A stretch of 48,217 nt of DNA, taken from the NCBI GenBank assembly GCA_013373545.1, contig JABXHQ010000059.1:1-48217 (forward strand), in the 5' to 3' direction. Shown in pieces: positions 1 through 48,217 of the stretch (its first letter is position 1; each line of letters opens with the position of its first letter). The notes beneath the pieces were generated by a model. The model was given only the letters and a program-made list of their open reading frames with translations. It had not been told where the DNA came from and searched no databases. The translations under genes were made by a program, and so were the position numbers. Origin of the DNA: Gammaproteobacteria bacterium (lineage in GTDB: Bacteria > Pseudomonadota > Gammaproteobacteria > Enterobacterales > Kangiellaceae).

Positions 1-1840
1 TCTTCGCCGAACCATTAATGATCACACCATCAATTAAAGTTTTATCACCAAATGACCAAAGGCCACGCGAAATTGTTAATACGCCGCGTACAATGACATT
101 TTGATTAAATGCATCGACATAATATTGATGACTTAGAATTCGGTGCATGGATTGAAATTTAAGCTTCAACCATGAAGGCACATTAGGGTTTATTAAATAG
201 CAATAACTAGCCACCACTACGCCGATTAACATCATGGCAAAAGGCAAGGTTAAAAAGCCATGTAAGGAGAAGCCCCAAATTGAGGTAAACTCGCGCGACA
301 GTAACGCTACTACATCGTTCTCAGGTTTAATGGTGATAGCGGAGTCCAACAAGGAACCGAATAATATGGGTTCCATAGTCCACCAAGCAATCATTACCGA
401 AGGTATCGCCAACGCAACCAAGGGCACCCAAATCACTTTCGGTGATTCTTGCAGATGAGCTTTAGTGTGCTCATCCATACGCTCTTGTTGATGAAACACA
501 ATATAGTACAAACGCATGCTATAGAGCGCAGTGAAAAATACCCCAACGATTAAACAGAAATAGGTAAAGTCACTGCCCCAGCGCTCAGATAAATGAACCG
601 ACTCAATAATCGCATCCTTCGAATAAAACCCGGAAAAGAACGGAAAACCTATTAACGCTAAAGTTCCAATTAGGGAAGTAAACCAGGTAATCGGTAAGTG
701 GCGCCGTAATCCACCCATTTGCCGAACATCTTGAATGTGGTGCATCGCGATAATAACAGAACCAGCAGCGAGGAATAATAACGCCTTAAAAAACGCGTGT
801 GTCATAAGGTGAAAAATACTCGCCGCATAAGCCGAAACTCCAAGTGCCGCAACCATATAGCCTAATTGAGACAACGTTGAATAAGCGATCACACGCTTAA
901 TGTCGTTTTGCACAATACCTAGCAATCCCATCGATAGTGCAGTGATGGCGCCGATGAGCATGACAAAGGAAAGAGCAGTATCCGATAGCTCAAAAAGCGG
1001 CGACAGTCGAGTCACCATAAAAACACCCGCCGTAACCATCGTCGCTGCATGAATTAGAGCTGAGATTGGAGTCGGACCTTCCATCGAATCCGGCAACCAG
1101 ACGTGCAGCGGAACTTGCGCCGACTTACCCATCGCTCCAATAAAAAGACAGATACAAATAAAGGTTATCGCCGACCAATCACCAAAACCAATCGATAACA
1201 TGGGTTGTGCCGCCGAGAATGTCTCAAGTTGTGTGAACACCGTGCGGTAATCGAGAGTATCGAAGTAATAAAAGATTGCAGCGATACCAATCAGAAAGCC
1301 AAAATCACCAATTCGGTTGACTAAAAAGGCTTTTAAATTGGCAAAAACGGCGGAATCTTTTTTAAACCAAAACCCAATTAGCAAATAGGATACGAGCCCC
1401 ACCGCTTCCCAACCAAAAAACAATTGCAGAAAATTATTGGCTAACACCAACATCAGCATGGCAAAAGTAAACAGACTGATATAGCTAAAAAATCGCTGGT
1501 AGCCAGGATCATCTTTCATATAACCAATGGTATAAATATGAACCATGAGCGAAACGAACGTGACCACGCAGCACATTATCAGCGATAATGGATCGACCAG
1601 AAAGCCAATCTTAAACTCGACATTGCCGATAACAGCCCAGTTATACAAATTAAAGTTAATTGGATCTAGCTCGTGTTGAAGATAACTATAGAGTGCCTCA
1701 AAACTTAATAAACAAGCAACGCCGACCCCAATAATTGCGATTAAGTGCGCCACTCGACGCGATAATTTTGCGCCAAGCAAACCATTAACTATTGCGCCAA
1801 TAAGTGGAAGGAATACAATCGCAATCACCGTATTTTGCAT
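1..1840 (-). CDS. nuoL: NADH:quinone oxidoreductase subunit L (NuoL), 3' end cut by window edge
   Basis: Large antiporter-like membrane subunit of complex I, one of the proton-translocating modules of the inner-membrane arm. The start is the ATG at 1840, just after nuoK; the frame stays open to position 2, giving about 613 codons, so only the last transmembrane part and the stop lie outside the window. Visible family landmarks are the stretch GKSAQVPLHVWLPDSMEGPT followed by PISALIHAATMVTAGVF, the typical NuoL/MrpA core with the key lysine and histidine region. It is translated right after nuoK with a 4-base gap and belongs to the nuoA-N operon; nuoM and nuoN should lie beyond the left edge. 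Identification is firm; the length is unknown. Confidence 0.96.
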   Translation of the reverse strand, partial: MQNTVIAIVFLPLIGAIVNGLLGAKLSRRVAHLIAIIGVGVACLLSFEALYSYLQHELDPINFNLYNWAVIGNVEFKIGFLVDPLSLIMCCVVTFVSLMVHIYTIGYMKDDPGYQRFFSYISLFTFAMLMLVLANNFLQLFFGWEAVGLVSYLLIGFWFKKDSAVFANLKAFLVNRIGDFGFLIGIAAIFYYFDTLDYRTVFTQLETFSAAQPMLSIGFGDWSAITFICICLFIGAMGKSAQVPLHVWLPDSMEGPTPISALIHAATMVTAGVFMVTRLSPLFELSDTALSFVMLIGAITALSMGLLGIVQNDIKRVIAYSTLSQLGYMVAALGVSAYAASIFHLMTHAFFKALLFLAAGSVIIAMHHIQDVRQMGGLRRHLPITWFTSLIGTLALIGFPFFSGFYSKDAIIESVHLSERWGSDFTYFCLIVGVFFTALYSMRLYYIVFHQQERMDEHTKAHLQESPKVIWVPLVALAIPSVMIAWWTMEPILFGSLLDSAITIKPENDVVALLSREFTSIWGFSLHGFLTLPFAMMLIGVVVASYCYLINPNVPSWLKLKFQSMHRILSHQYYVDAFNQNVIVRGVLTISRGLWSFGDKTLIDGVIINGSAK

Positions 1841-1844
1841 AGCG

Positions 1845-2150
1845 CTAGCCTTTTAATTGATTGAGTTCTTCGACATCAATCGATGTCCGGTTGCGAAACA
1901 GCGCTACTAAAATCGCCAGTCCAATGGCCGCTTCAGCTGCTGCAACCGTTAAAATAAAAAATACAAACAATTGTCCTTGTAAATCATTCAAGTAATAGCT
2001 AAAAGCTATGAAGTTAATATTGACCGCTAACAACATTAATTCGATACACATTAATAGCGTAATAACATTTTTACGGTTGATGATAATGCCCGCAATACTG
2101 ATCGAAAATAATATCGCCGCGACAATTAAATAGTCGGTTAGGCCAATCAT
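1845..2150 (-). CDS. nuoK: NADH:quinone oxidoreductase subunit K (NuoK)
   Basis: Small complex I membrane subunit of 101 residues, the usual NuoK length, with three hydrophobic helices. The acidic residues needed for proton transfer are visible in [12 protein letters not shown] (helix 2) and [17 protein letters not shown] (helix 3). Its ATG overlaps the nuoJ stop by 4 bases, so translation is probably coupled. Part of the inner-membrane proton channel next to NuoJ and NuoN. Nothing unusual in it. Confidence 0.97.
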
Positions 2151-2767
2151 GACTCCTCCACCTGCTGACTTTTTGACTTGTCGATCTTAATAATTTTCAA
2201 CCGCTCAGACTTAGTCACTCGGACTTGCTTGTCAATATTCTGGCTTTTTCGATTGCGTTTACCGCGGAAAGTTAAGCTTATGGCCGCTACCATCGCAACC
2301 AACAAAATCACCGCAGCAATCTCAAATGGGTAAAAGTAATCCGTATACAATAATCGGCCAAGTTGACGCACATTGCTCACCGACTCAGATTCAGAAGCCG
2401 CTGCTGCCTCGAGCGCAAATGAAGGGTGCTGGCTTATTTGACTCAATATAATAACAAAGCCAACCGCCACCACCAGCGCCAATGGTAAAACCCGAGTAAA
2501 GCCAGAGCGAGCAGCTGAAAAATTGATATCCAGCATCATGACTACAAATAAAAACAAAACCATGACAGCGCCGACATATACCAACACTAACGCGATTGCC
2601 AGAAATTCAGCTTGCAACATTAACCACAAGCCAGAAGTTGCAACGAAACAAAGAATTAAAAACAATACGGCTTTGACGCTGTTTTTAACTAAGATAACCA
2701 TTAAAGCAGAACTCAACAGCAGCATAGCAAAGCCATAAAAGATTAATTGTTGAAATGTAATTTCCAT
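2147..2767 (-). CDS. nuoJ: NADH:quinone oxidoreductase subunit J (NuoJ)
   Basis: Complex I membrane subunit with five predicted hydrophobic helices; the conserved [17 protein letters not shown] segment of helix 3 (pi-bulge region) is clear. At 206 residues it is slightly long: after the last helix it carries a tail of about 40 residues rich in Lys, Arg, Ser and Gln, which would lie in the cytoplasm or periplasm next to the arm and is not part of the conserved core. It follows nuoI after 3 bases and overlaps nuoK by 4. The function is certain from family and position; the tail has no assigned role. Confidence 0.96.
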
Positions 2768-2770
2768 GGG

Positions 2771-3265
2771 TTACCTATATTTTGCATCAGTCGCACGATC
2801 GGCTGCGATTTCATCTTCTAACTTATCACCAATTGCCAACAGTTTTGCCTTAGTCATAATTTGGTCGCCGCGTTTTTCAAAATGATAATCAAACACTCGA
2901 GTTTCAACTATCGAGTCGACTGGACAAGACTCTTCACAAAAACCGCAATAGATACATTTAAACAAGTCGATTTCATAACGTGTTGTTCGCCGTGTTCCAT
3001 CATCTTCACGTGGACCCGCTTCGATAGTGATCGCCAGTGCAGGGCAAACGGCTTCGCATAACTTACATCCAATACAACGCTCCTCTCCGTTTGGGTAACG
3101 TCTAAGTGCATGCAGCCCGCGAAACCGCGGAGACTGCGGTGTTTTCTCTTCTGGGTAAAACACCGTAATTTTCTTTTTCCATAAATGTCGACCAGTAACT
3201 CGAAGACCTTGAATCAGTTCGGTCAGCATAAAGGTATCGAAAAATTGTTTTAGTCTCTGTCCCAT
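2771..3265 (-). CDS. nuoI: NADH:quinone oxidoreductase subunit I (NuoI), 2x[4Fe-4S]
   Basis: Peripheral-arm subunit that carries clusters N6a and N6b and hands electrons to NuoB (N2). Two ferredoxin motifs are visible, [12 protein letters not shown] and [12 protein letters not shown], each with four cysteines and the proline that marks 8Fe ferredoxin folds. The length of 164 residues matches the family (about 160-180). It lies 11 bases after nuoH and 3 before nuoJ within the nuo operon. No anomalies. Confidence 0.97.
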
Positions 3266-3276
3266 AATTTTGTCCG

Positions 3277-4299
3277 TTAATTAAACGGCCACCATTGTAA
3301 TTTTATCCAGAAAGTCAGTAACACAATCCAAACAATGGTAACCGGAATAAAGACCTTCCAACCAAGACGCATAATTTGGTCATAGCGAAATCGAGGAAAC
3401 GTTGCTCTCAGCCATAGCAGCCCAAACAAAGATAACGACGCTTTTAATAACAGCCAGAAAGTTCCCGGAATCCACTGTGTGCCTGCTTCGAGATAGGGAA
3501 TTCCCTGGAACGGCGATAGCCACCCACCTAAAAACATTAGCGCTGTAAGTACCGAGATCAAAATCATATTGGCATATTCAGCAAGGAAAAATAAAGCAAA
3601 GCCCATACCCGCATATTCAACATGAAAGCCAGCCACAATTTCCGACTCACCTTCCGGTAAATCAAAGGGTGCGCGATTCGTTTCAGCCACTCCAGAAATC
3701 CAGAAAATAACGAGCAAAGGAAATAAAGGAATGAAAAACCATGACAACATACTTCCGGACTGCTTCAGTACGATGTCACCTAGGTTCATACTGTTAGCGC
3801 ACATCAAGACGCCCACCAAGGCAAACCCCATTGCAATTTCATATGAGATAACTTGTGAAGCCGAGCGCATTGCGCCTAAAAAAGCATACTTAGAGTTCGA
3901 CGCCCAACCGGCAATGATAATGCCGTAGACACCAATTGAGGTCATCGCTAAAAGGAAAATTAGCCCAGCATTAATATCAGCTAACACTAAACCGGCATCA
4001 AAAGGAATAACCGCCCAAGCCGCAAATGAAGGTCCCATAAATAAAATGGGGCCTAAGATAAACAATGTTTTGCTAGCTCCACGCGGCAAAACAATTTCTT
4101 TCATCATCAATTTAATAACATCGGCAATTGGCTGTAACCAGCCTTTGGGCCCGACTCGATTTGGACCAACGCGTAATTGCATATACCCAATAATTTTGCG
4201 CTCTGCATAAGTGGTATAAGCAACGGCTAAAATTAACGGCAGAAGGATGAATCCGATTTTTAACGCGATCCAAAGTACATTACTGAGCCACTCAGGCAT
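3277..4299 (-). CDS. nuoH: NADH:quinone oxidoreductase subunit H (NuoH)
   Basis: Membrane subunit at the junction of the two arms that forms part of the quinone-binding chamber. It has 340 residues with about eight hydrophobic helices. Diagnostic motifs are [12 protein letters not shown] near residues 42-53 and the acidic loop [17 protein letters not shown], which carries the conserved glutamates facing the quinone channel. Its start overlaps the nuoG 3' end by 8 bases. Typical length and motifs. Confidence 0.97.
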
Positions 4300-6529
4300 G
4301 GTTAACCTCCTTGATAGGAATTAACGTTCCAGTATCAAACTGACTCAGTGATAAAATTTGCTCACGACGCCAATTTTGCAGTGCAATCGGTGTTTGCTGT
4401 AAACAAGCGCTGCGCCGTACCAAAGAATCGGTGTCATATAAATTTAGCGGCTTGGGCAATTCACCACCAAAATCAAGTTGCTCGGGATTATGAAGATGAC
4501 CGACATGCGCATCAGTGGTTGCTTCAAGCCGTTGCTTTAATTTATCGCGCACTTGCTCGGAAGAGGTAAAGTCAAAGCCTGCAACGTCCAATAAATTGCC
4601 CAATACGCGCAAAACTTTCCAAGCCGGACGAGCTTCACCTTTGGCGCTCACCGCGGCGCGAAAACTTTGCCAATTACCTTCGACATTTACAAAGGTTCCG
4701 CTGGTTTCCGAAAACGCGGCTACGGGTAATAAAACGGAACAGTAATCCATCATTTCACCGCCAGCAAAAGGCGTAAGGCTTACGATAAACTCTGCTTGCG
4801 ACAAGGACTTGCGCGCCGACTCACGATAACTCGAATCTAGCTCAGGCTCTGTGTTTAATAATAAGTAGGCCGGTAAACCTTTTTGCAGCATTTGCTGAGT
4901 CGTCCAGCCGCTAACTTTGCTTTCAACGCCAACCGCAGCTCGGTGCGGCAAAGCACCGGCAAGATAAGCACCCGCGCTGTTCGCACCATGACTCAATTCA
5001 CCATAGGCGCTATCACTTAAGCGACTGATCGTGCGGCATAGCCATTTAATATGCCCACTTAGCGAATGCTCCAGCGCAGTTTGTCCGACAATAATACAGG
5101 CCCGCTCGTTAATTCTTAATTCATTGGCAATGGTCTCGTGGTCAGGGTCGGGTTTTATATCGACAAACAATTCCGTAAGCGAGGCGCTCACACTGCCTTT
5201 TTGTTGAGCAACCAGTGCAGCGGTAATCTTATGCAAGTGTTCAACCAGTTCACTCGCGGCCGCTTGAATATAAGGTGCAACGCGAAAGTTTTCATGATTG
5301 GCAAAGGGCGCCAATGCCATCACGCGACCGTACCGTGTCGACTTACGCAGTCGTAAACTCGCGATGGGCTGTTCATTACGCAAATCAGCTGCCACTAAAA
5401 ATGTGGCATCCATATCGTCTAAATCGGCAATCGAAAAGTCAATTTTGGGGAACATGGGATCATCATGTTGAGTTGAGAAATCGATTTGTCGTAATCGATG
5501 ATCAATATTGTGGCTATCGATCCCGCGCATCAGTGCTTGCAGCAAATACAATTCTTCGGTAGTGGATGAAGGCGATGCGAGAGCACCAATACCTTCCGCG
5601 CCGTGATGTTCTTTGACCAATTTCAATTGCTCGATGGTGAATTGCAGTGCTTGTTCCCAATCAACTTTTTGCCACTGACCATCGCGCTTAATCATCGGCG
5701 TTGTCAGGCGGTTTCTAGCGCTAAGCGCTTGATAGGAAAAACGATCCCGGTCACTGATCCAAACTTCGTTTATCGATTCATTTTCATGGGGCACAACTCG
5801 AATCACTTGCCCTCTTCTATGATGCACGGCAATGTTGGTGCCCAAACAGTCATGTGGAGCAATACTAGTAGTGGACTGCATTTCCCATGCGCGTGCTTGA
5901 AACTTGGACGGTTTTGCCGTTAACGCACCCACCGGACACAAATCAATAATATTCCCAGCCACTTCCGAAGATAATGAGGTTTCTACAAAGGTACCGATCT
6001 CCATATGCTCGCCACGACCGGTGGCCCCCATTTCACGCAAGCCAACCACTTCGGTACCAAAACGCACACAACGAGTACAGTGAATGCAACGCGTCATATC
6101 GGTTTCAATAAGAGGCCCAATATCCTTGTCTTTGACGACACGTTTGCCTTCGGTGAAGCGAGAGATGTCATTACCATAACCCATCGCCACATCTTGCAAT
6201 TCACACTCCCCACCTTGATCGCAAATCGGGCAGTCTAAAGGGTGATTAATTAGCAAAAATTCCATCACCGACTTTTGTGCCATTAACGCTTTTTCCGATC
6301 GAGTTAGAATTTTCATTCCATCAGCAACGGGTGTCGCGCAAGCCGGAACCGCTTTCGGAAGGTTAGTAACGTCCACCAAACACATGCGACAGTTTGCCGC
6401 TACCGAAAGCTTTTTGTGATAACAAAATCGCGGAATATGCAGACCCGCATCATCGGCAACTTCAATGATCATTGAGCCAGTTTCGGCTTCGTAGGATTGT
6501 CCATCAATGTCAATGGTTACAGTGCCCAT
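4292..6529 (-). CDS. nuoG: NADH:quinone oxidoreductase subunit G (NuoG)
   Basis: Largest peripheral-arm subunit (745 residues), passing electrons from NuoF towards NuoI. The N-terminal [2Fe-2S] domain shows [15 protein letters not shown] with a fourth Cys downstream (N1b). [14 protein letters not shown] supplies the His/Cys ligands of N5, and [10 protein letters not shown] plus LCPVGAL those of N4. The remainder is a molybdopterin-oxidoreductase-like domain that no longer needs its cofactor. It follows nuoF after a 33-base gap and overlaps nuoH by 8. The length is that of the Legionella/Xanthomonas type rather than the longer enterobacterial form. Confidence 0.96.
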
Positions 6530-6562
6530 TTAGGTCCACCTAATAGAGTCATTATTATTCCG

Positions 6563-7849
6563 TTAAGCTGCTTGTGAATGATCATCAACCCAACGTCTTC
6601 CCGTGCGAATCATATGTTCAAATTCATGTCGGTAGTGCTTTAAAAAACCGCCGATAGGCATTGCCGCAGCATCACCCAATGCACAAATGGTTCGCCCCAT
6701 AATATTGCCGGCAATATCGGTTAACTTGTCTAGATCATCCATGTGCCCATCACCGGCTAAAATTCGATGAATCACTCGTGACATCCATCCCGTTCCTTCC
6801 CGGCAAGGCGTGCATTGTCCGCATGACTCTTCGTAGTAAAAATGAGCGGTACGCGCGGCTAACTCGACCATGCAGGTGCCTTCTTCAATCACCATAACGG
6901 CTCCCGATCCGACCATCGAACCCGCTTTACCAATGGCGTCATAATCCATGGTTAATTCATTCATAACCGCAGCGGGTAAAATTGGCGACGATGAGCCGCC
7001 AGGGATCACCGCTTTTAATGGTTTCGAACTGCGCATCCCACCACACATTTGCAACAACTCAGGAAACGGTGTGCCCATACCTATTTCATAATTGCCTGGC
7101 TTGGCGACATGACCGGACACGGAAAATATTTTCGTACCACCATTATTCGGAATACCAAGATTTAAAAACCACTCGCCGCCTTTTTCTAAGATCACCGGTA
7201 CTGACGCATAACTCTCAGTGTTGTTCACGTTGGTTGGGCGGCCAAACAACCCATAGTTAGCAGGAAACGGTGGCTTGAATCGTGGTTGTCCTTTCTTGCC
7301 TTCTAGCGACTCAATGAGTGCGGTTTCTTCGCCACAAATATAGGCGCCCGCGCCCATATGATTGTACAAATCAAAGTCGACACCACTACCTAGAATATTT
7401 TTGCCTAACAATCCTTCTTGATACGCTTCGGCTAGTGCTTGCTCCATTCGCTCAAACGGCTCATAAAATTCGCCACGCATGTAGTTATAACCAACCGTTG
7501 CGGTCATCACGTAACCGGCAATTGCCATACCTTCAATCAGTTGATGCGGATTAAACCGCAAAATGTCGCGATCTTTAAAGGTACCCGGCTCACCTTCATC
7601 AGAATTACACACCACATATTTTTGTCCTGGCATACCGCGTGGCATAAAACTCCATTTAAGCCCGGTCGGAAACCCAGCACCACCGCGCCCACGCAGTGCC
7701 GATAATTTTAATTGTTCGATGATCTCACTGGCCGGCAGTTTACCGTTTAAAATGTTCCGCCAAACTTTATATCCACCAACGCTCAAATAATTTTCCAGCG
7801 TCCATGGCTGCTCTAAATGCAGCGTGCGAAAACAAACTTCATTAGCCAT
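6563..7849 (-). CDS. nuoF: NADH:quinone oxidoreductase subunit F (NuoF), NADH/FMN site
   Basis: Electron-entry subunit of complex I that binds NADH and FMN and carries the N3 [4Fe-4S] cluster. The glycine-rich flavin/NADH loop is seen as [16 protein letters not shown] near residues 50-65, and the cluster ligands as [12 protein letters not shown] plus a later Cys in [10 protein letters not shown]. 428 residues, normal for the family. The start overlaps the 3' end of nuoE by 8 bases; the two proteins form the diaphorase module with NuoG. Confidence 0.97.
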
Positions 7850-8405
7850 GGTTATCCTCCCAGCCTAAGGTTTGCAAAATCGCATCAATTTTTTCCGGAG
7901 TCAGGTTTTCATGAAAAACTTCACCGACTTCAAGCATTGGGGCGCCGCCACAAGCGGCCATACATTCGACTTCAACTAAGGTGATTTTTCCATCGGCGGT
8001 GGTCTCTCCCAAACCGATGTTCAAGCGCTCGGTTAATTGCTTAACCACGTCTTTTGCCCCACACATCATGCAAGACAAATTGGTACACACTGAAATGACA
8101 TGTTCACCGACCGGCTTTAAGTTGTACATGGTATAAAAAGTGGCGACTTCATAAACCGCAATCGGCGGTACATCTAAATACACTGCTAGTGCATTCATAA
8201 CCGTTTCATCTAAATAATTATTATGCTCTTTTTGCACAATTTTAAGCGCGGCAATAATCGGCGGACGTTTACGCTCGGGCGGATACTTTCCACGCCAATG
8301 CTCAATTTCAGCAATCGCCGCCGCGGAAATTAATTCCGTTAATGGCTTTACGTCCTCAGCCGAAATAGGACTGGTCGTCGTGGTCGGTGCGTTGGATGTC
8401 ATCAT
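7842..8405 (-). CDS. nuoE: NADH:quinone oxidoreductase subunit E (NuoE), [2Fe-2S]
   Basis: Thioredoxin-fold [2Fe-2S] subunit (cluster N1a) that pairs with NuoF. The ligand pattern is visible as [10 protein letters not shown] (C-x4-C) and, about 35 residues later, [11 protein letters not shown] (C-x3-C). 187 residues. The first 25 residues are Thr/Ser/Pro rich and variable; two adjacent ATG codons make the exact start uncertain by one residue. Its start overlaps the stop of nuoD by 4 bases (ATGA type), implying coupled translation. Confidence 0.97.
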
Positions 8406-9655
8406 CGATCAATTTCTCCAAATACGATATCCATCGTGCCGATCACGGCCACGACATCTGCCAACATATGCCCCTTAATAATTTCATCCATAGCAGCAAT
8501 ATGAGCAAACCCGGGAGCACGTATCTTGACTCGGTAAGGTTTATTAGCGCCATCCGAAATTAAGTAGACGCCAAACTCACCTTTCGGGTGTTCCACCGCG
8601 GCATAGGCTTCGCCTTGTGGCACGCAAAACCCTTCAGTAAACAATTTAAAGTGATGGATTAAGGCTTCCATATCAGTCTTCATTGCACTGCGACTTGGGG
8701 GAACAATTTTATGGTCGGAGGCGATCACCGGTCCTGGATTTTCTCTTAGCCAAGCAATGCATTGTTGAATGATGCGATTCGACTGACGCATTTCTTCCAC
8801 TCGCACTAGGTAACGATCATAACAATCGCCGTTTTTGCCGATCGGAATGTCAAAGTCGAGTTCGTCATAAACTTCATAAGGTTGATGCTTACGTAGGTCC
8901 CAAACGACACCGGAACCACGCAGCATCGGACCACTAAAACCGAGCTGAAATGCTCGCTCCGGCGATACCACGCCAATTCCTACAGTACGTTGTTTCCAGA
9001 TCCGGTTGTCGGTTAACAGAGTTTCATAATCATCAACGTGGGCTGGAAATTTTTCGCAAAAGTCTTCGAGAAAGTCGAGCAAGCCGCCACGCCGCGCTTC
9101 ATTTAACTGGTCAGCATTCGCCTGACTGCGCCATTTTGAAGCTTGGTATTGCGGCATTTCATCGGGCAAATCGCGATAAACACCGCCCGGTCGAAAATAA
9201 GTTGCGTGCATGCGTGCACCCGAGACTGCTTCATAGGCATCCATAAGTGGTTCACGATCTCGGAAGCAATACAAAAACATGGTCATCGCACCAATGTCTA
9301 AGCCATGAGCCCCCAGCCATAATAAATGATTGAGTATGCGCGTGATTTCAGAAAACATAACGCGGATATACTGCGCGCGCTTTGGCACCTCGACGCCTAA
9401 TAGCTTCTCAATTGCCAACACATAACCGTGCTCGTTACACATCATTGAAACATAGTCGAGGCGGTCCATGTAACCAATGCTTTGATTATAAGGTTTACTC
9501 TCGGCGAGCTTTTCAGTTGCACGATGTAACAGTCCGATGTGAGGATCAGCGCGCTCCACCACTTCGCCATCGAGCTCAAGAATTAAACGCAAAACACCGT
9601 GGGCCGCGGGGTGGACCGGACCAAAATTCATCGTATAGTTGCGAATTTCAGCCAT
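8402..9655 (-). CDS. nuoD: NADH:quinone oxidoreductase subunit D (NuoD)
   Basis: 49-kDa-type subunit that forms the quinone site with NuoB. It is a stand-alone gene of 417 residues, not fused to nuoC as in enterobacteria. Landmarks are [15 protein letters not shown] at the N-terminus with the quinone-facing His, the [12 protein letters not shown] helix, and the conserved C-terminal end [13 protein letters not shown]. Its start shares one base with the nuoC stop and its end overlaps nuoE by 4 bases. Confidence 0.97.
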
Positions 9656-10344
9656 TAGTCTTGCTCCTTGGTTGCATCCGCAGTGCGCGCATCATGACGA
9701 ATAACTTTTGGAACTAGTATCCGCGGTTCAATTGAGACTGGCTCATAAACACAACGCTTTTCGGTCGCATCGTAACGGATTTCAACTTCGCCAATGAGGG
9801 GAAAGTCTTTACGAAATGGGTGGCCGACAAAACCGTAGTCGGTCAGTAACCGGCGCAAATCATCGTGTTGTTCAAAGCGAATGCCATACAAATCAAAAGC
9901 TTCGCGTTCGTACCAGTTGGCAGCTGCCCATATTTGCGTAACCGTCGGCACCATTAAAGTTTCTTCTGGTACAAAACAGCGCATCCGTAAGCGCCGGTTA
10001 TTGGTCACCGATAATAAATGGTAGACCACCGCAAAGCGCGCTCCATGCCAACTGACATCGGCATCTTGAGAATTTTCATGAACTGCACGGGAAAATCCGG
10101 CGCCGGAAGCATCATCGGTTTCCCACTGCGAGGCCCCATAATGCAAGTAGTCGACACCACACAAATCGATCAGTTGCTCAAAATGACAGCCGTCATCATC
10201 GCGCAAACGTCGCGCTACCGCCAGCAAATGCTCCGGCGAAACTTCAATGGTGACTTCGTCGTGGCTCAGTTGGCAACTATCAATTTGCCCCTTAAGGCGT
10301 AACTCAAGTTCTGACTTCCACTGCTCCAATGACTCAACCGTCAT
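9655..10344 (-). CDS. nuoC: NADH:quinone oxidoreductase subunit C (NuoC)
   Basis: 30-kDa-type scaffold subunit of the peripheral arm. 229 residues; the signature is [20 protein letters not shown] followed by [18 protein letters not shown]. The segment around residues 80-95 (Ser/Asp/Ala-rich) is variable in this family. It is separate from nuoD, a feature of many non-enteric gammaproteobacteria. It follows nuoB after 7 bases. Confidence 0.96.
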
Positions 10345-10351
10345 AAGGCTC

Positions 10352-10828
10352 CTATACGCGACGAGCGATGGTGTTAGTTCGTTTAATTTTATTCTGCAGC
10401 TGAATGATGCCGTACATCAACGCTTCTGCGGTAGGCGGACAGCCCGGCACGTAAATATCCACCGGAATGATGCGATCGCAACCTCTCACGACTGAATAAG
10501 AGTAATGGTAATAGCCGCCACCGTTTGCGCAAGACCCCATTGAAATGACCCATTTGGGGTTGGGCATTTGGTCATACACTTTGCGCAGCGCGGGGGCCAT
10601 TTTATTAGTTAGAGTTCCCGCCACAATCAACACGTCCGATTGTCTCGGCGAAGGTCGAAAAACCACTCCAAAACGATCCATATCGTAGCGCGATGCGCCT
10701 GCGTGCATCATTTCCACAGCACAGCAGGCAAGCCCAAACGTAACTGGCCACATACTGCCTGTACGAGCCCAGTTGATCAGACTATCTGCAGAGGTAAGAA
10801 AAAAGCCTTTTGGCTGTTCTACTCCCAT
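10352..10828 (-). CDS. nuoB: NADH:quinone oxidoreductase subunit B (NuoB), cluster N2
   Basis: Carries the terminal [4Fe-4S] cluster N2 that reduces quinone. Ligands are visible in [12 protein letters not shown] (tandem Cys), GSCANGGG and [12 protein letters not shown] choose the ATG at 10828 (158 residues, MGVEQ...) because a strong AAGGAG lies about 7 bases upstream and the family starts there; the open frame extends ten codons further to a TTG at 10858, which I regard as spurious. The chosen start overlaps the nuoA 3' end by 10 bases. Confidence 0.96.
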
Positions 10829-11175
10829 TCGAGAGCTCCTTTTTTCCACTCGTACCAAAATCCAACGATTAATAATCCAAGAAATACCGCCATTGAGCCG
10901 ACACCAAACCAGCCAAGCTCGTCAAACACAACCGCCCATGGGAAGAGAAACGCGATTTCAAGATCGAAAATAATGAAGAGAATTGCGACTAGGTAAAAGC
11001 GCACGTCGAATTTCATTCGCGTGTCTTCAAAAGCATCGAAGCCACACTCAAAAGGAGACTCTTTAGCATCGTCAGGGGTGCGTTTACCCAGGATAAAGCC
11101 GATTAGCTCGAGCCCCAGTCCTAAACCGAGGCCGATGATTATAAATATTAAAATCGGTAAGTAGCTTTCTAACAT
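10819..11175 (-). CDS. nuoA: NADH:quinone oxidoreductase subunit A (NuoA)
   Basis: First gene of the nuo operon, a three-helix membrane subunit near the quinone channel. The start at 11175 gives 118 residues beginning [11 protein letters not shown], matching the common family N-terminus; an ATG 30 codons upstream would add a non-conserved, non-hydrophobic stretch and is rejected. Visible motifs: [20 protein letters not shown] (with the loop Cys that reports the active/deactive state in related enzymes) and [18 protein letters not shown]. No strong Shine-Dalgarno precedes the chosen start. Confidence 0.95.
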
Positions 11176-11387
11176 TCGGACTTTAGCTCTTTTTTTAAGT
11201 AAGACTAGTTGCCAGAGTGTACTTTGTAAACTGATCGTCACCTTGCTGTGCAGCAAAATATCCAAGTGCCATCAACGACTTAGACTCGCTCAGTCTACAC
11301 AGTTTTAAAGCTATAAAAAAGCGATGCTTAGAAAAGAATGTGGTTTTTATTGTAAAAGGCAGAATGTCATAACCAAAGCCCCTTGGC
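11176..11387 (-). promoter_or_regulatory. Leader/promoter region of the nuo operon
   Basis: A 212-base gap between the protease-like gene and nuoA, both on the minus strand, long enough for the nuo promoter and a 5' leader. Two short inverted repeats are visible: TAGACT/AGTCTA with a 5-base loop at 11281-11297, and TTGCTG/CAGCAA with a 2-base centre at 11243-11256. Just past the upstream gene's stop is a weak CCAAGGGGCTTTGG hairpin without a clear T-run. I cannot assign a -10/-35 pair with confidence, nor name a regulator. Confidence 0.4.
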
Positions 11388-11915
11388 TCAGTTGACCTGA
11401 CGTAAAATTAATTCTCGTCCTTGTTGCGAAAACTCCAATTGGCGCAGCGCACTCATGCCTAATAATATCTCATCACCAGGCATATTGGGGACGATGGCGG
11501 CTTCAATGTTGTACAACTCGATACTGCCAATTTGTAGCGAAGACAGCTGCGTTGCATAAGCTCGGCCAATACCGTTTGCGGTATGTACTTCAAACTCACG
11601 ACCACGCCGTAAGCCAAGTGTTCGCGCAACCGGTTCCGGGACCGCCACCGTGGTCGCACCGGTATCTAAAAAGAACACCACGGGCTGAAGATTGATATAA
11701 CCACTTGAGACATAATGACCGCCTCTATTTTGCTGCAGTACGACTTCACTAATTTGATCAAAACGACGCGAGTTAGGATCTTGATTGGGATTGAAAGCGC
11801 GCTCTTCACGATCGCTAAAGTACAAAAACAACAGCAGCAATAAGCTAGCCCAAGCCGCATAATACATCCATTGTCCAGCTTTCTGTTGCGACGGGTCAGG
11901 TTGCGGTTCAGTCAT
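11388..11915 (-). CDS. Retropepsin-like aspartic protease, membrane-anchored (TIGR02281-type)
   Basis: 175-residue protein with a short cytoplasmic N-terminus, one transmembrane helix at about residues 17-33 and a soluble single-lobe aspartic protease domain that would face the periplasm. The active-site motif is FFLDTGATTVAVP with the catalytic Asp at residue 84; further on, LLGMSALRQLEFSQQG matches the second conserved region (hydrophobic-hydrophobic-Gly). One lobe implies action as a dimer, as in retropepsins. It lies 16 bases downstream of the alkyltransferase-like gene on the same strand, so the two are probably cotranscribed. Substrate unknown. Confidence 0.85.
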   Translation of the reverse strand: MTEPQPDPSQQKAGQWMYYAAWASLLLLLFLYFSDREERAFNPNQDPNSRRFDQISEVVLQQNRGGHYVSSGYINLQPVVFFLDTGATTVAVPEPVARTLGLRRGREFEVHTANGIGRAYATQLSSLQIGSIELYNIEAAIVPNMPGDEILLGMSALRQLEFSQQGRELILRQVN

Positions 11916-11931
11916 CGGCTTACGCTCGCAG

Positions 11932-12273
11932 TTAAAAATTCAGTTTAATCAGAAGGTCATCCAATGAAGGTTGCCAAAGATGGACGGCCATGTCCACTTT
12001 GTCTCCGCGAAAAGCCACCCCTTCTTGGCGCAACCTATCGCGTTGCTGTTGTCCGTTCACGCTATCGACCGGAAAGGCAAAGCCACCGTCGGCGCGCACC
12101 ACTCGGTGCCAAGGCAAGTCATCGCGAGAAGTTTTTTTTAATACGGTACCCACTAAGCGAGCGCGCCGTGGCAGTCCGGCTAAATCAGCTACCCGTGCGT
12201 AACTACTAACACAGCCACAGGGGATCAATTGCACTACGGTTTCAATCGCATTGAATGCCGCAACTTGAGACAT
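11932..12273 (-). CDS. Alkyltransferase-like protein (ATL/Atl1, MGMT-like with Trp in place of Cys)
   Basis: 113 residues with the winged-helix DNA-binding domain of O6-alkylguanine-DNA alkyltransferases: IPCGCVSSYARVADLAGLP and LKKTSRDDLPWHRVVRADGG. The acceptor motif PCHRV reads PWHRV here (Trp at residue 55), which defines the ATL subfamily. Those proteins bind O6-alkylguanine and flag it for nucleotide excision repair instead of accepting the alkyl group. E. coli YbaZ has the same substitution. The gene is followed by the retropepsin-like gene and preceded by the terminator of the outer-membrane protein gene, so it should have its own promoter within the 30 bases around 12274-12303 or rely on read-through. 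Confidence 0.9.
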   Translation of the reverse strand: MSQVAAFNAIETVVQLIPCGCVSSYARVADLAGLPRRARLVGTVLKKTSRDDLPWHRVVRADGGFAFPVDSVNGQQQRDRLRQEGVAFRGDKVDMAVHLWQPSLDDLLIKLNF

Positions 12274-12303
12274 GACTAAGGTTCACTCGAGCAGTTTAAG
12301 CTA

Positions 12304-12332
12304 ACAAAAAACCCGCCGAAGCGGGCTTTTTT
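12304..12332 (-). terminator. Rho-independent terminator of the small outer-membrane protein gene
   Basis: Reads on the minus strand as CCCGC, loop TTCG region, GCGGG flanked by A-run and T-run (AAAAAAGCCCGC...GCGGGTTTTTT), starting within a few bases of the stop at 12335. It is near-symmetric and could also act on plus-strand transcripts. Confidence 0.88.
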
Positions 12333-12334
12333 GT

Positions 12335-12898
12335 TTAGTAGTAAAAACCAACGTTTAGTGCGATGGTTTCGACATCATAATTAACACCATTGTAAAACGA
12401 ATCTTCAGCTTCTGGTAAAATAAGGTAGCTCAGCTCGACATAAAAGTCGCGCGCGTCGTAGCCCGCTGAAAAGCCATAAGAAAGACCGAAGTTGTACTCC
12501 ATCTCATCCTCATAACCGCCTGCGGTATAAGCAAACTGAGTACCAATCAAACCAAGCTTGCCTTTGACGTAAAAATCGTCATTAGTACGCGCTACCAAAT
12601 AGCCGCCAATACCGTTAACTTTAGTGTCTACATCCACCGTAAATGGGTTAACTGCATCCGGTACAGAATCACCGTCAGTCGCAAAAGTCATAAACAACTC
12701 AGCTGACCAATTCGGTTCAAACTGGTAACCCCATGCACCACCAATAGTCATATAAGAGTAATCTAAACCACCGCCGGTATACGATGTGTTGTTTTGACCT
12801 AAATGAAGCTCTAAATAACCTTCACCTTGAAATTCACTGGCATTGGTCGCCGTTGTTACCGCTAAACCAAACACAAGACATAATGCTTTATAGTTCAT
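12335..12898 (-). CDS. Small outer-membrane beta-barrel protein (porin-family/OmpA-like barrel)
   Basis: 187 residues with a signal peptide (LCLVFGLAVTTATNA, cleavage likely before SEF), then alternating amphipathic strands and a terminal aromatic residue (GFYY), the usual mark for BamA-dependent insertion. The pattern is an eight-stranded barrel of the 'porin family / outer membrane beta-barrel' type; no ligand can be inferred. I choose the ATG at 12898 over the one at 12904 because an AGGGA lies 6 bases upstream of it but abuts the first ATG directly. The gene stands alone with its own terminator, between tRNA-Leu and the repair gene. Confidence 0.82.
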   Translation of the reverse strand: MNYKALCLVFGLAVTTATNASEFQGEGYLELHLGQNNTSYTGGGLDYSYMTIGGAWGYQFEPNWSAELFMTFATDGDSVPDAVNPFTVDVDTKVNGIGGYLVARTNDDFYVKGKLGLIGTQFAYTAGGYEDEMEYNFGLSYGFSAGYDARDFYVELSYLILPEAEDSFYNGVNYDVETIALNVGFYY

Positions 12899-13005
12899 AT
12901 TCATTCCCTAAAAAATATTTGAAAAAATACCCCAAGCTGTGGGGACGCGCATTATATCAAAAAAAGAGATTTCGACACCCACTTTACTCACTTAAAAACC
13001 GTAAA

Positions 13006-13037
13006 CAAAAAAAAGCCCCAACAATGGGGCTTTTTCG
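13006..13037 (-). terminator. Terminator downstream of tRNA-Leu
   Basis: GCCCC-ATTGTT-GGGGC followed by an eight-T run on the minus strand, about 30 bases after the tRNA 3' end. A weaker CTCAG/CTGAG hairpin lies between tRNA and terminator at 13042-13056. The A/T flanks on both sides make it potentially bidirectional. Confidence 0.9.
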
Positions 13038-13065
13038 GTTGCTCAGTTTCGCTGAGACTTTGTTA

Positions 13066-13151
13066 TGGTGCCCAGGGCCGGACTTGAACCGGCACGGCCT
13101 ACGGCCACTACCCCCTCAAGATAGCGTGTCTACCAATTCCACCACCTGGGC
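13066..13151 (-). tRNA. tRNA-Leu (anticodon GAG)
   Basis: 86-base class II tRNA with an encoded CCA. The acceptor arm is GCCCAGG/CCTGGGC with discriminator A, the D-loop begins GGTGGTGGAATTGGTAGAC, and the T-arm contains GGTTCAAGTCC. The anticodon stem is CTATC/GGTAG with one G-U pair and loop TTGAGGG, giving GAG, which reads CUC and CUU. A long variable arm (GTGGCCGTAGGCCGTGC) is present as expected for leucine. It sits 28 bases after secG, the same order (secG, tRNA-Leu GAG) as in many gammaproteobacteria including E. coli leuU. Confidence 0.97.
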
Positions 13152-13179
13152 ATAAAGGGGATTAAAAACTGCGCGCGAA

Positions 13180-13629
13180 CTAGTTACTGTCGCTTTCCTT
13201 CTGCTCAGCTTGCGTATCATCAGCAGGCTTGTCTTGCGGCTTTTTCTCGTCGCCTGTTTTATTTTCGGCGGGAGGCGTTACCACAGGAATATCGCTTTCA
13301 GGTTGGGTTTTAGCTGCCACCGGAATATCACTTTTTGGTGCCGCTTGCTGTTCAGCTTCTTCAACCTGGTCAAATAAATCTTTTTCAACCACACCACCGG
13401 TTCCGTTAGCAATATAGCCCAGGGTTAAGGCAACACCAAAAAAGATGATGGCTAAAACGGTAGTGACTTTAGTCAGAACATTACCTGACCCTGGCGCACC
13501 AAAAACGGTTCCAGAAGCACCAGCACCAAAAGATGCGCCCATACCGGCACCTTTACCTTGCTGGATTAAAATTACACCAACCAGCGCAATCGCCACTACT
13601 AAAAATATAATCAATAAAATTTCTTGCAT
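13180..13629 (-). CDS. secG: Preprotein translocase subunit SecG
   Basis: Auxiliary subunit of the SecYEG protein-export channel in the inner membrane. The core shows IIFLVVAIALVGVILIQQGK and GASFGAGASGTVFGAPGSGN, then a second helix (VTTVLAIIFFGVALTLGYIA). I take the second ATG (13629, MQEILLI...), which aligns with the E. coli start and has AGG about 9 bases upstream; an ATG two codons earlier overlaps the tpiA stop. At 149 residues it is longer than usual (about 110) because of a hydrophilic C-terminal tail of about 65 residues with two near-repeats of SDIPV and many Lys, Glu and Pro. Confidence 0.96.
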   Translation of the reverse strand: MQEILLIIFLVVAIALVGVILIQQGKGAGMGASFGAGASGTVFGAPGSGNVLTKVTTVLAIIFFGVALTLGYIANGTGGVVEKDLFDQVEEAEQQAAPKSDIPVAAKTQPESDIPVVTPPAENKTGDEKKPQDKPADDTQAEQKESDSN

Positions 13630-13634
13630 AATCA

Positions 13635-14387
13635 TTAACCTGCAGCGTTACAGATTTTATAAAACTCTTGCGCATTGAGTGAAGCGCCACCAATAAGGCC
13701 CCCATCAATGTCCGCCTGAGCGAATAACTCGGTCGCGTTACTACTTTTAACACTACCGCCGTATAAAATCGTTATTTGGTCAGCAGCTGCGCCGACCTGT
13801 TTGCGAAACCATTCGCGAATACTAGCATGTACTGCTTGTGCTTGCTCGGGACTCGCCGTTTCTCCGGTACCTATCGCCCAAATCGGCTCGTAAGCTACTA
13901 CTATTTGTGCGAGTTGCTCCGAATTCAAGGTATTGAGCAAAGCATTTAACTGCGCCAACACCACTGCAATCGAATCGCCTTGTTGGCGCTCGCTAAGCGT
14001 TTCGCCAACACACACAATCGGAGTAATCGAGTGCTCTAATAGCCGAAGCGCTTTAGTGGCCACATCGGCATCTTGCTCATTAAACAATTGACGACGCTCA
14101 GAGTGTCCAACAATGGCATAATCGCAGCCGGTATCACGCAGCATGTCTGCGCTAACTTCACCGGTATAAGCACCTTGCTCAAACGCACTAACGTTTTGTG
14201 CTCCGAGCTTCACCGCACTCGGCAATTGCTCTTTAGCTGTGGACAGATAAATGGATGGCGGGCAAATCACAACCGTACAACGCAGCGCAGATTGATCAAG
14301 CTCCGACAGTTCCACCAACAACTGTTGGTTACTCTGTTGTGAGCCATTACTTTTCCAATTACCAGCGACCATTGAACGGCGGGCCAT
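13635..14387 (-). CDS. tpiA: Triose-phosphate isomerase
   Basis: Interconverts dihydroxyacetone phosphate and glyceraldehyde 3-phosphate. Catalytic motifs are present: VAGNWKSNG (Lys), IVGHSERRQLF (His) and AYEPIWAIGTG (Glu), plus the phosphate-binding LYGGSVKSSN. The start at 14387 gives 250 residues beginning MARRSMVAGNWK and is preceded by GGAGAAG at about 7 bases; the open frame runs 20 codons further upstream without family similarity. The stop overlaps the first possible secG ATG, so tpiA and secG form one unit, probably with tRNA-Leu. Confidence 0.96.
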   Translation of the reverse strand: MARRSMVAGNWKSNGSQQSNQQLLVELSELDQSALRCTVVICPPSIYLSTAKEQLPSAVKLGAQNVSAFEQGAYTGEVSADMLRDTGCDYAIVGHSERRQLFNEQDADVATKALRLLEHSITPIVCVGETLSERQQGDSIAVVLAQLNALLNTLNSEQLAQIVVAYEPIWAIGTGETASPEQAQAVHASIREWFRKQVGAAADQITILYGGSVKSSNATELFAQADIDGGLIGGASLNAQEFYKICNAAG

Positions 14388-14418
14388 ACTTCTTCTCCAC
14401 ATACCGAAGCGGGCGCAA

Positions 14419-14447
14419 ATGTTACACAAGCTTGCCATCATATACAA
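14419..14447 (-). promoter_or_regulatory. Candidate sigma70 promoter of tpiA-secG-tRNA-Leu
   Basis: On the minus strand, TTGTAT (14447-14442), a 17-base spacer and TAACAT (14424-14419), about 32 bases before the tpiA start. Matches to consensus are moderate (4 of 6 each), and the position fits. No terminator is visible between this point and the GGDEF-EAL gene upstream, so read-through from it is also possible. Confidence 0.45.
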
Positions 14448-14510
14448 GCAGAATAACGCCGCCAGCAGCCTTTTCGCTGTGAAACATTCAAGATAGGAGA
14501 GAAATTACGG

Positions 14511-16601
14511 TTAACTTTCGCTATTGGCCACCCACAAAGAGGGTGAGAACTCTTCAATAAAGCTTAAAAACTCACCTTCCGGCAGTCCTTTGCTGACCAG
14601 ATAGCCTTGGATCTCATCACACCCATGGCTGGCGAGAAAGTCCCATTGTTGGCTGGTCTCAACCCCCTCGGCCACTACTTTTAAGCGCAAACTTTTAGCC
14701 ATCGAGATAATCGCCAAAGTAATCGCCGTATCATCAGGATCAACACAGACTTCATCAATAAAAGTACGATCGATTTTCAGTGAGTCCAAGGGGAAGCGGC
14801 GTAAATAGCTCAATGATGAGTAACCAGTTCCGAAGTCGTCAATGGCAATTTGCAACCCCATACGCTTCATTCGCTGCAAGGTTTTAATTGCTTGTTCGAC
14901 ATCACGCATCAACATACTTTCGGTGATCTCAAGCTCCAAGGCACTGGGAGTTAAATCGTGCTTGAGCAGTATTTTTTTGATCGATTCAGGTAAGTCCGAT
15001 TGACGAAATTGCAGCGCCGATAAGTTCACCGATACTTTAATATCGCCATGCCCTTGCTTGCGCCAATGCGCCGCATCAGCACAAGCGCGGTCGATAACCC
15101 ACATTCCGATCGACTTAATCAACCCTGTACTCTCGGCAATTGGGACAAATTCTGCTGGCGAAATAAATCCTAATTCACCATGAGTCCATCGCAGCAGCGC
15201 CTCAGCACCAATCACTTTGCCATGCGCCAGCGCGACCTGAGGCTGATACACTAAGCTCAGCTCACCTTTATCGATGGCAACCCGCAGATCGTTGGCGATG
15301 CGGTGGCGACGCAGCGCTAGCTCATTCATCTCCGACTCATAAAAAGCATAGGTATTGCGACCGACTTCTTTAGCTTTATACATGGCGGCATCAGCAGCCT
15401 TCATTAATTCATCAACATCATTGCCATCATTCGGATATACACAAACACCTACGCTGACCGTTGAATTCACCACATAATTAGACAAATTAAAGTGCATGTT
15501 GAAATTCTCAACGATTTTTTCAACCACGGTAATAATATCTTCGGTGTCATCCACTTCATTCAAAATGATCACAAACTCGTCGCCGCCGAGCCGCGCCAAG
15601 GTGTCTTCATCACGTAAAATGGCTTGCAGTCGCTTGCTTGACGCTTTTAAAAGCTCATCACCCACTGCATGTCCAAGGGAATCATTCACATCTTTAAAGT
15701 GGTCAAGGTCGAGGAACAACAGCGCGGCATAAGTGCGCGTGCGAGAGGCCCGTTTCAGCGCATAGCGAATCCGATCCATACACAGCGCCCGGTTCGGCAA
15801 CTGGGTCAAGGAGTCATAGTTAGCTAAGTACTGGAGATCTTTAACCGCTCGCTCCAACCGCCGTTTGTTGAGCTGTAAAGCCTCTTCCGCCGCGTCCCGT
15901 TCGCGCTGACGGCGCTCAATGGTTTCGAGCATGTCGTTAAAAGTGCGCGACAGCTTACCAATTTCATCATGGGTGACCACCGGCACGCGCAGCGAATAAT
16001 TTTGACTGGCGCTGACTTGGTGGCTGATGCTTTCTAAGTTAAGGATCGGTTGTGAAATATATTTTTGCATGATGCGGGCGAGTAAATAGGACAACAGCAC
16101 CATCGCCATTAACAACAATAATAAAGAAAGAATAAACGAACGTAGCTTTTCTTTGAGTGAGTCAGTGGATACTTTTAGATACAGTGTCCCTAACTGATCG
16201 CCCAGAGAATCGACAATCGGATGGTACACATGCAGCCACCGATTATCCCAAATCACTTGTTGTTCACGGCGGTAATCGGTCGCCGATATGTAACCGCCAC
16301 CATTTTCAACTTTCGCAAACGTCTCGCCAATGCCTTTAAAGATCGCAATACTGTGATCGGTACTAAGCGAAACTTGATCTAATAACTCCGTTTGCGCCTG
16401 CTCAGGGCGATCATAGGTTATATAAGGTTCACTGTTTTCAGCCAGCAGGTTGGCTTGGGCCAAAGCGTCGTTTTGCAACGACTCCTGCATATTTTGATAA
16501 AAGCTGATTGAAACGACAACAAAACCAATGCTCACCGTGAACATCGAGATGCCCGCAATCACTAAGGTTAGTTTGGTTCGAATCGACGCATTCCAACGCA
16601 T
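14511..16601 (-). CDS. Membrane c-di-GMP enzyme: periplasmic sensor-HAMP-GGDEF-EAL
   Basis: 696 residues. Helices at about 12-34 and 155-177 flank a periplasmic region resembling the CHASE8-type sensor of YfiN/TpbB; HAMP follows at about 178-230, then GGDEF and EAL domains. The GGDEF motif is intact at 339-343, with an inhibitory RxxD site (RDED, 330-333) exactly five residues before it. The EAL domain keeps EALLRW (467-472), NLSALQF, ELEITES, DDFGTGYSSL, KIDRTF and VVAEGVET, so both cyclase and phosphodiesterase activity are possible. The ATG immediately follows the stop of the YfiR-like gene, implying that the two are translationally coupled and form a YfiRN-like signalling pair. Which activity dominates cannot be told. 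Confidence 0.9.
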   Translation of the reverse strand: MRWNASIRTKLTLVIAGISMFTVSIGFVVVSISFYQNMQESLQNDALAQANLLAENSEPYITYDRPEQAQTELLDQVSLSTDHSIAIFKGIGETFAKVENGGGYISATDYRREQQVIWDNRWLHVYHPIVDSLGDQLGTLYLKVSTDSLKEKLRSFILSLLLLLMAMVLLSYLLARIMQKYISQPILNLESISHQVSASQNYSLRVPVVTHDEIGKLSRTFNDMLETIERRQRERDAAEEALQLNKRRLERAVKDLQYLANYDSLTQLPNRALCMDRIRYALKRASRTRTYAALLFLDLDHFKDVNDSLGHAVGDELLKASSKRLQAILRDEDTLARLGGDEFVIILNEVDDTEDIITVVEKIVENFNMHFNLSNYVVNSTVSVGVCVYPNDGNDVDELMKAADAAMYKAKEVGRNTYAFYESEMNELALRRHRIANDLRVAIDKGELSLVYQPQVALAHGKVIGAEALLRWTHGELGFISPAEFVPIAESTGLIKSIGMWVIDRACADAAHWRKQGHGDIKVSVNLSALQFRQSDLPESIKKILLKHDLTPSALELEITESMLMRDVEQAIKTLQRMKRMGLQIAIDDFGTGYSSLSYLRRFPLDSLKIDRTFIDEVCVDPDDTAITLAIISMAKSLRLKVVAEGVETSQQWDFLASHGCDEIQGYLVSKGLPEGEFLSFIEEFSPSLWVANSES

Positions 16602-17171
16602 TTACTGGCCCCCGCTAGCAGTTGTACCGGGGTAGACTTTTTTGGCATGCTTCAAAAAGTTTACTTTCAGCTCGCTACCGCTGCGCTCAAACGCCGCTTG
16701 GTTGACTTCAATATCAAATTTTTTCGAAGCCCCGACAAACAGTCGAATATGCAGCCCCATTGCAGCACTTTGTTCACTGGAGGCGACAAAAATGGTGTGC
16801 TCCACCAATTTACGTTGAACGATGAGTTGAATTTCACGAACCGATACCTTGCCCACATAAGCCACATGACAAGCTTTAAGATCCGAAAGATCGCGGGTAA
16901 ATTGAAACTCAATGGGTAGTCCGCGTACGGTTTCATCGCGTAGATAGCCGCGGATAAAGGTGTAGTAATCGCGGTCTCGATAAATGCATAGCCGATATGG
17001 GGTGGTGGTCAGGTTGAAATCCGATTCTTTTGGCCAATAAACAAACCCAGGTAAGCGCGATAGAATGGATGAACGGACACGCTCTTCTGTTTCTTGCGCG
17101 CACGCCGCTCCCGCCAAAAATGCGGTTGCGAACAGAATTGTCCATTTTATAATCTTATACACCCAGCCCAC
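16602..17171 (-). CDS. YfiR-family (DUF4154) periplasmic protein
   Basis: 189 residues with a signal peptide ending near GAACAQE and a YfiR-type domain: FVYWPKESDF, YRLCIYRDRDYYTFIRGYL, GLPIEFQFTRDLSDLKACHV and a Gly-rich end. In Pseudomonas, YfiR binds the periplasmic part of the diguanylate cyclase YfiN and keeps it inactive until redox or envelope stress releases it. The partner here is the adjacent GGDEF-EAL protein. Cysteines are few (one in the domain at CIYRD and one at KACHV), so the redox bridge known in YfiR may be partly kept. Divergently oriented to nqrA across a 449-base gap. Confidence 0.82.
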   Translation of the reverse strand: MGWVYKIIKWTILFATAFLAGAACAQETEERVRSSILSRLPGFVYWPKESDFNLTTTPYRLCIYRDRDYYTFIRGYLRDETVRGLPIEFQFTRDLSDLKACHVAYVGKVSVREIQLIVQRKLVEHTIFVASSEQSAAMGLHIRLFVGASKKFDIEVNQAAFERSGSELKVNFLKHAKKVYPGTTASGGQ

Positions 17172-17371
17172 TCAAGCCTATTATTCGGCACTACGTCGTC
17201 AAAATGCACAACCAAGGTCCCCAAAAGGTGACGACTTTACTGACGTCCTTTTAGTTGGCGTCCACACCGCTGTTCCAGTTATTTTGCTTAAAATACAGTC
17301 AATTGCAAGCAAGATTTTGCTGCCTCTTCTAATTTTGGCAGCTAATTAGCCCCTGTCAAATGGCAATAAAG

Positions 17372-17395
17372 CGAGAATTTCTAAGAAATATCTCG
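17372..17395. repeat. 24-base imperfect palindrome upstream of the nqr promoter
   Basis: CGAGA-ATTTC-TAA-GAAAT-(A)-TCTCG, i.e. two 10-base arms around a 3-base centre with one extra base. It sits about 30-55 bases upstream of the -10 hexamer at 17426, where an activator or repressor dimer would bind. The regulator is not identified. As RNA it would also fold as a hairpin, but it is probably outside the transcript. Confidence 0.45.
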
Positions 17396-17402
17396 GGAAA
17401 CT

Positions 17403-17431
17403 GGCGATCCGTTAATCAAAAGCAGTATAAT
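17403..17431 (+). promoter_or_regulatory. Candidate promoter of the nqr operon
   Basis: A perfect TATAAT at 17426-17431. The sequence at the matching -35 distance (GGCGAT, 17403-17408) is not consensus, suggesting an activator-dependent promoter or reliance on the palindrome just upstream. Expected transcript start is near 17438, giving a leader of about 180 bases before nqrA. The rest of the gap from 17172 to 17371 holds the upstream region of the divergent YfiR-like gene; I see no further gene there. Confidence 0.55.
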
Positions 17432-17437
17432 ACGGCG

Positions 17438-17620
17438 CCCTGAATGAGGGAGGCCTTCATTCTTGGAATTCTCATAGCTCAATCACAATTGAAATCAGCA
17501 GGTTTTAATCGAATCTTCGACAAGACCGGGCTGGTTACGTCCTTGTTAAAGCAGGACCGATATGATTGAACTATAGTATTCGTTTTAACTTACAAATGTT
17601 AACGATATCGGCGCAAGCGT
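17438..17620 (+). ncRNA. Structured 5' leader of nqrA (candidate cis-regulatory RNA)
   Basis: A roughly 183-base untranslated leader. Visible pairing: a 5'-terminal hairpin GAATGAGG/CC-T-TCATTC (17442-17462); a long-range stem in which 17473-17485 (CATAGCTCAATCA) pairs with 17563-17576 (TGATTGAACTATAG), 7 continuous bp then a mismatch then 4-5 bp; inside it, GTCCT/AGGAC (17539-17543 with 17553-17557), which is mutually exclusive with ACAAG/CTTGT (17520-17524 with 17542-17546). nqrA has no clear Shine-Dalgarno in the last 20 bases, consistent with control at this level. From memory, a motif called nqrA-Marinomonas has been described upstream of nqrA; whether this is a member needs a covariance search. 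Confidence 0.5.
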
Positions 17621-18964
17621 ATGATTAAAATTAAGAAAGGTTTGGACCTACCCATCTCGGGAGCTCCAGAACAAACGATTGAAACCGCCCAGTCAGTTAC
17701 TCAAGTAGCTGTTCTCGGTGATGATTATGTTGGTATGAAACCAACCATGGAAGTTGAAGAAGGCGCTCAGGTCAAACTTGGCCAAGTCTTGTTCACCGAC
17801 AAGAAAAACCCCGGTGTGAAGTATACTGCTCCAGGCGCGGGTAAAGTGGTCGCTGTGAATCGCGGTGCTAAACGAAAGCTGCTTTCTGTAGTTATCGAAT
17901 TAGCCGGTGATGAAGCCGAGTCCTTTACTGCCTGTGCAGCCGAGAATCTCGGCAGCCTTAGCCGTGAGCAAGTGGTCACCACTATGGTTGACTCTGGCAT
18001 GTGGACAGCGCTACGGACCCGTCCATATTCAAAGATCCCAGCCATTGATGCCACCCCGGATGCTATTTTCGTAACCGCAATTGACACCCACCCGTTAGCC
18101 GCCGATCCAGCCGTGGTGATTAAAGAGCAAAACGATGCGTTTAATCAAGGCTTGCAAGTATTAAGCAAGCTAACGGCAGGTAAAGTATACGTTTGCACCG
18201 CTGCAAACCCTGACTTTACCATCAATACAACGGATCAAATCACCAGCCAAGCTTTTGGTGGCGTGCACCCTGCAGGTCTACCGGGTACTCATATCCACTT
18301 CTTGCATGGCGCGTCGGCAGCACACCCGGTGTGGCACATTGGTTATCAAGATGTAATTGCACTGGCTAAATTAATCACTACCGGTAAACTCGCTACCGAC
18401 CGCGTTGTCGCGCTTGGTGGACCCAGTGCGTTAAAACCACGTTTAGTGAAAACACGCATCGGCGCTTCGTTAAAAGAGTTGTTAGCCGGCGAAGTTGCTT
18501 CTGGTGATGTCCGTAGTATCTCTGGCTCGGTATTTAGCGGATTTTCAGCGACCGGCGCGCGCGCCTTCCTTGGCCGCTACCACAATCAAGTCAGCTTGCT
18601 ACCTGAAGGCCGTGAAAAAGAGTTTTTCGGTTGGATCCATGCTGGTAAAGATAAATTCTCGATTACTCGATCGTTTATTTCTCATCTATTGCCGGGCAAA
18701 AAATTCGACTTCACCACCACTACCGGTGGTAGTGAGCGCGCCATCATGCCGATCGGAAGCTATGAGCGCATAATGCCTCTCGACATTCTCGCCACACAAT
18801 TGCTGCGAGCATTAGTGAGTAACGATACTGACACCGCGCAACAACTCGGTTGCTTGGAGTTAGACGAGGAAGACCTCGCATTAGCAACTTATGTGTGCCC
18901 AGGTAAGTTCGAATATGGACCGATCCTGCGTAACGCATTGAACACGATAGAGAAGGAAGGGTAA
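17621..18964 (+). CDS. nqrA: Na+-translocating NADH:quinone reductase subunit A
   Basis: Peripheral subunit of the sodium-pumping Nqr complex, implicated in quinone binding. 447 residues, matching Vibrio NqrA (about 446). The start [18 protein letters not shown] is typical, and the [17 protein letters not shown] region is conserved. No flavin or metal motif is expected in this subunit. Its stop (TAA) shares a base with the nqrB start. First gene of a six-gene operon on the plus strand behind the long structured leader. Confidence 0.97.
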
Positions 18965-20175
18965 TGAGTAAGCTTCGAAACTTTATCGACCACCTCGAAC
19001 CGCACTTCGAGAAAGGTGGTAAATATGAAAAGTGGTACGCGCTGTACGAAGCGGTAACAACTATTTTCTATACCCCTGGTCATGTCACCAAAACCACAGC
19101 TCACGTGCGTGACAATGTCGACTTAAAACGCATCATGATTTTTGTTTGGCTGTGCACATTCCCGACTATGTTCTGGGGAATGTATAACACAGGCTTCCAA
19201 GCAATTAACGCAATGGGTGCTGTCGGTATGACGGAAATTGAAGGTTGGCGCGGCTCTATTATGGCCATGTTTAACCTATCCTATGATGCCAATTCAGTCT
19301 TCAATAGCATGTTCTTAGGTGCTTTGTATTTCGTACCCATTTACGCTGTCACCTTCATCGTTGGTGGTTTCTGGGAAGTATTATTTGCCAGTATTCGTAA
19401 ACACGAAATCAACGAAGGTTTTTTCGTAACGTCAGTTCTATTCGCTCTAACTTTGCCGCCCGATGTTCCATTATGGCAAGTTGCGCTAGGCATAAGCTTT
19501 GGTGTTGTAGTTGCGAAAGAGATTTTTGGTGGAACCGGTAAAAACTTCCTCAATCCAGCACTCGCCGGCCGCGCCTTTTTATTCTTCGCTTATCCAGCGG
19601 ATATGACCGGCTCGACCATTTGGACTGCAGTTGACGCCTACTCAGGTGCAACACCGTTAGCCCAAGCAGCCGTGGGTCAATTAGGCTATGCATTTGACGA
19701 AAGCTGGTGGAATGCCTTTTACGGCTTAATTCCTGGAACTTTTGGTGGTGCTTCAACCTTAATGATTTTAATTGGTGGCTTCGCCCTCATCTACTTCCGC
19801 ATTGCGTCTTGGCGAATTGTCGCAGGTGTGATGATTGGTATGGTCCTGACTTCATTATTACTAAATACTGTAGGCAGTGACTCCAACCCGATGTTTGCAA
19901 TGCCTTGGTACTGGCACTTAGTCACCGGTGGTTTTGCATTTGGTATGATGTTTATGGCAACCGATCCGGTATCGGCGTCACTAACCAATACGGGTAAATA
20001 CTACTATGGTGCGGTTATTGGCATCATGACGGTATTGATTCGTGTGGTTAACTCAGCCTATCCAGAAGGCATCATGTTAGCAATCTTGTTCGCTAACTTA
20101 TTCGCCCCAACAATCGACCATTTTGTAGTTCAATCTAATATTGCACGGAGGGTTCGTCGTCATGTCAGCCAATAA
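18964..20175 (+). CDS. nqrB: Na+-translocating NADH:quinone reductase subunit B
   Basis: Core membrane subunit carrying covalent FMN and riboflavin and involved in sodium passage. 403 residues with about ten hydrophobic helices. The flavinylation site is seen as [12 protein letters not shown] with the acceptor Thr at residue 230 (Thr236 in V. cholerae). The [15 protein letters not shown] segment is another family signature. Flavin attachment depends on ApbE, whose gene lies downstream at 24047. Overlaps nqrC by 14 bases. Confidence 0.97.
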
Positions 20176-20938
20176 CGACTCTTTCGTAAAAACAGTAACG
20201 GTTGCAGTTGTTCTGTGCCTGTTCTGTTCACTCGTAGTATCTGGCGCCGCCGTTGTTCTAAAAAAGGAACAACAAGCGAATAAAGCCGCCGATGTACAAC
20301 GAAGTATTTTAATCGCTGCGAAAATTGTTAAGCCAGAAGAGCAAGCGGATTTCACCAAGCTTTTCAATGAAAACATTGAAGCACAAGTGATTGAGCTAGC
20401 AACTGGTGAAGTCGCATCTGAATTTGAAGCGGCAAAATTTGACCAACGCCAAGCGGCGAAAGATCCAGCGCTTAGCATTAAACTGCAAAAGCAAGATGAT
20501 CCTGCGAGCATTCGTCGTCAATCAAAGTACGCGAAAGTTTACTTAGTCAAAAATGGCGACAAAGTTGAGTCAATCGTATTACCGGTACATGGTTACGGTC
20601 TATTCTCTACTCTGTACGGTTTTATCGCACTTGAAGGTGACACTCGCACCGTCGCTGGCTTACGTTTTTATGAGCATGGCGAAACTCCGGGGCTCGGCGC
20701 AGAAGTAGAAAACCCACAATGGGTTGCTAAGTGGCCTGGGCGCGTTGTGTTAAATGATCAATTCAAGCCATCGCTTGAGCTGGTTAAAAACGGCGCGAAT
20801 GAAAAGAACGAAGTTGATGCCCTTTCTGGCGCAACTTATACCAGTAACGGTGTTGAGAACCTAGTGAATTACTGGCTAGGCGACAATGGTTTTGGTCCGT
20901 TCTTAGCAAAAGTACGAGGAGGCCAACATGGCGTTTGA
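20162..20938 (+). CDS. nqrC: Na+-translocating NADH:quinone reductase subunit C
   Basis: Single-helix subunit with a periplasmic domain holding covalent FMN. The motif is [17 protein letters not shown], with the acceptor Thr at residue 225, the same number as in V. cholerae. The start [10 protein letters not shown] at 20162 is chosen because it matches the family N-terminus and has GGAGG upstream; an ATG seven codons earlier lies deep inside nqrB. 258 residues or so. Its end overlaps nqrD by 11 bases. Confidence 0.97.
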
Positions 20939-21560
20939 TAAAGCAGAAGCAAAATCGGTCATTAGCTCACCGATTTTCGACAATAACCCCATTGCGCTGC
21001 AAGTCCTCGGTATTTGTAGTGCGTTAGCGGTAACCAGTAAAATGGATAAAGCGTTAGTCATGAGCATCGCTTTAACGGTTGTTGTTGCCATGTCGAACTT
21101 ACTGATCAGTTTGATTCGCAACCATATTCCTTCCAGCATTCGTATTATCGTTCAAATGACTATCATTGCTTCCTTGGTAATCGTGGTCGATCAAGTATTG
21201 AAAGCTTACGCTTATGAAATTGCTAAGCAGCTGTCGGTATTCGTCGGTCTGATCATTACCAACTGTATCGTAATGGGTCGTGCCGAGGCCTACGCCATGA
21301 AAAATGGTCCGGGCATGAGCTTCCTAGACGGTATCGGCAATGGCCTTGGCTATTCAGCTTTACTGCTCGCGGTTGGTTTTATTCGTGAGTTATTTGGTTC
21401 TGGAAGCGTTTTCGGTTACACCATTTTGGAACCGATTCGTGATGGTGGCTGGTATCAAACCAATGGTTTGTTGGTATTACCACCGAGTGCGTTCTTCATC
21501 ATTGGTTTGTTGATTTGGGCGCTTAGAACTTGGAAGAAAGATCAGGTGGAGGCCGCATAA
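20928..21560 (+). CDS. nqrD: Na+-translocating NADH:quinone reductase subunit D
   Basis: Integral membrane subunit of 210 residues with six hydrophobic segments. The family signature [20 protein letters not shown] contains the Cys that, with one in NqrE, ligates the intramembrane iron centre, and [23 protein letters not shown] follows. Preceded by GAGGAGG at about 5 bases. Shares one base between its stop and the nqrE start. Confidence 0.97.
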
Positions 21561-22168
21561 TGGAAGCCTACATTAGTTTATTTGTTCGCTCAGTTTTTAT
21601 TGAGAACATGGCACTGTCAGCCTTTTTGGGGATGTGTACTTTCCTCGCGGTATCCAAGAAAATTCAAACCGCAATGGGCCTTGGTGTTGCCGTTATTGTT
21701 GTACAAGCGATTACCGTTCCAGTGAATAACTTATTATTCAACTACATTCTGCGCGAAGGCGCATTAGACTGGGCCGGTTTGTCGCAAGTTGATCTCAGCT
21801 TTCTAGGCTTAATTTGTTACATTGGGGTTATTGCCGCAATCGTGCAAATTCTCGAGATGACCTTAGATAAGTTTTTCCCCGCGCTGTACAACGCGTTAGG
21901 TATTTTCCTACCGCTCATTACCGTTAACTGTGCCATTTTAGGTGGTACTTTATTCATGGTTGAGCGTGACTACCAGTTTGGCGAGTCTGTCGTTTATGGC
22001 TTAGGTAGTGGATTCGGCTGGGCATTAGCCATTGTGGCGCTTGCTGGTATCCGAGAAAAAATGAAATACAGTGATGTTCCAGATGGCCTACGCGGTCTTG
22101 GCATCACCTTTATAACCGTTGGTTTAATGGCATTAGGGTTTATGTCATTCACCGGTGTACAGCTGTAA
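21560..22168 (+). CDS. nqrE: Na+-translocating NADH:quinone reductase subunit E
   Basis: Inverted-topology homologue of NqrD, 202 residues. [20 protein letters not shown] holds the conserved Cys of the NqrD/E iron centre. The start [20 protein letters not shown] at 21560 is the conserved one and is coupled to the nqrD stop (TAATG); the frame extends ten codons upstream without family similarity. Ends 18 bases before nqrF. Confidence 0.97.
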
Positions 22169-22186
22169 CAGGAGAAGGTATTACCC

Positions 22187-23413
22187 ATGCAAGAGATTAT
22201 ATTAGGCGTCTCAGTGTTTACCGGGGTTGTCCTTGCGCTGGTACTCATTATTTTATTCGCAAAGTCAAAGCTTGTTCCAAGTGGCGATGTGACCATTAGC
22301 ATCAATGACGATGCCGATAAAGCTATCAAATCAGCGGCCGGAGGCAAACTTCTTGGTGCGCTTGCGGATCGCGGTATCTTCATTTCTTCCGCTTGTGGTG
22401 GCGGTGGTACTTGCGGCCAATGTCGCTGTAAAGTTCTCGACGGCGGTGGTTCAATACTACCGACTGAAGAAAGCCATATCACCAAGCGTGAAGCAGCCGA
22501 AGGCTATCGACTGTCTTGTCAGGTTGCTGTGAAGCAAGACATGAAAGTTGAGCTGCCAGAAGAAGTATTCGGCACCAAGAAATGGGAATGTGAAGTTATT
22601 TCTAACGATAACGTTGCTACCTTCATCAAAGAACTTCGCTTAAAGTTACCTGAAGGTGAAGTGGTACCGTTTCGTGCCGGTGGTTATATTCAGATTGAAT
22701 GTCCGCCTCACGTATCTAAGTACAAAGATATGGACGTAGCAGAAGAATACCATTCAGACTGGGACCGCTTTAAAATTTGGGACCTAGTCTCAGAAGTTAA
22801 AGAGCCGGTTATTCGTGCTTACTCTATGGCGAACTACCCAGAAGAAAAAGGTATGATCATGCTTAATGTTCGTATCGCTACTCCACCGCCACGCGACTGG
22901 GGTTTACCGCCTGGGCAAATGTCATCTTATATCTTTAATCTTAAGCCAGGCGATAAAGTCACTATTTCGGGACCTTACGGTGAGTTCTTTGCAAAAGAAA
23001 CACAAAACGAAATGGTCTTTATCGGTGGTGGTGCTGGTATGGCACCGATGCGCTCACACATTTTTGATCAATTACGTCGCATTAAAACGGACCGAAAAAT
23101 CACTTTCTGGTATGGCGCTCGTAGCAAACGCGAAATGTTCTATGTAGAAGATTTCGATATGCTTGCCAAAGAGAATGACAATTTTGAATGGCACACGGCT
23201 CTTTCCGATCCGTTACCAGAAGATAATTGGGAAGGCTACACTGGCTTTATTCACGAAGTACTTTATGAGAACTACCTTAAGAATCATAAAGCACCTGAAG
23301 ACTGTGAGTACTATATGTGTGGACCACCAATGATGAATGCTGCTGTCATCAAGATGCTTGAAGATTTAGGCGTTGAACGTGACAACATATTCCTCGATGA
23401 CTTCGGCGGATAA
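22187..23413 (+). CDS. nqrF: Na+-translocating NADH:quinone reductase subunit F
   Basis: NADH-oxidising entry subunit: N-terminal helix (residues 3-25), a [2Fe-2S] domain with Cys70, Cys76, Cys79 and Cys111 ([12 protein letters not shown] ... YRLSCQV), an FAD domain ([11 protein letters not shown]) and an NADH domain ([24 protein letters not shown]). The Cys positions are the same as in V. cholerae NqrF. 408 residues. Preceded by AGGAGAAGG. Last structural gene of the operon; a terminator follows three bases after its stop. Confidence 0.98.
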
Positions 23414-23415
23414 AT

Positions 23416-23448
23416 AAAAAAAGCGGCTAATAAAGCCGCTTTTTTTTG
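23416..23448 (+). terminator. Rho-independent terminator after nqrF
   Basis: AAGCGGCT-AATA-AAGCCGCT followed by eight or more T residues. It separates the nqrABCDEF transcript from the downstream GGDEF-like, apbE and nqrM genes, which need partial read-through or their own promoter in the 26 bases that follow. Confidence 0.92.
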
Positions 23449-23474
23449 TCTTTTAGAACCGGTATAGTGGCGCA

Positions 23475-24038
23475 ATGAGCGACCTATTATTATTCATTTC
23501 TTTATTCGCCAGTATCGCGGCCGCGACTTTATTGTATTTAAAAAATCGTCAACTCAAACGCGTGATTACTCAACTCACTCGGCTTGATCCAGTATCAAAA
23601 GTACCTAACCGTTTAGCCATCATGCAAGACTTGGAACTAGCTTTTTCTCTTGCTAAACGCTACCAACTTCCATTCACACTTGGCATGATTTTAATTCCGC
23701 GAAAAAGCACTCAAGACAGCAAAGAAGTACTACGACCATTTGCCCAAGCCATTAATCTGTTGCTACGGGAAACGGACCTGTTCGGACGCTTGAGTGACGA
23801 CACCTTTATCGTTGCGCTAACGCACACCAATACTCATGATGCTCGCGCCGTCGTCGAGCGTTTATTAAACCACCAGCCAATTGAAAAACACGCGCCGATT
23901 TATATTGGCATGAGCCACTTAACTCAGTCCACTACAACACTGTCTAACTTAATAAAAAATTGCCGCAATGCACTAAACAGCGCTAAAGAAAGTCCAACTT
24001 CTACGGTACAATATCACTCTGACGAACCGACTCAATAA
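23475..24038 (+). CDS. Membrane-anchored degenerate GGDEF-domain protein
   Basis: 187 residues: one transmembrane helix at about 4-22, a short basic linker, then a GGDEF-type domain. The domain start LTRLDPVSKVPNRLAIMQDL matches the D-x-LTxLPNR signature. Where GGDEF should be the sequence reads SDDTF (residues 107-111), so cyclase activity is very unlikely, but RxxD (RETD, 98-101) sits exactly five residues before it, the spacing of the c-di-GMP inhibitory site. It may therefore bind c-di-GMP without making it. It begins 27 bases after the nqrF terminator and is 8 bases from apbE, so it probably belongs to the apbE-nqrM unit. No such gene is a known Nqr component. Confidence 0.75.
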   Translation: MSDLLLFISLFASIAAATLLYLKNRQLKRVITQLTRLDPVSKVPNRLAIMQDLELAFSLAKRYQLPFTLGMILIPRKSTQDSKEVLRPFAQAINLLLRETDLFGRLSDDTFIVALTHTNTHDARAVVERLLNHQPIEKHAPIYIGMSHLTQSTTTLSNLIKNCRNALNSAKESPTSTVQYHSDEPTQ

Positions 24039-24046
24039 CCGCTATC

Positions 24047-25069
24047 ATGACTCTATCTCGATTAATCAGTTTTACGCTCGTCAGCATAGCCTCGCTACTG
24101 CTCAGCGCTTGCTCATCCGACAGTGATTATATAAAAATCGCGGGAGCCACCATGGGCACCCAGTATCACATCACATTAAAAGTCGACAACATTGATGCTC
24201 AAGCGCTCAGTAAAGCATTTGAACAAAGACTCAAGCAGCTCAACCAAAATCTATCGACCTATATTCCTGATTCAGATCTAATGCGGTTAAATCAGAATCA
24301 CGATGGCGGATGCATTGCGGTTACAGAGGATACTTTTAATGTCGTTAAAGCTGCGCTAACCATTCATCAACAATCGCATGGCGCATTTGACCCCGGGCTT
24401 GGACCCTTGATTGAACTGTGGGGTTTTGATGCGAAACAAACCGATGATCAAATACCTGCACAAAGTGACATCGAAGCCGTGTTAAGTTCTTTAACCTTTG
24501 GGCAAACGACTCTCGACTCAAGTAACCGCTGTATTAAAAAAGGCGCACCCGAATTATTTATTAATTTATCGGCCATTGCCAAAGGCTATGCGGTGGATGA
24601 GTTAGCCAAGATGATTGAGCAGCAGGGTATCAATGACTATATGGTTGAAATTGGTGGCGAAGTTAAAGTGCTCGGGCTGAGCCCGCGCGGAACTCCCTGG
24701 AATATTGCCATTGAAAGCCCACTGAATACACACGGAGTCGTGCAAAAAGTAATCAATCCAGATATAATGGGCGTTGCAACTTCAGGTGATTATCGAAACT
24801 ACTTTGAGAAGGATGGTCGTCGTTATTCGCATACTATCGACCCTACGACTGGCTTCCCAATTACCCACTCACTAACTTCGGTTACGGTGATAGCGCCCAG
24901 CGCAATGGCAGCCGACGGCTGGTCAACTGCAATGATGGTGCTCGGAGAAGAAAAGGCAATGATGTTAGCGAAAGAACACAAACTAGCGGCCTTTTTCATT
25001 ACCAAGACCAATGAAGGGTTTAACGAGAGCTATTCACCTGAATTTACCCAATACCTAAAATCTAAGTAG
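24047..25069 (+). CDS. apbE: FAD:protein FMN transferase (ApbE), lipoprotein
   Basis: Transfers FMN from FAD to threonine in the SGAT motifs of NqrB and NqrC on the periplasmic side. 340 residues; the signal peptide ends in a lipobox (SLLLSACSS), so it is anchored to a membrane by a lipidated Cys. Family motifs: GATMGTQYHI, STYIPDSDLMRLNQ, INLSAIAKGYAVD, MVEIGGEV and the Mg-binding end ATSGDYRNYF followed by SHTIDPTTGFP. The downstream position after nqrABCDEF and before nqrM is the common arrangement. Confidence 0.96.
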   Translation: MTLSRLISFTLVSIASLLLSACSSDSDYIKIAGATMGTQYHITLKVDNIDAQALSKAFEQRLKQLNQNLSTYIPDSDLMRLNQNHDGGCIAVTEDTFNVVKAALTIHQQSHGAFDPGLGPLIELWGFDAKQTDDQIPAQSDIEAVLSSLTFGQTTLDSSNRCIKKGAPELFINLSAIAKGYAVDELAKMIEQQGINDYMVEIGGEVKVLGLSPRGTPWNIAIESPLNTHGVVQKVINPDIMGVATSGDYRNYFEKDGRRYSHTIDPTTGFPITHSLTSVTVIAPSAMAADGWSTAMMVLGEEKAMMLAKEHKLAAFFITKTNEGFNESYSPEFTQYLKSK

Positions 25070-25080
25070 TAGAGAATTTT

Positions 25081-25308
25081 ATGGCAAGCGCATTTTTAGC
25101 AACATTCGGCATTATGTTACTGGTTATCGTGATAATGGCGGTAGGCTACATATTCCAACGTAAAACCATCACCGGTAGCTGTGGCGGCCTGACCACCCTA
25201 GGCATCAAAAAGGTTTGTGATTGCGACGAGCCTTGTGAAAAACGCAAAGAAAAAATGCGCCAAGAAGCCTCTCGAAATCAACTTGAAATTGATATTAAAC
25301 AACAATAG
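25081..25308 (+). CDS. nqrM: Nqr maturation protein NqrM (DUF539)
   Basis: 75 residues: one N-terminal helix (about 4-26) followed by a four-cysteine motif, CGGLTTLGIKKVCDCDEPC (Cys34, 46, 48, 52), then a charged tail. NqrM is required for assembly of the Nqr complex, presumably by delivering iron to the NqrD/NqrE centre. It follows apbE after 11 bases and ends just before a strong terminator. Confidence 0.95.
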   Translation: MASAFLATFGIMLLVIVIMAVGYIFQRKTITGSCGGLTTLGIKKVCDCDEPCEKRKEKMRQEASRNQLEIDIKQQ

Positions 25309-25319
25309 AAGATTTAATA

Positions 25320-25352
25320 GGAATAGGCGTTAATCCCAATTAACGCCTATTT
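25320..25352 (+). terminator. Terminator between nqrM and the convergent CBS gene
   Basis: A 13-bp perfect stem, 25322-25334 with 25339-25351 (arms AATAGGCGTTAAT and ATTAACGCCTATT), a 4-base loop, then a T-run in the plus direction. The stop codon of the minus-strand CBS gene lies inside the stem, so the same hairpin can serve both convergent transcripts, though the T-run is weaker on the minus side. Confidence 0.88.
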
Positions 25353-25737
25353 TTTCCATCGCTTGTAACACGTTTGCGCGCGATATCATGCCCACTAACA
25401 CGTTGCGTTCTATCACAGGAAAACAACGACAGTTACACTTTAAAAAACGCTCGGCGACATCGGCAATACTGTCATCGGGATGGGCCGACATAACCGTTTG
25501 ACTCATACGGTCACCGACACTCTCACCCATATTGCCGTTGTAAATTGCACTTAATACAACATGTAAACAATCTTTTTCCGACAAAAAGCCAATCACTTCT
25601 CGATGCTCGTCAACAACCGGTGCGCCGGTTAAGCGATATTCTAATAATGTTTCGACAGCTTGAAGAATATCTTGTTCGGGCTTTAGAACAATCGATGCTG
25701 ACGTCATATAATCTCGCGTGGTGACGGATTTTAGCAT
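25330..25737 (-). CDS. CBS-domain pair protein
   Basis: 135 residues made of two CBS repeats: VTTRDYMTSASIVLKPEQDI ... TGAPVVDEHREVIGFLSEKD, and VGDRMSQTVMSAHPDDSIAD ... CRCFPVIERNVLVGMISRAN. Such stand-alone pairs usually bind adenine nucleotides and regulate partners, but no target is evident. A strong GGAGGAG precedes the ATG at about 6 bases. It is convergent with nqrM and separated from glmM by 307 bases. Confidence 0.9.
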   Translation of the reverse strand: MLKSVTTRDYMTSASIVLKPEQDILQAVETLLEYRLTGAPVVDEHREVIGFLSEKDCLHVVLSAIYNGNMGESVGDRMSQTVMSAHPDDSIADVAERFLKCNCRCFPVIERNVLVGMISRANVLQAMEKIGVNWD

Positions 25738-26044
25738 TCAAACTCCTCCCCTTACGGCGTATAAAAGTTTTCCATAAACGGTGCGATTAAATCTTTTACT
25801 AGCGCACTCTAAATAGACGTCGCATACCTTGCATGCTCACTGCGCGGGCAATGGCTTGCCGTTTTGCAACGAAACGATTGCGCTGATTAGTGAATGACTG
25901 ATTGGCAGAACCGCTTAACTCTACCCATCCAACGCTAAAAAACGCGCTCGCTTAAGTAAAGTAAATCACAAAGATTTAAATTTAACTAGGAAATGACTAA
26001 GTTTTTTTATGCTGCGGAGCGCCATGAGCGCTCCGCGAAAGGAA
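25738..26044 (-). other. Gene-free stretch between the CBS gene and glmM
   Basis: Holds the upstream region of the CBS gene, plus a minus-strand open stretch of 50 codons (25802-25951) without a usable start near its beginning. Its last 37 codons (ending AIARAVSMQGMRRLFRVR and a stop at 25799) are strongly basic and look protein-like. This may be the remains of a gene or a small basic protein with a non-standard start; I do not recognise it. A perfect 9-bp hairpin at 26014-26036 lies after the glmM stop. No other gene is seen. Confidence 0.35.
26014..26036 (-). terminator. GC-rich hairpin just after glmM
   Basis: GCGGAGCGC/GCGCTCCGC with a 5-base loop, 9 bases downstream of the glmM stop. 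It has no T-run in either direction (a run of A follows on the minus strand), so it is more likely an mRNA 3'-end-stabilising or Rho-associated hairpin than an intrinsic terminator. Confidence 0.45.
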
Positions 26045-27385
26045 TTAACAGTTGCTTTCGACAACGGTGGCTAAGCGCTCAGCGCATTGCTTTACTTGAG
26101 CCGCATCTTCGCCTTCAACCATAACGCGAATTAACGGTTCAGTTCCCGAGGCACGCAATAAAACTCGCCCACGATCGCCTAGTTCGCGTTCAATTTCGGC
26201 CACCGCATCGATTACCACCGAATTATCCAACGGTCGCGCTTCACGTGATGGTAAGCGCACATTGATCATGGTTTGAGGGTACTTGGACATGCCTGATTTA
26301 AGCTGGTTTAGAGAAAGATTTTGCTTCGCCATTACCGCCAAAACTTGCAACGCTGCGACCACCCCGTCACCGGTGGTAGTGGAGTCTAAACAGATAACAT
26401 GACCGGAAGATTCACCACCAATCGTCCACTCGTTTTCTTTTAGTTTTTCCATTACATAACGATCGCCTACCTTCGCCCGAGCAAATGGAATATCGTATTT
26501 GACTAATGCTTTTTCCATGCCCAGATTCGTCATCAAGGTGCCCACAACACCGCCGGTTAACTTGCCGCGTTGTTTGGCATCTCGAGCGATAATAAACAGT
26601 AACTGATCGCCGTCAATTTGCTCGCCTTTTTCATCCACCATCATCACACGATCACCGTCTCCGTCAAATGCGATTCCGAGATCAGCTTGTTCAGCTAATA
26701 CAGTCTCAGCCAACTTACGGGTGTCCGTTGCACCGCAACCATCGTTAATATTTAAGCCATTCGGTTTGACGCCAATTTTAACAATCGTTGCACCGAGTTC
26801 TGAAAACACTTCTGGTGCGATGTGATAAGTTGCGCCATGAGCACAATCGATAACAATTTTAAGATGACTTAAATTGATCGACGATGGAATGGTTGCTTTG
26901 CAAAACTCAATGTAACGTCCGCGAGCGTCTTCTACGCGCCGTGCTTTTCCTAACTGTTCAGAGCATACGGTTTGCATCGGCTGGTCTAACATCGCTTCGA
27001 TCTCCAGCTCTACGTGATCGGGTAGTTTAAATCCATCTTCAGAGAAAAATTTAATCCCGTTATCATTGAAGGGATTATGCGACGCTGAGATCACAATGCC
27101 TGCACTGGCTCGAAAAGTTCTTGTTAGATAAGCAATTCCAGGCGTAGGCATTGGCCCTAGCTGTAATACATCAACTCCCGCGGCAATTAGTCCAGCCTCA
27201 AGTGCCGACTCAAACATATAGCCGGAAATTCGCGTGTCTTTGCCAATCAGAACTTTACCACCGTGTCCTTTCCCTAACACTTTACCAACCGCCCAACCAA
27301 GCTTTAATGCAAAATCGGGGGTTATTGGATATTCGCCAACCGTTCCACGAACACCATCCGTTCCAAAATATTTTCGTTCTGTCAT
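26045..27385 (-). CDS. glmM: Phosphoglucosamine mutase
   Basis: Converts glucosamine 6-phosphate to glucosamine 1-phosphate on the way to UDP-N-acetylglucosamine. 446 residues, the normal length. The active serine lies in [19 protein letters not shown], metal binding in [13 protein letters not shown], the sugar loop in GGESSGHVI and the phosphate loop in [15 protein letters not shown]. It follows folP after 2 bases. In many gammaproteobacteria tpiA or secG comes next, but here an unrelated block intervenes. Confidence 0.97.
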
Positions 27386-27387
27386 AG

Positions 27388-28212
27388 CTACTTCTCTTCA
27401 CCTGTTAATTCATACACCGCAGTCACCAGTTTCGCCGCATCAACGGTCTCGGCGACATCGTGGACGCGCAAAATATTTGCCCCCTCACTCGCCGCAATTG
27501 TCGCCGCCGCAACACTGCTTGCCAAACGATCGGCTATCGCTTTTCCAGTAACCGAACCAAGCATCGATTTGCGCGATAGCCCAACTAACAGCGGCAACTG
27601 CATCTTCTTAAATAGTTTTAGATGGCGCAATAACGCGAGATTATGCGCCAGTTCTTTGCCAAAGCCAAACCCCGGGTCAAGGCTGATGAGCTCACGCGCG
27701 ATCCCAGCTTGCTCACATTCTTGGACCCGCTGCGCTAAATACGCCATAACCTCTAGTACAACATCTTGATAATTCGGCATTTGTTGCATGGTAGCGGGTT
27801 TACCCTGCATATGCATAAGGCACACAGGCACCTGGCACTGTGCGGCTGCAGCGAGAGCTCCGGGGAGGGTTAACGCACGAACATCATTGATCATTGCAGC
27901 ACCGGCCGCTACCGCCGCCACCATCACTTCTGGTTTGCTGGTATCAATCGAGATTGGTTTAGCTAATGGCACTAAAGCTTCAATAACCGGAATCACTCGA
28001 TCCAGTTCTTGCTGGACACTAACTTCCGCAGCGCCAGGACGCGTCGACTCGCCGCCAACATCAATAATATCAACCCCCGCCGCCACCATAGATTGAGCTT
28101 GCTCAAGTGCAGCGGCAACGGAGTTATAGGCTCCGCCATCAGAAAATGAGTCAGGGGTGACGTTAACAATCCCCATTACTTGAAGTGGCTTGCGGGTATA
28201 CAGTGAGTGCAT
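27388..28212 (-). CDS. folP: Dihydropteroate synthase
   Basis: Joins p-aminobenzoate to the pterin pyrophosphate in folate synthesis, the target of sulfonamides. The start at 28212 ([14 protein letters not shown]) gives 274 residues and has AAGGA about 9 bases upstream; an open extension of 18 codons precedes it. Motifs: [55 protein letters not shown] and [10 protein letters not shown]. Between ftsH and folP is a strong terminator followed by a plausible promoter, so folP-glmM can be transcribed independently. Confidence 0.96.
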
Positions 28213-28239
28213 GCATCTAAGTCCTTTTCGAAAGCATGT

Positions 28240-28268
28240 ATTATCGCAAAGTTTCGCAGAAAACAAAA
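28240..28268 (-). promoter_or_regulatory. Candidate promoter of folP-glmM
   Basis: On the minus strand a TGC-GATAAT extended -10 (GATAAT at 28245-28240), with TTTTGT at a 17-base spacer as a weak -35. It lies about 28 bases before the folP start and directly after the ftsH terminator, overlapping its distal arm. Confidence 0.5.
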
Positions 28269-28293
28269 AGGAGCATCAAGGCTCCTTTTTGTT
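28262..28293 (-). terminator. Strong intrinsic terminator after ftsH
   Basis: A 13-bp perfect inverted repeat, AACAAAAAGGAGC with GCTCCTTTTTGTT around a 6-base loop, beginning 8 bases after the ftsH stop; the GC core GGAGC/GCTCC is followed by TTTTTGTTTT on the minus strand. Confidence 0.9.
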
Positions 28294-28301
28294 CTTGCAA
28301 C

Positions 28302-30218
28302 TTAATGCTCGCTGGCAGGACCGCCAATCGGTCGCGAAGGAGAGTCTGACGGTGCAGTTCCCGATGGCGAATTATTGGAAGGACCATCAGAGTCGTTCCA
28401 GCCTTCCGGTGGGCGCGGCTCTTTGCCGGCCATAATGTCATCAATTTGCTTTGCATCAATGGTTTCGTACTTCATTAACGCTTTCGCCATCGAATGCAAT
28501 TTGTCAACATTGTCTTCCAGAATCTGCTGAGCTCGACTGTAGTTACGATCGATAATCTCACGCACTTCTTCATCAATAGCCTTCATCGTTGCACCAGAAA
28601 TTGATTTATGCTGAGTCACAGAGCGACCCAAAAACACTTCACCCTCATCTTCGGCATAGCTCAATGGCCCCATTCGATCCGATAGACCATAGTGAGTAAC
28701 CATATTGCGCGCAATTTCTGTCGCTCGCTGAATATCATTCGAAGCACCCGTTGTTACGCCTTCTTTGCCATTAATCATTTCTTCGGCAATTCGGCCGCCG
28801 TACAGCGAGCTCAACATACTTTCTAGTTGCTCTTTACTCTGACTGTACTTATCTTCTTCCGGTAAATACATAGTAACCCCAAGCGCACGGCCACGCGGGA
28901 TAATACTTACCTTGTAAACTGGGTCGTGTTTCGGAACCATGCGTCCAACAATAGCATGGCCTGCTTCATGGTAAGCCGTATTGAGTTTTTCATCTTCGCT
29001 CATCACCATAGACTTACGCTCAGCGCCCATCATGATTTTGTCTTTAGCTTTCTCAAACTCTTCCATGCCGACAGTACGACGGCTGGCTCGAGCAGCAAAC
29101 AACGCCGCTTCGTTCACTAAGTTGGCTAAATCAGCACCGGAGAACCCAGGTGTTCCGCGCGCAATTACTGCGGCTTCTACGTCGTCACCTAAAGGAACTT
29201 TACGCATATGAACTTTCAAAATTTGCTCACGGCCACGAATATCCGGTAAGCCGACGACCACTTGACGGTCAAAACGCCCCGGACGTAGGAGAGCCGGATC
29301 GAGAACGTCTGGTCGGTTAGTTGCGGCAATGACAATAACCCCTTCACCACCTTCAAATCCGTCCATTTCAACCAGTAGTTGGTTTAATGTTTGCTCACGT
29401 TCATCGTGTCCACCACCAAGGCCTGCGCCACGATGACGACCCACCGCATCAATCTCGTCAATAAAGATAATGCAAGGAGCATGCTTTTTCGCTTGGTCGA
29501 ACATATCGCGCACACGCGAGGCACCTACCCCAACGAACATTTCAACAAAATCCGAACCAGAGATAGTAAAGAAAGGCACTTTCGCTTCCCCGGCGATCGC
29601 TTTGGCCAACAAAGTTTTACCGGTTCCCGGTGGGCCAACCATTAACACGCCGCGCGGGATCTTACCGCCCAAACGCTGGAACTTGCCCGGATCGCGCAAG
29701 AAATCGACTAACTCTTCAACTTCTTCTTTTGCTTCTTCGACGCCGGCCACGTCAGCAAAAGTGGTTTTAATCTGATCTTCACCCATAAGACGCGCTTTAC
29801 TCTTGCCAAAAGACATCGCGCCTTTGCCACCACCACCTTGCATCTGGCGCAAGATAAAGATCCAGAATACGATCATTAAAATAGTCGGCAACAGCCAGAA
29901 AATCGCGGACCAAAAGCCGCCTTCTTCAATTTTTTTGCTTTCCACCCGAACATTGTTTTTCTTTGCCGCATCAATCACATCTTCGTATGCCGAGCTAGCC
30001 GGAGGTAAAATAGCACTTCGCACTTGAGTGTCGCCAGAAAGCTGAACTTTTGCTTCTTGGCCTTGAATAGTAATCGATTGTACTCGTCCATTCTCGATGT
30101 CATAAACCAAGTCACTAAAAGCATACTCTTGGACCGCGCCGGGTTTTTGCGACATGGTGTTAAAAACGAGCACCAACACGACCGCAATAACGGTCCAAAG
30201 CATTATATTTTTCGTCAT
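28302..30218 (-). CDS. ftsH: ATP-dependent zinc metalloprotease FtsH
   Basis: Inner-membrane AAA+ protease that degrades unstable membrane and regulatory proteins. From the ATG at 30218 it has 638 residues: two helices (about 5-23 and 100-120) around a small periplasmic domain, a Walker A site [13 protein letters not shown], Walker [12 protein letters not shown], an arginine-finger region [20 protein letters not shown] and the zinc motif HEAGHAIVG. The start is uncertain: a TTG three codons upstream (30227) has GAGG at a good distance, while the ATG itself lacks one. The C-terminal tail is rich in Pro, Ser and Gly as in relatives. Confidence 0.96.
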
Positions 30219-30329
30219 ATCGTTCAAGTTAACGACCTCATTATTCAATTCATTAAGGCATTATTACCGACTGAGCGGTTGTGTCAAACCGTTAATCGTA
30301 ACAGTTTTCGAAACATTCTCGCGAGCGCT

Positions 30330-30956
30330 TTAGCCACGAAACCCCTGTGCGAGAATATAAACTTCACGCGAACGCGCCCGAGAGGCTTCTGGTTTTCTTA
30401 TTTTAACGCTGGAAAACGCCGATCGGACCTCTGCTAAATAGTTATCAAAACCTTCTCCTTGGAAGATTTTCACTAGCATAGCCCCGCCTTTACGCAGTAC
30501 TTGGCGTGACAAATCGAGCGCTAACTCCACTAAATACATGGCGCGCGGCTGATCCACCGCACTCATACCGCTTATATTGGGGGCCATATCCGATAAAACA
30601 AGGTCTGCTTTGTGCTCTCCCATCGCATTTAGCAACTGCTCCAAGACACTTTCCTCACGAAAGTCTCCTTGAATAAACTCAACGCCAGCAATCGCGTCAA
30701 TCGGAAGGATATCGAGGGCAAACACTCGGCCTTTATCCCCTACTTTTTCTATGGCTAATTCAGACCAGCCGCCAGGCGCTGCACCCAAATCGACAACGGT
30801 TTGACCTTTTCTAAGCAATTGGTCCTTTTTATCCATCTCGTCAAGCTTATACCAAGCTCGCGAACGGCGTCCTTCAAATTGAGCCTTTTTCACGAAAGGA
30901 TCATCAAAGTGCTCTCTCAGCCAACCTTTGCTACTTTTACTTCGTCCCACTTGCAC
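30330..30956 (-). CDS. rlmE: 23S rRNA 2'-O-methyltransferase RlmE (FtsJ/RrmJ)
   Basis: Methylates the 2'-OH of U2552 in 23S rRNA, a late step in 50S assembly. 208 residues. [14 protein letters not shown], the SAM loop [35 protein letters not shown] and [12 protein letters not shown] display the K-D-K-E catalytic set. It heads the rlmE-ftsH group, the same order as E. coli, and is divergent from yhbY. Confidence 0.97.
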
Positions 30957-30985
30957 TTACTCTTGTCGGCAAAATCATAAATAGC

Positions 30986-30991
30986 ATTATA
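30986..30991 (-). promoter_or_regulatory. Candidate -10 element of rlmE
   Basis: Perfect TATAAT on the minus strand, 30 bases before the rlmE start. No good -35 at 16-18 bases. The divergent yhbY may use TAGAAT at 31011-31016 on the plus strand, also without a clear -35. Confidence 0.45.
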
Positions 30992-31066
30992 TCGTAATAA
31001 TGAATTCAGGTAGAATACAAGCTTACTCCAGTTGTGATGACTCGAGTTATGAAGGAGATATCATCT

Positions 31067-31363
31067 ATGAAGTTAACCACATCACAAGTTCGTTATTTAA
31101 GAGCCCAAGCCCATGCCCTCAAACCGGTGGTTATGGTGGGTGCCAATGGCATTACTGACGGACTGTTAGAAGAATTAAACCAAGCGCTTAATATCCATGA
31201 GCTGATCAAGGTAAAAGTGCGAGCCGAAGAGCGCGATGAGCGTGATGAGCTGATTACCCAGTTGTGTCGCCGCTCTGGAGCGCAAAACATCCAACGCGTT
31301 GGTCACGTGCTCACCTTGTTTCGACGCAACTCAGATAAGCCTAAAATCAGTCTACCGAAATAA
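31067..31363 (+). CDS. yhbY: Ribosome assembly RNA-binding protein YhbY (CRM domain)
   Basis: 98-residue single CRM domain protein that associates with pre-50S particles. It starts MKLTTSQVRYLRAQAHALKP at 31067, with GAAGGAG about 9 bases upstream; an in-frame extension of 11 codons is rejected. The GxxG RNA-binding loop is seen in MVGANGITDGLLEELNQAL, and KVKVRAEERDERDEL follows. Divergent from rlmE, the usual neighbour. Its stop is 5 bases from the convergent zinc peptidase stop, with no terminator between. Confidence 0.94.
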   Translation: MKLTTSQVRYLRAQAHALKPVVMVGANGITDGLLEELNQALNIHELIKVKVRAEERDERDELITQLCRRSGAQNIQRVGHVLTLFRRNSDKPKISLPK

Positions 31364-31368
31364 TAGGA

Positions 31369-32058
31369 TTAAAAAGGGCGACGCAATATCGCCCACCAAC
31401 GACCTACATTCAATAATCCCATTAGCGCAGAGCTGACATAAGTAAGCGCGGCGGCGGTTAAAATTTTCTTCGCAATCGGCATTTCTTGCGTCGTTAAATA
31501 GCCGCCATCGCGTAAAATCGGCAAAGCACGCTTAAAACTTGCATCCCACTCAACTGGCAGTGTCACTAAGTGAACCACTATTGATAACAGCATATTACTC
31601 ACGGCAATGAATAACACCGCAACGGTTAACACCGGGGATCGCGATACAATTGCGAGTATCGGCGCCACCACAAATGCGACGGCTGCTAACTTTTCAGCGA
31701 AATAGGCCATCCGCGCCAAACGGCCGCGCCACAACAAAGGACGATAACCCTGGTGGTGCTGCAGAGCATGGCCAAACTCATGTGCCGCTACGGTAACCGC
31801 ACTCAGCGAACGACCATGGAAGTGCTCTTTGGTAAGACGGATGGCACGATCATCCGGCGCATAGTGATCACCCTGCTCAGTTTCTTCAATGGTTACCGTG
31901 AGTTCAAAACGATCAGCAAGGTGACGGGCCAACTGCCCGCCTGTTCCAGGTAAGTCGGGGTAATCAACGGAATAGCGTTTCAGCGTTCGAGTCACCCACC
32001 AATTCGGTCCCAACAACAGCACCAGCAATAGGACCAAAACAATAACAAGTGCAGTCAT
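31369..32058 (-). CDS. YugP-like neutral zinc metallopeptidase (membrane)
   Basis: 229 residues of the Zn_peptidase_2/YugP family: an N-terminal helix (about 2-20), the zinc motif AAHEFGHALQHHQGYRPL at about residues 92-109, and three to four further hydrophobic helices, with the family end VSSALMGLLNVGRWWAIL. Substrate is not known. It follows slmA by 22 bases at the end of the coaBC-algC-slmA unit, so it is likely cotranscribed. Confidence 0.88.
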   Translation of the reverse strand: MTALVIVLVLLLVLLLGPNWWVTRTLKRYSVDYPDLPGTGGQLARHLADRFELTVTIEETEQGDHYAPDDRAIRLTKEHFHGRSLSAVTVAAHEFGHALQHHQGYRPLLWRGRLARMAYFAEKLAAVAFVVAPILAIVSRSPVLTVAVLFIAVSNMLLSIVVHLVTLPVEWDASFKRALPILRDGGYLTTQEMPIAKKILTAAALTYVSSALMGLLNVGRWWAILRRPF

Positions 32059-32080
32059 AATCGATTTGTGGACGCCTTGA

Positions 32081-32665
32081 TTAAATGCTCATCGCGAGGT
32101 AGCGCCACTGCTCAGCCCAGTTCTCAGTCGGCATACGCTTAAAGCCACTGCGCACAAACTGCTGGATCTTGCCTTCCGCTAATGCCAATACCGCATTTGC
32201 CACAATGGCTGCATCTAAATGATCATTTCGTTCAGCCATACGGCTATTACGAATAATTTGTTTAATTTGCGTTTCAATTCGATCAAAGAACTGTACCACT
32301 CTTTCACGTAAACGATCTTGCTCACCAATCAAAGCATCGCCGGTTAGCAAGCGGCAAATTCCTGGATTTTTTTGCGCAAATCCGAGTAACAGTCCAATGA
32401 TCATTTGGGTTTTCTCTTGCGCAGAATTTTGCTCACCCATTATTTTATTGATCCGCGAAAAAATACTCTCTTCAACAAACTCGAGTAAACCTTCAAACAT
32501 TTTTGCTTTACTAGGAAAATGACGATAAAGAGCGGCTTCCGATACTCCGACTTCTTTCGCTAAAGAAGCCGTAGTAATGCGACCGCCGACTTCAGTTTCC
32601 AACATGTGAGCCAAACACTGTAAAATTTCTTGGCGGCGCGAACCGCTTTTCTTAATTGCAGGCAT
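32081..32665 (-). CDS. slmA: Nucleoid occlusion factor SlmA (TetR family)
   Basis: DNA-binding protein that blocks FtsZ assembly over the chromosome. 194 residues. The N-terminal helix-turn-helix reads ITTASLAKEVGVSEAALYRHFPSKAKMFEGL, the SlmA/Ttk pattern, and the C-terminal domain GKIQQFVRSGFKRMPTENWAEQW matches the family. In E. coli the order is coaBC-dut-slmA; here the phosphomutase gene takes the place between coaBC and slmA. Confidence 0.94.
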   Translation of the reverse strand: MPAIKKSGSRRQEILQCLAHMLETEVGGRITTASLAKEVGVSEAALYRHFPSKAKMFEGLLEFVEESIFSRINKIMGEQNSAQEKTQMIIGLLLGFAQKNPGICRLLTGDALIGEQDRLRERVVQFFDRIETQIKQIIRNSRMAERNDHLDAAIVANAVLALAEGKIQQFVRSGFKRMPTENWAEQWRYLAMSI

Positions 32666-32682
32666 TGTCCAATCACTCCTGG

Positions 32683-35205
32683 TTAAAACGGCACTTGCAG
32701 TGAACTGTCAATAGCCAAAATTTGTTCTCTGAATTGATTTTTTATGCGCTCAAGGCTGGCGGCATTATCGGCTTCAAACCGCATCACCAAACAAGGTGTG
32801 GTATTCGATGCTCGTACCAGCCCCCAACCATCGTCAAAATCGACGCGAATTCCATCCGTAGTATTAATACGCCCATTACCAAACGTGGCGACCTTTGCTA
32901 ACTTATTTACGAAATCAAATTTTCGCGTATCGGAAATCGTTACGTTTAATTCGGGAGTCGCCATGCTGTTTGGCAAAGCGGCAAACACTTCAGCGGATGA
33001 CCGTACATCACCGGCTAAGATTTCCAGCAAACGCGCGGCCGTATACAATGCATCATCAAAGCCATACCAACGCTCTTTAAAGAAAATATGACCGCTGCAC
33101 TCACCGGCCAATAAAGCGCCAGTTTCCTTCATTTTGGCTTTTACTAAACTGTGTCCAGTTTTCCACATGATAGGCCGGCCACCATGTGATGAAATCACTT
33201 TGGGTAAATGTCGGGTGCACTTCACATCGAAAATAATATCCGCTCCGGGATTACGCGATAACACATCAATCGCATAAAGCATCATTTGGCGATCGGGCCA
33301 TACGATGGTGCCATCCGAGACCACAACCCCAAGACGATCACCGTCGCCATCAAAGGCTAAACCGATGTCTGCTTTTTCCGACTTTACCATCGCAATCAGA
33401 TCATTTAGATTTTCGGGCTTACTCGGATCGGGATGGTGATTTGGAAAGTTACCGTCGACGTCACAATACAAGCCAATGACTTCACAGCCAAGTCCTTGCA
33501 GTAACCGGGGCGCGATACTCCCTGCGACACCGTTACCGCAATCCACCGCAACTTTTAGCGGTTGTGCCAAAGCAACATCGGCGGTGATTTGTCCTAAATA
33601 GTCAGGTACAACATTACGCGCTTCTTCAGAGCCTTTACCGCTAACAAAGTCGCTGTTTTTAATGCGCGAATAAAGTTTTTGAATATTTTCTTTGGCCAGT
33701 GTTTCGCCGGCAATCACAATTTTCAGCCCATTATAATTAGCCGGATTATGACTACCTGTTAGCATCACACCGGAGCGTGTATCAAGGTAGTTGGTTGCGA
33801 AATACAACACGGGAGTGGGTACTTCTCCAATATCAATAACATCCCGTCCACTTGCTTTTAAACCTTCTTTGAGCGCTTCAATTAAGGTAGGCCCCGATAG
33901 TCGGCCATCGCGCGCAACCACTACTTTTTGTTCACCTCGATCGAATGCTTCACTACCGATGGCTTTACCAATTTCGCGCACAACGTCAGGTGTTAGCTGA
34001 TTATCGACCACACCACGAATATCGTAAGCTCTAAATATTTCTTCTGGCACCACCACTAAACTATCTTGCCCACTACTTTTCGCTTTCGCTTTTTCACCTA
34101 GCGGCGATGTAATTGAAGGGCGCGATGGAATATCATCTTCCGCTTCTTGTGACTGACTTGGTGCACTACCTTTAGTCGCAGCTCCACTGCTAAACCCGCT
34201 ACGAGATAGGGTGATAACTAAGTCGCGGAAGTAGTCAATATTAAATCGAGCAGAAACGTCGGATAATTGATTGGGAGAGTCAATCAGCACACGCGCCAAC
34301 TCACCAGTATCGGTACGAACTTCATGTTGAATGACTTTGAAACCATAAAAGCATGCCGCGCCGGCTACACCTAAAATCACCAGCACCCCAGCCATAAAAA
34401 ATATTAACTCGGATTGTCCGGAGAACTCTGAACGATTTTCCGGCCAGAAAGCGACTTTCCAATTAGAGTTCGCCGCCGAGCCAATTGCAAAAGGCTCGCC
34501 TTCCTTGAAGGCAGGGCTACCCTGACTGCCAACGACTTGGTTGTTATCATAAAAATTCTGCCAAACTTCAATATAGCCAGGTGCTCGATGAATGCGCTCG
34601 ATAGTTTCAGAGATTACCGTTCTATCTAAACCCAACAAGACAATACCGACAATTTGATCGCCCGACTTAATCGGAGCCATTACCGCAACAAATTGTTCGT
34701 CCGAGCCTGGATTAATGACTTCCGGGTGAAATGCTTTCTTTTTTGTAATATTTCGCATCGAATCAAGTACGGCATTGGTAATTTGCGGACTGCCCGTTAA
34801 GTCTTGCTTGATCAGATCGGGCGGTACGATTCGCACGCCAATAGAGTAAGGAATTTGTGACGAAATACGCTGTTCAAACGCTTGCAATTTTTCGTTATCA
34901 CCATCGACCATTGCCACAACTAGTTGACGATCTTTAGCAAATTCCTCAACAAAATCTTTGGATGTTTCGAGCTTAACAAGAATGGAGTCGATATAACTGG
35001 TCAATGCGGTATTGATGAACATTTCGTTCTTTTTCGCACTCGGACCGGACACCACTAAATAATATTGTAAGATCGCCACAAGACTTATGATCAATACAGC
35101 AAAAACAAGATAGGGTAAGCCTATCCGCAATATTGAACGCGACCCCTTTAGGTGTTGTGGTTGACCGCTATCACTATTCGATTGAACTTTTACTTTTCTT
35201 TTCAC
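32683..35205 (-). CDS. algC: Phosphomannomutase/phosphoglucomutase (AlgC type) with N-terminal membrane sensor
   Basis: 840 residues. The C-terminal 455 (from about 385) are a complete AlgC-like alpha-D-phosphohexomutase: FRAYDIRGVVD, active Ser485 in LTGSHNPANYNGLK, metal loop [13 protein letters not shown], sugar loop GECSGHIFFKE and phosphate loop ASNTTPCLVMRFE. The N-terminal part has helices at about 28-50 and 267-289 enclosing a periplasmic domain of about 215 residues that resembles a Cache-type sensor (QFVAVMAPIKSGDQIVGIVLLGLD). A low-complexity linker (340-380) joins them. The start codon is GTG, with AAGGA 6 bases upstream. Known AlgC is soluble and about 463 residues. It would supply mannose 1-phosphate or glucose 1-phosphate for surface polysaccharide. 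Confidence 0.92.
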   Translation of the reverse strand: MKRKVKVQSNSDSGQPQHLKGSRSILRIGLPYLVFAVLIISLVAILQYYLVVSGPSAKKNEMFINTALTSYIDSILVKLETSKDFVEEFAKDRQLVVAMVDGDNEKLQAFEQRISSQIPYSIGVRIVPPDLIKQDLTGSPQITNAVLDSMRNITKKKAFHPEVINPGSDEQFVAVMAPIKSGDQIVGIVLLGLDRTVISETIERIHRAPGYIEVWQNFYDNNQVVGSQGSPAFKEGEPFAIGSAANSNWKVAFWPENRSEFSGQSELIFFMAGVLVILGVAGAACFYGFKVIQHEVRTDTGELARVLIDSPNQLSDVSARFNIDYFRDLVITLSRSGFSSGAATKGSAPSQSQEAEDDIPSRPSITSPLGEKAKAKSSGQDSLVVVPEEIFRAYDIRGVVDNQLTPDVVREIGKAIGSEAFDRGEQKVVVARDGRLSGPTLIEALKEGLKASGRDVIDIGEVPTPVLYFATNYLDTRSGVMLTGSHNPANYNGLKIVIAGETLAKENIQKLYSRIKNSDFVSGKGSEEARNVVPDYLGQITADVALAQPLKVAVDCGNGVAGSIAPRLLQGLGCEVIGLYCDVDGNFPNHHPDPSKPENLNDLIAMVKSEKADIGLAFDGDGDRLGVVVSDGTIVWPDRQMMLYAIDVLSRNPGADIIFDVKCTRHLPKVISSHGGRPIMWKTGHSLVKAKMKETGALLAGECSGHIFFKERWYGFDDALYTAARLLEILAGDVRSSAEVFAALPNSMATPELNVTISDTRKFDFVNKLAKVATFGNGRINTTDGIRVDFDDGWGLVRASNTTPCLVMRFEADNAASLERIKNQFREQILAIDSSLQVPF

Positions 35206-35230
35206 AGTCGTTCCTTAGTGAGGTAACACT

Positions 35231-36409
35231 TTAACTCATGGTTTTGTTTATTAGTCTTACTAATTGATCAGCAATTTTCGACTTGCAACTTTGCGGCAAT
35301 GTGACGGATTCGCCATCTCGGCTAAAAACCGTAACGGCGTTCTCATCGGAATCAAAGCCAATCGTGTTACAAGATACGTTGTTGGCACAAATCAAATCGA
35401 GATTTTTGCGTTGCAATTTATCTTTCGCATAATGTTCAAGACGTTCCGTTTCCGCAGCAAAACCGACGCAGAAAGGCGGTGAAGGCAGCGCCGCAACGCC
35501 CTGTAAAATATCTGGGTTTTTTACCAACTGTATTTGTAAGTGCTCATCATTCTTTTTAATCTTCTGCGTCACGAAGTCGACTGGTCGATAGTCCGCCACC
35601 GCGGCACAGGCAACAAATACATCCGCTGCGGGAATATGTTCCATTACCGCTTGTTGCATTTGTAGCGCTGACTTTACTTTTACACAGGTAACGCCCGCTT
35701 CCGGGAGCAAGCTCACCGGTCCCGAAACTAGAGTGACTTTGGCTCCTAAACGATGCGCGGCTTTGGCAATCGCATATCCCATTTTTCCAGAACTGTTATT
35801 CGACAAAAAGCGCACCGGATCAATTTGTTCGCGGGTCGGTCCGGCGGTAATTACCCAATGCTGTCCGGCTAACAATTCACTGTGCGGATAAAACAATTGG
35901 TCAACAATTAGTTCCGGCTCAACCATTCGCCCCATGCCGACTTCGCCACACGCTTGTGCACCTGCAGCCGGACCAATCACTCGCACCCCACGTTGCTTGA
36001 GAGTCGCTAGGTTTTCTTGCGTAGTACTCGCTTGATACATTTGTTGGTTCATCGCTGGCGCCACCACCACCGGCGCCGCCGTTGCGGTTACCACCGTGGT
36101 CAGCAAATCGTCACTAAAACCGGCTACCAGCTTGGCCAAGGTATTAGCAGTGGCCGGTGCAATCAACACCGTATCGGCCCAGCGCGCCAGCTCAATATGC
36201 CCCATGGCTGCCTCGGCCGCCAGATCAAATAATTCAGTGTGAACCGGGTGGCCACTGATGGCCTGAAAGGTCAAAGGCGTGACAAACTCCATCGCTGATG
36301 CGGTCATTACAACCCGCACTTCATGTCCCTGATCTTGCAAACGTCGACACAACTCGACGCTCTTATAAGCCGCAATGCCTCCGGATACGGCCAACAAAAT
36401 GTTACTCAT
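35231..36409 (-). CDS. coaBC: Bifunctional phosphopantothenoylcysteine decarboxylase/synthetase (CoaBC, Dfp)
   Basis: Two steps of coenzyme A synthesis. 392 residues from the ATG at 36409 (MSNILLAVSGGIAAYKS), the conserved start; 14 open codons upstream are rejected. The CoaC flavin half shows GHIELARWADTVLIAPATAN, the PAMNQQMY loop and ACGEVGMGRMVEP with the catalytic Cys. The CoaB half shows ITAGPTREQIDPVRFLSNNS and KIKK. It leads the coaBC-algC-slmA-peptidase unit, divergent from radC. No dut gene follows, unlike in E. coli and Pseudomonas. Confidence 0.96.
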   Translation of the reverse strand: MSNILLAVSGGIAAYKSVELCRRLQDQGHEVRVVMTASAMEFVTPLTFQAISGHPVHTELFDLAAEAAMGHIELARWADTVLIAPATANTLAKLVAGFSDDLLTTVVTATAAPVVVAPAMNQQMYQASTTQENLATLKQRGVRVIGPAAGAQACGEVGMGRMVEPELIVDQLFYPHSELLAGQHWVITAGPTREQIDPVRFLSNNSSGKMGYAIAKAAHRLGAKVTLVSGPVSLLPEAGVTCVKVKSALQMQQAVMEHIPAADVFVACAAVADYRPVDFVTQKIKKNDEHLQIQLVKNPDILQGVAALPSPPFCVGFAAETERLEHYAKDKLQRKNLDLICANNVSCNTIGFDSDENAVTVFSRDGESVTLPQSCKSKIADQLVRLINKTMS

Positions 36410-36625
36410 TGAATACCTGATAGTCTGTTTGCGAGCTGCCAACACACTCATTGCCCGCGCTAATTTCGAGAATAGAGTAATGTTAGCGAATAATCACTAA
36501 CTTCACCAGATTTTGCACAGAAATATCAGGAATTTTCTTATAACTAATCGCGTGATTTCGCCTTCGTTTAGCAGAGCCCCCTTGCGTACACTCAGTCACA
36601 GGATCAAGCCATTACGAGGGAGCAC

Positions 36626-37294
36626 ATGTCTTTTATATCGTTCACCCGCCAGCTAGGGGCGCGGCCTAGTACAGTAGCACCCGATAATTTAAGCGACATT
36701 GACTTATTAATGCTGTTGTTGACTGCGGAAACCATTTCCATCGATTCATTGCAGCAAACCGAGCGTGCACTCAAACAGCAAGGAGGATTACGCCAGCTGT
36801 TAGCGCTACCCTGTGCAGAGTTTCGTCAGTTAAGTGGTCTTGGAGAGCAAAATTACCTGCGTTTACAAGCAGCGCTCGAGTTAACTCGGCGCTACTTAGA
36901 GCAAGCATTGTGCCGCGACAACTTACTAGAATCGCCCGCACAAACGCGCTTATTCCTGCAGGCCAAGCTGCGCGATTGTCCCAATGAACAGTTCGCATGC
37001 ATTTTTCTCGACAATCGACATCGAATTATTGCTTTTGAACAACTATTCACCGGAACCATCCACAGTGCCACAGTTTATCCAAGAGTTGTTGTGCAGCGCT
37101 CGCTATATCACAATGCAGCGGCCCTTATCTTTGCTCACAACCATCCATCGGGTATTGCAGAACCAAGCCAAGCGGACATCGATATTACCCAAAGGTTAAA
37201 ACACTCATTGAGCTTAATCGATGTGCGAGTGTTGGATCATTTAATTGTTGGCGATAGCCAAATTACATCTCTGGCCGAGTTGGGTGAGCTCTAA
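36626..37294 (+). CDS. radC: RadC-family JAMM/MPN+ domain protein
   Basis: 222 residues with a helix-hairpin-helix region (LRQLLALPCAEFRQLSGLGE) and a C-terminal JAMM metal site, IFAHNHPSGIAEPSQADIDI. The cellular role remains unsettled despite the repair-related name. GAGGGAG sits just upstream of the ATG. In many relatives radC is divergent from coaBC, as here, and is followed by rpmB-rpmG; here rpmB is about 11 kb away. Its stop lies one base from the convergent TonB receptor stop. Confidence 0.93.
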   Translation: MSFISFTRQLGARPSTVAPDNLSDIDLLMLLLTAETISIDSLQQTERALKQQGGLRQLLALPCAEFRQLSGLGEQNYLRLQAALELTRRYLEQALCRDNLLESPAQTRLFLQAKLRDCPNEQFACIFLDNRHRIIAFEQLFTGTIHSATVYPRVVVQRSLYHNAAALIFAHNHPSGIAEPSQADIDITQRLKHSLSLIDVRVLDHLIVGDSQITSLAELGEL

Positions 37295-37295
37295 C

Positions 37296-39284
37296 TTAAT
37301 AGTAGTAGCTGGCTTCTAACAGCCATTGTCGACCACGATTGGCAACACCATTTGGTAACACCGATGAGTAAGTTAAGTAATCTTCATCAAACGCATTTTT
37401 TACCGACAATGCCAAACTCATCGGCTCCGACAGCTGGTAGCGAAGATGGGCAGACCAACGTTGAAAATCACTTGGGTGCTGGTGGGCACTCGACTGATGA
37501 ACCCACTGTCCTGTCACACTCCAACTGATGCTCTCGAAAGCTTGACTAATACGTACGGTAGCAAATGAATTCGGCATGGACATAAACGACGATTGATTTA
37601 GACGCGTTGCAATCAACTCCATATTGAGGCCCTCGTGCAAACGAAATCCAAGCACGGCTTCCAACCCTGAATTACTTCCCGAGCTACCGTTAGTAAAGCT
37701 TGGTGCCAGCAATGGATTATCCGCATCAACCACCACATCGCCCAATATTATGAGATTATCAAACGCGTTATGAAAATAATTTAATTCCAAATGCCATGCG
37801 CCACGTCGTTGTAGCCAACTGATTTCCGAGGTCTTTACTTCTTCCGCTGCCAATGCAGAATTGCCAAAATCAACTGGGTTATTTTTATCATAAAGTTCAA
37901 GAAAATTAGGCGCTCGAAACGCAGTCGCATAAAGCAGTTTCACACTTGAATTCGTCGACGGCTGATATACCAGCGCCATACGAGGATTTAGCGAACTGCC
38001 AAAGTCAGAGTAGTCGTCCAAGCGCGCGCCACTGGTTAGCTCCCAACCTTGACTGATCTGCCACTGATATTGAGTGTAGATACTTTTAATGTCGCGGCGG
38101 CGGCGCTCGAGGAAATTCAGAGCATCGCGATTGGCCACTAGAGCGCCAAAATAATCGAGTGTAATCGGATTATGCGTGGTCACATTTGCCACATCACTAA
38201 TTTCCGCTTCTTGCCAAACCGCGCCAATAAGCACTGAATGTCCTGACGCTGGCAACCATGTAGCATCGAGCGCCAACGAACGCTCTTGACTTTCTAACAA
38301 AGGACCGCCAAAGAAATCATTGGCTAGCACTTCCCCTGGCGCAAATTCGACGCCTGCGGGAATAAGCGTTGCTCGTGTATTCCAACGATCTCCCGCAATG
38401 TCGGCATGAAACCGTAGGTTAACCTTAGCGGAAATTTCCGTATGGAATTCAGCAGAAATAGACCACTGCTCGGTCTCTTCTTGGTTCGCCCCATGGTTGC
38501 CGAACACAAGAAAGTTATCCAGTTGACGGTCCATATAGCGAAAATCAAAATCCCAACCAGCAAATGCTAAAGAACTGTAAAAATCATTGCCAGACACGGG
38601 ATCGTCGGTCGCCTGTTGCACGCCAAAAGCATCGGTTAGACGGTAGTTTTCGCCTTGTTCGTTGATGGTGGCAAAATAAACACTCCACTGGTATTGGTCT
38701 TTGATCTGGCCGCTGGTAAATAAACTCGCCGAATAATGTCCGAAAGTACCGGCGCGCAGTTTTAAATCATTGCCCGATTTCCGAGTAATAATATTAACGA
38801 CGCCTAAAAAAGCATTCGAACCATACAGTGCCGAACCCGGTCCGCGAATGACTTCGACTTGGGCGACATGATCAATGGCCATCACGCGGTTTAATAGGGA
38901 GACACCGCCACTGTATAAATCGTTAATCCGTTGGCCATCGATTAAAAATAAAACCGACTCTGATAACGCAGTACTACGCCCTCTTACCGCAATCCGCTCT
39001 GCAGTGCCTTGCTCAACATCACGGGTAACCAAAAATCCGGGCACAAGATTGAGCAGCTCTTGAATACTAACAATACCTAATTGCTCAATATCTTCGCGAG
39101 TAAACACTGTAACATTCGCAGGCGCCGTGATTAGGGCTTGACGGTCGCGCGTAGCCACAGATACTTCAAGTAATTCATCGAGGCTCAGATCGGAGAGATC
39201 CTCAGCCAGTAATACAGAGTTGAATAGTGCAAACGCAGAAAGCGGAAGAGAAACTTTCAATAGTGTTGAGCGGATAGTCGTCAC
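37296..39284 (-). CDS. TonB-dependent outer-membrane receptor
   Basis: 662 residues: signal peptide (LPLSAFALFNSVLLAED), a short DLSLDELLEVSVATRDRQ leader seen in many vitamin/siderophore-type receptors, a plug domain (ITAPANVTVFTREDI, PGFLVTRDVEQGTAERIAVRG, VEVIRGPGSALYGSNAFLGV) and a 22-strand-type barrel ending in LLEASYYY. The overall form is BtuB/CirA-like; the ligand cannot be told. No ATG is available near the start: the annotated start is GTG, directly abutting AAAAAGG, and a TTG at 39260 is the next option. A GTTGTTA/TAACAAC stem (39306-39331) lies in the leader. Probably cotranscribed with the exported protein upstream. Confidence 0.92.
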   Translation of the reverse strand: MTTIRSTLLKVSLPLSAFALFNSVLLAEDLSDLSLDELLEVSVATRDRQALITAPANVTVFTREDIEQLGIVSIQELLNLVPGFLVTRDVEQGTAERIAVRGRSTALSESVLFLIDGQRINDLYSGGVSLLNRVMAIDHVAQVEVIRGPGSALYGSNAFLGVVNIITRKSGNDLKLRAGTFGHYSASLFTSGQIKDQYQWSVYFATINEQGENYRLTDAFGVQQATDDPVSGNDFYSSLAFAGWDFDFRYMDRQLDNFLVFGNHGANQEETEQWSISAEFHTEISAKVNLRFHADIAGDRWNTRATLIPAGVEFAPGEVLANDFFGGPLLESQERSLALDATWLPASGHSVLIGAVWQEAEISDVANVTTHNPITLDYFGALVANRDALNFLERRRRDIKSIYTQYQWQISQGWELTSGARLDDYSDFGSSLNPRMALVYQPSTNSSVKLLYATAFRAPNFLELYDKNNPVDFGNSALAAEEVKTSEISWLQRRGAWHLELNYFHNAFDNLIILGDVVVDADNPLLAPSFTNGSSGSNSGLEAVLGFRLHEGLNMELIATRLNQSSFMSMPNSFATVRISQAFESISWSVTGQWVHQSSAHQHPSDFQRWSAHLRYQLSEPMSLALSVKNAFDEDYLTYSSVLPNGVANRGRQWLLEASYYY

Positions 39285-39357
39285 CTTTTTGAATGATGAA
39301 CTTTTGTTGTTAAATAAGAATAGCTAACAACCCGACAAAATTGAAGCTTTGGCCACG

Positions 39358-40383
39358 TTATTGTTCAATTAAGGCATTGAGTTGCAATGAAATTCCATAC
39401 TCAGGGTGCCATTGGTTAACCTCCTGCCACTGGACAAAAGGCTGTACTTCAAAGCGTAACCATTCACGATAAATTTGCCGCCGATAAGCCACCGCGATTT
39501 GACTGGCGACCCAACGTGGAGCAGGCTCGGTATGGTAATCAGAGCTCCACGACAAGCGCCACGCTTGGTTATTATCACGCAGATAAATGTAGCTTACCGC
39601 CCAATTGGTTTCGGTTCCCAATTCATCCCGTCGGTCATCACGCCATAAAGTGCTTAATCGCAATTGAAAAAAACTTTGTTGGCGCTGCAAATAATCCAGC
39701 TCGACTAAAGTTTGACTTTCCCACCCGAACTGGTGGTACCAGCGCAACCGCTGCGAACCACGCAGTTGCCAACGCTCGGCAAAACTCACCGCTCGGCGCA
39801 CTCGCCCACCGAGATAATAAGATGACTCACCAAACCGATACCCCACTTTAAATCGCTCGCTGTTGCCCGGCTTGCGCTTATTTAGTAATTCCAAACCTAA
39901 CGTCGGATTATCATCGCTACTTTGTAATCCTTCATTAAACGAATCTGAACCCGATTCCTCATCTTCATTGCCAGCAAAAACCAAATCTAGTTTACGTGAA
40001 ATATTAGGCAGTTTTATCCGGCCATCAATGCGAGTTTTATATTCAAATGGCAATGACTCTTGTTTAATCACATATTGGCGTAAATTTAAGCGAACATCGA
40101 CATCTGTGTTAGGGTATTCTGGGTCGGCAAAAAAACTGTCTAACCACTTTGCAGTTGCCACCACTGAATCGGCTACCGATTTTTGCGCCGTGTCCAATGC
40201 ACTCGACGACGGCTCTGATTCACTGGTTTCGGATGAGTCGTTGACTGATGGTTTAGTTTGCTCTGAAGAAGACGAATCCTTGGCCACTGAATTCGATTGT
40301 CCAGCAATCACATCAACAGCCAAAAAAAGTAACCAACAGATAAAAAGTTTAATCCAAATGGGTGGGTGCAAAACAGTACTCAA
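39358..40383 (-). CDS. Exported protein of unknown function, beta-barrel-like
   Basis: I do not recognise the family. 341 residues: a hydrophobic signal segment (WIKLFICWLLFLAVDVIAG), a Ser/Glu-rich low-complexity stretch (about 30-65), then a domain with many alternating polar/aromatic strands rich in Arg, Trp and Tyr (YRFGESSYYLGGRVRRAVSF, LRFEVQPFVQWQEV), which suggests an outer-membrane barrel. It does not end in an aromatic residue. The first possible start is TTG (40383), with another TTG four codons later; no ATG is available. It is 73 bases upstream of the TonB receptor on the same strand and 52 bases after argHA. Confidence 0.6.
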   Translation of the reverse strand: MSTVLHPPIWIKLFICWLLFLAVDVIAGQSNSVAKDSSSSEQTKPSVNDSSETSESEPSSSALDTAQKSVADSVVATAKWLDSFFADPEYPNTDVDVRLNLRQYVIKQESLPFEYKTRIDGRIKLPNISRKLDLVFAGNEDEESGSDSFNEGLQSSDDNPTLGLELLNKRKPGNSERFKVGYRFGESSYYLGGRVRRAVSFAERWQLRGSQRLRWYHQFGWESQTLVELDYLQRQQSFFQLRLSTLWRDDRRDELGTETNWAVSYIYLRDNNQAWRLSWSSDYHTEPAPRWVASQIAVAYRRQIYREWLRFEVQPFVQWQEVNQWHPEYGISLQLNALIEQ

Positions 40384-40419
40384 ACTAAATTTTCACTCAG
40401 TTAATCGAATGAGTACTGT
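40373..40419 (-). repeat. 10-bp perfect inverted repeat over the start of the unknown exported gene
   Basis: ACAGTACTCA at 40373-40382 and TGAGTACTGT at 40410-40419, separated by 27 bases. On the minus-strand RNA the 3' arm covers the TTG start codon at 40383-40381, so folding would hide it; four T residues follow. It could also be a protein-binding site or a poor terminator for argHA. Confidence 0.5.
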
Positions 40420-40435
40420 ACTGTCAAGTAGGTTT

Positions 40436-42244
40436 TTATTGAAGTGCGTAAATCATTGCTATTTCATCACAATGCTCTTTGCGCGGGCAAAATTGGCAGT
40501 CCTTCAGAATTTTCTTCGGCAAGTTATCAATCGACGTTTTGCGGAAATCACATCCAGCAAAAAACTCAGGCTGTCGGGTCAACACAAAAGCTTGGCTGAG
40601 TCCCAAACGGTTAGCTTGCGCTAGCAAGGCAAATACAATGCGCTTACCGAAACCTTTGCCTTGTCGTTCTGGCCTCACTCCGACCGAACGAATTTCAACT
40701 AAGTTAGCATCATAAATATGTAAGCAGCCACAGGCTACCACTGCCCCCTGCTTATCTTTAATTAACTTAAAACTAGCTAGTTGATTAAGAATATCTTCTT
40801 TACTGCGGGGTAAGTTTTCGCCCGCTTCACTCCAGTACTTAACTAAATCGTAGATGCCATCGACATCATTTAATGTAGCGTCTTGCAATGGCGCATCGAG
40901 AATATTTTTGGCACTCAGGGAATGATACCCTACACCACCACGAACTTGACGTCGCTCAATGGCTTTTTCACAATTCAACCATGCATAAACATTCTCATCA
41001 ACTAGCTCATTAACCGCTTTAAAATCGATTAATGACAATTGTTTTAAGTAGCATTTTTTGGCTTCGGCTAATTTGACTAAGCTTCCAGTTTGATGATGTG
41101 CATCACGAAAAGGCACACCGAGAGAAACTAAGTAGTCGGCGAGCTCAGTCGCATTAGAAAAACTATTTTCTACTGCATTGAACATGCTTTCACGATTTAT
41201 TGTAATGGTAGAAATAACTTGACGAAACATTGCTAAGCTATCAAACCATGCATTCATTGAATCGAATAATGCGGCTTTATCTTGCTGAAGATCTTTGTTA
41301 TAGCCCAATGGCAAACTTTTAATTGCCATTAGCATTTGGCTCAAATTAGCATAGGTTTGCGCGCTTTTACCTCGAATTAGCTCTAACGAGTCTGGATTTT
41401 TTTTCTGCGGCATTAGTGAAGAACCGGAAGTGACGCTGTCATCAAGTATGACAAAGCCGGCTTCCTGACTATTAAAGAAAATAAGATCTTCTGATAACCG
41501 AGAAAGGTGCAAAACGCTGGTGCTACAGCAATACAGTAAGTCGATTACAAAGTCTCGATCGGATACACAATCAAGAGCGTTTTCCGAGGCCTTACTAAAC
41601 CCTAAAGATATTGCCAATTTGTCCCGATCAATATCGAAGGCCGTTCCTGCAATAGCCGATGCTCCAAGCGGACATTCATCGGATAAGCTCGACAGTAATT
41701 CTAGACGTCGAAAGTCGCGTACAAACATTTGACGGGCCGCATCTAACCAAAATCCGAAAGTAATCGGTTGCGCACGCTGCAAGTGAGTGTACGAAGGCAT
41801 AATCGCATCGGAGTGCAAAGCAGCTTGCTCGTTCAACAGCATCGTAATATCTCTTAATGCATGCTTTACCTTGGCAATTGTTTTACGACACCAAAGCTTC
41901 AAGTCGGTTAATACTTGATCATTACGACTGCGCCCAGTGTGAAGTTTTTTGCCTAAATCACCCACTCGTTTAATCAACTCAAGCTCGACCCAAGAATGAA
42001 TATCCTCAGCATCAGAAGCGAGAATTTGCAGTTTGTCATGTTCAACTTGAGCAGCAATATCTTCTAACGCCGAAATGATATTTGCACACTCATTTGTCGA
42101 TAAAATTTTTGCTTCTAATAGTGCATTAGCCCAAGCCACCGACCCTTCGATATCTTGATTGACTAATTGATAATCGATGGGTAAAGAAGCGTTGAATTTT
42201 TTAAACAACTCACTGGTATCACCTGAGAATCTGCCTCCCCACAT
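40436..42244 (-). CDS. argH: Bifunctional argininosuccinate lyase/N-acetylglutamate synthase (ArgHA fusion)
   Basis: 602 residues. Residues 1 to about 450 are argininosuccinate lyase: [40 protein letters not shown] (catalytic loop). Residues 455-602 are a GNAT acetyltransferase of the short ArgA type, with the acetyl-CoA loop VRPERQGKGFGKRIV. It ends in a Cys cluster, CQFCPRKEHCDE. The same fusion is known from Moritella, Vibrio and Alteromonadales, where the tail domain performs the first step of arginine synthesis. The gene ends the arg operon, coupled to argG by TAATG. Confidence 0.95.
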   Translation of the reverse strand: MWGGRFSGDTSELFKKFNASLPIDYQLVNQDIEGSVAWANALLEAKILSTNECANIISALEDIAAQVEHDKLQILASDAEDIHSWVELELIKRVGDLGKKLHTGRSRNDQVLTDLKLWCRKTIAKVKHALRDITMLLNEQAALHSDAIMPSYTHLQRAQPITFGFWLDAARQMFVRDFRRLELLSSLSDECPLGASAIAGTAFDIDRDKLAISLGFSKASENALDCVSDRDFVIDLLYCCSTSVLHLSRLSEDLIFFNSQEAGFVILDDSVTSGSSLMPQKKNPDSLELIRGKSAQTYANLSQMLMAIKSLPLGYNKDLQQDKAALFDSMNAWFDSLAMFRQVISTITINRESMFNAVENSFSNATELADYLVSLGVPFRDAHHQTGSLVKLAEAKKCYLKQLSLIDFKAVNELVDENVYAWLNCEKAIERRQVRGGVGYHSLSAKNILDAPLQDATLNDVDGIYDLVKYWSEAGENLPRSKEDILNQLASFKLIKDKQGAVVACGCLHIYDANLVEIRSVGVRPERQGKGFGKRIVFALLAQANRLGLSQAFVLTRQPEFFAGCDFRKTSIDNLPKKILKDCQFCPRKEHCDEIAMIYALQ

Positions 42245-43461
42245 TAGCTCATACTCCTCGATTGCTTCAATGCTTGAATTCTTCCAGGTAGTGAGTACAA
42301 ACGAATAAAGCCTTCTGCATGATATTGCTGGTAGACATCGTCAGCACCAAATGTCGCAAAATCTTCGGCATACAAACTGTTTTCCGACTCACGTTGACTA
42401 ACCGTAACGTTTCCTTTGTGTAAAATTAACGTAACCGTTCCCGAGAGTTTTTCTGCTAAGTAGTCGCAAGCTTGCAAAATCGCCTGAGGAGCTTTCGCAA
42501 ACCACTTACCATCGTACAAAAAATAAGAAAATTCCTGACCCAGTCGTTGCCGTAACGCTAACGAATCGCGGTCATAAACCAGTTGTTCAAGTCCCAGTAG
42601 CGCTTTACACAAAATGGTGCCGCCGGGTGTTTCATAACAACCGCGAGACTTCATTCCGACCAAACGATTTTCAACGATATCGAGACGGCCAATTCCATGA
42701 TTTGCACCTAAATCATTTAGCTTAGATAAAATATCAGTCGGCGAATGCTGCTCGCCATTCAACGCACAGGGCTTGCCTGCGCGAAACGTAAGGGTAACCA
42801 CTTCAGCCTGTTCAGGTGCTTGGTCGATGCTATTGGTCCAAGTCCAAACGCCCTGACTGGGCGCTTGTGCTGGATCTTCGAGCTCGCCACCTTCATGTGA
42901 AATATGCCATAAATTTGCGTCACGGCTATAGATTTTAGTCAGACTTGCCGAACAAGGAATATTTCGCGTTTGCAAATATTCCAAACAGTCTTCGCGCGAC
43001 TTTAAAGTCCACTCGCGCCATGGAGCGATCACTTTGAGCTGAGGCGCAAATTGTGCAAAAACCGTTTCAAAGCGAACCTGGTCATTGCCTTTTCCAGTAC
43101 AACCATGACTGAGTGCATCGGCATTAATCGACAACGCGTAGTCCACCATTGCTTTGGCAATAACCGGTCGTGCTAAAGCCGTTCCTAATAAATAACCATC
43201 TTCATAGATAGCGCCGGTCTTCAGTGTCGGGAGAATAATTTCCTCCACAAAAGACTGCTTTAAGTCGATCACTACGCAATCTTTGGCGCCCGATGCGCGC
43301 GCCTTTTGTTCAATTCCAGCAAGTTCTTCGGCGCCTTGTCCGACATCAGCGGCGAAGGCATAAACTTCACAATCGTAGTGTTCGATTAACCATGGAATGA
43401 TCGTCGAGGTATCTAACCCCCCCGAGTAGGCCAAAACAATTTTTTTAATATTAGTGCTCAT
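42244..43461 (-). CDS. argG: Argininosuccinate synthase
   Basis: Condenses citrulline and aspartate with ATP. 405 residues; the nucleotide loop is [16 protein letters not shown], with [14 protein letters not shown] and [15 protein letters not shown] following. Start overlaps the argF stop by 4 bases (ATGA) and its own stop overlaps argHA by one base, so the set is translated in tandem. Confidence 0.97.
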
Positions 43462-44378
43462 AATAATTTCCCCGAAAATAAACTGTAAACCAAAGCCTGT
43501 TGGGTGATCATTCGATTACGACTTTGCTGATACATAATTGAATAGTTGGAGTCGCAAACCGTTGCGCATACTTCTTCGCCGCGATGAACCGGTTGGCAAT
43601 GCATAAAAAATTTCGCACCGCTAGCAGCCATCACTTTGCGATTCACTTGAAATTTCTGTAACGACTGCTTGAGACTTTCAGAGAGTTGTTGTTGCCCCAT
43701 TGATTGCCATACGTCGGTATAAATGACATCACAACTTATTAAATCATCAGGGTCGTTAAGAAACTGTATTTTCCCTGCAGAAGATTGTTGCCAAAGTGCC
43801 ATTTCTTTCTGACTAAAGCTGGCTTCGGAATGACAAACAACTGATAGCTTTACCCCTAACTCATGGGCTATTTGGATCAGCGAACGCGTGACGTTATTGG
43901 CAAAACCGAAATAGGCGATATGCCAATGAGAAAAATCGGTATCAATTTCATAAAGGGTGAATAAATCGGCCAGCGCTTGACAAGGATGAAACTTGTCACA
44001 CAAAGCATTCACAATTGGGGTTTCGGTGATTGCTGACATTTTCTGCAGAGTTGAATGGCAATTAACCCGCGCAACAATTGCATCGTACCATTGAGACAAG
44101 TTCATGCAGATATCTTTCAATGATTCACGAGCACCTATCGGTTGTGACTGCATATCATAAAAATGCGCTTGCCCACCTAGCTTCTCGATACCGACCTGAA
44201 AACTCGCCTTGGTTCTTAAACTCGGCTTTTCAAACATCATGGCAATATGCTTACCGCGCAGTGCATATTGGAAGTACTCCGGCTTCAACTTAATTTGTTC
44301 CGATAATTCGAATAGCTCAATAATTTGTTGCGCCGTTACTTCATTACCCGAAATAAACGATTTTGTAGCTGCCGTCAT
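43458..44378 (-). CDS. argF: Ornithine carbamoyltransferase
   Basis: Makes citrulline from ornithine and carbamoyl phosphate. 306 residues. The carbamoyl-phosphate loop reads [11 protein letters not shown] (usually SxRTR), the second loop [11 protein letters not shown] and the ornithine loop DVWQSMGQ. The catalytic Cys region is [11 protein letters not shown] where most enzymes have HCLPAHRGEEV, a mild variation. The SMG loop and context favour ornithine over acetyl- or succinylornithine. Overlaps argB and argG by 4 bases each. Confidence 0.93.
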
Positions 44379-45163
44379 AACGCTACCTCCGACGTTTTAC
44401 TCGTCGCAATAATCTCGGTACCGGCATCTGGCTCAGTCAGCACTTCCAACGCGCCGATCACCACGCGCTTGGTCACCGCCCAGTTAATCGCTTGTAAGCT
44501 GGCAAGTTTGGTATGCATACCGGAATGAATGGTTTCTTGCGCCAACAGTTTAGCGATTTGCGCACAGGTAATTTGAGGAAGCGTGACGCCTTGATGATCA
44601 AAGATCCCAGGCACGTCGCTAATGAATAGAATCGCCGCTGCTTCTAGAGTGTTGGCCAATGCAACCGCGACATCATCGGCATTAACATTCACGCACTGAC
44701 CTGAAGCAGTGTAAGCAATTGAGTGAAAAACTGGCCAGTAGCCTTGGCTACAAATACTGTCAATAAAATGCCCGCTGTTTGCGCACACTTGACCGACCGA
44801 ACCTAACACCTGATGCTCAGGATGCAATTCACAGCGCAAAGTTGCGCCGGTCGTCGGCGTCATTCCAACCGCTTGAATACCCAGTTGTTTAAGCACGCCG
44901 AGTAATTGGATATGCGCATACCCCGCAAGCGCACCGGTAATAACCGGTAAATCGGCTTGCGGAGTGACCCTAAGGCCATTATGTTTAACCACCGACAATC
45001 CCGCGTTTTGTTGCCACTGATCAGCATAAGGTCCGCCGCCATGAACAATCACGGCTTGATGCTGCAGCGCTTGCGATTGTTTGGCAATGTTGGCTAACGC
45101 TTGTTGCAAGCTAGCCGGATCAGCCAACACTTTCCCAGACAATTTATAAATCACATATTGCAT
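44375..45163 (-). CDS. argB: Acetylglutamate kinase
   Basis: Phosphorylates N-acetylglutamate, the second step. 262 residues, the short E. coli-like form without the extra N-terminal helix of arginine-inhibited kinases. Motifs: VIYKLSGKVL, VIVHGGGPYADQW, INADD-like VNVNADDVAVALA and SDVPGIFDHQG. It lies one base after argC and overlaps argF by 4 bases. Confidence 0.95.
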   Translation of the reverse strand: MQYVIYKLSGKVLADPASLQQALANIAKQSQALQHQAVIVHGGGPYADQWQQNAGLSVVKHNGLRVTPQADLPVITGALAGYAHIQLLGVLKQLGIQAVGMTPTTGATLRCELHPEHQVLGSVGQVCANSGHFIDSICSQGYWPVFHSIAYTASGQCVNVNADDVAVALANTLEAAAILFISDVPGIFDHQGVTLPQITCAQIAKLLAQETIHSGMHTKLASLQAINWAVTKRVVIGALEVLTEPDAGTEIIATSKTSEVAL

Positions 45164-45164
45164 A

Positions 45165-46250
45165 TCAAGCAGCTCCCAATTGGTCTATGGATCCAAAGCA
45201 GTTGACTAGCCCCAAACTATCGGGCCACTGATAACAGGCATTCACACATTGAATCGCGCCACTGGCCGCGCCTTTCATCAAGTTATCAATGACAGCGACA
45301 ATCTCAACAAACCGTCCGTCTCGAATGACTTTTGCAAATAAATGCATAAAAGGCGTGTGTGTAACATGCGCGATAGCCGGCGGTTGCGAAACGATGTTGA
45401 CTAGATCCGCTGTGGCATAAAAAGAGTGATACATCTCATCCAACTGCGTTTGCGTTAATGAGCGCTGCAAAGGCACTACCGTGGTTGCTAAAATCCCGCG
45501 CGTGAAGGCGCCAAGGTGTGGGGTAAAAATGACTGGATGCTGGAGGGCTTGCTCAATCTCTGGTTGGTGGCGGTGTGCACCAATGGCATACGCAGCCAGG
45601 CTCACTTCGCAAAAAGCATTCGCGGCGGTCGCTTTGCGACCAGCGCCACTCACGCCACTCACAGCGTTAATAATCGCCGGTCCCGACAACCACTCCTGTT
45701 GTGCTAGCGGAGCTAAACTCAAAGTTGCAGCACTGGCATAACAGCCCGCCACGGCTACACCGCTGGCATCAACAAGTTCAGCCCGTTGCAGTTCCGGCAA
45801 GCCATACGCCATTTGGCGCATGTATTCATGTGCAGGGTGGTTAAACTGATAAAACGTCTTAAACTGAGCTGCATTTTGCAGGCGAAAAGCGCCCGATAAA
45901 TCAATCACTCGCTTATTTTCAGCCAATAATTCAGGAACTGACTCGGCACTCCATTCATGAGGCGTTGCTAAAAAGACTAACTCAATCGACGACCATTGCT
46001 GACTGGCGCGCAGTTCGTCATATGATAAAAAGTTGTCCGCGCCTGAAGTTGGGCATTGCCCGGCATAATTCGGATAGAGTTGGCGAAAGGATTGTTGATG
46101 CTGTTCACTAGCCGCCGATACCGCCAAAGCGGATAAACGTAATAGAGGATGTTGATGTATCAGCGTAACTAGCTGCGCGCCTGCGTAACCACTCGCTCCA
46201 ACGACAGCGCAATTAATCGGCGCTTGAGACTTAATTTGATTCTTTTTCAT
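45165..46250 (-). CDS. argC: N-acetyl-gamma-glutamyl-phosphate reductase
   Basis: NADPH-dependent third step of arginine synthesis. 361 residues, somewhat longer than the usual 334-345. The nucleotide loop is CAVVGASGYAGAQLV, the active Cys lies in GVAVAGCYASAATLSLAPL, and FTPHLGAFTRGILAT is also conserved. The ATG lacks a normal Shine-Dalgarno; the best candidate GGGGAAG is inside the hairpin immediately upstream. First enzyme gene of the operon, 44 bases after argR. Confidence 0.95.
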   Translation of the reverse strand: MKKNQIKSQAPINCAVVGASGYAGAQLVTLIHQHPLLRLSALAVSAASEQHQQSFRQLYPNYAGQCPTSGADNFLSYDELRASQQWSSIELVFLATPHEWSAESVPELLAENKRVIDLSGAFRLQNAAQFKTFYQFNHPAHEYMRQMAYGLPELQRAELVDASGVAVAGCYASAATLSLAPLAQQEWLSGPAIINAVSGVSGAGRKATAANAFCEVSLAAYAIGAHRHQPEIEQALQHPVIFTPHLGAFTRGILATTVVPLQRSLTQTQLDEMYHSFYATADLVNIVSQPPAIAHVTHTPFMHLFAKVIRDGRFVEIVAVIDNLMKGAASGAIQCVNACYQWPDSLGLVNCFGSIDQLGAA

Positions 46251-46258
46251 AGGTAAAG

Positions 46259-46279
46259 CTTCCCCGCCTCGCGGGGAAG
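46259..46279 (-). promoter_or_regulatory. Hairpin in the argR-argC gap
   Basis: A 9-bp perfect stem CTTCCCCGC/GCGGGGAAG with a 3-base loop. No T-run follows, so it is not an intrinsic terminator. The 3' arm holds the only purine-rich ribosome-binding candidate for argC (GGGGAAG, about 8-9 bases before the ATG), which would be masked when folded. Confidence 0.6.
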
Positions 46280-46294
46280 ATTACCCACGAGGGA

Positions 46295-46738
46295 CTAGAT
46301 CATTTGTTCCAGTTCTAATTTCAGTTGCATAGCGTCTTCTCGACTTCGGGTTGCAATAAAGACGGTATCATCGCCGGAAATATTTCCCACCACCAACGGC
46401 AGTTTAATATTATCCAGCTCGTAGCCAATGGCTTGGGCGCGACCCGGTTGGGTTTTTAACACCACCAAGCTGTCGGCAACTTCGGCTGACACCAATAATG
46501 ACTGCAACACTTTTTTCAGTTCAGTTTTCGTCGCCCTCACGGGCGCAGCTTCATTTCCCAGAACATAACCTTCAGGCCCTTTCCAAATTCCAAGCTCATT
46601 CAAATCGCGCGACAACGTGGTTTGCGTCGCTTTAATTCCGCGCTCGAGCAACAAATCAGCTAAAGCCTCCTGATTAGGGATCGCTTTGGTTGCAATGAGC
46701 TCTTTAATGGCGGTTTGCCTTGTCTGTTTTTCTGACAT
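46295..46738 (-). CDS. argR: Arginine repressor ArgR
   Basis: 147 residues. The N-terminal winged helix (ATQTTLSRDLNELGIW) binds ARG boxes, and the C-terminal domain with GNISGDDTVFIATRS binds arginine and forms hexamers. It lies as the first gene of the arg biosynthetic cluster rather than near mdh as in E. coli. The 98-base gap to the divergent argE has tandem ARG-box-like sites, so it probably represses itself, the argCBFGH operon and argE together. Confidence 0.95.
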   Translation of the reverse strand: MSEKQTRQTAIKELIATKAIPNQEALADLLLERGIKATQTTLSRDLNELGIWKGPEGYVLGNEAAPVRATKTELKKVLQSLLVSAEVADSLVVLKTQPGRAQAIGYELDNIKLPLVVGNISGDDTVFIATRSREDAMQLKLELEQMI

Positions 46739-46767
46739 AAGGATTCCGTGAATTAAATTTACACAAC

Positions 46768-46831
46768 ACAGAATAATTATGCAATAATTAATGCATATTT
46801 ATTCTATAATTAAACTGAATATTCATTATTA
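46768..46831. promoter_or_regulatory. Tandem candidate ARG boxes with the argE promoter
   Basis: Three 18-base ArgR-type sites judged by eye against TGAAT-w4-ATTCA. 46768-46785 has AGAAT-AATT-ATGCA; 46790-46807 has TGCAT-ATTT-ATTCT; 46814-46831 has TGAAT on the left and a weaker right arm. Centre spacings are 22 and 24 bases, about two helical turns. A perfect TATAAT for argE (46805-46810, plus strand) overlaps the second box, and CATAAT on the minus strand near 46777-46782 could serve argR. Bound ArgR would cover both promoters. Confidence 0.65.
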
Positions 46832-46836
46832 TACCT

Positions 46837-48006
46837 ATGTTTAGTCCTAAATCGCTGCATAATCTACTGCATCCTCTTGTCAGCATCGACAGTGTTAGCG
46901 CGGATCACGCTGCACAAGACCGCTGTAATCAGGCTTGCCTCGCGCTGTTGGCTAACTGGCTGGATGACTTGGGGTTCGACTGTCACCTACAAGCCGTACC
47001 GCATAGCCGGAATAAATATAACCTGATAGCCCACCGACCTGGCTTGCAAAGTCAAAGCGGAGGCATTGCATGGTTAGGTCACAGCGATACTGTCGCCGCA
47101 GACGCAGCAAGGTGGCAACAGGATCCGTGGCAGTTGCAACAAACCGCGGACGCATTTCGCGGGCTCGGCGCCGTTGATATGAAAGGCTTTTTCGCTGTAC
47201 TCATCGAATTACTGCGACAACTGGAAAACGCTCAGTGGCGGCAACAGCATCCCCTTACTATTATTGCGACCGCGGACGAAGAGACCACCATGGCCGGCGC
47301 GCGCGCTTTGACTCAAGAGCTTATTGGCCAACCTGCACTGGCGATTATTGGCGAGCCAACCGCCATGCAACCGGTCACTCTGCATAAAGGCTATCAAGCT
47401 TTTCGGGTTACCCTAAGCAGTCGCGGTGGACATTCCAGTGAACCAAGGCCAAGCCACAACTGCATTCACGCCGCCATGAGCATCACTCAGCAGCTACAAA
47501 AGATTGCCAAGCGCTTAACCGAGCTAGCTGATAAGCGCTTTTCAATTCCGCAATCAACACTGAATATCGGGACGCTCAATGCTGGCGATTCGGTTAATCG
47601 GATTTGTGCCAGTGCTGAGCTAGGCTTCGATGTCCGCCCAATCGCGGGCATCGAGTTTGGCCAAATCGAACAATGGCTACAACAAGCCGTTTCTGCGGGG
47701 CTGAAAGGCTACCATGTGAGCGCTTCGTTAACCCCTCTCTACCAACCACTGCTCGGCTTCGAGAGCTCGATCGATGTGCCGATGCAGCAACATCTCAAGC
47801 ACTGTTGCGGCCATTCGCACGGTGCCGCCAATTACGTCACCGAAGCCGGATTTATTGAGCAGCTAGGCGTACCTACGGTAGTATTAGGCCCCGGCAATAT
47901 TGCTCAAGCCCACAGTGTTGATGAGTGGATCGCATTTCAACAAATGGAACAGGCCCTCACCAGCTATCGCCAGTTAATAACCCAGATCGACCGATTCGCT
48001 TGCTGA
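46837..48006 (+). CDS. argE: Acetylornithine deacetylase
   Basis: Zinc hydrolase (M20 family) that releases ornithine from N-acetylornithine. 389 residues, with WLGHSDTVAADAARW, GLGAVDMKGFFAVLIEL and ATADEETTMAGARAL giving the two-metal site, and SSRGGHSSEPRPSHNCIHA the dimerisation domain. The presence of ArgE plus an ArgA domain implies the linear pathway rather than ArgJ recycling. Divergent from argR; a T-rich stretch follows but no clear hairpin terminator. Confidence 0.95.
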   Translation: MFSPKSLHNLLHPLVSIDSVSADHAAQDRCNQACLALLANWLDDLGFDCHLQAVPHSRNKYNLIAHRPGLQSQSGGIAWLGHSDTVAADAARWQQDPWQLQQTADAFRGLGAVDMKGFFAVLIELLRQLENAQWRQQHPLTIIATADEETTMAGARALTQELIGQPALAIIGEPTAMQPVTLHKGYQAFRVTLSSRGGHSSEPRPSHNCIHAAMSITQQLQKIAKRLTELADKRFSIPQSTLNIGTLNAGDSVNRICASAELGFDVRPIAGIEFGQIEQWLQQAVSAGLKGYHVSASLTPLYQPLLGFESSIDVPMQQHLKHCCGHSHGAANYVTEAGFIEQLGVPTVVLGPGNIAQAHSVDEWIAFQQMEQALTSYRQLITQIDRFAC

Positions 48007-48040
48007 TAAGCGCGATTATTGGCGGAAAAAGATCTTTTTA

Positions 48041-48069
48041 TTGCTTAAAAAGTCTTCATCTGGTATAAA
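48041..48069 (+). promoter_or_regulatory. Promoter of rpmB
   Basis: TTGCTT (48041-48046), a 17-base spacer, and TATAAA (48064-48069) preceded by TGG, an extended -10. Expected start near 48076, about 113 bases before the rpmB ATG. Confidence 0.75.
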
Positions 48070-48075
48070 GTGCGC

Positions 48076-48188
48076 CCTCGTTTTCTAACGACTTCGGCCA
48101 CCTCAAATGAGGGATGGGCCCATGACGACCCAGAATGCAATGGCAGGGTCGCGATTAAGACAGAATTTTAGTGGTTTTGGAGGCAATT
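48076..48188 (+). other. 5' leader of rpmB with hairpin potential
   Basis: Contains CGACCC/GGGTCG (48126-48131 with 48146-48151) and a short CCTCA/TGAGG hairpin around 48101-48112. The length and structure could allow autogenous control by L28, but this is conjecture. Shine-Dalgarno TTGGAGG lies about 5 bases before the start. Confidence 0.35.
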
Positions 48189-48217
48189 ATGTCACGAGTA
48201 TGTCAAGTTACGGGCAA
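48189..48217 (+). CDS. rpmB: 50S ribosomal protein L28, 5' end only
   Basis: Only the first nine or ten codons are present (MSRVCQVTG), cut by the window end. This N-terminus and the TTGGAGGCAATT upstream match L28 of gammaproteobacteria. rpmG (L33) should follow. In many relatives rpmB lies right after radC. Confidence 0.88.

Follow-up and report, generated by a model that had tools for sequence, protein, structure and literature searches.

The nqrA gene of Pleionea is preceded by a leader whose RNA structure is probably genuine, restricted to the genus and ordinary in kind, judging by sequence comparison. The reading that we favour, with a probability of roughly 40%, is that of a structured 5′ untranslated region (UTR) that protects the nqr mRNA and spaces a start codon without a Shine–Dalgarno (SD) sequence; we infer the transcription of this leader, its aid to stability or translation and any regulation alike. 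Such a stabilising, spacing leader is favoured over a riboswitch, which we consider unlikely, because most of the loops are variable, a hairpin (P1) is predicted right at the 5′ end, the AUG is predicted to be open and the SD sequence is weak.

The window analysed here is a stretch of 48,217 nucleotides from a marine bacterium of the Kangiellaceae (GenBank assembly GCA_013373545.1, contig JABXHQ010000059.1), and all coordinates refer to it.

The nqrA Locus and Its Distal Promoter

The nqrA gene (17621–18964, + strand) is the first gene of the nqr cluster, followed by nqrB, and encodes a 447-residue NqrA protein that scores 720.9 bits against the NCBIfam NqrA equivalog (cut-off 505). The leader lies immediately upstream. 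The nearest named relative of this nqrA in the species collection is that of Pleionea mediterranea (79%), and the leader DNA is matched in four genomes of the same genus at 82, 75, 74 and 73% identity, the last over the 3′ part only. Relatives of nqrA itself are present in all 40 Kangiellaceae genomes.

The distal promoter (Table 1) has counterparts throughout this family: TATAAT is found 174–258 nt before nqrA in 40 of the 40 genomes, with GCGC no more than 8 nt after it in 38. GC-rich discriminators are of the kind found on growth-rate-controlled promoters. From the conserved TATAAT and the GC-rich discriminator after it, a transcript start near 17438 and therefore a leader of about 183 nt can be predicted, a good prediction and one that agrees with the roughly 180 untranslated bases of the preliminary description. 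In Shewanella oneidensis, Crp and ArcA control nqr at the level of transcription (PMC12210985), and an RNA switch is therefore not required to account for regulation.

The surroundings of the locus show two further features. Divergent from nqr lie genes for a YfiR-like and a HAMP-GGDEF-EAL protein (14511–17171, − strand), and a 187-residue GGDEF-domain protein (23475–24038, + strand; Pfam E 8.2e-16) is encoded between nqrF and an apbE-like gene, so that c-di-GMP genes both flank and enter the nqr cluster. The 187-residue protein has no intact GGDEF motif by eye and is probably degenerate; its orthologues in four relatives are 31–44% identical. A gene at 12335–12904 (− strand) adjoins tRNA-Leu(gag) (13066–13151) and has a homologue in the syntenic stretch of one Pleionea genome, G036 (51%), with none at E ≤ 1e-10 in the syntenic stretches of G037–G039; an insertion beside the tRNA is possible.

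Structure of the Leader

Table 1. Elements of the nqrA leader and the sequence before it.
Element	Position	Strand	Remarks
Distal promoter, −10 box	17426–17431	+	TATAAT; followed by GC-rich discriminator ACGGCGCC (17432–17439)
P1, 5′-terminal hairpin	17442–17462 (consensus 17442–17449/17455–17462)	+	paired in 97.5% of cells; double changes in 2 of 8 pairs
Upstream ATG ORF	17444–17569	+	41 codons; judged to be chance
P2 closing stem, 5′ arm	17466–17485	+	pairs with 3′ arm 17563–17581
P2 closing stem, 3′ arm	17563–17581	+	seen in the alignment, the sister genus and the window fold
P3, long hairpin	17493–17536	+	upper part 17501–17512/17517–17527; lower part 17493–17499/17530–17536 in the window
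P4, short hairpin	17539–17557 (17539–17543/17553–17557)	+	paired in 80% of cells; double changes in 2 of the 4 counted pairs
Promoter-like element inside the structure	17551–17577	+	GCA (17551–17553), 18 nt, TATAGT (17572–17577)
P5, weak hairpin	17585–17602 (17585–17589/17598–17602)	+	paired in 84% of cells; no double change

The structure was assessed in an alignment of five Pleionea species (the window and G036–G039). A model of 45 pairs has 202 of 224 cells paired, a figure that is inflated by the derivation of the model from the same alignment. Twelve of the pairs have changed on both sides, compared to a shuffle mean of 5.6 ± 1.7, and none of 500 shuffles reached as many. In a control in which the partners were slid by 1–3 columns, 28–45% of the cells were paired and 0–4 pairs changed on both sides. 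Half of the doubly changed pairs (6 of 12) reside in P3, with two each in P1, P2 and P4. Of the 14 doubly changed cells, six come from the most divergent contributor, G039, as do 10 of the 22 that are unpaired; when this species is left out, pairing holds in 168 of 180 cells, and only four pairs keep changes on both sides.

The arms 17473–17485 and 17563–17576, originally proposed to close a domain, do pair, with a single C17478·A17570 mismatch, and belong to a larger fold that comprises P1–P5. In the window, P2 is made of 17479–17485/17563–17569 (7 bp), 17474–17477/17571–17574 and 17471–17472/17575–17576, and is extended by 17466–17469/17578–17581. Over the five species, it comprises 17 pairs with 95.3% of cells paired, 12 of them invariant and two changed on both sides; the informative series, at columns 43/148, runs A-U, G-U, G-C. 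P3 has 11 counted pairs with 83.3% of cells paired, and its lower part is taken solely from the minimum free energy fold of the window. P4 is moderately supported across Pleionea.

The P1–P4 domain (17441–17585) has a folding energy of −48.4 kcal/mol, which none of 200 shuffles equalled (z −4.04), and the fold of 17438–17650 has a z of −3.34. The opposite strand also folds strongly (z −5.26). A hint as to the strand comes from the 21 G·U cells against 4 A·C cells, which favour the nqr strand. Two other pairings were set aside: 17435–17439/17610–17614, between the 5′ end and the region before the start, is predicted in five of five Pleionea but never varies, is thus uninformative and was excluded from the model, and a 7-bp helix, 17557–17563/17605–17611, exists in the window and by eye is lost in most relatives.

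In the sister genus, represented by G014, the P2 arm re-pairs at eight of nine positions, with U-A replaced by C-G, C-G by U-A and one U-G, in a register that was set by hand; the covariance model R1 aligns the G014 P2 in a different, mismatched register. The G014 leader was missed by the R1 search with default filters. With the filters off, nothing else in its set of loci matches R1 better, although the match is weak (15.7 bits, E 0.062 over 34.9 kb). Within the family, R1 finds the leader once per genome, at nqrA, in five of five Pleionea and thus five of 40 genomes, with weak matches away from nqrA in G003 (E 0.41) and G019 (E 0.95). In a sample of the order, it was found in four of 295 genomes, all of this genus, under stricter filters by which weak matches are lost.

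Controls and Other Lineages

As a control, 34 of the 38 genes of the syntenic region in the five genomes had their 180-nt upstream alignments, many of them coding, compared with column shuffles; the other four genes lacked five usable upstream stretches and were dropped. The nqrA upstream region ranks second of the 34 (z −4.84 at 180 nt), behind a region (z −7.34) that holds a tRNA-Leu in three of its five rows. Four control regions without a tRNA reach −4.17, −3.67, −3.18 and −3.01. The margin of nqrA is therefore modest, and values between −3 and −4 are not special.

Alignments of 200 nt give z −6.85 for Pleionea, −7.50 for Pleionea with the sister genus, and −4.17 and −5.93 for two groups of Kangiella. 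In two other genera of the family, g2 (Aliikangiella-type) and g3, a consensus structure was not detected (z 0.06 and −0.03), though their leaders align poorly. Elsewhere, the values are −4.08 for Halomonas, −3.37 for Pseudoalteromonas, −3.34 for Idiomarina, −1.92 for the Rheinheimera group, −1.88 for the Onishia group, −1.45 for Catenovulum, −0.07 for Alteromonas and 0.48 for the Pseudomonas group. Since control regions reach −3 to −4.17, nothing is claimed for Halomonas and the other outside lineages. The alignment groups took 67 of the 80 nqrA loci (13 omitted); L103 (five of six used in the group Kang2) and L120 were omitted as well. For single sequences (190 nt before nqrA, 40 shuffles), z falls below −2 in four of five Pleionea, 16 of 20 Kangiella, one of seven g2 and none of six g3, and in 17 of the 80 wider loci, some of which are records of the same family.

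The Kangiella leaders have their promoter position and discriminator as in Pleionea; they too have a hairpin P1, and a further, internal hairpin shows compensatory changes. A conserved hairpin, CUGGUU...ACCAG, is paired in 14 of 14 Kangiella leaders (L096, L098–L102, L104, L108, L110 and L113–L117), with two compensatory columns (GC:8/AU:6 and CG:7/UA:7) that may reflect few events; its count of doubly changed pairs is not above that of shuffles. Two Kangiella loci scanned against Rfam gave no match.

A Promoter-Like Element and an Upstream ORF

The sequence CTATAGT (17571–17577) sits in the 3′ arm of P2, and the TATAGT within it makes for a serious rival to the leader reading. The 3′ arm of P2 could be conserved as a proximal promoter, one of a tandem pair, with a start near 17584; the main nqr transcript would then lack the structure, and the fold would be partly a by-product. 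Of the 40 family genomes, 19 have a CTATAGT-like element at a distance of 37–50 nt from nqrA on its upstream side, genera without a detectable leader structure among them, and in 15 of these 19, GCA lies exactly 18 nt before TATAGT. TATAGT itself is a good −10 box. However, the GCA element is not TTGACA-like and makes a poor −35 box, a consensus scan lists no + strand site there, and the element is absent from all 20 Kangiella. Tandem promoters also leave the double changes in P1, P3 and P4 unexplained. In G039, the box reads TACAGT and pairs G-C where the other species have A-U or G-U, which mildly favours the RNA reading. We regard the tandem-promoter reading as rather unlikely. The two roles, promoter and RNA arm, can coexist in one stretch: CTATAGT may be a second promoter, and a transcript starting from it, downstream of 17576, would speak against the leader architecture of the preliminary description.

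Control of nqrA by translation of a leader peptide is very improbable. The ORF that would encode it, starting at the ATG at 17444, is open for 41, 44 and 46 codons in the window, G036 and G039, respectively, but in G038 it is open for 24 codons, and G037 and the sister genus lack any ATG ORF that reaches 15 codons. Furthermore, only some 6 nt separate its start from the inferred 5′ end, and a terminator-like site was not seen in the leader. The ORF was rejected on account of its poor conservation.

The Riboswitch Reading

The P2/P3/P4 domain could act as a riboswitch or another ligand- or protein-responsive cis-regulator that senses Na+, flavin, redox state or a protein and alters nqrA expression. 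Its position directly before nqrA, its junctions and the single significant R1 copy at nqrA in each Pleionea genome are in keeping with this, and candidate motifs before nqrA have been published for Marinomonas and Pasteurellaceae (PMC11109978).

The initial argument for a switch was a pair of mutually exclusive helices, P4 and 17520–17524/17542–17546. Both 5-bp helices exist, and they overlap at 17542–17543, but nothing indicates that the exclusivity carries meaning. Of 200 shuffles, 132 contain one or more clashes of local (span ≤ 40) Watson–Crick 5-bp helices, and the three conflicts observed compare to a shuffle mean of 1.9. The alternative helix (17520–17546, + strand) is perfect in the window; over the five Pleionea, 66.7% of its cells are paired (15–50% for slides), with no double change. 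It is thus not conserved, and an exclusive pair of this kind is expected by chance. Among the helices first singled out, P2 and P4 contain double changes between relatives, whereas the alternative helix contains none.

Mean identity over the five species is 0.94 for the P2 pairs and 0.88 for the P1 pairs, against 0.47–0.60 for the P1 loop, the P3 loop, J2/3 and J4/2, and 0.62 for the P4 loop. The unpaired columns of the P2-closed domain are thus mostly variable; the conserved ones are J3/4 (0.82) and, within the P4 loop, a GCA, both of which may be counted in favour of a riboswitch. A conserved unpaired ligand-binding core as found in riboswitches was not seen in the five species, J3/4 being the exception. 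As far as five species can show, variable loops on stems that are kept fit better with selection for shape than with a ligand pocket. In addition, the leader yielded no terminator-like site, the AUG is predicted to be open, and Rfam gives no match (see below). The comparative data hence support the structured leader under selection that had been envisaged, but, given the alternative helix and the variable loops, they do not support the switching architecture, and the riboswitch claim for this leader is unsupported.

A more elaborate proposal is that the leader belongs to a third class of cis-regulatory RNA at nqrA, one that arose independently and is confined to Pleionea and its sister genus, which would sense the output of the pump (Na+ or quinone/flavin redox state) and whose closing stem would double as the −10 box of the second promoter. 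We consider this improbable, more so than a riboswitch in general.

Translation Start and Proposed Function

As the preliminary description had noted, nqrA has no obvious SD sequence: its SD energy is very weak, at −1.7 kcal/mol, 28th of 30 among the ATG-start ORFs tested in the window. Weak energies (−3.4 to +1.8 kcal/mol) are the rule across the 40 Kangiellaceae genomes. The nqrA starts of these genomes (L090–L129) share the start context UAUGAU in 40 of 40 cases, and none has a useful SD sequence. The AUG is predicted to be paired with a probability of 0.06–0.10 in Pleionea and 0.20 in the sister genus, and the 20 nt before it (−20 to −1) are predicted to be partly paired (0.36–0.72).

At the other end, P1 is a predicted hairpin that spans nt 1/2–29 of the inferred transcript in six of six Pleionea and sister-genus leaders. 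A 5′-terminal hairpin is predicted in 39 of 40 leaders of the family, where 24.0 are expected from shuffles; in energy, however, the P1 region does not stand out in any of the five Pleionea (z −0.2 to −1.4).

The leader most likely works mechanically, because P1, P3 and P4 keep their pairing while their letters change and most of the loops vary. In the stabilising model, the nqr mRNA would start at the conserved distal promoter and carry the leader of about 180 nt, which would fold with P1 at its 5′ end, followed by P2 closing a domain that holds P3 and P4, and leave the AUG open. P1 would mask the 5′ end from 5′-end-dependent decay, and the P2 domain would hold the leader away from the SD-less start, which would rely on its AU-rich surroundings.

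Comparison with Known Systems

Against Rfam 15, neither the window nor 20 nqrA loci gave a match at gathering score, and relaxing the threshold to E ≤ 10 for 17380–17650 brought up none either. The nqrA-II model (RF04310) exceeds its cut-off (55 bits) in none of the 40 Kangiellaceae genomes and has no match at the window leader, and the early suggestion of a diverged member of a named motif finds no support in these searches. The best nqrA-II match, below threshold (L137, G038:C15:494403-494496; 38.8 bits, E 2e-4), lies on a contig other than that of nqrA; weak scores on the overlapping opposite strand suggest a plain inverted repeat. The open-licence papers searched yielded no description of such a leader from Pleionea or Kangiella. 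As far as Rfam and the literature searched go, the leader is new as an individual; its kind is that of the nqrA leaders of Marinomonas and Pasteurellaceae.

Structured RNAs before nqrA have already been reported in two other lineages, and the two RNAs do not resemble each other (PMC11109978). One more leader confined to its own lineage points to a repeated emergence of post-transcriptional control, or of protection, for the mRNA of the sodium pump. Were the third-class reading true, nqrA would be a gene that repeatedly acquires leader RNAs of its own. The system is compact and testable, with one leader and one operon, and is present in a strain-collection species, P. mediterranea DSM 25350.

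In the E. coli ompA leader, a 5′ hairpin masks the 5′ end from 5′-end-dependent decay. The nqrA leader resembles this type in that its inferred transcript is predicted to open with a hairpin and to leave the AUG unpaired. A review counts stem-loops and 5′ UTRs among the features that protect mRNAs, with 5′ UTR stem-loops stabilising recA and vacA; it ties the stability of ompA without a start codon to a strong SD sequence (PMC7509114), whereas nqrA here has none and its stabilisation is a prediction.

The nqrA leaders of Kangiella differ from those of Pleionea in that their helices could not be aligned with the Pleionea ones and R1 has no match there. The Marinomonas nqrA motif (Weinberg et al. 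2017, as cited in PMC11109978) is likewise a rare, genus-restricted structured RNA before nqrA; it is compared here by description. No Rfam family matched, in a library whose coverage of this motif is unconfirmed. The nqrA-II motif has 36 representatives, in Pasteurellaceae, and four stem-loops with covariation; the same paper reports no similarity between it and the Marinomonas motif and proposes both as possible riboswitches, which may sense the same ligand (PMC11109978). The hosts of nqrA-II are different and its model scores below cut-off in Kangiellaceae, but it shares with the Pleionea leader a similar length (174 model positions), a place directly before nqrA and, as described in that paper, a restriction to one family (PMC11109978).
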